The translations under genes and the position numbers were made by a program. Below are positions 1 through 64,000 of a stretch of DNA of 64,000 nucleotides, in pieces (within the stretch, counting starts at the first letter, position 1; every line of letters starts with the position of its first letter). The DNA comes from Dactylellina haptotyla. Its lineage: Eukaryota > Ascomycota > Orbiliomycetes > Orbiliales > Orbiliaceae. The DNA is taken from the NCBI GenBank assembly GCA_031310005.1, contig CM062384.1, forward strand, positions 372,001 to 436,000. The letters run 5' to 3'. Below the pieces are notes generated by a model. That model saw only the letters and a program-made list of their open reading frames with translations, ran no database searches and was not told the origin of the DNA.

Positions 1-728
1 TGCACATGACACTCATTAGTGAACTCGTGGACGCTTTGATTTGATTGTGAAATAGGATTAAATTTAGCAAGTCTGCTTTTTGGCAATCTCCCACTACCGC
101 CTTACCATTTCGGCCCGTCTTTCTCATTTATCTGATTATATTTGTGCTCTCCAAAGTTGAACTCTTGTATCTGTTTAGGCGCGTGCCCAGGGTGCTTTCG
201 TTGCTAGCTATCCCACCTAGCCTAGCACGGTTATTAGATAGCGGTATTTAGATATATCAATTACCATATGCATTTTACATCCACCAGATCAATTGAGAAA
301 TTTGGCATTTATTTAATAGCACAAAAATTCTCAAATCGTATAATTCCGGTTACCTCGTATAATTGGAATGAGCATCTATTTGCCGTAGAGGTATAATATA
401 GCTTCGAGTGCCGCATTGTTGTTGGCGGTGCTATCGTTATCGGCTAGTTAGTGGCTCATTGGCGGGTGAGTCTTAAAGGTGGGCTGTTTTGTGGGGTTGT
501 GTGTTGACTCAAAGCCAGAAGTCTCTTCGTTCCCTCTTCCTCCAAAACCACGACCGCATCGCCATCCATCTTCGCTGCCAACGGAGCTTCCAGTCCGCCT
601 ACCGACCTGCATTGGACCCGCATATAGGCGTATTCGTCTCGGAATTTACCGTCTCGTTCGATACATAAGCTTCACCGTCCGGATTCATCCCAAGAACTGC
701 GACCAGAAGGTCACCCGAGCAGCCCACC
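1..728. other. intergenic region and 5' leader upstream of leucyl-tRNA synthetase
   Basis: No coding region is supported here. The left 400 bases are AT-rich. The last 250 bases are pyrimidine-rich and probably hold the promoter and 5' UTR of the synthetase, including a TGACTCA motif (separate entry). A GTG-initiated reading frame crossing 479-823 runs through the start codon and first intron of the synthetase and is not a gene. Confidence 0.6.
505..511 (+). promoter_or_regulatory. Gcn4/CPC1-type site TGACTCA upstream of leucyl-tRNA synthetase
   Basis: A perfect TGACTCA lies 218 bp before the proposed ATG at 729. This is the core site of the bZIP activator Gcn4 (CPC1/CpcA in moulds), which induces amino-acid biosynthesis and several aminoacyl-tRNA synthetase genes on amino-acid starvation. 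A near match, TGAGTCT, sits at 467-473. The link to function is inference; a 7-mer also arises by chance. Confidence 0.45.
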
Positions 729-3700
729 ATGGCGAACGCCGAAGACGCTTCCAAAAACACAATCAAGCTCGAGAATGTATGACGGCTGTTATGGATGTTA
801 TACTGGGTGGCCATTTGAGCTAACATCTTCTAATTCTTCCATAGACCGAGAAACGAGATAACCTTATCGAGATCGAAAAACGATACCAGAAAAAATGGCA
901 GGAGGACAAGATTTTCGAGATCAATGCCCCCACCCTCGCCGAAGACCCCACCACCGACCCGGAAGCTCTTCGATCGAAACACCCCAAGTTCTTCGGAACC
1001 ATGGCTTACCCTTACATGAACGGCGTCCTCCACGCCGGTCATTCCTTCACCCTTTCGAAGATTGAGTTCAGCGCAGGATTCGCAAGGATGGAGGGAAAGA
1101 AGGCCTTGTTCCCTCTCGGCTTCCACTGTACCGGCATGCCAATCAAGGCATCGTCAGATAAGATCGTTCGCGAAATGGAGAAGTTCGGCGAGGATTTCAG
1201 CGGCGCCGAAGCAGAACTCGCTGCAGACCAAGCTGAAGAAGCTCCGCCAGCGCCTGCCGCCCCAGCAAAAGGGAAGGAAGATGTCACAAAATTCACCGCC
1301 AAGAAGGGGAAAGCCGCGGCGAAGAAAGTCAACCTCAAGTACCAGTTCCAAATCATGGAGGCCATAGGGGTTCCAAAAGCGGAGATTCCAAAGTTTTCGG
1401 ATCCATACTACTGGTTGACATATTTCCCGCCATTGTGCAAGGAGCACTGCAACTCTTTTGGTGCTAGAATCGACTGGCGAAGGAGCTTCTTGACTACCGA
1501 TGCCAACCCATACTACGATGCCTTTGTCAGGTGGCAGATGAACCGCCTCAAAGAGTTGAAGAAGGTCAAATATGGCGAGAGGTATACCATCTACTCGCCG
1601 AAGGATGGACAGCCATGCATGGACCACGACAGAAGCGAGGGCGAAGCCTTGAACCCACAGGAATACACCGGCATCAAGCTCGAAGTCTTGGAATGGGGAC
1701 AGGATATCAAGGATGTGATCTCCGCTACAAAGGGTCTGGAAGGGTTGAAAATATACATGGTCGCCGCCACCCTTCGCCCGGAGACTATGTACGGCCAGAC
1801 ATGCTGCTTCGTCGGACCAAAGATCGATTACGGCATCTTCAAGGTAAACGACAAGGAGGCGTATCTTTGCACACCTCGTGCTGCTAGAAATATGGCCTTC
1901 CAGCGCATCTTCTCGGAGGACGGCAAGTTCCCACAACTCGCCAGCTTCCAAGGTAGCGCTTTAATCGGAACCCTCGTCAATGCGCCTCTCTCCGTCCACA
2001 AAAATGGTGTCAGAATCTTGCCCATGGAGACCGTTCTTGCAACAAAAGGTACTGGTGTTGTCACCTGCGTTCCATCCGACTCTCCGGATGACTACGCGAC
2101 CGTTACAGACCTCGCCAAGAAACCAGAATACTACAAGATCCAAAAAGAGTGGGCAGAGCTCGAAATCGTCCCGATCATCAAGACTCCAAGTTACGGTGAC
2201 ATGTCGGCGCCTTTCCTTATCAAGGAGCTCAAGATCAACTCCCCGAAGGACAAGGATGCTCTCGCAAAGGCGAAAGAATTGGCCTACAAGGAAGGTTTCT
2301 ACCAGGGAATTATGCTCATCGGTGATTACAAAGATATGGAAGTCCAGAAGGCCAAGCCATTGGTTCGCGAGAAGTTGATGGGCCAAGGTTTGGCTTTTGT
2401 TTACAACGAGCCTGAAGGCCGAGTCATCTCTCGTTCTGGAGACGAGTGTGTTGTCGCTCTTTTGGATCAGTGGTACCTCGACTACGGTGAGGAGCACTGG
2501 CGTAAACAGGTCGAAGACCATCTTGAAGGTAGTATGGAGACTTTCCAATCCGAAACTCTGAATGCTTTCAAGTCGGTTTTGGGCTGGTTGAACCAATGGG
2601 CATGCGCCAGAAGTTACGGTCTTGGTTCCCGCCTTCCATGGGACCCACAGTTCCTTGTTGAATCTCTCAGCGACAGTACTATCTACATGGCGTACTATAC
2701 TATCTGCCACTTCTTGCACTCCTCTCTCGATGGCAAGGAGCCTGGTATGTTCCCTATCAAGGTTGAGCAGATGACCGATGATGTCTGGGACTATGTTTTC
2801 ACTCGCCGAGAACTCACCGAAGATGTTCTTGCTTCCGGCATCTCGAAGGAGAACTTGGAGGCAATGAGACGTGAATTCGAGTACTTCTACCCACTTGACT
2901 TCCGTTGCTCCGGCAAGGACTTGATCCCCAATCACTTTACCTTCTTCTTGTACATTCACATTGCCTTGTTCCCACCGCAATACTGGCCACGAGCTGTCCG
3001 TGCGAACGGCCATCTCTTGCTCAATGGAAACAAGATGTCAAAGTCGACTGGTAACTTTTTGACCCTCGAGGAGACTGTTGCCAAATTCGGTGCTGATGCC
3101 AGCAGAATCGCTTTGGCCGATGCTGGCGACAGCATCGAGGATGCGAACTTTGAAGAGAGCACTGCCAACGCTGCCATTCTTAGAAGTCACACTTTGAAAG
3201 AATGGTGCGAGACTGTCATGCAGGAGATCAAGGAAGGTAAACTCAGAGAGGGCCCCAAGGATCAATGGTGGGATGTTGTCTTTGAGAATGAGATGAACGA
3301 TCTCATTGAGAAAACGAGAGCCGCCTACGCAGCGTACGTATCAAATCTCACACAGCTCATATTTTACGGGCCACGCTAACAAAAAGTTTTATAAACAGTA
3401 CACACTTCAAGGAAGCTCTCAAGATGGGATACTACGAATTCCAGTCCGCCCGTGATTCTTACCGTGAGGGTTGTTTGCAATCCGGTCTTGGTATGCACAA
3501 GGCCCTCGCCCGCCGCTGGATCGAAGTCCAAGCCTTGATGGTCACCCCGATCGCGCCTCATTGGGCCGATTATGTTTGGCAGGAAGTCCTCGAGAACAAG
3601 GGAACCATCCAGAATGAGTTGTTCCCAACCCCCAGCGCTCCCTTCGATAGTTCTCTCGGTGCAGCTTTGGACTACGTTCGAGCACTCAGCGGCAAGATCA

Positions 3701-4242
3701 CAAGCACAGAAGCGGCACAGTTGAAGAAGATGAGTAAGGGCAAGAAGGGTTTCTTCGACCCCAAGCAACCGAAGAAGGTTACCATCTTCGTGGCGAGGAA
3801 TTATCCAGCTTGGCAAGAATCTTATGTCGAGCTCGTAAGGAAGCACTTTGATGCGGTCAGCATTAGCATCAACGACAAGGGTCTTGCGGCGGATGTTCCA
3901 AAGGCAGAAATGAAGAAGGCCATGCCTTTCATTCAGATGTTGAAGCAGAAGCTCGTGGGCGCGAAGGAAGACCCAGAGTCAGTTTTGGATAGGAAGTTGA
4001 AATTTGACGAAGTTAAGACTTTGACTGCTGTTCTGCCAGCGATGAAGAAGACGACCGGAAGCGCGATCATGGTAGTTGTGGTTGTAGATGACGGTGGTAA
4101 GACAGGAAACCTCGTTGGAGAGACCGGAGAGTTGACACCGGTAGAGGGAGCTTTGCCGCCGGCAGCAGAGGCGGCCGTACCAGGAGCGCCGACATTCTCG
4201 TTTGAGAATGTAGCAGAAGAAAGCGCTGCTGGACCTGCATAA
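729..4242 (+). CDS. CDC60: cytosolic leucyl-tRNA synthetase (class I)
   Basis: Charges tRNA-Leu with leucine in the cytosol. I place three exons: 729-776, 845-3333 and 3399-4242, giving 1,126 residues, a normal length for fungal cytosolic LeuRS. The first ATG, in ACCATGG context, opens a 16-codon exon; both introns are short with GT..AG ends. The class I signature reads HAGH at residues 79-82 after PYMNG, and KMSKS lies at about 746-750. The CP1 editing insert carries the threonine-rich stretch TLRPETMYG near residue 325, and a later segment (GTGVVTCVPSDSPDD) has the conserved editing-site aspartate region. A lysine/alanine-rich insertion (about 135-180) interrupts the N-terminal Rossmann half, as in other eukaryotic cytosolic forms. 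No mitochondrial presequence is seen, so this is the cytosolic enzyme. A Gcn4-type site lies upstream. Confidence 0.97.
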
Positions 4243-5054
4243 AATTCTAGATGTATCTTTTCCTCTTTTTTCTTTATTTCGGTTTTGGCTTTTTTCATAA
4301 AAGATTCCCATGCATCGTTTGTCTATCTGAGTAGCTCGTAGTCTATCTATCCATCTATCATTATTACCGCTAGACCAATAAATCGAACACAGAATAATCT
4401 CAAGTAACCAAATCTCATCCCGGGTTAGAGCTATCCGCATCGGACCTACTGCAGATGCAATCCGCCAGACTGGGGAAGGTACCCAAAAGAGATCACCAGC
4501 CGGTATAACCCGGCTAGCTCGAGATCCAAGATACTTTCATTCTGCCATATACGGAATATAATGAGCACAATGATGTCGGTCAGGGAACTCTTCAAACGGA
4601 AAAAAGCTTATCGCTAAAAATTTGCGGGACCCTTGCACATCGAGTGCATGTGTCACTGTGACTGGACACCAGCGGTTCCGAGATGATAGTGGTCGAGATA
4701 GGCCGGGTTTTCGTAGTTTGATACCTTCTCGAATGATACAATGGATACGGATACGTATCGATAAACCCCCTCTTCCCTTCTCCTTTCATCTCATTTGTAC
4801 CCCGCAGATAGACTGAGCTTATTCGCTGCTTCGTGCTTTTTTCTTTCCCGCTTGGAAGCTTTTCCTGGTAGCTCGACTGTTGCATTCCGCCAGCTGCAAC
4901 ACATTCCGCATTTCCCAGAACGTCGATTTTGGACTAAAACATCCGCGTCGACCAACCTCTTTTCCCAACATCAAGCGTCTAGCTTATATTTTAGACTACT
5001 AGTTGTTTTTTCTCTCTCAGCTAATAATACTCGCTCTTAATATCATCTCGAACG
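4243..5054. other. intergenic region between leucyl-tRNA synthetase and HIS2
   Basis: Holds the 3' UTR of the synthetase and the promoter and 5' leader of the histidinol-phosphatase gene. The last 150 bases are pyrimidine-rich (TTTTCTTTCCC, TTTTTTCTCTCTC), as is common ahead of fungal starts. I found no perfect TGACTCA and no supported gene. Confidence 0.6.
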
Positions 5055-6107
5055 ATGCCTTTCTCTCACCATTCACACTCCGGCCAATTCTGCGCCCACG
5101 CAAAAGACACCCTGGAAGAATGCATCCTCACGGCCATCTCCAAGAACCTGCGGACCTTCTGCCTGACCGAGCACATGCCACGAAATGAACCTCGCGACCT
5201 CTACCCGGAAGAAATAGAAGCCTCCATCACCCCGGAAACCCTCCACGCCCGGTTCGCAGAATACTACAAAACCGCGCTGGAATTGCGCGAAAAGTATAAG
5301 AGCCAGATCACCCTGCTGATTGGATTCGAAGTGGACTGGATCCGCCCTTCCTCTCTGGAGGAAATCACCCGATTACGCGAGATGTACGACTTCGACATCT
5401 TTGTCGGGTCCGTACATCACGTCGATGAGATTCCTATAGATTTCTCGCGGGAGGTGTTCGAGCAGGCTATCACCACCGTCGAAGCACTGGATACTCGTGG
5501 TGACGGAGACGCGGTGTGTCACAATGGAGTTGAGATCTCGCGGTTCGATGAGATACAAGTCACGGAATCGAAGGGGGAACCGCGCCTGTTCGAGGCGTAT
5601 TTTGATACGCAGTATGCCATGCTCACGGCTTTACGACCACCCGTTATCGGGCACTTTGATCTTATCCGGTTGAAGGCTACAGACTACAGTGTTGATTTCA
5701 AGACCATGCCAAAGGTCTGGGAGAAGGTGGTCAGGAATGTCAAGTTTATCGTGGAGTACGGCGGCATGGTGGAGATTAATTCTGCGGCGGTGAGGAAGGG
5801 GTGGGAGTATCCGTACCCGGGACCTGATGTATTGCGGGTTATGGTGAAAAAAGGGGTTAAGCTTGTGATGAGCGATGATAGCCACGGGGTCGCACAGGTT
5901 GGGTTCGGGTATGCTAGGTGTTTGGAGTATCTGGCTGAACAGGGAGTTGAGGAGATCTGGTATTATGAGTGGAAGGGTAATGAGAGGCGGGTTCAAGACG
6001 GTGTTCTAAAAACAGCAGACGGGTTATCATTACCTAAAATTGGAGCTGCCAACGTTGAGGCTAAGAGTATCCGACTGGACGACTTGAAGGGAGTGGTGGT
6101 AGCTTAG
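5055..6107 (+). CDS. HIS2: histidinol-phosphatase, PHP family
   Basis: Removes phosphate from L-histidinol phosphate to give histidinol, the penultimate block of histidine biosynthesis, in the cytosol. The gene is a single uninterrupted frame of 350 residues, close to the length of yeast His2. The N-terminus shows the PHP metal-binding start (H5-H6-S-H8 followed by C-A-H), then TEHMPR, GFEVDW and SVHH, each matching a PHP metal-ligand block. Near the end SDDSHG supplies the final Asp/His ligands. It therefore belongs to the HIS2/HisK PHP class and not to the HAD class fused in bacterial HisB. It lies tail-to-head after the leucyl-tRNA synthetase with about 0.8 kb between them. Confidence 0.95.
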   Translation: MPFSHHSHSGQFCAHAKDTLEECILTAISKNLRTFCLTEHMPRNEPRDLYPEEIEASITPETLHARFAEYYKTALELREKYKSQITLLIGFEVDWIRPSSLEEITRLREMYDFDIFVGSVHHVDEIPIDFSREVFEQAITTVEALDTRGDGDAVCHNGVEISRFDEIQVTESKGEPRLFEAYFDTQYAMLTALRPPVIGHFDLIRLKATDYSVDFKTMPKVWEKVVRNVKFIVEYGGMVEINSAAVRKGWEYPYPGPDVLRVMVKKGVKLVMSDDSHGVAQVGFGYARCLEYLAEQGVEEIWYYEWKGNERRVQDGVLKTADGLSLPKIGAANVEAKSIRLDDLKGVVVA

Positions 6108-6561
6108 TAGCTTGTATTTCTAATTCTATAAAATCTATCGTGTCCTTATTCTCAAGACTGTTTTACATTTATAGAGCTATTATTCGTCGAACTTTTGATA
6201 CGCCGAGCTAGTCTCGAAGCCAGACGGGGCATTTTTGACGTCGAGCGACTTAAAAAAGTTGAAGCGGCACGGTGTCGGGGAGCGTTGGCAGCAAGATCGT
6301 CGTGATGTGTGGTCAATTAAGTAATTATTATTTATATTTAGTAAGATCAATAGAGCTTCATCGCGATCATCTCACACACGGTCGTTAAAATATTTATTTC
6401 GAGCTAGTTTATTCAACCCTTGCCAAGACTTACTTTGTATTTGAGTTTTTTTCCACACTGCAAGCAATAAAAATGCATGCTGACAACATCATCCAGCCTC
6501 AATAGTTTCACTGTATCTCGCCGTAAAAGATATAGTGTATATGCTTCAATCATCTGAAACA
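6108..6561. other. intergenic region between HIS2 and the APH-family gene
   Basis: AT-rich sequence with no supported coding region. It should hold the HIS2 3' UTR and the promoter of the next gene. Nothing else recognised. Confidence 0.5.
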
Positions 6562-7824
6562 ATGGAATGGCAGAGAGGTGTCTTCGGCACACAGCCTATC
6601 TGGAAGATCGAGCCGCCTATTGAAGCCGTCACAAATCTTATGCAGACAAAAATCAGTGGCACAAACATCGAAACAGCTGATAAAGATATACCGGAATATC
6701 TTGGCGGCGGCGCATTCAATAAGCTGTACTTAATGAATTCGTCAACTGGACAGTGGATTTTACGAGTTACCCTTCCAGTGGATCCTTTCTTTAAAACAGC
6801 TAGCGAGGTTGCTACCTTAAAATTTGTAGCTTCCTATACGTCGCTGCCCGTCCCTCCAGTGGCTGCATATTGGGATGGAACTGATAACGATTCATCGGCG
6901 GATAAGTCGCTCGGTCTAGAATGGATTTTAATGGGAAAACTCCCGGGAAAAACTCTATCAGATGCTTGGATGGACATAGCTCTCGACAAGAAGATTGAAA
7001 TTGTGGAGTCAATTGCTGACAAGCTGCACGAACTATATGCGTGCAAAGAAGCTCGGTTCTCAGCCCTGGGAAATATCTATGGAAAACAAGAGCTCCAGAA
7101 ATCGTCATTATTAGAGGCTCCATACTCAATTGGTCGGATTGTATCCATGGCGTTCTTCTGGAACCAACGGCTTCAACAGCCAGTTAATCGGGGCCCGTTC
7201 TCTTCCTCAGCAGAATGGCTAACGTCACGGCTTCAGCTTGTTGAGCAAGAATGCAATGATATACTAGAATCGGATCAAACTGATTCCGATGACAAAGAAG
7301 ATGCTGAAGATTTTAAATCGATTGCTCAGCGGCTAACCAGGCAAATGGAATTCTTTTGCCAACCTCTAGAAGAAAATATCTTTGTCCTTCATCACGACGA
7401 CCTAAATTCCCATAATATTCTCATAGATCCGGTTTCCGGGGCTTTAACTGGGATTCTTGACTGGGAATGTGTTTCCGCCTTACCTATCTGGAAGTCTTGC
7501 CAACTACCACATTTCCTCGCTAACGAATGGACTCGAGATGTAAAACCGATTCTTGGCGAATATCTGAGAGCAGATGGCTCGCTTAGCAATTTATATCCCG
7601 AGCATCTTAAAGAATGGGAAGTGACTGTTCTGGCTGAACGTTTTCTGAAGCGTATGGAAAGTAAGAACTCTGATTGGATAAACGTCTATCGATCTTCGGA
7701 ACGGATCCGGGACTTCGACTGTGCTATTAAGAACTGCGACAACCCCTTTATGACTGGAAAGATAGAAAAGTGGCTGGATGTATTAGAAAACAATGAGCCG
7801 TATAAAAGACTTTCAGAGCTCTAA
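6562..7824 (+). CDS. APH/choline-kinase-fold phosphotransferase (aminoglycoside phosphotransferase family)
   Basis: A single-exon protein of about 420 residues with the kinase-like APH fold, common in multigene families in moulds. The substrate is unknown; it should not be read as antibiotic resistance. The catalytic Brenner motif is H278-x-D280 to N285 (HHDDLNSHNILID) and the metal-binding Asp is D300 in GILDWE. An N-lobe strand GGGAFNKLY corresponds to the nucleotide-binding loop, and the family opening FGTQPIWKIEP is present. I prefer the ATG at 6562 (A at -3, G at +4) because MEWQRG.FG is where homologous proteins usually begin; in-frame ATGs at 6535 and 6541 would add up to nine residues. 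Acidic residues (SDDKEDAEDF) fill a linker near residue 238. Confidence 0.85.
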   Translation: MEWQRGVFGTQPIWKIEPPIEAVTNLMQTKISGTNIETADKDIPEYLGGGAFNKLYLMNSSTGQWILRVTLPVDPFFKTASEVATLKFVASYTSLPVPPVAAYWDGTDNDSSADKSLGLEWILMGKLPGKTLSDAWMDIALDKKIEIVESIADKLHELYACKEARFSALGNIYGKQELQKSSLLEAPYSIGRIVSMAFFWNQRLQQPVNRGPFSSSAEWLTSRLQLVEQECNDILESDQTDSDDKEDAEDFKSIAQRLTRQMEFFCQPLEENIFVLHHDDLNSHNILIDPVSGALTGILDWECVSALPIWKSCQLPHFLANEWTRDVKPILGEYLRADGSLSNLYPEHLKEWEVTVLAERFLKRMESKNSDWINVYRSSERIRDFDCAIKNCDNPFMTGKIEKWLDVLENNEPYKRLSEL

Positions 7825-8072
7825 TTTCATCCTATGTATGCAATCAAGCTAATCAATAAATTATTATTACAAATGATCCGCCGCGAGACTGTATGGCATC
7901 AGCAATATACTTTATTTTACAGTAATGTCATTACAGCATCATCAAAATCGTCATTAATAAATTCAGTCCAGCAGAATTCATTATATATATATATATCTCA
8001 CAGCTTGAATCTAGTAGGTAGATGTTGCATATAACTTTAAGAAAGAGACGCCCGTTTTCCACATCTTAGGGC

Positions 8073-11000
8073 TCACCAGGATAACTCAGGTGAAGAGTTT
8101 CTTCGGTCTTTCCGAGCCTGCTCCAATGCAGCCCAGCCAGATTTTTCGTAAATTTCAATATCAGCTGTGTCCCAATTGTATTGCTGGTAGAAAGACCGTT
8201 TTGCTTCGGGCGCATCCATAGCACCAGCTTTTAAGAGCACATCTAGTACCTGAAGAACGTAACCTCGTTGAGTCTCCGAGTGACACAAAGAAGAAGCCAC
8301 CAAAGCAGCTTGCGCCGCAGTGTTGTGATGACCGCCCTGTGCGTTCACATTGGCCCCGGCATCTAAAAGGGCCTGGAGCACTATGCGAGGATAGTACATA
8401 GACTTCGAAGCAGCTGCCTGAAGCGCGTTGCCGTAGTAGCCCCCTTGGGCGTTAATATCCGCACCGTTTTCCAGCAGCTTTTCGATAACGGCTTTTAACT
8501 CATCTGACGTATTATAACAGTCATCCCAGAAGTTAGAACTATTATGACTAGTATACGCAGCACTGAAGGCAGCTGCTTGTAGGGCATTTCCGAAATAGCC
8601 GCCTCGAGCGTTAACATCTGCACCAGACTCTAAAAGAAGTTGAATAGTATCCACAGGGAAATACCGGTCGTAAGCCGAAAAGAACTTGTCGCCTTCAGTA
8701 GCAGCCGCAGCTTGTAAGGCAGTCCCGTAATGACCACCAAAGGCATTGATATCGGCGCCGGCGTCAAGAAGCATTCGGATTATCTGATTATTTGGGAGAT
8801 CTTGTCCATAACCAAAGGCAGCAGCCGCTGCTTGTAGGGGATTTCCATAGTAGCCACATTCAGTGTTAGTCTCCGCACCCGCTTTTAACAACATCTCCAC
8901 CACTGCGGAGGTGACCCTAACTTCAAAATTGCCGTTGAACCGATGTACACTGGTAACAGCAGCTTGCAGCGCAGTACCCGATTGGCCCCCTTTAGCGTTG
9001 ACATCGGCGCCAGCATCAAGGAGAATTCGTATCATATTCTCGTTCTTTTTTCTTAGGGAACTACTTGCGGCGGCGGCGGCGTGGAGCGCGCTTGAAAAGT
9101 ATCCGGCCCGAGCATTCACGTCGACATCGAAATTTTTATTAGTGAGCAGAACTCGGGCGAGTTCTGCGCAATGGTTTAGGGATAAAACATAGATTAGGCT
9201 TGTGTCAGTACCGTATTTTGCATAGTCACCGACGCCAGTGTCGTGTAATCGCTTCAATCGCTGAAAAAGTAAAGGTTTGCCTTGGAGTTTTTGTAGGAAT
9301 TCGTGCTGGTGGACACCTCGAGCTTGCGCTCGTTCAGCATGGTAAAACAAGTTGCGATTTACATATTCAAGGAAAGGATGTCTATCCCAAGAGAGTTGTT
9401 GGGATTCAGGGTGACTGTTGTCAAACCCTTCTGTCTCAAGATATGCCAGACAACAAGCCGCCAGCCTGCTATGACTGGAGCCTATGACATCGGAAGCTAG
9501 ACTTGGATCAAGCATCTTAAGTCTATTATTCCTGAGGAGGAAATCCGTAATTGTCTTATGAATAAATCGTACGTGAGTCCCGCCTTTACTTTCAACACAT
9601 GCAATTAAGCCTCTCCCCGTGCTGATAATAAACTTTTCAATATCTTCGGGGATAGCTGAGAAATCTTGATTTGATAGGGCCTCGGGGTCCGTTCCAGCTA
9701 GTACGGCTTCGTATATTTGGTCATGGTATAAAAAGGATTGGTTGAACAAAATCCATTGTATCATTAATACTGTTTGTTCTTGGTATGGATTATCTTTTTC
9801 TAAAATCGTTCGGAAAACTTCGTCGAGGTCGCTCGGGATTTGGTTTAGCTTTCTTCTTGCGGCCTCAAGCCTCCCGTCGTTATATGCATCATTGAGCATA
9901 CGCGTCACAAGTATAACCCACATAAAGACGCCATCGGCCTTTTCGAGAAGCTCTGTTTTGATGCTACCTTCTTTAACTCTGAGATTTCCCTGAATATATT
10001 TTTCTATAGCCAGGTTATGTTCGGTTCGATTTTCCAAGACTAGTTCGGCCACTTTTCGTATGCTATATCTTGGGTAATGACGGCTCGATTGACAAATATT
10101 GAGAACAACGCCAGAGGCAACCGCGGCAACGCTCAGTTTCTCAAGAAATGATATAGCTTCCTTTACGTCGTCGTCATTACATTCGTCCAGGGCGTCAATA
10201 AATAAAATCGTCGGTTTCACTTTGAGCCGGAAGGTCTCGAGCAAGAACCTTTGGAGCTCTCCTGGGTGCCACGCCCATTGTTTTGATGGCCCATGTTTTT
10301 TATTCTTGTCCAGGAACATCGGGATAAAGCGATCGAACTGTTGCTGGTCTTGGTCTAGAATTTGATAGACAAGCGACCGAAGCATACCCAAGAAAGACCT
10401 TTGAAGAGGCACACCACGAGCATTGAAAAAATAACTCCCGATAATATAATCTGGGAATAATTCCTTAGCCCGGAGGAATATATACTTCACAAGAGTAGAT
10501 TTTCCGGCGCCTGGTTTGCCTTTGATCCAGAGAATACCATTTGAGTTTGCAATATTCTCTCGATTTTTCCACTGCTCAAATTGTATAGTCTCAAAAATCC
10601 AGTTGCAGGTATTCTGGTGACTTTCGCGAATATCGTTTAGCCTATCGTCTATTTCCTCGAAGCTGAGGGACTGAAGGCAGGCAAACTTGGTCTCAGGTTG
10701 ATAAAGGTCTAAACACATTGCGACGAAGTATTAGCAGTCTAGAATCAAATGTGGAACCTCCAAAGCTTACTTGTGCGTATCTTTTGGCATGGGGGTATTG
10801 AGGAGATTAATTCTTTGGCATATGCTGCTGCCGTTGCCGCTGCATAGCCCTGCCAATCTTTGGCCTTGTGAGAATCCGAGTAGTCGCAGATACCTCGAAT
10901 CACTAGGCATGGAAAGTTATCCATAATACCGGCCGCTTCCATCTCGAAGCAACAGACGTCGAGCTCCTTGGTAATCTGATCCCTGACCTTCGCATCTTTG

Positions 11001-11792
11001 ATCACCTGATTGCCTGATGCTATCAAGCCGTAGTGAATAACTGGACCTCCCTCCACTCGGTTAGGTCGGGGGTACCATCATTGCCACATCGCAACTTTGA
11101 CAATTTCCAGACCAGTTCACATGTTCATACTCGGCTTTAAATAAGATATCTTCCTCTACTCCTGGATTCCGGAATTGGGCTCTCTTCTCCCTAAATTTAG
11201 AGCACGCTTCAGCAATAAAATCCAATATTCGGTTTGGCTCAAGTAGATGTTTTGATTGCAGTTTAGATATAGCGGTCAAGAGCTCCATAGGTGGTTTATC
11301 GAGGACACCGATCCGTTGAAATGTGCCTCCAGCAATAGTTTTACCGTAATCGTATTGCACGACTCCAGGGGAATTTCCGGTGGGCTTGCTAACCACAACA
11401 TCGCCTAACCGTATATCAACGGTCTGGCTGGGAGCGCCTCCACCAACTCCCACCATTAGACAATATTTTAAGGAGGGGAAACTTGACCGCATCAGAGAGC
11501 AAACAACTGCGGCGCTGTTAGTCCCATATCGACCCGAAGCGAGACAAGTGATAACGATATTGTGGGAATTGATGGCTCCTAAGATATACGCATTACGGTC
11601 TTCTGGGTGTTTCGGAAGGTCGGGGTGCACGAAATCCAGCATGGACCTAGCTGCCGCCATCTCAATTGGAAGAGCACATATCCAACCGATCGTGTAATCA
11701 TCGAGCGAGACAGGTCTCGCAGGTGCCGCCTTATCGCCGCGATCCCATGTCTCATCTTTGCTTTCTCGACGTCTCTTTGACATATTTAGCAA
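8073..11792 (-). CDS. NLR-type STAND protein: PNP_UDP, NACHT and ankyrin repeats (one frame break)
   Basis: A fungal NOD-like receptor. The N-terminal effector domain has the purine-nucleoside-phosphorylase fold ([54 protein letters not shown]). An intron at 10709-10770, with a TGCTAATAC branch site and phase matching on both sides, joins it to the NACHT part. There the entry motif ([13 protein letters not shown]) precedes Walker [10 protein letters not shown] at about 10494-10520 and Walker B FIDALDE. The C-terminus has seven ankyrin-like units, most containing N-A-x-G-G-x-x-G-x-A-L-Q-A-A. Within the PNP domain the frame changes at a run of five cytosines (11068-11072, minus-strand sense): upstream reading stops at 11061, while the rest continues in the next frame from [10 protein letters not shown]. 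Such proteins are known in fungal non-self recognition; the role here is inferred. Start could also be the second ATG at 11783. Confidence 0.85.
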
Positions 11793-12601
11793 TTTTAAAC
11801 GGTTCCAAACCTAAAACTGCCCCGTCTGGCTTCGAGACTATTCCGAACTTAGAATTGTGGTAATGATAAATTTAAGTTTAAAAATAACGCATCAGACCCC
11901 GCTTGGCTCGAATGAAAGGAGAAATTCGTGGATACATTGTCTCTGCTCCTTCTTGGCACAAACGTTGTTACTGCATGCAACGCAGGCGCGCTCATCCTTT
12001 GCAGTCAACGAGTTTAAACGTTTATATGATACAAAACTGATACACTCGGTCCGTTATCCATTGGGACGAAATATTAGATTAAGAAATTGAAATCAAGAAG
12101 CTGATATCCGTCTATCAAGCCCTTCTTTTCGCTTTGCATTCTGAGCAATGGAATAGTCTGGGGAACGCTGCCCGTGCACAGTGGAAGACGCCCTACAACT
12201 ATCTACTAGGTATAACATTGCTAAGCAAAGTATATAACTAGTATAACTTGAACAAATACTGTTCATGCATATGGCCGGACTTCGTAAAATTAGTCGAGTA
12301 TGGTCTCGCGAGGCTAGACTTTGGTTAGACTAAGAACGAGACTAGTCGAGTATACAGACTGGAGCCCGAGCATCGAGAACCACCGCGCGTTACGTCTAGG
12401 CTTAATTGTACTGGTACGAGTTCTCCGCAGTTGCGCTGCGAAGTTCGTAACAATTCTATATAATATGATGGTATATATCCAGCTGTATCACTAAAACAAC
12501 CGGCCTCGCTAATAATGTATAAAAAAGGGCGCTCTACACAAAGAGTCAATACACACAAGCCCCAAGCCAACTAGAGATCAACGACGCCAGCGATAGAACG
12601 A
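11793..12601. other. intergenic region with an 11-bp direct repeat
   Basis: No supported gene. TAGTCGAGTAT occurs twice, at 12291-12301 and 12343-12353. A TATAAAAAAGGGCGC stretch at about 12519 resembles a promoter or LTR core, but no paired termini or target-site duplication were found. The region is downstream of the minus-strand esterase gene and upstream of the NLR start. Confidence 0.4.
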
Positions 12602-14999
12602 CTAAGTCTCGCTAACCGCGCCCCCAAGCGTGCTCGTCAACCCTTCCATCCTCCTCCCCACCAGATCCTCATCACTCGCCAGACTTCGCGTGCTCTTGCT
12701 CCTCGAATCCTCACTAATCATCCTCCCGAGCCCAACCACATTGCTATCGTGCGTCGGATCCATCCGATACCCGTTATTGCCGAAATCCCCGTTTCTAATA
12801 GTCACGTCCGACTCCGCACCGGTACCCTTGGGCTTCTTCTCCTTCTTCAGACTGGCCATGCCCATCTCCAGCGGCCGTTCATCTTCGCTCATACTACCCG
12901 TTCGACTCTTCGTTCCGTCCGCGAAGCTGCCGCCGATTGGCATACCGCTCTTGGGTCCTCGTTTCTTCAAAGAAAAGTACTCGTCCGGACTTCCAAAGAT
13001 GTCATCATCCATGCTTTCGCCTTCGAGTAGCTCCGTCATCCATTTCGCACACTTGTCGATCTGTCCCCACGCCGGTGGGAAGATTGCACACATCTGCAAG
13101 AACCCATGACTGATCCCTGGGATCAAGCTGACCTCCAGGTGCTTCTTCTCATCGAATGCCCCCCGTTCCAGACCCATCTCCTTCCTTCGCTTCCATAAAT
13201 CGAACTTGGCTCTCCTTAACCTTCCCGCAAAAATCACCGTATCATCAACCAGCGGATCGCGTTCTCCGGTCAAAAAGTAACACTTGGGGAACATTTCGAG
13301 CAGGTCGGCAGGGGCAACAACGGGCGACAGAAGAAAGTCGGTTGTGAAATCAGGTCGGTTGTCGGGTCCAACGTAGAGGATAACCATGGCACGCATCATC
13401 TCTGGAGTCAATATTCTATCATTAAAGTAACTGATCCGGCTAGTTGTGGCCAGTCTCGTCTGCACGACCTTGCGTTCCGTCGATTCAGCTGCGGGACCCG
13501 TGACGGCAGATTTCGCTTCCTCGGCTGGGGTGGTGGCTGTTTGGGGCGGGTGAGATGTCGGTCTGATAGTTGCAGAGGACTTGGCGACCGATCCTGCGTT
13601 CTCGGAATCGGAGTCTTCGACAGTGAGACCGCGAAGGCCAGATGTTTGTTCGAAATATTCGGATTTACGACGAATGTAGGAGCGATTGACCTTGCGAGTT
13701 TGGCGGTCACGAATCAGAGACATTTGCTCTTCGGACATCCACGAACTATTTCCACCCGTTAGTGTTGTTCATCAATTTTAAAAGTAGAAATAATTACCCA
13801 ATATTCATATCCAAACTCGGGTATATCAAAACCAAGCCATCAGGTAAGGGCAAACTCATAACCTCCTGCTGTCTGTATCTCGCGTTCGTCCCCACAGTGT
13901 TCAAAATCATCATTGTAACGCCAACGGCAAAGTTACCACCGGCCGAATCACCCACAAGCACGAGCCTCGGCTTCCTATCACCGCTCAAACCCACGCACTT
14001 GCCATTTGTGTACACGATCGAATGATACACATCGTAGCACTCGTTGAGAGCGTACGGGTAAGGATACTCCGGTGCCTTTTTGTAATCTACAGAGATAATC
14101 GGATAAGGCATTTTCCTAGCCCAAGCGCAGAGTTTATCGTCATGACATCGAGGAGACATGGCGACAAAGCCACCGCCGGGGAAGTCCAGGATAATCTTGG
14201 TACAGCGGTAGAGATCGGCGCGGGAGCCGTTGAAATAGAGCACGGCGTTAATAGGCTCCTTATTCGGCGATTCCCTGGGTCGAGCGATTTTGATATGGCG
14301 CGGCGTGACACCCAGCGGCGGAGAGACGAGTTTCTGAGCAGCCAGGAGGTATGGATTACGCATCTTGTTCCAGCTGACCCGCATGTGCTCGGTGGTGATT
14401 GTAGCACGGCACTTTCGCTGCTTCTCATCAGCAAGGCGGGTGGCAAATAAGTAGAAGACCGAGAAGAGAGGTCCGCAGATGTCTCGTAGCCATTTCCACC
14501 GAATGGGCATGGCCGTCCAGAAGCCGGCGTCCAATGCTGTAGTCACCCAGGTAGCTCTGAAGTAGGCTTTTGTGTAAAGATTTGCGAGTGGTTCTGGGGA
14601 TTCGAGGCCGAGGATCTTGCTGAAGTTCTGAGAGACGTAGAGACAGAGCATGGTGGAAACGATTGTCTGCCATGGTGTCAGACGGCGGGAGAGCGCCTGG
14701 AAGTATTTTCGAAAGAATGGTGGACCATGTTTATCCCCACTATAACAATAGTGTTAGTATCGATCAAAGAATTCTCCTTCGTAGAAATTTTCAAATACTG
14801 ACGTTCCAAGGATCGTAGTCCAGAAGATGACCACGCAAAAGACCTCGAATTTTCGGTACTTGTTAGACGGACGCCCCAGGACGTGGTCTAATCTCAGCAG
14901 GATGTTGTTAGCGAGTATTCCTCCGTTGATATTCGAGCATTAAATGGTAAGGCTGGAAGGGTGGCTTCCATTGGATTGTTGAAATATCGTACCAATCAT
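12602..14999 (-). CDS. alpha/beta hydrolase, hormone-sensitive-lipase type (alpha/beta hydrolase fold-3)
   Basis: A probable membrane-associated esterase or lipase of roughly 700 residues. Exons: a 5' exon ending at 14803, then 14739-13798, then 13745-12602; the introns 14740-14802 (branch TACTAAC) and 13746-13797 (branch CACTAAC) keep frame. The oxyanion motif is FPGGGFVAMSP in place of the usual HGGG, and the nucleophile elbow is GDSAGGN. The final exon has the catalytic Asp in TGERDPLVDD and His in GISHGFLQM. The C-terminal 150 residues are low-complexity and serine/lysine-rich. The first exon is uncertain: coding similarity (GGILANNILLRLDHVLGRP) has an in-frame stop just upstream, so the ATG at 14999 would need a further short intron with a weak acceptor. 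It resembles the fungal Say1/HSL-like group; substrate unknown. Confidence 0.8.
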
Positions 15000-16485
15000 G
15001 ATGGGCTATACAGAGACGTCTCCCAGATGAGAGTGTCTGTATCCCAAAAAAGGCTCCGTTTGGATTCTCTTTTCTTTTTGGTGCAGATTGATAGGACGTT
15101 CGTGTAATAATACGATGTCGTTATCGTCAACACGCAGCGGGCGTTCCCACTTTTGGCATTGATATTGTCAAATCGCAAGATACCAAACCCGGGGTTCTCC
15201 TTCAGAAATGAACAAATAAATCAATTCTTATAAATCAATTCCCATCAATATACTGTTCATAGATGTTGTAGACGCGAGTCTTCTGAATTGTCGATATGAA
15301 TCGTGTGTAATCGGTGTATATCAGTGTAGGTTGTAGCTGTAGTTTTGTGTGGTGTCAACAATGCAACGAATTTGAAACGCCAGCAGCCGATGCCATTCGA
15401 ACCCGTTGTCTAAAAAAGCGGACGAAACAAAAGGGAAGGAATAACGGGTATATGGAATGTCGTAAGGGTATTCGTCATGAAAATGAAAAGAACATACGGC
15501 AGAGAAAGCTGAAAGAGACAAGAATGGAAGAAAGAGAAAGAGAAGAAGGGAGAGGATGGGATGAGATGGGAAGGGTATCAGCGGAAGAGAGGGAAGAAGA
15601 GGGATCGCCTATTGTTGTTGCGTGTGTTGTTTCGGCGGTGATCATGAGGTCACGCCAGCTTCCCTTCGAAACGGTCGGCCGACGTCCGACGCCCACACAA
15701 CTAACTAGCTGCGCTTACAATTGGCTGTACGCAGTAAGTAAGTAGTGTAGCAGTGCAAAGAGCAGATAAGGAATGCAATTGCGAGTCACGGGCTCGAGAT
15801 ACGGCGGACTTGGTGGACTGCTGGAAACGCCGCTGCTATCCATGGATGGATCGGATCCAGGCCAATCGAACCTGTGATCTCTTCGCTGGCATTACTCGAG
15901 CTCTTCTTTTTTTTTCTCCCTTGCCTTTGCGATGCTTCTTGCATGCGCGCATGCAGTTGCCTATGACGAAGCATGTGAATGGCTCTTCCTTCACGAAACG
16001 TGGAGAAAAGAAAAAGCAGCCCCATCTCAAACTGCAAAAACATGTGAAAGCTGCACCAGCTGTGGAGCTGGGCTGGTGGCCCCCGCCTAATTGTGCGGCC
16101 TTTCATTGGGTCGGCGGTCTCAGAAAAAAGAAACCGGCTGGGTCCGGCGAACTACCCCGGACAGATATTATTATCCTTAGTTCCTGCCATTGGCTCGGAG
16201 CCTCTGGCATGACCTGTTGCAGGGTTGGTGCTCCGACAGGCATCTGGCGACCGAATACGTACTACGATTTTTCCAGAACGAACGGCGGTCGAAGGCGATA
16301 TCACAAAACTTTTACAACGACAATTTCTGTTTTTCCAGTCTCCTGCGTAATCCAAATACTAAAATATGCACGACCCAAATATATACAACCGAACGCCTCC
16401 TGATGCCTCCATGAATATACACACAAAAAAGAGTCTAAATATTCACATAATTATGTAAAAAAAAAAAAAACAGGTAAAAAGTTCA
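15000..16485. other. intergenic region with purine-rich tract
   Basis: No gene is supported. Positions 15470-15605 are almost pure purine on the plus strand (GAAAGAGAAAGAGAAGAAGG). An A14 run lies at about 16457-16470. Reading frames at 15314-15745 and 15753-16403 have low-complexity or unremarkable composition and no recognisable motif. Confidence 0.5.
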
Positions 16486-19400
16486 TCAGTCGTCCATGTC
16501 AAAAAATTCGTCCGCATCTACTGTATCAGGTGCAGCAATACCACTATCGCCGCCCTCGCCGCCTCCAAACAACAATTCAACCATCCCCAACATCGGCCTG
16601 TGGGCCCTCTCCCAAACCACCTCATCAACTTCCCTCACAATCGCCCCACAAACACCCAAGCTGGCATTTTTCAACACAGCATCAATCCTCTCCAACAACC
16701 GTCTCCTTCCCTCCATGACCTCTTCATTCACCAACAGATGCTTCCACCCGATTACCTTTCTCACGCCGAGCTTATTCAACACCAAATCCCCTCCATCCCC
16801 CACTCTCCAATTCTTCAGGTCAGCCTGATACTGTTCTCTGTACTTCCCCCGCTCGTTTTTAAACGGCAAGTCTGACTCGAACATAATCATATCCAACTTC
16901 TCCGGCAACGGCTGATTCATCAAATGCGCTTTCAATCGTGAAAAACTCCGTACAGCAACCTTGAGCAAGTCCTGGGGCAGCTCATCAGACACATGGGTAA
17001 TCCGCGGATGCAGCATATTGACCATAACATCGCACTCTCGCACAACCCTAGCAAGTAGATCGAGCACGTAAAGCGCCAACGGTTCGCCTAGAACCGCATC
17101 TCCGCATTCCTAACATAATAATTAGTAACCTTGTAACATCATAGTGAGAGTAAAATACTCACAATACACCCTTCCAATGCCTTAACCACCGCCTCTAGAA
17201 CTCCAACCAGGAAATTCGCAATATGCCCATCCATGCTCGTCCCCTCTTCAACCCCATCGAATTCCCTAACCAACCCACCCACAACCCCTTCCACAACCTT
17301 CACAATCGGCACAGCGAGCACCAGCGTCGTGATACTCTCCATGCACCGCTCAACGTAACACCCAAACATAGCCAACGCGCACACTTCCCTCAAAGTCCTC
17401 TTCCCTTCCGACCTCGCAATCCGCTCGCTCTGATTATCTCCCTGAAAGGCTTCTAGAATCTGCTTGACGAAATACCCTTGCTGTCCTTCAATCGCAACCC
17501 GCGAACAGGTATTCTGGAAGAACTGCGACAGCTGCGGCCACCATCCGCTCTTATTTGTCTGGAACTTCAGCGTGTATCCCTTCAATTTTGACGTGACGTA
17601 GGTAGGATCGTTCATCGGCAGCGGGAAGGTGACCGAATCCACGAAAAACTTGTCGATAGCGCATATATCCGTCGTGTACTGCTGTAACAGCTCTACAACT
17701 TTCTGGCAGAACGTAACGTAGGTACTCGTAGTTTCCGGTTTAACCTTTCCAATAGCAGCGTTTGCAGGTGGCTGCTGCTGGTGTGATTGAGTCTCCAGAT
17801 AGTTCTTCCGCATGGCACTCATCAAATCCTGCAACATGCTCGAATATTCATTTTTCACGCTAGCGATCTGCCTATGATCACCCAATCCTTGAAGGCGCGA
17901 CATCTCCGTTTGCATGTTTTCAAGAAGGGTAGACAAGAGTGATAACCTCCTCGCCTTGAAATCCTTCAGCGAGATCGTATACTCCTCAGCCTCCTTATCG
18001 ATCTCAAACGGCATCCCAGCAAAAAGTTTATTCGACAAGTCGTAATTGAACACGATGGACGTGAGCTCGTGTTGGAATTTCAGCAAGGTATCCCGTTCCA
18101 CCAGCGAAGATATCCAGACCTCAAGTATCCGTGCTTTGTGACTCTACACAATCTAGTAGTTAGCTTGATTCTCTTCGACAACTATATGGGCCATGTCTCA
18201 CATCATAGACCGAAGAGTCCGATTTCATAATATTAGCCACATAGTAAACTGAGTATATCTTCTTATTGTCCGTATCGATCATAGAGAACCAAGACTTCCG
18301 ATACGCGTTAAAATAGTCGCCCCAAGTCTGCCACCTACTGTTAGCTAGTCGTATATAACCAGAGGCGGGTACCGTCTACAAACCTTAAGCTCGCACCTGA
18401 CTAGCAAAGCAGCCAGCTCGACCCAGACCTGAATACACGGAATAAGAACCTGATCCAGATGCTTCTCAGTCGCCGCAAAGTAATTGTTGATCAAACCGAA
18501 TAGCGGATCGTATATCTCATCCAACAGTTTCTAAACACCGTTAGTCTCGCACACCCTAACAAGCAAAACAGCGAATGGATAACGAGTACCTTCGCTGCAT
18601 CCTTCCTAGTCTCATCATTCTCGAACCCCTCAAAACCAGCCCAAGACTCCTGGCTCTCCTCTTGTACCTCCGCCTCCCCAAACTTCATACAAACCTCCAC
18701 ATGCGCCGACACGATATTCACCGCGTCCGCCACCAGCCTTTGCGGCAGATGATTCGGCATCCCAAATATCCCCTTCATCGTATCCGCCGCCAGCAACGTC
18801 TTCGCCGATTCCAAATTACAATACTTATTCTTCAGCGCGACAGCCAGCAACCCCAACCCGGAAAACAGAATCGATTCCAACTCCCTCTTGTTCGTCTGCG
18901 CGTTATTGTTAATCGCATCGATGTTCCTCGGATCGAACGCCGCTTTTCGCGCTTGCTCGGCGTGAACTCGCAGGTCCTTGTGGAGCCTCATCGTGGTAAG
19001 CATAATGTGCGAATGCCACTTCATCAATCCCAACAATATATCCGTCTCCCTTTGCGGGTCGGCTAGTTCGCAGGTAAGAATGTTCGACCAGGTCCTCAAA
19101 CTCAACGAGCAGACCTTGGAATGCGATTTCTCCGGGTCCACCAGCGGACGAACTATATGCAGAATTCTCGCCTTGCGCGCACCACCGTAGTATATCGCTG
19201 CTAGTAAATCGTGGTGATTTCTCAGAGTATTGTATTCGTCTAATTGCAAGGCTTCTTCCTTTGGAAACTTGCGGCCGTGATTCGGTATCAGTCGAGCCAC
19301 GATGCCTCCCACCGCCTTGTCATTGGAGCTGTTGCGAAGGCGTTCGAGACCCAAAGCCACGATTTTAAGGAACGTGCTGAAACAGGTTTCCGTCGGATCA

Positions 19401-22400
19401 GAGTCGAATATCGGATCATCTAGGTGTTGAATGAATGCCGGCGACCGGTCATCTTCATTGTTGAGATTGTGAAGCCCCCGTTTCGCGAAGAAATCGTAAA
19501 GCGTCGATGCAATAGTTTCCGAGATACACCATTTCCAATCCCTGATTAAAATTAAGCAGCGACTATAGAGAGCTTTGATGTAGCCATTCGCGGTATGCTG
19601 CGCCTTTGGTTTCGAGCTGGTGTATATTTGCAATGCTCGCCCCACAACATCCTTGACGAATTTCCAATTATCCGGTCGCACCTCTTTTTCTACGGGTGGT
19701 GCCAGTTTGCCGTTCGCATCGATCATGGTGAGCGGGAGGAGTCGATAAAGGTTCCTCCAAGCGTTCTCAAATATCTCGACGTCTTTCGAGTGCGCCAGAG
19801 ACGATCCAAAAGAAGTATTTATGTTGTCCCAAAATAAGCTTTGCGCCATGTTTCCCTGCCGTATCGACAACGAGGTGTGATATGCGATAACCCAGCTCTC
19901 CAAATAGATGGCATCTTCATCAAGTTTACCATTCGATAGGATATTTTGGAATGCCCTAGATAAACCTTGTTGAAGCTTCAGCGGCCCAATAGCCATCAGA
20001 ATAGATATCAATCTCTCCGATACCTCCTTCTGCAGTTGCTCAATAATATACGACTGAGATCCATCATTTTCGCCGAGGATAGCTTTAATCTGGTGCGAGA
20101 TGACAGCTGCGTACGAGTAAACCTCCAATCTAAACAGACTAGCAAGCTGGTTCGACGACGTTCCGTGAACTATATCCAGAGCCGACGCTTTCGAAACCGC
20201 CTCTGAGATGATTTCTGAGAACCGCGCCGCAAAAGACCCAATATCTATGAGATCCGAGAAGTGAATTGTACCACTCAGATACTCCACTATATATCTGAAC
20301 AACCTCCCAAGATCCAATATTATGCCATCGTCGTATGAATCGATGGCATTATCGTTCAACTGACGCTCCGCTCTATCAAAAATAGACGAAAGCAGACTCT
20401 CTACCTGTGCTGAAACAGATTCATCATAAACGACCCAATCCAAAGCCTGTCCGAGAATTTCTATTCTGTTCGCTCCCACTCTAGAGGAAGGAAATAGCTT
20501 TCCAGCCGATGTCGCAAGCGCCTTGGATAAACATCCGCCCCCAAGGAAAGTTGATTGGTGAAATAAAGTTTTCGAATTAGGTAGTTTAACATCAAAATCT
20601 CTGGAGAAATATGTTCCGCGTGGCGGCATGTTTTCAAACGAGAGTGTATTGTCGTCACCAGAATCAATATCCATAACTTCGGTTGCCCGAGTCACGGTCT
20701 TTTCAGGCGGCTGAAATGCTATAGGAGATCTATGTCGGTCGACTCGTTTGGGAATATGCGCTTTTCTCCTCCGGACTGAGGGATGCGGTGGAACTCGGCC
20801 ATCTTTGTTAAAAACCTCGCTACGGGCATTAACAAATAGCTGTTCAGGAGGTTTGTTTATCCACACGATTTCAGGTTTCTTTGGTAGTGTTGGCGATGGG
20901 AGTGCTTCGGAGGCATCCCTAGGAGTTGGTAAGGTAGGTAGAGAATCATGGCTATCGACTTCAATCGGATCTTCAGCACTTCGACGCAGGTTTTTGACAA
21001 TCTGCTCCATACGGAGCTGGCCCCGTCCCGGGATAATAGTGATAGGTTGGTGTTTAGCTTTATATTTGACCCTTGGCTTGAGTCGAGGTTGCGGTGGCGG
21101 TTGGTAGGTGCTATTGGCGGCGAGCCTCGTTTGAAAAAATGCGGAAGGTTTATGAGATAAACTCGGGATTGTCGTAAGGCTACCTTGAGCTTGAGGAGCA
21201 TTGCTAGCAGCACCACTTCCATCAATGGAAGCAACGGAAGAAGTACGAACCAACTTTGCGCGCTTCCATCTACCCAACGTATCCTCCCCGTCAGTTTCAT
21301 CATCGAAAACACGATCAATCTTGACGACCTTTCGATCTGGTAGCTGGCGTCCTGCGTTCTTCTTTTTCCTCACACGTCTTTCGGCAATGCGCAGGAATTG
21401 AGGCGGCCTTGATCCTTTGGTTTCTCGATATCTCTTACATGCGTCGACGACACTCAAGGCTGCTGGTTTGGGCCTAGGTTTTGAGGAACCATGTTGCCGT
21501 CGAGATATCGCGGTCGAAAGCGAGACACTGGTCAACTTGGATTGCTTGAGCTTCTTAGAATTCGATTTCGAGCTCCTAGGTTTGCTATTGGCGGATTTGG
21601 ACCCAGTAGATCTACTGAGCATCCGATCAAATCCATTATCTTCAAACGCATATGACCTAGTGGATGATCGAGGGGCAGCAGTGGACGGCAGAGTTCCATT
21701 GGATAAAACTCGCGATTGCATCCTCGGGGGATCCATAGATATCGGATCATCATCAGAACTTTCCCCAGGACTTGAGTTTAGGTTTAATGGATTTGCCATT
21801 GAGCCAGCTGGAGGGCTAGTTCGGGTTCTGATCCTCATCTGCGCCATACCTTTCACCATCGGTCTCTTTTCTGGGGAATTTGGTACAGGAAAATTGCGCT
21901 TGCTCGCAGGATCTTGTGTTCCCGGTTGGTTGAGTCGAAGATACGAGGCTGGTAGAACACCTCTAGCTCTCTTCTGAAATCGATGAATTTCTTGCTCTCT
22001 CCGTCCGGGGTCCGTTTCAGAAGATTCCGAAGACTCGGATGAATTAGATTTTTCGGATACCGCTCTGGAACGACCTTTTGGTGTCTGAGCACCTTCAGTC
22101 TCGCTCTCATCAGAATCAAAAATAACTCTTCGCCGCGGGGCCGAGAGGGGCGTTCGATTCACAGCGGCATCAGTATCCGATGAATCCAGATCAAATATGC
22201 CACCACGGGCCTTCTTAGTTCCTGCGGCGGGTGTTTGTGGCAGGGCCCCAGTAGCTGCAACTCCAGGATTCTGGCCGCGTGCCACTGACGCTTTCGCAGC
22301 TTCAATGATCTTCTTCGATCGAGCAGTAAGCTCGAATGGTTGTTTTGTTTTCTGTCTCTTACCAACTATTGCAGTACTTCGCACACCGGGGCTAGGGGGT

Positions 22401-23760
22401 CTTTCTCTATGGGACCTTCCAAGAAGGTCATCTAATGTCGGCAGGCTATCATCCTGTGATCTTCCCGGTTCGAAGGACTCTCTTCCTAACGATTGAAAGC
22501 TTTGCGTAGCTTGAACAGTAGCCGCTTGGGTTTCCTCCTCTTCTTCCTCTGGTGCTACAAAATCCCCTTCTTGAGAGTCATCTTGGGCCGGTTTCCTGTT
22601 TGACGGCAAGATGGGTTCACCTTCGGCATACCTCACCGGTCGAAGCCCTCTGGATTTCCAAACAGATTTATACTGCTGTTCTTCCAGCATGTAGGGATTC
22701 AATTGGATCGGCTTTCTTTCTCGAAGATTTCTAACGACTCCAGATGTAAAGTCGTCCGCGGTAATTTGAGGCCCATCAGAGTTACCGATGCTGCTGAGGC
22801 TCACGCGAGTCGCGGGGTCTGTCAAGCCAGTATGGGCGGAGAACGGTACCCTGACTTCAAATATTGACTGTACGGAGACCGGGGTTGGTGGGGCGGGTGA
22901 ATCAATACGGGATTCCATAGCCAGGCGTGTTGATAGAAATGGAGGGGAGCTTGGAGGTACGGGCAGATGATCGTTCTGACTAGCTGGCTCGGAATCGGGC
23001 CCATGTTCCTAGAAGATATTTTAGCATCCTTTATCCTTAATATGATATCAAATAATTTGGGGTCCGCTACATCTACCAAATCAAATCTTTCAACTCCCTG
23101 GTTCTCGGTTGGCCGTGAAGGTGTCGTGATTGGTATATTGGTATGGGGGGAGCCGGGTCGGATAGGACTCGGAACATCATCTCCAAGGATCGTGCTATAC
23201 ATCTAAAAACATGGGTTAGCACATATCCAAATAAGGATCCAAGAATGGAGCCCACTCACTGTATTTTCAGAACGACCAATCTGATTCTCGGTTTGTCGAG
23301 GGGAATCCAGAAAAGTCAAACGACTGGGCGACGACGGCAGCGGGGACGAGATTCCAGTGCCATCCGTCCCAGCCAGTAGACCAGAAAGAGAGTTACTCGT
23401 CCTGTCACTTCGAGCCATATCTGCCAGTTCATCCGGCTCCTCGATCCTCTGCTGCTTCCTCGGTCGTTGACTGCCTCCAGCGCTCAACCGTTTAGCGCCT
23501 CGTCCCCTCCTTGGGGGCCGGCCTCTCCCACGGCCTCTAGTAGACGAAGGAACATCATCTAGATCCGCACTCGAGGATGGGAAATCGTATATGTCAATTT
23601 GCGCCGCTCGTTCGTTTACAGGTTGTAGCCCCTCGGTTGGGGTGTCAGTCGCCGGATGGGTAGTCCCATCCGCACCGGATTTCGGTGGTGAAGGCGAGAA
23701 ACCGTCGTCATCGTCGCCCTCGCTGTCTGGGACGTATCCGAGCGCCCGCCAATCGGTCAT
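16486..23760 (-). CDS. mus7: Mus7/Mms22 family DNA replication-repair protein
   Basis: Scaffold that acts with the Rtt101/Cul8 ubiquitin ligase and replisome-associated repair at stalled forks (known for yeast Mms22 and fission-yeast Mus7). I place seven exons, all phase 0: 23760-23260, 23202-23077, 23008-18590, 18530-18384, 18327-18202, 18143-17163 and 17109-16486, giving 2,307 residues. Each intron is 55-70 nt and most have a CTAAC-like branch site. The start is supported by TDWRALGYVPDSE directly after the Met, typical of the family N-terminus. The conserved block RNLRERKPIQLNPY..RGLRPVRY lies near residue 303, and the globular Mus7 core starts near residue 1030 with FLGGGCLSKAL. The first 1,000 residues are otherwise disordered, rich in S/P/K, with an RGRGRPPRRGRG AT-hook-like patch around residue 90. 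The acidic, phenylalanine-containing C-terminus ends EFFDMDD. Confidence 0.93.
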
Positions 23761-24118
23761 CTGGTCGTCATCTGGGTGGTTATATCGTGAGATCGAGGGC
23801 GCGGTAGACGGGTCTGGTGGAGGGTAAATTGCGGTTCGGCAGGAGACGTGCGCCGAGTGTTTGGGGACAACAACAGATTTCCAATTTACGCGCAAAACAA
23901 CGTTTGGAGCGTGCAAACGGTGACACGCCCCACGTGACCGCATCCACCAACAAAACACCCACTTTATACCATGAGCAAAGCACAGCTGCACAGGCTGGTC
24001 GTCGATTTTATTCTCCAGGGAGGTATTAGCTAAATGGAATTATAATAGGGTATCAAGGTTGTATTGCACATTATAAATAGAGTGTTTGTTCTTTAGAGCC
24101 CTCGTAAGGCCTTTGGTT
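23761..24118. other. short intergenic region between mus7 and the FRA10AC1 gene
   Basis: Contains the mus7 promoter and the 3' UTR of the upstream minus-strand gene. No other feature seen. Confidence 0.5.
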
Positions 24119-25114
24119 TCATTCCGTTTTGCGGCGAGGAGACCGAGACCTCGATCGCCTGTTATGTCTCGACGAATGATGCCGCTTATCCTCCTTCTCG
24201 TCATACCGTCTCTTATCAGATCTCCGGGAATCCCTCTTTTTATCTTCCGACTCCTTGGGTTCTCGGCGGGACTCTCGTTCATCCTCGTGCCTTCTACGCC
24301 TTGATCTTGCATCGCTATCGTCTCTGTCGTCATCCCTCGGTCTTCTGTGCCTTCGGTCCCTTGAATCATCCCGCCGTCGCTCTCCACTCCTCCTCCTACT
24401 CCTCCTCACCCTATCTTGACTCCTATCCTTACTCCTATCCCGTCTCTTTTCTTCGTCTTTGGATCCCCCTTTGACCTTCCGCAACTTTCCCGCGCATTTG
24501 TCACACACGCACACCTTTACCAGTGCGTTCTTCTTGACACCTTTCTCCACATACCCAAAGTTCATCTCGAATGTTTCAAGATCAACAGGCCCTTCGTTAT
24601 CATTCCCTTCCACAGCATCCAGCGAAAACTCCGCTGGGCCTTCCGTGGGAGGCGGATGCCGCGGGCATGTAAGGGACGCGCAAGTAAACTGCCCAAGGCC
24701 TTGCAGGACCTCTTGCTTAGTCCGCCATCGAAGCGCAACCTATTAAATAGTTAGTATATATATTCATAAAAAAGAAATAATTAAAACATATATAAAAAAA
24801 CAACCCACCTGTCCCTCTCTCCACCTGGAAAGATCTATCAATGCGAATTCTCGAAATAAATTATCGTAATATTTTTTCGCAATCTCCTTGCCCGTATCGT
24901 TGCTACCACCAGCATCGCCCTCATCGTCGCGTAAAAACTGGAACTCCTCCTCCAAGAGATCTCGTTCCGTCTTGCCCTTCGACGCAGACGGAACCGAACC
25001 GCCGTAGTAATCAACGTACTGCAGGCATTTCTGTATGTGGCGAGCGTAAGCGGAGTTGCGTGGTGCTCTCGCGAGGGTTTCGCGCAGTTTGGCCGTCGAG
25101 ATGGACGATGTCAT
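24119..25114 (-). CDS. FRA10AC1: FRA10AC1-family nuclear protein
   Basis: Two exons, 25114-24809 and 24739-24119, joined by a 68-nt intron with a TACTAAC branch site, give 308 residues. The conserved Fra10Ac1 core runs over the junction: an acidic EEEFQFLRDDE segment, KKYYDNLFREFALIDLSRW, then LRWRTKQEVLQGLGQFTC, NFGYVEKG.KKNALVKVCVC and a final CDKC, so several Cys residues form a probable zinc site. Human FRA10AC1 is a nuclear, spliceosome-associated protein; that role is transferred by homology. The last 120 residues are a basic-acidic RD/RS-rich tail (RSRSRSPRRKTE at the end), as in many splicing factors. Only exon 1 and the 5' half of exon 2 are strongly conserved in type; the tail is low complexity. 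Confidence 0.92.
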
Positions 25115-26815
25115 TGTTCACGTTGGAAGGTGTTGCCGCACCGCCAGAGCCATATCAGGGCAAAAGGTATGTTTGCAAGCGAGCTCCACCAATAATTCTA
25201 TATTTGTCGACATCCTGCATGTCCGCTCCACCTCGTCTACAAGCGTCTGGAAGCTTGTCAGGTTCTAAATTCATCGGTCCCGCCAAGGTTTAGAGCTTAC
25301 TCTTTTTAGCTCCTTTTTGTGCGACAGCCAGGGAAGCAGATATACACTACATCACATCGGTGCACGCGGTGTCTCCATCACCAATGGCTTAGATCTTGTG
25401 CACCCGTCCAACATGACAAGATATCACCATTGGGAATTCTACTGGCAATTAAACTCAAATCTTGCCCATAACAATTTCGGAAGGACGAATTTATCCAACC
25501 TAGAGCTCCTTTAGAGCAAATTTTTAAAAGTTGATAACGCCGGAATATTCAAATCGTCGGATCAATATCTCTTCCGCGCAATTCAAACTCCATGAGAACC
25601 TTTCTATTGTTGTGTAGGATCTAAGCCCGCCAGGTGAGATTCGCCAAATCAGGTAGCGGCTTGGAGCACAAACTCCCTTTCCAAGCCTAACACTACCCAC
25701 CGAAATCTCGGTCTGGAAACTCGAATACCAGTCAAACCCCACGTGCAACGGCAGTTAAGGAATAGTACGGGAACACAGGGTTTGGTCCTGTTGCTAGACG
25801 CACCGATTACTGAACGACTCCTGGTCGCCCGTCGCATGCAGGTTGTTTCCGCTTTTGCATCCTGCGGGCATTAGGTTTTTCTATCAATATATCGATAACT
25901 TGCAAACGGGTTTTCTGAAACGGACCCACACTTTGACCGCTGGCGAGCTCACCGAGGTTCGCCATTCCGACAGGCGAAAAACGACAAGCATCGAAAATTT
26001 ATCCGGCAGAACGTTGCATCCGAAACCTCACTGAACTTTATGATATAATATCTATACATTTGTATGCAGCGTTCTGACACATGGCTTCATGTAGCTTATT
26101 AATTGGCTGCTCTAGAATTGCAAAGATCAATCTATGAACTCCCGTCGTTGTGATGGTGTATCGGTATCGCAGGTCCAAGCAGAATTACACAAATCGAAAG
26201 ATATAACCGTATGATTTGGCCCCGTTCGAGTATTTTCCAATGCAATCTCCCTTCCATCTCGGGCCCTGTCACGCCCAAAGAAAAATAATATACCTTGTCA
26301 CCGAGAGTATCAACTCTGGAAGGTGTGAAACCAGCATCTTGAAAAGCCTCGATTTTAATCCGGCTTCGGGACCCACAGCCCTCAAGCAGGGGCAGGTTAG
26401 CCTGCAGAACTTCTATTATTACTGAACCTTGGAGGCCCGAAGTTTGCAGAACCACCCAAGCAAATCTGACAACATGCAACGCAAAACGGGCCCACGCCCA
26501 GCGGAAGAAGCTCGAACCGAAACGCTCAGGTCGCACTTTTGGTGCAACATGGGTATACTGCAGAACACCATGGATCCCAGCGAGCGGCTCTGGAAGGCAG
26601 TGCCTGCATTAGCACTATAATATGATACAATCGTAGTTTCCAAGTGATAACCTTAAGATATCCGGGGAGCTTGAGTCCAGCGGCTCTCCACTATTTCAAG
26701 GCAGCATCCGCCCACCGTGAAATCGTGATCTTCTTTCGATCACAGCACCAACCCAGGACACAATCAACCAATTAATTGAGAATCCTGAAGAGAAAATTTC
26801 TTCTTACCACTCAAG
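25115..26815. other. intergenic region, no gene recognised
   Basis: About 1.7 kb between the divergently transcribed FRA10AC1 gene and the GH71 gene. Several reading frames of 60-150 codons exist, the longest on the minus strand at 26132-26536, but none shows a known motif, codon continuity over an intron, or a signal peptide. Probably contains both promoters. Confidence 0.5.
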
Positions 26816-28655
26816 ATGCACCTCCTACGACTAACTGCAGTGCTGCTGTGTGCCTATGGCACCTCTGCGCTTCCAACCAAGCAGACCTTAGCTGAGCGTC
26901 AGTCCGGCTCGAAGATTGCCACCTCACATTTTATGGTAAGTAGCCATCATATAGATCACCCATCCGAAAGTGTAACTAATGTTTCACAATACAGCTCGGT
27001 ATAGCAGGTGGCTACTCTGCCTCTAATTGGCAAGAAGACATCAATGCCGCAAAGGACATGGGAATCGATGCCTTCGCTTTGAATATCGCCAAGGCATCCG
27101 TCGATGCTTTCACTCCCAATCAGCTCGCCCTCGCTTATAACACCGCACAGAGCCTCGGCTTCAAGATGTACATCTCTTTCGATTTCGCCTACTACGCCAC
27201 AGATGGTAGCGCTGTGGCCGAGATTGTCAGTTACTTGCAGACATACGCTGCCCATCCCGCCGCCCTTAAGCACAACGGGAAGTCCGTCGTTACCACCTTT
27301 ATCGGTGATAACTTCGGTAGCAACTGGAACTCTGTCCGTAGCCAGGTCTCCACTCCTCTGGAGATTATTCCAAATTGGCAACCAAGCAATGTTGGAAATA
27401 GCGCCATCGATGGTGCTTTCTCGTGGGTCGCTTGGCCTAACAGCAACAATAATCCCATTCCCGGACCGATGACTACGGCTACCGATAACGCTTATCTATC
27501 TGCCCTTGCGGGGAAGACATACATGGCTCGTGAGTATTAGATACAATTTCCAATCATAGTGCTATGTACTCACATTCTCTCTCTCGATCTAGCTATCTCT
27601 CCTTGGTTCTTCACTCATTTCGATTTCAGCTCGTGGCAAAAGAACTGGATCTTTGCTAGCGACGACCTTTACGTGACTCGTTGGAATCAGATCCTTTCTT
27701 TGGCTCCACCTTTGATCCAAATCGTCACCTGGAACGGTAAGATATATGTCTTATCATAGTTCCTACAATGAAAAAGGCGCTAATAAAACATCAACTAGAC
27801 TTCGGAGAATCATCTTACATTGGCCCTTACAACTCCGGCCATAGCGACGATGGCTCTAGCCAGTGGGCAAATGGTTTCCCTCACGATGCCTGGCGGACTC
27901 TTGGCAAGCCCTTCGTCACAGCCTACAAGAACGGCGCTAGTTCCCCAACTGTAACCGACGAAAAGATTGTCTACTGGTATCGCCCACACCCTAAGGGCCT
28001 TACCTGCAGCGACCCTCTCGCCAAACCCAACGGCTGGGACTACGCCCAAGACAAGATATTCATTGCCACAATGCTCACATCCCCAGCTCAGCTCGTCGTA
28101 CAAAGCGGGTCCAACGGTCCCGTCACCATCAACGTCGGCGCTGGTATCGTCCTCTCCTCAGTCGATATGGCAGTAGGCACCCAATCTTTCAAGATTCGTC
28201 GTAACAACTGTGATGTTATCTCTGGCAATGGAGGTATCCCTGTTGCCGGCTCCTGCCAACGATATAACTTCAATGCATACGTTGGCGAACTCTCGCCATC
28301 TGGTACGTGTAACACACCACCACCAACTACCACTACCACTACCACTACCACTCGTGCGCCCCCACCCCCAACTACTACCCCATCATCGCCGTCCCCAACA
28401 CCAACCCAAGGCGGAGTCTGCAATCACGGCCAAGGTGAAGGAAACTTTGCCGGCCTTTGCGACTTTTCTTGTTATTTCGGGTACTGTCCTGCAGGTGTTT
28501 GTACCTGCACGTCATACGGAGCACCGAACCAGCCGCCTCCGAGTAACGGTCAGAACGGTGTTCCACTGCCGGGACTAGGTGATGGCTATGCAGGACTTTG
28601 CAGCTTTGCTTGCAATCACGGTTACTGCCCGTCCACCGCTTGCCAGTACGCCTGA
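26816..28655 (+). CDS. secreted GH71 alpha-1,3-glucanase (mutanase) with C-terminal CBM24-like modules
   Basis: Hydrolyses alpha-1,3-glucan, a fungal cell-wall polymer, outside the cell. Four exons: 26816-26935, 26995-27529, 27593-27736 and 27799-28655, giving 551 residues; all three junctions keep frame. A signal peptide covers about residues 1-18, followed by a possible LAER-type propeptide. The GH71 domain starts at HFMLGIAGGYSASNWQEDI and includes FISFD-like YISFDFAYY, TFIGDNFG, SPWFFTHFD and VTWNDFGESSYIGP, diagnostic blocks of the family. A Pro/Thr linker (TTTTTTTTT between proline runs, encoded by ACC/ACT repeats at about 28317-28360) leads to two cysteine-rich modules of similar design, each with G-x-C-x-F-x-C and GYCP; these resemble CBM24 alpha-1,3-glucan-binding modules. 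Likely used in wall remodelling or mycoparasitism-like feeding (inference). Confidence 0.93.
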
Positions 28656-29028
28656 TGAGCAGGAACTCGACGTGCAGCTTTAGCCACAGTCCTATTATTT
28701 CACTATGTACCAAAAATTATACCAGATTGACTCCAGATGCGAAAGAGGATAACTGTTATCTCTATGCCTACCAATGATTCTTCACGCTAATAATTGCCCT
28801 TGGAACTTCTTTCCTCTCTCTTTTATCTCCAGGTTCCTGTTAATTCCTTTTTCTTCTTTCCTTCCGGTCTTGGAACATCATATCTCTCGGCGTTATTATT
28901 TGTCTTATCTCGTCTCTGGAGTCAGTCTATTTTGTCGGAAAATGCATATGCAGGGTGGGATTAGAAATACATTGTATTACCATAGCTCAGCCGATAATTC
29001 TAAATATATTCAGATCATTAATTGAGTT
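28656..29028. other. convergent 3' intergenic region
   Basis: Lies between the 3' ends of the GH71 and F-box genes. T-rich, no gene seen; should carry both polyadenylation regions. Confidence 0.5.
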
Positions 29029-30606
29029 TCATATTTCCGAGTTCTCTTCCACCCTATCATTCCCTTTCCTACCCCTCTTCCTCGCGATAACCACAAGTTC
29101 CAAGTCGTGGAAATGCCGCTGCATCTCCCAAAAGCTCTTCTCGGGCGCATAGCTAGTCCAGTAGAAATACTTCGCAAACAGATAACTAGTCTGCAAGAGA
29201 TCATAAGGCTGACCACAGTATTCCTTCGGCTGTTCCCTCGCAACATAAAACATAATTTTCGACAAAATCCCCCTCGGCAAGTCCAAAATCCCAATCTTCG
29301 GCGCGGGTGGTAAATCCACTAAAACTCTCCCCCTCACTATCTCCAAGAACATCCTATGCCTCTCATGATCGATTGGCTCCAATCTCCTCCCCTTAACTCC
29401 ATTTCCCCCCCTTATCACAACCTTACATTCCGTCGCCAGACATAAACTCCTCTCCCTCTCCTCCCCAAACGACTTTACAACCGTAAACCGCACACTAATA
29501 AAACCGCACCGCCTACACCCCGCCACCCCTAAATCCGACGCCCGCCCAGTACAATCGCATATGATACCAAACACCGAACTGTACATATGCATCTGCCCAC
29601 ATGAGAGGAGACAGTGTCCACAGAATGTCTCGTAAAAGGAATACTCGTGCACGGTGTTAGCGTATACCTCCTGTCCGCCGCGGATGGGGATCCCCCGTAA
29701 CTCCCTGCCGGCAGGTACGTAGGCCCACGTCAGCCAGCTTTCAGAGGAGTCTGCTGATTTGAGGTGCAGGAGGAAGCTGAGCTCGCTCCAGTTGTGCTTG
29801 TATTCTTCCAGGAAGAGGTTCGCGCCTTCGCTGAGCGATTTCTGGAGGGAGAAAATACCACGTTTGGGTGGGGTGCTTAAGAGGTTCCGCGGGCAGCGGT
29901 GATGAGTGCACCAGATCGTGGAATAGACAAACTTTTGTGGGTTGTGAGAATGGGTGCGGCCGTCTTTGGAGAGAAGTTTCCAGATCGAAGGGACAGGAGG
30001 CGGGTTTGTGGGTGTGTTATCGGGACAGTATTTGAACTTTGCTTTGGAAGTGGAGTAGAGGGATCTGGGGAAGAAGATGCCTGTATAACTATCCAGGAAA
30101 AGAGCGGTGGAGCAAGATGGAGGGCACAACGGGTGAGAACAGAACGGACACTTGTAGGTGGTGCTCCGGGCTAAGCGTAAGAATGAGAGTTTCTTATCTG
30201 GTACGTTGGATTTCATACTCCGGAAGGGGAGAAAACGTAGGTGAATTTTGGAAATGCATCTCGCTTCGGCTTCGGTGTCCGGCTTGAAACCGTAAATGGT
30301 GGGCTCCGGGCGAAATTTGCGGAGGAGTTTTGTCGTAAGAGATAGAGCGACTGAGTCTGATAAAGAGAGATGCCTGAGGATAATCGTGAATATTTCAACA
30401 GGGAGATTCAGTATTGGCGAAAGAATGGGCAATTCATAGTCCGATACGCTCTCGGAGATGATTGTTTTGCCAGCCTTTTTGTTATCACAATCGCTACTGT
30501 CCTTCTCGCTGTCAACCGAAGGTTGGTAGAATTTTAAAGGTATAGCCTTACGCATGGCTACAGAGCTCGAGTCTAGTTTCTGCAGTCGCCAAAAGTTTAT
30601 TACCAT
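29029..30606 (-). CDS. F-box domain protein
   Basis: Single-exon protein of 525 residues. The segment at about 68-100 (ILNLPVEIFTIILRHLSLSD) is an F-box-like helix pair, which normally binds Skp1 in an SCF ubiquitin ligase. A second, weaker F-box-like stretch (ILDLPRGILSKIMFYVA) lies near residue 445. Between them are many cysteines (CPFCSHPLCPPSC; CGHCLLSCGQMH; CRRCGF) that could bind zinc. The substrate-recognition part has no repeat type I recognise. A later Met at residue 18 (30555) is an alternative start. Belongs to the large, poorly characterised F-box family of moulds. Confidence 0.7.
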   Translation of the reverse strand: MVINFWRLQKLDSSSVAMRKAIPLKFYQPSVDSEKDSSDCDNKKAGKTIISESVSDYELPILSPILNLPVEIFTIILRHLSLSDSVALSLTTKLLRKFRPEPTIYGFKPDTEAEARCISKIHLRFLPFRSMKSNVPDKKLSFLRLARSTTYKCPFCSHPLCPPSCSTALFLDSYTGIFFPRSLYSTSKAKFKYCPDNTPTNPPPVPSIWKLLSKDGRTHSHNPQKFVYSTIWCTHHRCPRNLLSTPPKRGIFSLQKSLSEGANLFLEEYKHNWSELSFLLHLKSADSSESWLTWAYVPAGRELRGIPIRGGQEVYANTVHEYSFYETFCGHCLLSCGQMHMYSSVFGIICDCTGRASDLGVAGCRRCGFISVRFTVVKSFGEERERSLCLATECKVVIRGGNGVKGRRLEPIDHERHRMFLEIVRGRVLVDLPPAPKIGILDLPRGILSKIMFYVAREQPKEYCGQPYDLLQTSYLFAKYFYWTSYAPEKSFWEMQRHFHDLELVVIARKRGRKGNDRVEENSEI

Positions 30607-33071
30607 ACGCGGTTATTGCCTAATATCATCGATATTAATAGCGTGCTAGCTTCCAAGAACAGTAACAGTTGACCTTATATTCCAGTATGTGTTGCCCATT
30701 GTTGCATTTTAAACGGTCAAGAATCCACACAAGCACGATTGTATAGGAAATCTGGATGAGAACGGCTGGGTACTAGTCTGATAGCCTAGACGTGGCTACA
30801 GATAGGTCCATATGCTCACCTAGGGAGCAACGTATCGTTAGGACGGCCCACGATTTCGAAGAAGATGGTGTTTGAGCGAGCTCGGTTTTCGCGATAGAAT
30901 GTCGCGCATAAACCCGTTAACCCCTGATAATATGGTAACTTCACAAAAGCCAAAAACGCACACAAGCTAAACGAAATTTGAATATGCTTCCAAAAAAGGC
31001 TGGACAGTAATTATTTTTCACAGCTCAAAGTAATAGTAAACAAAAGGCCCAAACATTTGGAAAGTCTCTGGGCCAAGCACTATATCGTAAAGAGACAATA
31101 TCTGCATTGGTGCTAGAATTCACTATCCCACGCTCATCGACGTTAACAAAGCGATCTCTCCGGAATGGTGTTAGCTGGTTGTTCGCGGCTAGCGTCGCTG
31201 TGTGACAGAGTTCAACGTTTGCATACACCGTTTTGCCCACCGCCCATGGCATTGGATAAGTCCACGTGCCCATGCATATGCATGAGTGAGAAGAAGGAAA
31301 ACACGATACAGATTTGGCCGTAAAAGGCGATAGTTCATTTTCTCCCGCTGTTGGACATTCGCGTTCGTTTTGGCCAACTTTTCAATCCAAAGTCGACTCA
31401 TCGCTTGGCCTTCTCAGCCAAGGAAGAATCCTCGGTGTTGATATCTCTTTGCATATCGGTGCCACAGCGGTGCAGCTGACCACTGGGAAAGCTCCCTGGC
31501 CTTATCCGTACCCCAAATCTTATCGGACAGGTTCCCGCCTAACCTGTAGAAAAAGATATACAAATATGCGCCGGGTGTCGGGGGCGGATAAGTCGCAGGC
31601 AGTGTAACAGGAAATTGCCAACCTTGAACTCAAACCCAACGATTCGAAATCATGTGCACGATTTGGGAAATTCAATACGAGCAATCAGGAAATTGACAAA
31701 GTTACTTAATCTGTCTTGGAAAATAATGTGATATACTATCACATGACGGACGTCCCTCTTTCGCCAAGCTCAGCTCTGAAATAAACCCACGTAGTTAATA
31801 ACTGATGATATCAAGATACGTATGGGATACGTAAGAACAATCATCTATTGCGCCTCGCTATCTTGAATCCGCTACCCCAAAATTGAATACAGAGTGGTTG
31901 TTATATTGCCAATAATATATGACTTCGTACCGTTCTTAGTTCGGTCTAATCGAAATCCGCTCGTACGCGCTAACTCCGTCCGGTTTCGACCATGGCAAAG
32001 CAGCATTCTTAATGACGAACTTAATGGCTTCCTGCTATTATTTAATATGATCGTATTATTATATTGTTGCTATTCTGCTTTTTCGCGAATTCGGGGAGCC
32101 ATCTCACTGCAACCCTCATTTCGAAAAATCAAGAACAAACTTTAAATATATTAAAAAATGTTAAACTGAATTAACGTTCATCTGTTATGACAGGTTTGAT
32201 TTGGTTTGTTGACCATGAACCCAGCCGTCTCCGAAGGCAGTATCTGCACCGAAGGCGAACATCCTAGAAGAAAACCTAGGATCTCTGTTTTCAAGAGTGT
32301 CAGATGTGGGTAATCCTTCAAAGGCGGAAAAACAGGTCGTTTCCGCCCCTAGAAATTATAAAAACTACGAACCACAAATGGCGAAGGAAATTATTCGAAA
32401 TTTTCCAATTTCGGACAGACTGGTAGAAAAACAGGGTTTGCTGGTTTTGAGAGGCCCACTTTTTCTCGTTTGTTCACAAATCTTTCACACCCTTTTTCTC
32501 TGGGAATAATATTCGTCTTTGGATATAATATCATGCGTTATATTATTGATAACACATAACGTGGGAATGGGAAACTTGTGGACCCCACAAACCCGGTCGT
32601 TGAGTGCTAGTGTTGTCACTATGCATTGAACAGCTATAATATTGTGAGATGGACACCCTCAGCTGAGGAAGCGAAAAGTAAAGCGGTAAGGTATACGGCA
32701 TTTTTTCATTGTGTAGAGTTATTTGTTATTTGAATATACAGAGAGGTATAAACATCATCAAAACCATTCGTTATATGTAGATTGAGTGAGAGAGTGTGTG
32801 AGTAACAGGAGAGAGAGATAGAGGTAGGTTATTCGTGATCCTTGCCCGTTATCATCGACGGGATAAGGACTGAAAAAGGAAACGCTATTAATTAAATACT
32901 TAATTCACCTAAACAATCAAAAACACCTAGAGCTACATGACAATGAAAAAGGGAAAGGGAATAAAAACAGCAAGTGATCTATCGCTAGACCGTTGACGCC
33001 GTAAAACATGACTAGAAAAAAAGCTAGCATTTAATATTGCGAAATGCTTCAAATTATACAAACTTTCACTT
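30607..33071. other. 2.5-kb intergenic region, no gene recognised
   Basis: AT-rich in its right half. The longest open frames are under 100 codons and none has a motif. A GAGAGAGTGTGTGAGTAACAGGAGAGAGAGA low-complexity patch lies near 32787-32820. No terminal repeats or transposase-like coding seen. Confidence 0.5.
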
Positions 33072-35141
33072 TTATGCGGGACAGTACCAATGGCTGATAT
33101 TCCTCTTGCAGTAGTAGTCTGCAAGGATCATATTGGCTCCCTTCTCGGCAATAGCATAGACGGTACCCTGAAGATGCGAGCTGATCTGGATTGGGATGAT
33201 GCTGGCGTCAACAACTCTCAGGTTCTTAACACCGTAAACCTTCAATTTCTCATCAACGACACCCTTGCTGGAACCACCTGGACCGCCACGCATGGCGCAG
33301 GTACCAACTGGATGCCAATCGGAAATGGTGGCATCCTTGACGAACTGCAACCAATCCATTTGTTGACCGGCGGGTGGCTCTGGTGGGAAAACTCTCTTGA
33401 CGATGATTTGGCTAAGAGGGCTGGTTTTAGCGATCGAGTCAGCGAAGACGTTGCCTGCCGCCATAGTGTACATGTCGACAACACCATCACCCTCGTAGTA
33501 CTTTGGATTGATGACTGGAGGAGTGGAGGAGTCGGTCTTGAGGCCGGGGCCGGGGGCAGGTGGGATGTGAACATTTCCGGTCGAGAATGGGTACTGCAAC
33601 ATCTGGAAGACGGTGCCATATTTCTTTCCTGGCTCCTGGGGGACGACAGGGAACAACTGATTGGGGTCAAACACGAATTCCATGCTTCCCAATTCGAGGT
33701 TATAGTTGAGCTTGGATTTGATGTTCGCAGTCCTGGAATCAGTGCCCGTGACGAGGGTGCGAAGGTAATTGGTGTAAGTCTCATTGAGATAGTATTTCAA
33801 GGGAACATAGGCAAAGTCGGTGGGAACAACAGTGAGGAGACCGGTGTGGTAGGTGTCGTACTCCGCCTGGGCTGCTGCCAAGCCGGCTGGTGTCGAAAGT
33901 GGGTCCTGATTCGATACGTTGCTCAAAATTTCGTAGACCATAACAGTCACTGTATTTTGTTAGTATTCTCTCCATTCATCAAAATTGGGTCCCCGAAAAT
34001 GGAATGGCAACATACTAATACGATCTTGCAATTGCTCTCCGACCTTAGAGTTTTCGTACTTCACTGGGATGTTCGCAGCCTCAAGGATAGTTCGGTTTCC
34101 GATACCAGAGAGTTCCAAGATCTGGGGAGATTGGACACTACCCGCAGAAACGATGACTTCCTCGGTGGCTTTGACATTGTAAGTACTGCCTTTATACGTG
34201 AATCTGACGCCTGTAGCGGTCAATTGCCCGTATTTGTATTCAAGTTTGACTTCTTTGACCATGGCCTCACACAAAACGTGGAGATTTGGCCGGTTAGAGA
34301 ATGGACGATAGTAACCTGAGGCAGAATAGCTTCGGGTTCGGTTCGAAGGCTTTACAGAGGTCAAACCAGTCCACACACCCCAATTGGAGCCTCCAAAGAT
34401 ATCACGGGCAGGAAGATTAAGGTTGTTAAGGGTATCCTTCCAGTACTGGTGAGATCCACCGTATGTTACGGAGTAAGAAGTGTCAATTGGCCCAGTGAGT
34501 CCATGATCAGACTTGACATAGGTCAGGTCGAAGTCAGCAGCAGCCATAGACGAAGGTACATGGAAGTGCTCTGGCTTCTTGAAGAATGGGCTGTTCCAAG
34601 TGTTAGCAGCGTTTTCTAATGCTAGTGAAGTTTTTTTTTTTGCCTTGATATGTACTTACATCATACTGTCGAAATCCCAGCCGGGATTTCCGAGGTTATA
34701 CCAAGCATCGTAATCCTGTCTGTTTCCTCTCATCCAGACGTAAAAGTTGATGGCACTGCTGCCACCCAGCGCCCTACCACGAGCCCAACCGATTTGTCGG
34801 TTACCAAGAATTGGCTGTGCAGTCGAGGTGAAGTTCCAATCGTATTTGGTGCCGACGGCTTGGCCGACTTTTCCTGGGACGTAGATAAGGGGGTCATCTA
34901 GGCCATTGGGGCCGGCCTCTAGAACACCAACCTTGATGTTGGGGTTGCAGCTCAAGCGATTGGCGACAACGAGGCCGGCGGTACCACCTCCAACGATAAT
35001 GTAGTCGTAGGTGCGAGCGGCGAACTGGGCTCCCGGGTTGGGAGGAGAGCCACCACCACCAGGTTTGGGCAATGCTTCAACTCCATTTCCTAGGAGGAGG
35101 AAGAGGGAGAGGAAGGGCGCGCAAAGCGTATTGACATACAT
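33072..35141 (-). CDS. secreted GMC oxidoreductase (AA3_2-like FAD enzyme)
   Basis: FAD-dependent oxidase or dehydrogenase of the glucose-methanol-choline family, 644 residues. Exons 35141-34660, 34590-34016 and 33949-33072, with in-frame introns (branch sites GCTAACAC and TACTAAC). Signal peptide about 1-23 predicts secretion. The FAD-binding GGGTAG is at 51-56, with the ADP-ribose Glu in VLEAGP. The first GMC signature is in RALGGSSAINF..WMRG and the second in SAGSVQSPQILELSGIG. Catalytic residues are the pair His565 (DWHPVGTCAM) and His611 (SSHLQGTVYAIAEKGA). Such enzymes produce H2O2 or cycle quinones in plant-cell-wall decay, or act in secondary metabolism; substrate cannot be told from sequence. 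I start at 35141 because the signal peptide begins there; the frame is open further upstream. Confidence 0.92.
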
Positions 35142-35469
35142 TGCTGCTGCTTTATGCACTGGCAGATACTCGAGATATCGTGAAGGGTTACGAGAGAAAA
35201 CCCGAGTCCAGGGAACGGGGAATCGTACCTTAAATAGGTACGTGCTGTGGGAGAGCTTCGACCGGGGAAACGGTCCCGGACCCGTACTAGCACAACATCT
35301 AGAAACGAGCAAGCGTGGACAAGCGTGGGAAATTGCTCGACAGCAGGTGGAGTCTTATTAGGGGCTGATAAGATACCCGGGCTGACAAGACGAAATAGCC
35401 AGCAGGAGCTTATCCCTAGCTATTATCTGTATTTCCAGCAATGCAATGGCAATTGCTGTTGAAGTGAAC

Positions 35470-35490
35470 AAAAAAAAAAAAAAAAAAAAA
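35470..35490. repeat. A21 homopolymer
   Basis: Uninterrupted run of 21 adenines upstream of the GMC oxidoreductase. Either a simple mononucleotide repeat or the trace of an old retroposed tail; no element body was found beside it. Confidence 0.8.
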
Positions 35491-36190
35491 GACGTGCGCT
35501 TGGTCCACCCCTTTCTCCCAGTTCTGCCGAAATGACAGCTAGCATGGTTTAGCTTAGCAAGCGCTCGATGGAATGCATGCTCGAGTCCGACAAACACTGC
35601 CCCCAAAGAAAAAAAAAACTGGTTATTCCCTCTGCAGGATAACAATATGCAGTACACTGGCGAGACAAACGGATAGACCGATCTAGTGAGGTCACGATCG
35701 AGAGGGAGCAAGATCGCGAGCAGCAGGATCGAAAGCAAAAGAGCAGCGATACCACGATATTCCAGTGGCCAGAGCTTTCCTCCCCTCCCCAATCGATAGA
35801 ATCGCGCATCTCAGCTGCTGGCATTAGTGCGCTGCATGTCTTCGATTCGGCGCGGTGGCGGGTCCGCCAAGTTTTTCGCTCGTGTCGTTCTACTCTTGTC
35901 TGGTAGTCCTGTTAGCTTGTGTCCCAGACCCACGGGCCCACCGCTTATTGCGAGGTGAATTACGTTAAACCGAAAGTAACTAAGGGCAGAATTGGAACAA
36001 TTGCGCAGACCCACAACCACCTTCCTCCGCAGGTTCCTCCGCAGGTCGGGTCCCTAGTTCCAAGTCCCACGAAACCCTGTACACCCACCTTGCCACAGTC
36101 CTGCGCTGCACCGTGCTTGCTTTCACAATGCCTGCATGCATGCATGCACCATACATGCATGTGAAGTGTAACTCGGTGGATGGGTGCAAA

Positions 36191-36216
36191 AGGCACCAAA
36201 GGCACCAAAGGCACCA
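36191..36216. repeat. short tandem repeat, 9-nt unit GGCACCAAA
   Basis: Almost three copies of GGCACCAAA in a row. Non-coding context. Confidence 0.85.
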
Positions 36217-37559
36217 TCTCGCGAAGACCCACTCTGGCCCAACATATTATCGTGATGCAGCCAAGCTAGCTCGCTTTTTTCTCCATCGTAAGAGCACAAA
36301 CGCTCCGTTTTTCAGGTTCTCACCTGCTCGATTGGCGCCATGCTGGGCGCGTTTGGCACGGAAATGGGGACACTTTTCTCTTGCTTGCTTTCCCTCTCTA
36401 TTCCTCCTCTTTCCCAGTGGGTGGTGGCGTTGGTCCGGTGAGTGCCGCCATGAAGGAAATGGAAAGGTATTACTTAATACGGCCCTCCTATTATTTAAAC
36501 TGAGGAGAGTGGTTCGGTGGTATCCCTCAGTGTAGAAGGTGGTGAATATTGGACTTATCACAAATATGTTGTCAAAGCAATCACAGCTAAAATAGCATCT
36601 TCCCGATCATAACCTCACAATAATATCTGCGTTTTATAGTATCGTAATCTGCAACGTGGACTCTCGCGAAGAGGCTGTGAGGCATCATATGCAAACAATA
36701 CCTCTTTTTTGTCCCGGTGGAGAGTGGAGCGCTAGACGCGTCTGAACCTGAAATTTGGGACGGCAACACAAACCAAACGAGGGTTGTCCGTCGCAAGAAT
36801 CCGAAGAACATTCTGGCGCGGCTGAGACCGGGAATACTTGCAACTGCGAACCCTTTCGTCGGGATCGATACAACATTTCTCTCTCCCAAACGGAAAGGAA
36901 GCTCAGGACTTCCAACCGCTGCCCTGAGACATATCGACAACGGTCTGATGTGCATAAGGTCTCGCAATTCATTCAATTACTTCCCCTCTGACTCTAAAGC
37001 TTTGCTTCCCCACTTTCCCTTCTAACCAAACTTCCCGCCGTCGGCCTCCCTTCTGGCGTGCGCAACTAGCTTCTCGCCTGTATTTTTTTTTTTTAACCTT
37101 TTGAGGAGGAAGACATGTCAGCTCGGGTCCATTAGGTGCCGGCCCGGCAATTCCCTGCCGAAGCTAACGTAGCGTCGTGGGAATGGCTGTTCTGATCCAT
37201 TTCTAATCACCGCCGATGGCGTGCCTGCTTTCACCGCTCTGGAATACCACTATCGCCTGATATACTTGCCGTACCAGTTCCTTCCGACCTAAAGCGTAGC
37301 GAGTAACATGAGCACCCGAGAGCACGAAAGAAAAATGAAGCTGGCGCAGTACTAGTGGAAATCCACTGCAGAGCGGATCTGGTATCCACCAGTCAGACAA
37401 GATTGGGGCAAAGCCGTCCCACACCAAGCAGACACCCTAATCCTCGCTTGATGTAATTGACTTTTTTTTCCAATCTGATATTTTTGTGATTGTGTGCGAT
37501 TGTGGTTCCTCACATATAGATTACTTCGCACTGCTATACTCAATTGGTGGCAAAAATAG

Positions 37560-39600
37560 GCGGCCTGTTCGCCTTTCCACACGCGTCCCCCGCTGTTCCA
37601 CCACACACACCCTTACCACACTGTCAGAACTCGCTCCCAACCTCCAGGATGTGGTCGTTCCCAAATGCGACACCTTTTCGGTGGTCATCTGTCTCAATGC
37701 AGGAATTACCGCCGTTCTGCTCAATGTCAAACACAATTTGATTTTTTCCCCAGTTCGGCCGTCCTCATACTTGATCCACTTAATTTCGTCTCTCGATACA
37801 GCAACAGCAGGATCAAGGTGGGCGATAAACCTAACCGCCCATTGGAAATACTCCGCTTTATTCGGCCCCGGCATAGGGTTTGCGGGTGTGAATGGAGAGA
37901 TATTGTACCTATATCATTATTAAACACAAATGATACATCTATGTTGTGACCCGCACTGAGGAAGACCGGCAAGCCGTTAGCCACGGCTCTAAATCGATAG
38001 TTCTAGACTAGCACATCCGGCGCTGTCGGTAGCATATCTCCTATTTGCGACGAAGCACAAACCAGACAGTATCATTGCGGCACGGTGGACCCTGCCTTCA
38101 CTAGCAGCGCCAGCGCAGCTGCAGCTGCTGCGACTACATGTAACTGTGGGGTGTCTACATTCGTAAAATTCTCGCGAGGTGGCAAGGATACCGATTCGTC
38201 ATAAAGCTCTAGGAGGCGGTCGATGGTGGGCTTAGAGCCTTTCGTGGTGGCGGCTTGATTGTTCACAAAAATCACGCTGGGTTAGCGATTTTCTTGCGCA
38301 CACACACTCACAACAAACACCACGCCATGCAGCAGGGAATGGAAAAAAATTACAGGAGATTTGAAAGTACTAACTGACTCGTTTCTACCAGGTGTGGTGA
38401 GCAGGAGATAGATTGGCGGGGGGCGTGGTGGTTGGCATGGTATATGGAACTTACCGAGGTACCCTGCGAAAATCGATTTTCGTAGTGGTGTTGAAGACCA
38501 GGGCTTGTGCGGTTCAGGACATCTCGTCGCTTGTCATACCGTGCATCATCGGCACTTTCACGCAGTGGCCATTGTCAATCGCTTGACCTCGAATGAATCA
38601 TCAGCAACAACCGGGCCTCCAAGCGACCAGGTGATTCGAACCGTCAGTCTGGGTGACCGCGGATAGAAGAATGTCGTTTGGAACCTCTCTCATGCATTGC
38701 AGGGTGGTCAGCCGCATGCGTGCAGTTTGTTAAGCTCACAAGCGAATCATAGGCATCCTCTGGCAGTTGATTGTGTTTGTAGGATGCCGGCCCGCCGCTC
38801 TTGCATTTACATGCGCGGAAATTTGGTCATCACGTCCGCCAAATGTGGTCTGGTGAATGCCAATATGCAACAGACATGGCGCCAGCGGACTCAAGATAGG
38901 ATTTTGGTAGGATTACCGCCAAAGGCTTGGATGTTTTTCTGAACTGGGTGCAGCGAGTCTTCGATCCTTTCAGCCAGGGTTTAAATTCTTGGATTAGATA
39001 GCCTCGCCGCCGCCGACGAACCCTCATGCAGAAAGTCTATTGCTTGCAGTCACACCGATAACTTGTGACCCAAACTTCTCGGATTGGCCCTCGAAGAAAC
39101 CAAAGTTGGAATGAACATCAATTCTGCTGCTTGTGTGGAAACCGCCTCCATGGATCCAGACCGCGACAGGAAGCTTAGTACTGCGAGGAACTCCTGCAGG
39201 TCTCACATGTACAATATCGAGCTCCAAGCAATCTTCGGAGTCGTTGTGGACACAACTGTTGTTCTATAATCCGATATCATATTATTTTTAGCAAACTAAA
39301 AAATGTGACGAGTTTGTCTATATGCGTATCAATATATATACCTCAAATCCACGACATTACGGCGCGTATTTTTAAGCTTGTATATCGCCTTGCGATGAGT
39401 TTATGTACTGTGGCGACAGAAGCCGCAGATTTGCCAAGCGGAGCCTGCGCAAACAATATACTGAGAAAAATACCTTAGTAACATCCTTCACTATAGATTC
39501 CGTGAACCGTCCCGTTCTCAATTCTCGCAATAGTGGCCGACGGGACATGGATAGCAGCAAGATGCGACCCCTAGCAAGCTGGTCAATTTGCAGTGCGATA
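37560..39600 (-). pseudogene. decayed type-B carboxylesterase/lipase
   Basis: Fragments of one carboxylesterase lie in order along the minus strand in different frames. From the 5' side: an N-terminal piece like FF..Y...RLANLRLLSPQYINSS (about 39400-39480); S-E-D-C-L (about 39235-39250); PVAVWIHGGGF oxyanion block (39140-39170) followed by VIGVTASNRLSA; NLNPG.KD; the nucleophile region ESAGAMSVAY (about 38865-38892, with the Gly-x-Ser-x-Gly context partly lost); VKVPMMHGMTSDE (38524-38562), which is the acidic-residue region; KPTIDRLLELY (about 38225); a histidine-region match GHNIDVSFVFNN (about 37925); and IKWIKYEDG near the C-terminus (about 37770). The whole family length (about 550 residues) is covered, but at least five frame changes or in-frame stops separate the pieces, so it is no longer a functional gene. 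The intact family hydrolyses esters and is usually secreted. Confidence 0.75.
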
Positions 39601-40693
39601 TTTGGCAGAATAACAGAACAAAAGAGCTCCCTGTTTTGAAATGTTTCTTGTCAATGTATTTTAAAGTCGGAAAAACGCAATTGCTACCAAACATGTCTTT
39701 ATAATTTTATGCTTGAATAAGCTGCTGATAATATACCAACCCTACATCCCATGTCGGTCACTGTAGGCGAAAGCGACCGGCCCGCTGTAAACTACCCGAG
39801 CCTGGAGAGTTGCAAGGACTTTAAATTGGGATGAACAGCTTTGCAAAAGTTTGTTGGGTAAACTTTATTAGGGCGGTGCTAGAAAGGCAGCTTACAAGTT
39901 CCGAAGCCCTAATGGGGAGGTGGCGCGCTGGCGCTTCGAACTCTCCGTGCCTATCCGCAAGATCTATGATAAAATAGCAACGGGGATTTCGAAGCTAAAA
40001 AATATATTGCAGTCGGAGAGTATCTCAAACACCCGGCCATTACACCGGTATAGGTATTTCACTATTATATTTTAACCTCACGTTTGAAATCCTTTGAGCT
40101 TCGGACCAAAGCTCGACAAAGAATTTGTTGCTTGTTGTATATCTGAACGCCGACTTGACAGTATTAGATTAGGTTGCTATTAGCTATTAGTGATTTTCTA
40201 TTGTGTAAAGGGCCCTGGCAGAAGATGGCCTGGCCTCTTCCTTAATACCGTTAAAGAATAATTACCATTAGGCAACCTTCTCAAAGTAGAGATGTAATGT
40301 CTAGAGAGCAATTGCTCGCACCAACTGCGATGTCAATCAAAGACTCTTGGCACTGACCTGCCAAATATGTGTCTATGAATTGGACAACACAATTCGAAGT
40401 GCTCGATCCCTTCCGATATACCGACTTGGCCAGCATTCCAGTTACGAGAGAGAAAACTAGCGACGAGAGGAGAATAGCCAAAACTAAAGTGGGGCTACGA
40501 GACCCACCACAAAATTCAACGCAATGCTACCCCAATGTTCCAAGCAAGGGCTGAGGCATTGCGTCTACGTTTGGGCCTCGCTCTCGAGCATGATCCTTGC
40601 GTACCTGCAAGTGATTTGTTACCCAGAACCAGGTCACAAACGTAACAGAAATCCAACTCAAAAACGAACACGGGTCGATACGAACACTAAGAT
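39601..40693. other. intergenic region, no gene recognised
   Basis: About 1.1 kb without recognisable coding content. Composition is AT-rich with scattered short inverted repeats; no terminal repeats of a transposon were seen. Confidence 0.5.
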
Positions 40694-40709
40694 AAAAAAA
40701 CAAAAACAA
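40694..40709 (-). terminator. RNA polymerase III terminator for tRNA-Gln
   Basis: Directly downstream of the tRNA on the minus strand the sequence reads TTTGTTTTTGTTTTTTT, the oligo-T signal that stops RNA polymerase III. Confidence 0.8.
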
Positions 40710-40811
40710 AGGTCGAACCGGGATTCGAACCCAGGTCACCGGAAGTTTTGTAAGCACCCTCTTTAAGCACTAATCAAAATCCGATGTGATAACCAACTAC
40801 ACTATTCAACC
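40710..40811 (-). tRNA. tRNA-Gln (anticodon UUG) with 29-nt intron
   Basis: Read on the minus strand, the 5' acceptor strand GGTTGAA pairs with TTCGACC at the 3' end (one G-U), with discriminator T. The D-arm GTGTAGTTGGTTATCAC and T-arm CTGGG-TTCGAAT-CCCGG are canonical. The anticodon stem TCGGA pairs with TCCGG (one G-U). The loop reads TT-TTG-A before an insertion, giving anticodon UUG. The insertion of 29 nt just after position 37 is the usual place for nuclear tRNA introns. Mature length without intron is 73 nt. The body closely follows the fungal tRNA-Gln pattern. The A-box and B-box are internal. Confidence 0.93.
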
Positions 40812-41361
40812 GTTGATGGACGCTCGAGGTCCAATAGCAGTATCCATAGCTTCTACCTAATAGTAAACGGCTTAGTTTGGCCTTTACCCGGTTTAACCTC
40901 AGACAACACAGGATACTATTTCAAAAAAAAATCTGTTTTAGAGGTGACCTCGTTGATGATTTTTCGGCCATATAAGGTAGACCCTGATCAAGTGATAGTG
41001 CGAGAAAGCAAAAATTACAGATCCTCTACCTCTTTTGTTAATTCGACCCGTCGCGAATATTTATCCGGGTTATATTCCACTTGCATTTCTTCAAAAAAAA
41101 ACGAACTCGGAACTTCCTCATGTGTTTAGTGCTTTGCTGAAGTCTTGGTTGGGTAATTAATTGGCAGTATCCAGACTACCATGTGCTTGTTATATATCTT
41201 TATACGCCTTCCACGCCCGTAAGGCGATGCTGTGGTAAAGATGCCTCGGGAAATTAGATCGCCAAGTGTTATTTAACTATATATATAGAGTGTCATTCAA
41301 CCTTCGAATTCAGCGGTTTTAAAACCCTGTGTTACATTGCTAGTTGATATATAGCCTCAAG
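40812..41361. other. promoter region of the tannase-family gene
   Basis: No gene. A TATA-like stretch CTATATATATAGAG lies at about 41278-41291, some 70 bp before the start codon of the downstream gene. Confidence 0.5.
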
Positions 41362-43103
41362 ATGAAGTTATCCTCGTCCCTGGGTGTTCTGCTACCCATA
41401 ATCCCATCTACGCTCGCATTACCTAATAGTTCGTTCGAAAGTCGATGCGCTAGCCTTGAAGATGCTTTTAAGCATTCGAATACAGAGGTCCTGGTTGCAG
41501 CATATGTACCCGCTGGCACAAATCTAACCTTCCCAGGATCCGTTCACGATCGCAACTGCCCCCAATATGTTGTCTCTCGGGCAGACGTATGCCGCTTGAG
41601 ACTTAATGTCACCACGAGCAATACCTCTCGCGTTGTCGTCGAGGTGTTTATGCCGGTGGATTGGAGTTCTAAAGGGAAGAGGTCATTGATGGTTGGAAAT
41701 GGCGGCATGGGAGGATGTAAGTACCAGATGAACAGTTAACTTTTTGAAAAATATTAGATTGTGAAATCGTTCCTAACTTAACGCAGGTATTCACTATGAG
41801 GACATGGTATTCGCCAATAGCCTAGGATTTGCTGCCATCGGTCATGATAACGGCCATCCCGGGGATACTGGCAAATATTTTCTTAACCGCCCTGAAGTTA
41901 TAAAGGATTATGTCTGGAGAGCGTGAGTTATAAATCCACTCCCAGTTGGTAGTGAAATATTGGCTGAGAATGAAACGCAGACTTCGGGAAGCTGGGATTG
42001 CTGGAAAGGCAGCAATCAATAGTTTCTACGGGGAACTAGTCCAAAAGTCCTACTATATGGGCTGTTCAAGCGGTGGCCGCCAAGGTCTTAAGGCCGCCCA
42101 AGAGTTTCCAGGAGAATACGACGGCATCGTCTCCGCTGCACCTGCTATAAATTTCTTGGGAATACTTGCATACTACGCCAAAATATTCAAGACAACTGGT
42201 ACCTCTGGAGCTCCAACGTTTTTGAATAAAGACCAATGGGCCCGCGTTCTTCGTATGACTTTGGACCAATGCGACGGAATCGACGGAGTTATCGACGGAG
42301 TTTTAGAAGACCCGATGAAGTGCCATCCTCGTCCGGAAGCACTTCTTTGTGCTCCTGGCCAATCATGGGAATTCGACAAATGTCTAACCGCCGCTCAAGT
42401 GCAAACGGTCCGTACTATCTACGAACCAGTATACGGTAAAAATGGAAAGTTCATCTTTCCGCGACTAAACCCTCTAACAGATGAGACCTTCGGATTGAGA
42501 CTCATATACGGTGGTAAGGTTGTTTACCTCTCCGAAGAGTGGTATCAGTACGCAGTATACAGCGATCCCAGCTGGACTACCGCGAACAACTGGACCCTCA
42601 ATTCCATCGATTATAGTTTTTCAAAGGAACCCTTCGACGCATCTACTTTTAAAACTGACCTGACGCAAATGAAGAACAATGGGACTAAGTTGATCATGTA
42701 CCACGGTTTACACGATTCGTTCATTTCGTCCGAAAACTCGTATAACTATTATAATGCAGTTTCCAGAACTATGGAGCTGCCTTCCGAAAAGCTTGACGAC
42801 TTCTACCGCTTCTTCCCGATCCCTGGGCTCGAACATTGCTATTCAGGAGCCGGTTCTTGGAATATCGGTGGCTCGAGCCAGAATACGCCTGCTAGTGCGT
42901 CCGTAATCGATCCATCGGATAGTGTGTTGATGAAGATGGTTGACTGGGTCGAGAAAGGCATTGCGCCAGAGGTTCTAACTGGCCGCAACCTTGTCAATGG
43001 TGCCGTCGTGGCTGAGAAGAATCACTGTAAATACCCATCTCAAAATACTTATAAGGGAGTTGGCAACCCGAGCTTAGCTTCTAGTTGGGAATGCAAGCCA
43101 TAA
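41362..43103 (+). CDS. secreted tannase/feruloyl-esterase family enzyme
   Basis: Serine esterase that cleaves gallate or hydroxycinnamate esters in plant material. Exons 41362-41716, 41787-41922 and 41981-43103 give 537 residues. The start at 41362 opens a signal peptide (about residues 1-19). The family's CS-D-HC arrangement is complete: Cys192-Ser193 in MGCSSGGRQG, Asp409 in GLHDSF and His449-Cys450 in LEHCYSG, where the two Cys form the disulfide that brings Ser and His together. A calcium-site-like segment DQCDGIDGVIDG lies around residue 255. Full length for the family and no defects seen. Tannase and feruloyl esterase cannot be separated by motif alone. It lies 0.55 kb from the tRNA-Gln, on the opposite strand. 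Confidence 0.93.
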
Positions 43104-44043
43104 GTGTTTAGCTTAGCTTTGCTCATCATCATATCTATTCAATTAGAGCAAACTTCAAGTTCGCTTCTGCGTGGGAGCTGTGCCAACTCATTTTAATTAT
43201 CAGCGCAGTACGAAACTTGTTCGTCTTTGTAAATAAAATATTAATATAAATTAATATCCCTTCTTGTGTAATGCTGTCGTCCCCATGGGTTTTTAGAGAA
43301 AAGGAAAGAAAGAAACAATAATAACTACAACAAAGACCAACTTTGAACAACTTTTTGGCTCGAAGCAGAGACGAAAGCAGGAAAAATCCGATATTTAAGT
43401 TCGTAAATTTCGGAATTCGATCTGATGACGATGCGTGCTCCCCAGCTTACTCACGAGATTAAACAAGTTGTAAAAAATATCGCCAGTGAATAACCTCACT
43501 GGTAAAGAATGCTTAGGTGACTTTGAAAAAACATCGCGTGTCGCGAGACAATCTATGGATATGTAACGCCGAATGCAATTATCAACCCCATCTTTAAGGC
43601 AAGTCTGCGAATCGAATCTTCCGTCGAGCGGGTGCCTGGCACTCGGTCCCATCATCATCACTATCGTCGTCGTAGTTAGGGGCTACACCGAGAGCAGCTT
43701 CTCGACCTAGATGCTCGGCATCCGGCTCAGGTGGATTCCTAGGTCTGCTCCTCGCTTCCCTACGGAATGACCCAGTGCGGCATCTTTTCTCCGCCTTCCA
43801 GCTGGTGTCTCTTCCTCAAAGCTCTTCGGGTCTTCAGCACTAGTGGAGCTCTGGAGCTTCGCCAAAGACAACCCAAGATTAATAGCCTGAAAGTGCTCCA
43901 GTATCTCCTTACAAGACATGCGCCCACCGTGGAATTGATTGTGCAAGTGGACAGCGTGTTACTCGTTCGATATATCGGACATGGCGTCGTCGTTCTGGCC
44001 GTTTCGACCACCCTGCCGACTTGATTCTGATGCGTTGGGGTCT
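43104..44043. other. intergenic region with an unassigned coding-like stretch
   Basis: Between 43700 and 44030 the minus strand has hydrophilic, gene-like reading frames (for example MSCKEILEHFQAINLGLSLA and, upstream in the same frame but across a stop, SRQGGRNGQNDDAMSDI). No domain recognised and no convincing splice pair. It may be a small gene or the worn 3' part of an older version of the neighbouring zinc-finger/CBM21 gene. The rest (43104-43690) is unremarkable. Confidence 0.35.
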
Positions 44044-46853
44044 TTATATGGAGTTATTACGACCAGTATTGTTATGAGTTCGGAAGATCTCAAAAAAATC
44101 TTCATCTTCAACAATAGGATCGTTGCCACTTAGGTTTGTGGTTGCGGTACCGCGCCTTCCATGAGCCTCGGTGCCATGGTGCTCGAGAGGATTCTTCGGT
44201 CTTCCGAGACTATTTAGTTGGAGAGGTTCATCTGCACTCTCATGAAACCCGAAAGGATCTGGTGTTGACAGTTGTCTTGGCCGTGGAACTGTTCCTGGTA
44301 AAGAAGATCTCGCCGAATCCGACACAGCCTGCTTCGGATAGGTTTCTTTAAAATGGACTTGATAATTCTTACCCGAATTGTTATCCCAGGCTTCCCAATA
44401 ATCAACAAAATATCTAATGCAGAACTCAAGGGTTCGGCTGTCTAAGGGCAACATATCCGATAGTTTGATGCGGAACTTCCATTCATCATATTCAAAACCA
44501 TCACTTCTGGTAACTTTTTGAGAATATAGGGCTACAATTTCCGAAATCGTTTTCCAGTCATCTAGGGTGAATTGGACCGCGACTTTTCGTGGGGCAAGGT
44601 GGAGTTCCACAATGATGCTACCTTCCAAGGAGTCCTTCTTCTCGGACAACTTGATTTCCCGAATGCGGACCTCCCAGCCTGACTCGCGACTGTAATCCCG
44701 TTCGGGGATATCGACCGAGGTGATTTCTAGGGAGCGCGGAGTATCTAGGCTTGACAGGGGGTATTCCTCATCTGATTCAAATTCAAATTCTGGCGAGTCA
44801 GCATTTCTAGACGGCATATTCGGTTTATCCCATGGGCGATAATATCGAACATGCAGGCCACCATCAAAATTTACGGCCTTGGCGTGGGAACGAGGTCTTG
44901 GGGAAATGCCGTCGGTACTTGGACCTTTTAATGAAGGTTTGAAAAGCGTATTTTTATCACGCCACTCATTCTCGTCTATTAGAACCCTTTCATCAGGTAA
45001 AATGTCGTCAAATGATAAAGAGCTATCAAGTTCGAAATAATGGTCGCCGGAGCGTTCCTGGTTTGAAACTTCTTCGCCCAAAGCCCCTCCTTCGCTTTGG
45101 GTGGAATGCGAATCGTCGTCAAAGTACCGTAATGATACGAAAGCGAGTGATTTCAAATGGCCGGCGATGTGGGTTGCTAATTTGATATGGTAGACGGTGT
45201 CCAGATTCTCCTCGGGCACGGAATTGATTTTGGTTTGGACGTCTCCATCGGTCGTAGCGACAGGATTTTCTTCTTCATCTTCTTCGTCGTCATCATTAGC
45301 GACCTGAAATTTGGGCTTTTTTGTTACTCCTTCTTGCAAATTCGGGGAGAGTGTATCCGCCGCGCTTGCCTCGTCAAGAGCCGAAATATCAAGGCTACAC
45401 AAAGGACATATGGTAGACTCCCTGGAGATCGACAAAACGTTCCGTCTCACTATCGTATCCGTCTTTTCCACAGTATATGCACCCCGGTGCTTTTTGAGCA
45501 AATGCGTCCGAAGTGCTTGGGCATCTTGAAATTCCTCATAATCGTGTTGGTCCGAGTCACAGTACCAAATAGCCAACTTGTGGATATCTTGTGTCCAGTT
45601 TATGGTGTGCGCTTCATCCATATGTTTGCGCCAGCTCCGCAAGGACACAAAGTACCTGAGTTCATCGGCGCATTCCTCTGATATGCAGACGTATGGCTCG
45701 AGATCTTCTTTAAAATGTGACCTCCACTTGAGCGTCCACTCGGTTTCTTCCTCCAGAAATTCAAGTTCTTTAGAACACCACTCACACTGAACATGCTTCG
45801 CGCCATGCTTGGGCTTAGGAGCTCGCGGGTAAGGGTTGCCGTGGGCAATGGATGTCGCGCTTGGCGGACCGGGGACGGCCTCCTCGGCGGCGGTCTCATT
45901 ATGGTATCGTCGAAAATTCTGAACGTCGAGCGCCGATGGATGTGTCACCGTTGAGACACCGATCGTACGCGAATCAGATTGGAGGACGTTGGAGAATTGT
46001 CGAACTCGCAAAACGTCTGACGGTGCAAACGCGGACCTTGTTTCGATCGCGATCTCATGGTTCCGCGTCGGCTCCAATTCCACAGGCCGTTCCCGCGCCG
46101 GGCGAGGGCGTCGGCGCGTTTTCAATTTCTTCTGATGTTTCTGCTGATATAAAAGCCTGCGCCTTCGGAAGGTAACCGATTGAACCAGCTGGTCTAGGAA
46201 TGGGTCACTGATATTAGGATACAGTCCTTTCAGAACCAACGGGACGACCCGCTCAAAAAAGACGTAGTCATCGTCAGTCTTCGAGGCCTTTTGCGCGAAT
46301 GCATTGACCCTGGAAGCGAGGTCGGATGTAGAAGCCTTTCTGATAGCGATTCCGAGGCGATGCAGTCTGTCCAAGGAACCACTGACGCCATCTAGAGCGG
46401 CCTGTGTAGTCTTCGAAATATCTGCGACCAGCTCAATTTTGTCTGGCCGTTCCTCCACATTCGTGTCCTCCAGTTTCAATTGAGTGTCCTGAGAAATCTC
46501 GAAATTTAAGGCTAGAAATTTGGCTGTGAGTCGGTTGCATTGCATATACTTTGGAGAACAAACTCCGACTCACCATGTTGAAGATTCCGCTTCAGCGTCC
46601 CAAGCAATTGAACGACCAGATCGCGGATATCAGGAGCATTCCTCAAGCGGCTGTCGAGAGAGGTCTGCCAGGCGGCAAAAACGCCTAAGAACCCGGCCCA
46701 CCGGTCGAAACGCTGCTGGTGTTCGAGGACAACCCTGTGCTCTTTGTCGCTCACTCCAGAAAGCACCAACAGCAACTCTTCGAAAAGATGCTCGCAGTCC
46801 TCCGCGAGATCATAGATTCGCTGGTCGGCTTCGCCGCTGGTTGCCGTCGCCAT
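44044..46853 (-). CDS. AcuF-type C2H2 zinc-finger protein fused to PP1-docking motif and CBM21 domain
   Basis: Two exons, 46853-46574 and 46523-44044, give 919 residues (an alternative acceptor 12 nt downstream also keeps frame). Residues 1-120 match the helical N-terminus common in fungal NLR-associated proteins (RFDRWAGFLGVFA..SLDSRLRNA). Residues about 330-560 hold AcuF-type C2H2-like fingers: CEWC, CISEEC...RKHMDEAH, WYCDSD...LRTHLLKKH and CPLC...HIAGHL. After an acidic linker comes K-A-V-N-F at about 642-646, fitting the PP1-docking RVxF motif, followed by the DEEYPL spacer seen in Gac1-like phosphatase regulators. Residues about 708-819 are a CBM21 domain: FTLDDWKT, an FRIKL strand, EFCIRY and WDNNSGKNY. 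The exon is uninterrupted from fingers to CBM21, so the fusion is in the DNA. I infer a regulator targeting PP1 to glycogen-like glucan; the role of the N-terminal half is unknown. Confidence 0.8.
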
Positions 46854-47138
46854 GACCCGTTCATGATGTTCAGTTCGAAAACGTTCAAGCGCCAGAGAGC
46901 TCGCGCGCCTACCCCACCTGCGCTCATGTGGTGTTGCATGTTGCCCAGATTGCGTTCGCCGTTTGAACTTATGCACGCCAGGTTGATGTCCAGGGCGAAA
47001 GTGGGCCCCGAACCTAGTTATTCATTCAGCCTGACATCAGCCACACGAGGAAGCCGGCGTTTTAACAGACATCGCGGGGGGACGATGGAGCCCAACATCG
47101 TTATCACCGACAGCAGTGTAGGCTGAAAATCTTTCGAT
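46854..47138. promoter_or_regulatory. shared bidirectional promoter of the zinc-finger/CBM21 and DUF7580-PNP genes
   Basis: About 285 bp separate the two proposed start codons, which point away from each other. Both promoters must overlap here unless the plus-strand gene has an unseen upstream exon. No TATA box recognised. Confidence 0.45.
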
Positions 47139-50100
47139 ATGCCTTACAGGCCTCCTGTGCATACTGAATCCGCTAGACTGAGCCGTCATACCGACGTTGA
47201 AACTATCGGAGAGGTTCCATTTCCTTCGATTCTCCCACTCTCGAGACAACCAACGGCTGTCAACGTTTGTCACAACGGTCCTAATGTTGCGTGTCAGCTG
47301 GCGGGCAAAGGAGCCCATCTGCATGGCGGGGCGACACATACTTTAGACGACGAACTCCCGGAATGGCAGCTGTTCGAAGCCGTTCAACCGCTCTTCGCAT
47401 CCAATCTGCAGTGGGAGCTGCAGCGACACAATAGAGGACGGGTCGGTGTCGACGCGGAAACGATAGGGTCGGAGAATTTTCTCGATTTCTTCAAATATGA
47501 GATGAAGAGATTACCGGAAAATGCGCCAGGCAAGAAATTGTCTTGCGAAGTTTATGGTAACTGCATTGAAACTCTCACAGACTTGCTGGACCTCCTAGAG
47601 CGTCTTGTGCGAGAACATATTCTCCATGACCCAGAGCTAGGAGAGTCGGAAGAAATAGAAGGAAATGTGAGTTGAATTTCCATACAATTCCTGTAGCTAC
47701 TAGTGTTATTACCGACTACTCTGATTTTGATTGGACAAATTGAGCTTATAAAATGAGTCTCAAGCTCAAGAACGCCAACCTACCAGACCCACAACTGAAA
47801 GAACGATTGGTTGTTTCAGCTTCAATGTTCACAAGTATATATTCATGGCTCGGGGTCGAGTTCGCGGCGCCTCTGCAATCTCCACCGGAGCCACTTTTTG
47901 ATAATAGTTCCTCAAATTCCAAAGCTCAAGATAACCCCGCACCAGAAGAAAATAAAGACCACCCGAAACTGCGGGCACTGGGGAAAGCCGTGTCCATCGC
48001 GCTCGAGGATGGCACGGATCTCGGACGAGCCTGCAGCGCCTACTTGCGGCTGGATCATAGCACCGAGGAATTTGCGGACGCCGTGGATGTGCTGAGCTCA
48101 TTCAATACCTGCCTGGAGTCACCTGATGTCTCCGGTGGCGCTAAGCCGCACGATTTAACTTATGCTTTGGAAATCTCTAGAACTCGTTGGGAGGATGTTG
48201 GACCTTCGAATTTTTCGAGTCTGCTCTTTAACATACTACAGAAAAAAATTAGTGGATGTCAAGCTAGTCAGAGCGAAAAGCATCAAGCGATGCTCCGACT
48301 GAACGGGTTTCAATTGGAAGATAATCCGTTGGCTTTTGACATGTTTTTCCACCCTTGCAGGCGATCAAATTATTGGCAGGAAAGCCGATTCACGCCAAAG
48401 GGGAAGTAAGTTATTCCGTAGACAGCTGCTCTCTTGCCGTTTGCTAACGTCACCCACACAAAGGAACCTCCAAAATTTTGCGCGGCCGGAATTTGTTCAT
48501 AACCTGTGCGGTTATATCGATAGGTTTCCTGAAGAATCAAATCCGGTCGTACTCAGCATCGCCTTTGATAAGACAAAACTCCTCGCGACTACCGCGGACC
48601 TCTTAGCAAATGCGGGTGCGTTACCCGAGAAATCTCTCGAGGATCTTCTCGGACGCGGATTCTTTCGTAAACCGACAGCCGGCGGGGCTTTCAGTCCTGG
48701 AGATAAAGCGGTTTTGACCCTCTCACTCGCTCGCTGTCTTCTTCATTTCTTCCAAGGACCTTGGATGGAGCGCCCATGGAGCGCGGAATCCGTCCGTTTT
48801 CTTCAGAGGAATACGTCGACCGAGATATTGGATATACACCACCCGTACGTCCGATACGTCTTACCCAATGACTTCGGAACGACGGTGGAGCCAAAGTTCT
48901 CCAAATTTCAGAGAGTAATGCTGTCCTTTGGCCGGTTACTTTTAGAAATCGAGACTGGAGAGAATATTGCCCTAGATTCATCCTTAGAGTCGGACCCGGA
49001 CGACGTGAAAACCACTCTAATGGACGTACTGGACCGTCAAGAGGAGCCGAGGGGACCTTATCATCTAGCGGTAGAGGGATGTCTCAAATTCAAAGCGTCA
49101 CTGGCGTCCATCCAGAAACGCGAACCAAAGCTGGAACTCGACCACCAGATCAGAAAGGTTATATATACCAGCGTGATCAAGCACCTAGAGCAGAACCTCT
49201 CCTGTTTTCGAAATCACAAAAAGCTTCTAGCTCGGCGGAACCTCCAAGTCGCCGACCGATCAATCAAAACCGTGCCAGAAGTAGAGATCAAGGCTAGCTT
49301 TCCAACTCAATCGCAGAGAGAAATCATACAAGAAATCCCTAAAAGTATAGACACTGCCAACACACTAAAATACACTATAGGATGGGTTTGCGCGATTGCA
49401 ATCGAACTTGCGGCGGTGAAAGCCATACTTGACGAAGAATACGAGCCCCTTCCTATGAGTTCTTCAGAGACAAATATCTATACCTTTGGGCGAATGGGAA
49501 AACACAATATAGTAATCGCGTGTCTACCATCCGGTAAGTATGGAACGGTATCAGCCGCGACGGTGGCATCCGAGATGCGATGGCATTTTCCAGATTTGAG
49601 GTTTTATTTAATGGTGGGGATCGGCGGCGGAGTGCCCAGCGAAACGAACGACATCCGCCTCGGTGACGTTGTGGTCAGTTTACCGACGGGTACCTCCGGT
49701 GGTGTGATTCAATACGAATTCGGCAAGACGGTATCAGAAGGCAAATTCCAGCACACGGGCAATTTGAACGCCCCGCCCACGTTACTGCTTAATTCTTTAA
49801 CTCACTTGCGAGCTATAAACACCAAAAAATTGGGGGCGGCGCTGGAAGAAGAGATATCCCGCGTTTGCGAGACGGATGATAGATTCAACCGGCCAAGACA
49901 GGATGAGGACCGTCTGTTCAGCGCTAGTTATGAACACCCAAGTCATGAAAAATCATGCGAGAGATGCGATACAAGCAAATTGGTTGTTCGCAAGCCGAGA
50001 GGGAACGAGTACCCGTATGTTCATTATGGTATTATTGCGTCCGGCGATAAAGTCATGAAACACGCTGCAACGAGGGATAAAATTGGGAAAGAGATGGGTG

Positions 50101-50312
50101 CTATATGTTTTGAGATGGAAGCAGCTGGGTTGATACACAGTCTGCCGTGTTTGGTTGTGCGGGGGATATGTGACTATTCGGACAGCCATAAAAGCAAGGA
50201 GTGGCAGCCGTATGCGACAGTGACGGCAGCGGCGTTTGCGAAGAAGTTGCTCGAATATGTGCCCCATTTGGATGGATTACATCGACATCAGCATGTCCAT
50301 AGCTATGGATAG
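47139..50312 (+). CDS. DUF7580-like helical protein with C-terminal PNP_UDP domain
   Basis: Exons 47139-47666, 47765-48405 and 48464-50312 give about 1,005 residues. The second intron (GTAAGT..TTGCTAACG..AAAG) is clear. The first has a good GTGAGT donor but its acceptor (after ATGAGTCTCAAG) and the start codon are uncertain. Residues up to about 640 resemble the DUF7580 family of fungal proteins: an N-terminal helical part, LVLSIAFDKTKLLATTADLL, LARCLLHFFQGPWM, PYVRYVLP and FGRLLLEIETGE, a worn protein-kinase-like fold. From residue 693 a complete PNP fold follows: [67 protein letters not shown]. This is the same domain that serves as effector in PNP-NACHT NLRs, but here no NACHT or repeats follow. 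Likely in non-self recognition or cell-death control (inference). Confidence 0.75.
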
Positions 50313-51018
50313 TTGACTTTCTGGAATAATATGAAAACAGTAACAATATATGTAAATAGACATGTCCGACGTTGAGACGATTGAGATCAGCTAGGCAACT
50401 TAAACTCTAATAAGTTTTGTGCTAACATTTTGCTTGTGGCTACCAGTTATTATTAGTAAAATTCCAACCTCGCGTCGTGTTGAGAATGTCTTATAGCGGA
50501 TTCAAGGTTGTTACTTTCATTGGCTAATAGATTGCCTAAACATGGTACGGGACGTATCCGTCGTCTCCAACACACACTTGTCTTACCTATGTTTGTGACA
50601 TAGACATGCATGCGTATAGTGCTGCTCATGATAATATAAGAAACACCCCACTCTCACAATGTGAGAGCAGCCGACCATTCCATCCCATCTCTCTATCTGC
50701 TATTAATACATCGCTCCTTACTAACACTTCTTGCAGACAACGAATCAATATTTTTATTTCATTTTTTGGAGGGCGGTCAATTCTGGCACTGTGTTGGAAC
50801 CGCAGGGCGTTGATAGTTTGAGATTTTTAAACCCGGCCGGATGGCAATCAAGCAATGATTCTTTGTATATAAGCCCTCTTTAAGTTTCCTTGAACAAACT
50901 AGATTTCTATAAAAATATTTGAGTTGAGCGTACACATTTGTAAATTATTAAAAATTATAGGAAGTATATAGTTGTGCTAGATGATTCGGTGATATTATGC
51001 CTGGACCGGAATTCACTT
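50313..51018. other. convergent 3' intergenic region
   Basis: Lies between the 3' ends of the PNP gene and the nucleotide-sugar transporter. AT-rich, no gene recognised. Confidence 0.5.
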
Positions 51019-52408
51019 TCAAATCCTGGCTTCTCCCCTTTCTACGATGGATTCAATAACTCTATTGTCGCCTTTTCCCAGAAGTGTATATGTCGCCGTC
51101 GCTGTATTTTCCGGTATTTTTTCGCTATCTGGTTTAGAGTAAAGATAGGTGGCAAATATTACGGTTAAAGACCCGATTAAGAACTAGTAATTCAGAATTA
51201 GCACAGATACACAAATGAAATATATCCACTGATGCGATCGATCGGTTTTGAACTCACATTAAAGGAGATGACGAAATTAAAGTAGAAGACGCTAGCAATG
51301 CAACTTAGAATGATGCTAATGCTAGTTGCAAAGTTCTTCGCGATATTATCCGCATAGTTAATGCACAAAGCAACAACTATCCCACCTACAGCCTGAAAAC
51401 CAATAGCCATCCAGACAACCCCGTTGTATCCGCTGAAGAAGCCTCGTTTGGAGATTTCAGCGCCGTCCTTTAGGACCACACCGATGAAAAATGCCGGGAA
51501 CAAGGAATAGAAGGAAAGCTGGATATTTCGAACCCAGATTGTGGCTGACGCCCCTTTTAATACTTTTTCGAAATAAACACCCGCCAGGCCTGAAATGATA
51601 CACGCGATGATAACCGCGGTAAGCCCCAACATCTTGTTCATTTGTGCTGTGGGGTCGTGATCGTTATGAGTGCCTTCGTACGGAGTGGAGTTATTCGAGG
51701 AGACATCTTGGATAACTGACGATTTTGAGCTCGTATCTGAGGAAGACAGCGTCGGAGTAGGTATCTGAACAATAGCAACACCCGCCGTAAGAATAATCAA
51801 AGATACCCATCTTAAAGGTGATAGTTGTCGTCCCAGCATTGTCACACTGAATAAGGCGGTTGTGAGGATTTTTAACTGGTAAGTAACCTGGAACGTAGCC
51901 GCATCAAGATTTGACACCGCGATATATTGCAGACTGTTTTGTAATGTGTATAGAGCAGCCGGTATCGCGAGCTTCCAGTGGTCAGGTTTGAAGACCTCAC
52001 TATACACATTCCCCACAGTGCTCAATATACTTCTATTCAGACCGTCTCTTTTGGCTTGGTCGTGGTATGCTACTATAGCAGAAATCAGAAGTTTAATGAC
52101 TTCATTCATCAGAACTGCCGTAGAGGTGAGATAACGGCCGTTCGGTGAGGTAGGCATAATTCGTGAATAGTGCATAATCTAGAGCGTAAATTAGCGAGGC
52201 CCGATCATATCCACGAAAGATTATATGTCGTAGCCATCGTACCAGTATCAGCGCTGAGTTTTGGAATATGAGCTAAATAATAATACTCATTAGTTGGTGA
52301 CAGTTCACGCCCTAGGGCATTGTAGTAAATATGGCAACCCACAGTCACTAAAGAGATATGTTTCATCGTAATCCCCATAAAGTACCCATTGTTCGTGTGT
52401 TCCGCCAT
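51019..52408 (-). CDS. Golgi nucleotide-sugar transporter (UDP-galactose/UDP-GlcNAc type)
   Basis: Multi-pass antiporter that brings UDP-sugars into the Golgi in exchange for UMP. I place four exons, all phase 0: 52408-52343, 52272-52243, 52178-51258 and 51183-51019, giving 393 residues. The second exon is only 30 nt and encodes LIFQNSALIL, joining MKHISLVT to IMHYSRIM in exactly the order found in the SLC35A/Gms1 family. Later signatures are VLMNEVIKL, LDAATFQVTYQLKILTTALFSV, GLAGVYFEKVLK and NYADNIAKNFATS. The last exon completes the tenth helix (FLIGSLTVIFATYLYS) and a cytosolic tail. A serine-rich loop lies between helices 5 and 6. Exact sugar specificity cannot be assigned; Gms1/UgtA-like is most likely. 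It neighbours a GT17 glycosyltransferase, also in the secretory pathway. Confidence 0.93.
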
Positions 52409-53530
52409 GGTTGTGTAAATAGAGAAACGATCCTGCTCAAAATCTCCTAAGCCCTACAAAACAAGATTATGTGTTGAAGGTAATCGGGTCAACTAGCGTT
52501 TGCTGGGAGACAAGGTATTCGGTACTCGAGGCGAAGCTGGTAATTATATTACGGGGGGCCGAATATTACGAGTATTACTTTTTGAAGGCTGCAATATTAA
52601 TATGACGGGAAAGAATCTCAATTCCTAATTCGTGCTGGAAGAGTGGCTGACAACTAACGGAAGGCTGGAAGAGAACACCAAGCAAGCAATCAACTCGACG
52701 AAACGAAACGACGTCTTAATCTAAAGAAGTTTGAAAGGTGATAAAGTCCTAGCCCATCCAAAGGTGGGGGCTAGTTGATCCTTACAGGCTGCCAGGACTT
52801 TCAATTGTTACACCAAAAAGTGCAGAATGTACCATTGGGGGGTGGGTGTCCCCTTTAAATACCAGGTCTGCGTAGAACGTTTTAAAGGTCCAGACAGAGG
52901 AATTTGGTTTTGGCGCTATACTACAGAAACCTAGCACAAACCTAAGTTCTGTTCTTAAATGCAAGTTCAGTCCGGTTGTTCACGCTGTTTAATCTGATTG
53001 GAAATCTAGCAATTTGTTTGTTTAACCGCCAAACCTCATGAATCAACGTGCAAAGACGGGGACGCCTATCACTATACTGGGTGGCGAGCCGCATCACGTC
53101 TGCAAGCCATTTTTTCAAATTCCACGATTGAGATATTATTTACTTTTCTGTGCTTCTTAACACTTTCTTTCTACCTTGTTTTTTCAGTGAGTTTATTTGC
53201 ATATTCCATGTTAATGTTATTTTCATCTATTCATATCAAACGCAAAAATGAAAAAAAAATTGAAAATTAGAAAAAATAAAATAAAGATACAAAAGATTTC
53301 GTTTAAAGAGGGCAAGGGAAAATTTGTTAACACAGTAACCCAAGTTTCACCTCCCAGCCTGCCCGTTTCGTTATGAGTCTCGTAACCAGACTTGTGGTTG
53401 CGAAAAGTAAAAAGCATTGTTCTTACAGTTAAAACTCCTTAGCTCCTGCCATAACCAATTACTACCAAATAAACCAAAAAAATATCGCACTGCGCTGATA
53501 ACAGCTGTTGTGCTTTGCCTAAATACTGTT
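52409..53530. other. intergenic region between transporter and GT17 gene
   Basis: No gene recognised. An A-rich stretch at about 53250-53285 (AAAAAAAAATTGAAAATTAGAAAAAATAAA type) stands out. Short frames only. Confidence 0.5.
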
Positions 53531-54607
53531 TCAGGTGTAGGTAGGTTCTTGCAAATCTATGAAATTTGCATCTTCAGGATCCCGATCAAACATAAAGAGG
53601 TATCTCTCCTTGTTCTCTTTCAAGAACTCTGGAACGTCGAAGTTGTCCTCTACACGATCGAATTTCTCCCCATCTCGGTTATACAAGTCAATCCCATACC
53701 TCACATGCTCCAATATCTGCTGAGTGTCTTTATAATTCTCGCGATTATATTCGGTATGCGAGAAGCTGTTGAGCTTCTTAACGAACTCGTCAATAGTTGA
53801 GAAGCAGTAGCTGCAGTGCCACGCTGCTCCGAATAGGTGTGAGTCGGCGCCACTGCGGAGGTCTGCTGGCAAAACCGTGTGGTTGCCATCATAGTACGTC
53901 GCATGTGGAGAACCCCAGTCTCCGCGTTTACGCCATTGGAAGCCATAGTAGTACATGTCGCTGTGAAGAGCGAGCTTTTTGGGGAATACGCAATTGCGTA
54001 GTGCTGTAAGGGTGGAGGGCCGGGGTATCTCGTCGACGTCTGAGACGAGAATGACGTCGCCGGTGGAGACTGCTTGCTGCCCTTCAAGATGGGGCACGAC
54101 TTGATCGTACATGGCGTTTCTGGAGAACTTCTCGCGATCCCAGGTACCCCCAAACTTAACGCCCTCCATGTTGAGTGTGTGACGAATCATCTTGTGGTGA
54201 TATTTTTCGAATCGGCTCCAGTTCTCTTGCACGAAGAGAGGCTTGGGCGTATCTTGGAAGGTCAGGTTTGCTTCGAGGATGACAAAGTAGTCAACCTGGT
54301 TGTACATTTGTCCTAAGCGGACTTCAAGCCAGTCGACCTCGGTGTTGATGAGAACGAGATCATAAATCTTGCGTGGCTTCGAGCGTCGTTCCCATATGTC
54401 CCAACGCCGATTTTTGCAAAACTTTAGAGCATCTTCGACTGGCAAAAACTCTGGACGAGATGGAATATTTGGGTGAGGTATTGAAATTTGGCGTTCATGG
54501 TGAGATATGCTGGCCCAGGAGAGAAAACAGAGGGAAAAAGTGGCAGCGAGCGCTCCAATCCCTAACCTTCTATTGCGTGAATTGAGGTTTACCTTTGGGT
54601 TACCCAT
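53531..54607 (-). CDS. GT17 family N-acetylglucosaminyltransferase-like type II membrane protein
   Basis: Single-exon protein of 358 residues. A short basic N-tail and a hydrophobic helix at about 16-35 make a type II Golgi anchor. The catalytic part matches GT17 (beta-1,4-mannosyl-glycoprotein 4-beta-N-acetylglucosaminyltransferase): YDLVLINTEVDWLEVRLGQMY, VDYFVILEANLTFQ, AMYDQ, VSDVDEIPRPSTL and GAAWHCSYCFSTIDEFVKKLNSFSH, all conserved in the family. The DVDE motif is the probable metal/UDP-sugar site. In animals the family member MGAT3 adds bisecting GlcNAc; the fungal acceptor is not established. Adjacent nucleotide-sugar transporter is consistent with a role in glycosylation. Confidence 0.93.
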   Translation of the reverse strand: MGNPKVNLNSRNRRLGIGALAATFSLCFLSWASISHHERQISIPHPNIPSRPEFLPVEDALKFCKNRRWDIWERRSKPRKIYDLVLINTEVDWLEVRLGQMYNQVDYFVILEANLTFQDTPKPLFVQENWSRFEKYHHKMIRHTLNMEGVKFGGTWDREKFSRNAMYDQVVPHLEGQQAVSTGDVILVSDVDEIPRPSTLTALRNCVFPKKLALHSDMYYYGFQWRKRGDWGSPHATYYDGNHTVLPADLRSGADSHLFGAAWHCSYCFSTIDEFVKKLNSFSHTEYNRENYKDTQQILEHVRYGIDLYNRDGEKFDRVEDNFDVPEFLKENKERYLFMFDRDPEDANFIDLQEPTYT

Positions 54608-56017
54608 GGCCAGTAGAATTTGACTGAAAAGTGTGTGAAGAGTGCTGAGTGAACTTGTGCACCCTGAAACGACGTGCTATATATTACGATCAACAATATT
54701 CAAGTACAAGGTTTAAAGTTGATCTTTCAGGCACTTTCTTTTGGCAGTGATAGGGAATTGTAATTGCAAACAACTGTACAAATACGGCGGAAACCAAATT
54801 GATCAAATTCGATTTCTTGCCACCGTCTCAGACCTGGCTTCGTTTCCATAGTTGGACGGGCGAAATTCTTGGTCCAAGCCCGATGATATTCGCAGCGTCT
54901 GTTAACGAGACTAGCAGTTAACGGTATGGGCATAATTATTAAGGAGTATTATGATGGAAAGGAAATGGCCCTTGTCCGTCTGTAATCAAGTTCCTCCATC
55001 CTTCTGTTTGTCAAGCTAAAGTCCAAATTCGCGATAGGTAGTTCTCCCTGGATGATTTTTGTCCTTAACTGGACAAAGGGTAGAGTTACGTTTTAGGAGA
55101 TGCATGTATGGGATAAAATAAAGTATATAGACCAGCATGATATTGCAGGAGACTCGAGTTTGTGCCCATTTTGAGAACAGGTTCTGTGGGTTTGTGCGGC
55201 CGCATCCAAAGAGACTGCCAGTCTGACCTCTCTCTTGTCGTTGAGTATGGACATGTTTCCCAGAAATGCGGAAGTTTTCGGGATTCCGTGTCGGGGGGGA
55301 AATGCGACTCTTGGTATATAAGTATGTTTCTCTCTATATGAAAATGTGGGTCACTAATAATAATAACATGTATATTGATAATATATTAAGTAATATATTG
55401 TTGACTATATCTAAGCATTCTTAGGTGTATTCCGTCGATATTTAACTTACATTATTCGATAATTTCAAAACTTCTCTTCGTGAAGATCTTTATGCTCGAC
55501 CGAAAGGAGGGTCTTTTACTAACTACCTTCTACGTAGTATCGATTCAAGATGGCTTGAGCTTTCGGGCAACCCTGTAACGGGAAGACGGTTGCCGAGATT
55601 GACTTAAACCTTTCCGCCGTTGGGTTGTGGTGTGGATAAGCGAGCTCTGTAACAACAATTTTCCGAGTGGCGTAAGCCTTGGCGCTGCGCGAGCAAAGGT
55701 CGTCGTGTTGCGATGGCACGGATTACTATCTAGGTCTGATTACTGTGAAGCGGCCTCCAGTTATTCTCGGAAACATTGAGATGCAATACATAAGAGGGCA
55801 GAGGATAATTGAGGACGAAGAACATTGGTTGTTATTATGCGACAGCCCGTTACTGGTGGAGATGAGAAAGGGGATGATCTCGGAGTTAAAACTAATTCCT
55901 TCGCTTGAGTTTTGTTTTTAATTGTTTTGTATGGTTCTTTTTTTTGTCTTCGCTGTGAAGTATTTTGAGGGTATATTACGCCTGTTAAGTTGATAAGATG
56001 ATTTAATATGAATACAT

Positions 56018-56060
56018 GTATACATACATACATACATACATACATACTTACATACATATA
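56018..56060. repeat. CATA microsatellite
   Basis: About ten CATA units with one interruption (CATACTTACATA). Non-coding. Confidence 0.9.
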
Positions 56061-56293
56061 CTCTTTCAAGTTAAAACAACTTTGTGAATTATGCCACTAG
56101 TAAGTAATCTCCAGTTATAAATTTAGCGCCCACACAGTAACCTTCTGATTTTCTTAATTTTTTGGGGGGGTTTTTTTTGCCAAAGAAAACTTGTGTAAGT
56201 TACTCCGTAGCTTGGACCTAATTAGGGAATTCTGCGAGTTGAAACTATTCTGACTTAAGATTCCGCTTGATTATCTCGTAAACCAGCCACCTT

Positions 56294-56325
56294 GTGGTGG
56301 TGGTGGTGGTGGTGGTGGTGGTGGG
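56294..56325. repeat. TGG microsatellite
   Basis: About ten GTG/TGG units without interruption, in non-coding sequence. Confidence 0.9.
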
Positions 56326-57295
56326 TCTTAGAAACAAACCTAACTTGAGAAGCCTTTCTTCGGCATTATTGTTTCCTTTTGTTTCGATTTCGTGATGTAA
56401 ATAAGTGGCGTGACACAAACCTTTCTTGTGCGGCACAACAACAAACAGCACCTCTTGGTTACGGAACTGGGGAAACGGAACTCTGGGGTCACTAGTTGGC
56501 CTAAGCTTAAGTTCGATTTGCCTGAGGGATAACGTATTATTTTCGCATCATTCGTCGCGTCATGCCCAGACACGCTGACGGCAAACGAATCAATATAATT
56601 TCTTACCAGCCTCACTTCTACGATATCGATATGACATTATCATCTTCAGCGTGATGATTTGCAAGCCGGAAACTGCTCGTTTGTGGGGTACTCTCTTTAT
56701 TGTAGTCTAGACGTCATACCACCTTGTTCCTCGGATTTTTGTGACCTCAAAACCTCTTTTTTCAATCTGGATACCTTTTTGAACGAGACTCTACTCCTAA
56801 TTTCATTATAGCTACGTTGCATTGAAGGCGCCGCACTCTGCGAGTGGATAAGCAAGAAAGTTATCTTTCCGGCCTTCCGCGGACAAACGTGCGGATCCAC
56901 CAAGCGCTAAGCTTCAATCAAACCCATCACATGGTGTTGGTAATTTTTGTTGCACAATGAGGGGCAAAAGAGCCGCTTTTCTATATTCACTCTGGTTCAC
57001 AAACCCCAAAGAGTTGAACGATTACGTAGGTCACGTATTTCATACTTGTGCTTCCACCTATCTTTCTAGAACACCTGAACATATCTAGATATCTTGCTTT
57101 TCATCAGTCATCCGTCCATGCAACTTGTCATATCCCTTTGTCTGTTTAAATGGCAGCACAAAGGGATAGCCTTATGATAATTTAGCCATTTCTTTGACAC
57201 CCACATTTAACTTATTCTACCTTATTAAGAGCTGTCACAGAAAGCAACGACCCAGATACCACTAGTACTCACAATCCAGAAGAACCGTAGCAAGA

Positions 57296-60578
<3,283 letters not shown>

Positions 60579-60666
60579 TTACTTATATGTGTAAACCGCA
60601 ATCGAAATGAACCTCCCAATTAAAATTATAATCCAGTGCACTAAAATTACTTCCCGTGTCTAAAAT

Positions 60667-62373
60667 CTAATCCTGCCCTCCCCTCGTCATATCGTAATTC
60701 CAATACCCGAGCATCTTGACCTCCCTAATCTTGCGCCTTTTCTCCGGTACAAGACCGTCATTCTTCTTCCATCCCATATCGCTGCTCAGGCCGTTCATCA
60801 ACTCCGCCTTTCGTCGAGCGAAACGCTCTAAAATATCCCTCTTCGTCTCCTCGCTCGTCAACTCCACATCGACCGGTTCGTTTCCTTCGTCGTCATCGTT
60901 ATCATTATTCCCGTCACCGATGAGTCCGGCATGATCATCATCACCACCCTTCTCGGAGCCATCGGACCCCGCATCGATAAAATCGTCAATAAACCCCTTC
61001 AACTTCCACTCGACACCCACAATCCTATAGCCGTACTACGACCATATTTGTGGATTCTTCACAACCAACGTTAGCAAACAAATTCAATCCGCAATCACCA
61101 CGTCTTCGCCACCGCCATCACTGGAATTCCGGTATAAAACAACAAAAGGACTTACAACCTCGCTCGACGCATCCAACCCGACTAACCACCCGGCCTCCGC
61201 GATGGTCATGCACACCTCCACCCCTCTCTCGAACAGCGCAATCGCAAAGCGGACTTCGGCGCTAACCCCGCCCCCGCTCTTCATCATATTCTCCTCCACG
61301 CTGCACACGAACGCTTCATAGTCCGCGTTACCGTAGGGAAAGTATCGGTAGAGCAAATATTCCCCACCGGGCACCTGGATAATAATAATCTTGGGCTTCA
61401 AATGGTCTTCGTATTTCCCCGAAGCGCGCTTGCTGCTACGGGTGGAATAGGTCGTCGAGGTCGAATACGTGGACAACCGGTACGACGAACGCGGCTGAAC
61501 GCACCACATCAGCGGCGCGATGAGGGTCCACTTGTGCGTGTTGAATATCTGGGGCAAGTACCGCTCGACGTGGGAGCGGACTTCCCGCCCGTCCGGGGTG
61601 TACGTGCTCAACAGGGTGAGCGGTAGGTTCGGGGCAGAGGAATTTGTGGTGCGGAGGAGGTATGAGGGAACGGAGTCTCTGTTCTCAGAGACCTCCCCGT
61701 CGATGATTTTAAGTGCGTAATGCACTATTCCCGCGAACTTCTTCATCTCCCACCGCCGCTCGTCGACCGACCAGGCTCCCGGTTTCACGCACCCGAGGAG
61801 CACTTCTTTGATCACGGCGTCCCATTTGCCGTCCCGCGCCACCCGGCCGCAGGCACCCGTGTCGAGAATCTTCTCGCCGAATTGCTTGATCTCTCGCCTT
61901 TCGGCGGAGGTGAAGCGGGTGCGTAGAGAGTGCACCGCGTGGGCGAGGAGAAGGTCCTTTTGGGTCACCCTCTTCGGCTTCCCGACCCGCAACGCCTGTT
62001 GCGTTGCTTCCTCTTCTCCTCGGTCCTCTTCCTCCGAAGAGGATGCATCCGAGACCGAAGAAAGAGAGGAAAGCGTCGAAACGCTGAAGAGATGCTTGCT
62101 CTTCTTACGGCGGGATGAGGATAGTGGGTTCGAGAAGGTGGACGACTTGAAGAATAGGGATGGCTTTTTGATCTTCTGTTTTAGGGTAAACGAAGACTTA
62201 TGCTTCGTCTTCGTCGTCTTTGTCGTCGTCGTCTGCGTCTTCCTCTTATCCCCACTTGGGGTAGGTGATTCTGATATTGAAATATATGTTGCCTCCTTTT
62301 GATTAGTGAATAAGTGTAATGTAGAGGAGGTCTTTGGTAGGTGTCCTGATTGTTTGGAAGCTTTGTTCCCCAT
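60667..62373 (-). CDS. hypothetical protein with N-myristoylation signal
   Basis: I do not recognise the family. The proposed start at 62373 gives MGNKASKQ: Gly2 and Ser6 fit the N-myristoyltransferase consensus, so the protein may be lipid-anchored. An upstream in-frame ATG at 62409 would remove this feature. Residues 1-120 are Ser/Thr/Lys-rich and disordered, with basic and EEEDRGEEE patches. The middle (about 130-420) is a folded-looking domain including KDLLLAHAVHSLRTRFTSAE, WDAVIKEVL, FAGIVHYALKIIDG and FERGVEVCMTIAEAGWLVGL. The frame ends at 61084, but a plausible intron (61036 to about 61101) joins it to YGYRIVGVEWKLKGFIDDF and an acidic tail ending at 60667, about 546 residues in total. 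Donor choice is ambiguous. Confidence 0.55.
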
Positions 62374-63741
62374 TTTTATTGTTTGAATTATTGGGATATC
62401 GTTAGCCAATAATGGGGATGAATGTAAGGAAGAAGGAGATGAAGAGGAGAATGAAGAAGGAAAGAGAGGAAGACAGGAAATATATTCCAGCGGCCGTCCA
62501 AATAGTCATGTCGAGCTGCACGAACCATTGCAACGTTGTTCTCGCTGGGGAATTTTTATATCGCAAGTCACATCATAATGAATTGCGTTGTTGCCAGCCA
62601 CGACCTGTAATTGCAATTGCAAGCTCGCATACCAGCTGCAATATAACCCCGCCACAGCAACATGAGCTCGAGGAATGCATTCTTTATATCGTCTGAATAT
62701 CGCGGCATAGCCATCCGAGCAACGAAATTACTTCTTCGGAGCGTCGTTCGGGCCGCTGACATTCTTTTGCAGCTTGGTCGTACGGGCACCCGCTGAGGCA
62801 ACGTTCGTTTGCGTTGTGCACCAAAATCCAACACGGTCGTCGGCTGCAAGAAAAGTCGTCGGGCGCCGCCTGTGCTACGTATACTACGGCTGATAGAGCG
62901 TCTCATACATTTGATCCAAGACAGACTTAATTGTATCGATATAGAACAGTAATATACCAGTATACAAAACAGAGAGAGATGAGTTAAGTCAAAACATTAA
63001 CACATAAGGAATTTGTCTGGCAACAAAAAAGTAACGGCAAAAAGCAAAGGAGACGAGGAGTAAAAAGCAAGCCAGCTCTATCTAAAGACAACAACAACGG
63101 CGCGCGGGAAACAAGTAGCTAGCTAATACAGACCCTATAATATCATCCTCTGCATAATTTTTTGATCGATCGCTGAAAACAGTTCCCAATAGTAGCGCGC
63201 GTGAGTATCTGGTAGTACAGGTGTACATGTGAAACAGCAGAAGAGAGAGAGAAAATATATGTGAATACAGCAGGTACAGCCGTATATCCACTATCAGTGT
63301 GTGTGAAAATCCACTAAAAGAGGTGTTTATGCTGCGGTCCAAAGAAAAAAAGAAGTAAACTTTCGACAGAGGGAGTGCCAATATAAGAACAAAAAGGAAC
63401 CGCTTGACATAAAGAGAACACCGAACCATTAATCGTGAGAAAAATCAAAAAAAGTTAGGCGTACTCCCTCATCAGCCCCACCACCCCCACTTCTTCTTCC
63501 CCGCATCCTGTTGCTCTACTACCGGTGGTAGTTCCTTTTGAAAGTTTGGAGTCGTGGGTGTGGGCGTCGGACTCCTAGACCGTGTTCGCGCAGCAGTCAG
63601 GAACGCGAACCCGTCTTTCTCGGGTAGCAAAGAGGAAACTGTAGTTGAAGGGGATATCGCAGTAGAAGAAGCAGAGATTGGTGTCGTAGCGCCGCTGCTA
63701 ACAGCGTACTTGCTCGTTGGAGTGGCGGGGCTCTTTAATTG
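62374..63741. other. intergenic region at the right end
   Basis: No gene recognised. Contains the promoter of the myristoylated-protein gene and the 3' UTR of the coiled-coil gene. Low-complexity A/G stretches occur at 62425-62480 and 62960-63060. Confidence 0.5.
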
Positions 63742-64000
63742 CTAATCGCCAAGCGCTTTACGCAGCTCGTTCCAACGGGTCTTGAGGAGTTCGTGGGTTT
63801 CCGTGATCTATCATATTACTCGTTAGCATACTGATTTCGAATGGATTGGATTGGTATTGAATCTAACTTACCTCAGCGAGACTCATCTTGGTTCCCACGA
63901 GCTCCATCTCCATTTCTCTCATCTGATCCTCGAGCGACTGGTTCTCGGTGTGGATCTCCAGGTTCCTCTTCATAATCCTATCCATCTCATCTTTGAGTTT
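63742..64000 (-). CDS. 3' end of a coiled-coil protein (runs off the window)
   Basis: Two exons: one from beyond 64000 down to 63872, and 63807-63742, separated by a 64-nt intron with branch ATGCTAACG. The 64 visible residues are a heptad-like coiled coil (KDEMDRIMKRNLEIHTENQSLEDQMREMEMEL) followed by a short C-terminus ending WNELRKALGD and stop. The protein cannot be identified from this part. Confidence 0.75.

Follow-up and report, generated by a model that had tools for sequence, protein, structure and literature searches.

Why should a zinc-finger protein whose N-terminus is common to NLR-type proteins carry the PP1-docking and glycogen-binding tail of a Gac1-type regulator? The question is raised by one gene in a 64,000-nucleotide stretch of the Dactylellina haptotyla genome (the window; all positions refer to it); the fungus appears to be a nematode trapper.

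Structure and reality of the fusion gene

46853-44044, minus strand: fusion (finger-chassis) gene; 915 aa in frame, one 62-nt intron
46574..46853, minus strand: exon 1, residues 1-93, start of the helical N-terminus; in-frame ATG, GTGAGT donor at 46573, conserved with P0003 and P0004
46512..46573, minus strand: intron of 62 nt, GTGAGT...TAG; the spliced frame agrees with the homologues across the junction
44044..46511, minus strand: exon 2, remaining helical N-terminus, fingers, linker, RVxF motif, CBM21, and tail; continuous frame

A sequence-only reading of this DNA had placed the whole protein in one uninterrupted exon. This is true for the fusion point, as the fingers, the RVxF motif, and CBM21 are all encoded by exon 2, but not for the whole protein because the first 93 residues are encoded by exon 1. 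The frame of the fusion gene has no stop codon between the fingers and CBM21. The same join is present in two further Orbilia proteins, P0003 of Orbilia ellipsospora (73% identity over 92% of the query) and P0004 of O. oligospora (50% identity, 92% of the query), which confirms that fingers and RVxF-CBM21 module are fused in one frame. An artefact of the assembly or the gene model was ruled out since P0003 and P0004 also carry the fusion, and fingers and tail share an exon.

The sequence-only reading named no described fungal protein with the combined architecture. Just two further proteins with it were seen, both from Orbilia. The count covers the 19 matches of one search, the 24 of a second, and the 120 listed of 199 of a third; P0004 has the tail yet is absent among these 120, so little weight attaches to the lack of further fusions in this third search. 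When the 915 residues were scanned against Pfam, CBM_21 was the sole significant family, and a single C2H2 model was matched with E 3.2, far below its own cut-off.

The Gac1-derived tail

44866..44880, minus strand: RVxF-type PP1 motif KAVNF (residues 638-642), sole match of the RVxF pattern used
44755..44772, minus strand: DEEYPL spacer, equivalent of DSEYPF in the alignment with Gac1 of the same genome
44356..44673, minus strand: CBM21 domain (residues 707-812), PF03370 E 8.8e-25; the model resembles the CBM21 of PTG
44587..44604, minus strand: degenerated primary sugar-binding loop LHLAPR (Gac1: NISFQK), from an ungapped alignment
44362..44388, minus strand: WDNNSGKNY motif, kept in the alignment with the genome's own Gac1

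RVxF motif: The core is present in all three fusions as KAVNF, KAVHF, and KKVHF, and K-x-V-x-F occurs in 120/120 Gac1-type proteins compared.

CBM21: The PF03370 match is significant in the fusion protein, with a score of 87.6 bits vs a cut-off of 28.9, and the predicted structure of the domain matches the CBM21 of PTG (7qf7/7qfa). With RVxF upstream of CBM21, the domain profile, and the structural match to PTG, the tail has the Gac1/PPP1R3 layout that had been proposed for it. The three fusions keep 45, 50, and 35 of 76 Gac1-conserved columns, including the RVxF, Trp, and Asn residues. Judged by sequence, the RVxF-CBM21 tail is derived from Gac1.

Site II: The main sugar site of PTG CBM21 consists of N177, F180, E181, K182, Y203, and D214 (PMC9582199). 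At these positions, the window protein has L, A, P, R, Y, and D; hence 4/6 are changed, and Tyr and Asp remain. The site-II Asn and Lys are lost in 3/3 fusions and kept in 120/120 Gac1-type sequences compared. Both conserved loop columns (2/2) are lost in all three fusions vs 4/32 elsewhere in the core (Fisher p = 0.027), a modest excess at a site picked after reading the paper.

Site I: The WDNN motif is the substrate-binding motif, or sugar site I, of PPP1R3 proteins (PMC4482762). It is kept in all three fusions; the site I residues W193, W246, N248, and N253 are kept too.

The sequence-only reading suggested a PP1 regulator that would sense glucan or target glycogen from an immune scaffold. 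CBM21 and RVxF are indeed present and sugar site I is kept, but site II is broken in every fusion, and we find this reading hardly credible. Since the primary site is broken, glucan sensing by the tail appears unlikely from its residues; sensing through the primary CBM21 site was rejected on the comparison with Gac1-type sequences.

The helical zinc-finger chassis

46105..46853, minus strand: helical N-terminal module (residues 1-229); helices 7-229 modelled in P0003; common to NLR-type proteins
45157..45786, minus strand: putative AcuF-type C2H2 finger cluster (residues 336-545) with invariant Cys/His and a long insert in the last finger

Much of the helical part and the fingers is modelled confidently in P0003. 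The pLDDT of the predicted N-terminal block is mostly >80, with lower values at 101-130 (62, 53, 73), 151-160 (69), and 221-230 (75). In a Foldseek search with this model, the 50 matches listed were of CBM21 type, amylases, and other beta-rich entries. An alignment of 30 module-bearing proteins has 12 invariant columns, among others C336, C339, H395, H430, H435, C462, C465, H541, and H545 (P0003 numbering). The AcuF-like assignment comes from P0021, a protein with precomputed PF26082 (named acuF-like) that matches the fusion protein with E 2.5e-8, and is thus an indirect link to PF26082. A related C2H2 protein, L041, has the same finger core without the helical N-terminus.

The claim that the N-terminus is common to NLRs was borne out by P0005-P0008, four NLR-type proteins of Orbilia javanica, O. 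ellipsospora, Arthrobotrys musiformis, and O. oligospora. They are 41-50% identical over 62-66% of the query, and the region of identity comprises the helical N-terminus and the C2H2 fingers. The chassis also occurs in NACHT-ankyrin, NB-ARC-TPR, NACHT-caspase, HET, kinase, FHA-kinase, and RhoGEF proteins. Among nine chassis proteins scanned, no Pfam family was found in P0010, P0027, P0030, and P0036, and a PDB sequence search with P0036 and P0027 gave no match. Membership of the fusion protein itself in the NLRs was rejected, as the Pfam scan of its 915 aa detected neither a NACHT nor an NB-ARC domain.

A head-to-head partner and its sister pairs

46854..47138, no strand: 285 bp between the divergent ATG codons, upper end set by the start of the partner ORF
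47139..50312, plus strand: partner gene (putative extent) with DUF7580 and PNP_UDP_1 by Pfam; the ATG at 47139 is the ORF start and putative gene start
about 48203-48400 and 48474-49202, plus strand: DUF7580 in the partner (Pfam)
about 49377-50204, plus strand: PNP_UDP_1 in the partner (Pfam)

Against the PDB, the partner has weak matches to MTA/SAH nucleosidases (best E 2.4e-5). Pfam detected no NACHT or NB-ARC domain in the finger protein or the scanned partner frames, and no HeLo or gasdermin domain was found in the window pair. A literature search for DUF7580, with coverage that left out most subscription journals, returned no paper.

A divergent finger gene lies at 9/10 DUF7580 places found in the genome, and 1.0-3.6 kb separates the profile-matched stretches of the two genes. 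PNP was found in just 5/9 partners. The partner and the eight sister pairs lie beyond the coordinates of the sequence-only reading; in four of the sister pairs, a piece of another cellular gene is present.

Including the window gene, 5/9 finger genes contain a piece of another gene of the same genome, the sources being Gac1, Not1, Sin3, Tup1, and the unnamed gene L039. Compared with the own-genome sources, the Not1 piece is 60% identical over 234 aa, the Sin3 PAH piece 43% over 68 aa, and the Tup1 piece 57% over 115 aa and 45% over 197 aa; the L039 piece reaches 34% over 70 aa. When the open frames of the source genes were compared by tblastn with the nine finger loci, one locus was matched per source. 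The CNOT1 and SIN3 pieces are supported by PDB sequence matches. Among the PDB matches listed for the WD40 piece, Tup1 did not stand out (1erj ranked 19th), and the assignment to Tup1 is due to the own-genome comparison. Three captured pieces, namely Not1 DUF3819, Sin3 PAH, and WD40, are discrete interaction domains.

At two of the nine finger genes, ankyrin or NACHT-ankyrin frames follow downstream, and no captured piece was recognised in the C4 finger gene. In the C8 finger gene, residues 230-288 form a Ser-rich end that resembles the C-terminal end of the predicted membrane protein L042 (C8:2030822; 55%, E 5.4e-5). Composition-adjusted BLASTP did not find this match, which leaves it as no more than a possible, and doubtful, sixth captured piece. 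The profile of the helical N-terminus had no match in the C10:569k and C1 genes and just a weak one at C8. Stops lie inside some matches, one each in the chassis at C10:2389k and C3, and two in the DUF7580 match at C10:2387k; these are probably introns, and broken copies are possible.

Gene regulation is the field of action of three of the five captured sources. The finger genes might thus be transcription or RNA regulators, a C2H2 family fusing to co-repressor or deadenylase parts (Tup1, Sin3, Not1), with the Gac1 tail and the pairing as side products; L041, with its finger core free of the helical N-terminus, would agree with this. However, Gac1 does not fit, the chassis occurs with NACHT, NB-ARC, HET, and caspase domains, and the nine finger genes each have a DUF7580 gene as partner. 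We therefore consider this explanation improbable.

Divergence of chassis and tail

By their chassis, the three CBM21 fusions form one clade (support 100/100). By CBM21, they also form one clade (95/89), placed beside the genome's own Gac1 (92/90) in a tree that took in 30 of 119 other Gac1-type rows and is weakened by long branches (P0004 4.65 in one tree, 10 in another).

Between the window protein and P0003, identity is 82-89% in the helical part, the fingers, and the end of the last finger vs 65% in CBM21, 50% in the RVxF spacer, and 32% in the tail. The chassis linkers (76% and 72%) change about as fast as CBM21, and the finger insert has 63% identity. For the CBM21 core, the 63.7% between the window protein and P0003 equals the median of the own Gac1 vs 119 Gac1-type proteins. 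The C-terminal tails differ among the three fusion proteins. On these identities, divergence is faster in the tail than in the structured chassis, and relaxed constraint could be the cause.

The accelerated change, the lost sugar site, and the unlike C-terminal tails would suit a fast-shuffling gene family whose chimeras are neutral or decaying and whose captured pieces have no selected function. Yet all three fusion proteins have open frames, the Gac1-conserved columns are kept to the extent given above, and the pairing recurs nine times, which makes mere decay very improbable.

Alternatively, the tail may be a working adaptor through which the chassis complex acquires PP1 and perhaps glycogen synthase or phosphorylase, with dephosphorylation regulating the scaffold or its partner; the sister genes would then be true CCR4-Not, Sin3, and Tup1 subunits. 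The RVxF core and the WDNN motif kept in 3/3 fusions, the modelled CBM21 fold, and the discrete interaction domains among the captured pieces speak for such an adaptor. The spacer and tail diverge fast, however, the primary glycogen-binding residues are gone, and several unrelated hub pieces on one chassis fit an exchange of baits more easily. We regard the adaptor as rather unlikely.

A proposed bait-carrying two-gene system

On balance, we favour a two-gene immune-type system: the finger protein would bear exchangeable baits copied from hubs of the host (integrated decoys), and the partner would execute. The helical zinc-finger chassis, common to NLR-type and HET-domain proteins, would be the constant signalling part and the Gac1-derived RVxF-CBM21 tail the exchangeable bait. 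This tail retains Gac1's fold, PP1-docking motif, and substrate motif, has lost the primary glycogen site, and evolves fast. An outside agent that targets the PP1-Gac1 hub would make contact with the bait; it may be a mycovirus, a non-self partner, or an effector from a bacterium or competitor. In response, the chassis may free or call in the DUF7580-PNP partner encoded head-to-head with it, and the nucleosidase-type domain of that partner would carry out a stress or death response. In the sister pairs, the same place would be taken by Not1, Sin3, Tup1, another host piece, or ankyrin/NACHT-ankyrin. The fusion, its origin from Gac1, the lost sugar-loop residues, the pairing, and the captured pieces of the sister genes are results of the analysis; we infer the immune function of the pairs, and likewise ligand, triggering, partner activity, and cell death.

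If this is true, the integrated-decoy design of sensor plus helper arose outside plants, on a bait carrier without an NB domain. The captured pieces would be a readable list of the hubs attacked by fungal enemies and would name testable host targets: PP1-Gac1, CCR4-Not, Sin3, and Tup1. Fungal immunity is poorly understood, and the baits, if rightly read, bear on what attacks fungi inside their cells and on how fungi perceive the attack.

Comparison with known systems

Gac1 and the PPP1R3 subunits of PP1 (PMC9582199, PMC4482762) share RVxF, spacer, and CBM21 with WDNN with the fusion, the tail of which descends from Gac1; unlike in Gac1, the chassis replaces the N-terminus, and the primary glycogen site is broken. 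The AcuF-like C2H2 protein P0021 has the finger cluster and the N-terminus; unlike the fusion, it has 588 residues and PF26082 as its sole precomputed domain, without CBM21 or another addition.

The het-S/nwd2 and gasdermin/protease death systems (PMC10197012) likewise consist of two clustered genes, a sensor and an executor, whereas the candidate executor of the window pair is DUF7580-PNP. A zinc finger has been remarked in a Podospora NLR (PMC5658179). The Sordariales NLRs with putative integrated decoys (PMC12258605) are also fungal immune-type proteins with host-resembling, non-canonical domains (a PRD-4-like kinase). They are single NLRs with mostly C-terminal additions, whereas here a non-NLR finger chassis stands in divergent DUF7580 pairs.

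In plant decoy pairs, the published hallmarks are two genes that lie head-to-head, hundreds to thousands of bases apart, one of which contains an integrated domain resembling a host protein (PMC9528088). Like the paired NLRs RGA4/RGA5, RRS1/RPS4, and Pik-1/Pik-2 (PMC9528088), the pairs described here are head-to-head with a short shared intergenic region and host-derived, exchangeable domains in one partner. Unlike them, they are fungal, and the finger and DUF7580-PNP genes of the window show no NB domain. Of the integrated-decoy features, the head-to-head pair with a constant partner (9/10 DUF7580 places) and the host-copied domain (5/9) are present, and NLRs as both partners are absent. That the pairs form a fungal class of their own, non-NLR immune receptor pairs of an AcuF-type chassis collecting hub pieces and a DUF7580-PNP executor, convergent with plants, is plausible to us, if a shade short of probable. 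By analogy, the window pair and its sister pairs look like a fungal counterpart to the plant receptor pairs that bear decoys.

Architecture of the finger gene and its relatives

The gene model of the finger protein (915 residues) comprises the following features.

46853-46574 (-): exon 1, from the gene model
46573-46512 (-): intron of 62 nt, from the gene model
46511-44044 (-): exon 2, from the gene model
44880-44866 (-): KAVNF, the PP1 motif, from the sequence

The sequence-only reading had described an immune-type zinc-finger protein with both a PP1 motif and CBM21. Each of these elements is present in the sequence at the position given there, and the profile search for CBM21 that it proposed is significant (E 8.8e-25). 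The AcuF label is assigned by homology to P0021, which bears the AcuF Pfam model.

Among 19 proteins matched with the whole window protein, two share the full architecture, namely P0003 of Orbilia ellipsospora (73%) and P0004 of O. oligospora (50%). The others lack a CBM21 label, and their matches extend over 26-71% of the query. In relatives, the chassis module (helical N-terminus and fingers) is joined to NACHT-ankyrin (P0005, P0007), NB-ARC-TPR (P0006, with a PNP-like stretch judged by eye), kinase (P0014), RhoGEF (P0015) or FHA-kinase (P0016). A second search (24 proteins) added HET (P0025) and more NACHT and NB-ARC proteins. Unusual immune-type architectures are chassis with NACHT and caspase (P0008, O. 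oligospora) and, from the second search, chassis with HET and kinase (P0023). In both searches, some of these domain assignments come from precomputed Pfam labels. Judged by the closest relatives, the host is most probably an orbiliomycete. Downstream of the finger gene lies a tannase/feruloyl esterase family gene (PF07519; 41946-43103, +).

Origin of the tail

The genome searched (39.8 Mb, 11 contigs) has three CBM21 places: the finger gene, the Gac1 gene L011 (RVxF: KVVHF) and L012, whose glucoamylase-like identity was judged by eye from its frames. Similarity between the tail and the genome's own Gac1 extends from upstream of the RVxF motif to past CBM21 (Gac1-frame residues 227-499; 35% over 298 columns). 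The window protein, P0003 and P0004, hereafter the three fusions, form one clade in the chassis tree (29 rows; support 100/100). In the CBM21 tree (37 rows, including 30 of 119 listed Gac1-type proteins), they again form one clade (95/89) adjoining own Gac1 (92/90), a grouping that is less sure owing to long branches. Quick trees with P0004 alone, or with the other two fusions alone, gave own Gac1 as the nearest Gac1 row by path both times.

Pairing with DUF7580 genes

The partner of the finger gene encodes DUF7580 and PNP_UDP_1 and is arranged head-to-head with it, 285 bp from ATG to ATG. We found at least 10 DUF7580 places in the genome; of the 11 matches, two correspond to exons of the window partner. 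Nine of the 10 places have a finger-core gene in divergent orientation. This pairing was counted in one genome, and P0003 and P0004 were compared as protein sequences.

C6 (window), C10:2389k, C10:1113k, C3, C4, C2, C10:569k, C8, C1: the nine finger loci (by contig), each divergent from its DUF7580 gene

The profile-matched stretches of the pairs are 1.0-3.6 kb apart, or 233-1502 bp if flanking open frames, several of them without a profile match of their own, are parts of the genes. The sole DUF7580 place found without an adjoining finger gene is L021 (C6:3084775), where residues 542-720 of a protein kinase ORF weakly match DUF7580 and the 9.5 kb examined contained no finger match. Three protein searches with chassis pieces returned the same nine loci and one extra, L041 (C6:3216498); one of them also matched C8:2030822 (L042), outside the fingers. 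L041 encodes a C2H2 protein (4111-7731, -; open frame of 1207 residues) with the finger core and no helical N-terminus. It is unpaired, the closest DUF7580 match listed being about 130 kb or more away, and could be similar to the protein from which the chassis fingers derive.

PNP_UDP_1 is above the cut-off in 5 of 9 partners; the search found none near the other 4. A profile of the helical N-terminus matches seven of the nine finger genes, that of C8 weakly, and gives no match in those of C10:569k and C1. Some chassis and DUF7580 matches contain stops, possibly from introns or damage, and the exon models of partners and several sister genes are incomplete. No paper on DUF7580 was found in the literature searched. 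About 33 kb from the window pair, an ORF at 8073-10718 (-) appears by eye to be NACHT-like with ankyrin repeats; a PNP-like ORF, also judged by eye, adjoins it at 11061-11792 (-).

Captured pieces in the finger genes

C6 (window): The captured piece is Gac1.

C3: The Not1 DUF3819 domain, which we take to be the CNOT9-binding domain, shares one open frame with the fingers (60% over 234 aa against own Not1). All 4 PDB matches of this piece are CNOT1/Not1 chains.

C10:569k: A Sin3 PAH domain is in one frame with the fingers (43% over 68 aa against the genome's Sin3), and its top PDB matches are SIN3 chains.

C2: The fingers continue via an inferred 107-nt intron (GTAAGG...GCTAAC...TAG) into the pre-propeller and WD40 part of Tup1. 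Against what is presumably the genome's Tup1 gene, recognized from its sequence, this part reaches 57% over 115 aa and 45% over 197 aa. In a PDB search with the WD40 frame, Tup1 appears only at rank 19.

C1: The fingers share a frame with the C-terminal domain (FDFS..FLVYY) of the unnamed protein L039 (2812-4617, -), at 34% over 70 aa, and with a Zn2Cys6-like motif that is below the Pfam cut-off (E 0.0064). P0003 ends in the same L039 domain (48% over 95 aa), so pieces seem to transfer between chassis genes.

C8: The Ser-rich end matches the Ser-rich C-terminal end of the predicted membrane protein L042 (2320-3522, C8:2030822, -). This is a possible but doubtful sixth captured piece of low complexity.

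When open frames of the five source genes were compared with the nine finger loci by tblastn, each source matched one locus. At two of the remaining loci, frames downstream of the finger gene encode ankyrin (C10:2389k) or both NACHT and ankyrin (C10:1113k). At the third, C4, the finger gene has a weak extra finger.

Residues kept and lost in the tail

According to PMC9582199, sugar contacts of PTG, a PPP1R3-type glycogen-targeting PP1 subunit, are mainly N177, F180, E181, K182, Y203 and D214. We compared these columns with 120 Gac1-type sequences (own Gac1 and 119 among the matches listed, 120 of 199, besides P0003), in which N, K and D never vary and the F column holds F or Y. The six residues are L, A, P, R, Y, D in the window protein, I, A, P, H, Y, D in P0003 and D, F, P, T, P, Y in P0004, where the final two rest on a gapped stretch; the sugar loop itself aligns without gaps. 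Position 181 is P in the three fusions versus Q, H, S, T, N or R in 119 of 120 Gac1-type sequences.

All three fusions retain K-x-V-x-F, W193, C235, W246, D247, N248, N249 and N253, and R187 is missing from the window protein only. Conservation in 95% or more of the Gac1-type sequences defines 76 columns, of which the fusions keep 45, 50 and 35. Both conserved loop columns are gone in all three fusions, compared with 4 of the 32 conserved columns in the rest of the core; at Fisher p = 0.027, this enrichment is modest and post-hoc. In the AlphaFold2 model of the window segment, CBM21 is confident (block pLDDT 86-94) and the RVxF stretch disordered (pLDDT ~48-54). Top PDB matches of this segment are the PTG-PP1 complex 7qm2 and the PTG CBM21 structures 7qf7/7qfa.

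Divergence of chassis and tail

The chassis of the window protein is 82% identical to that of P0003 across the helices, 85% across the fingers and 89% in the region of the last finger; its unstructured-looking linkers stand at 76%, 72% and 63%. The captured part shows 50% (RVxF spacer), 65% (CBM21) and 32% (tail). From these regional values, the captured part evolves faster than the structured chassis. Identity of the CBM21 core (63.7%) equals the median of own Gac1 against the 119 listed Gac1-type proteins (63.7%, range 54.9-75.8); as far as these sets are comparable, the captured part would also be faster than its source gene.

Comparison with known systems

The finger protein does not belong to the NLRs, and it is not a Gac1 orthologue. 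Its constant chassis and head-to-head partner, exchangeable hub-protein pieces and faster-changing captured part recall the traits that identify plant sensor-helper pairs with integrated decoys (PMC9528088). In fungi, earlier work has already proposed NLRs with possible decoys (PMC12258605, PMC5658179) and described two-gene death systems (PMC10197012). Because of these features and precedents, we suggest by analogy that the finger gene and its partner may work like an integrated-decoy pair.
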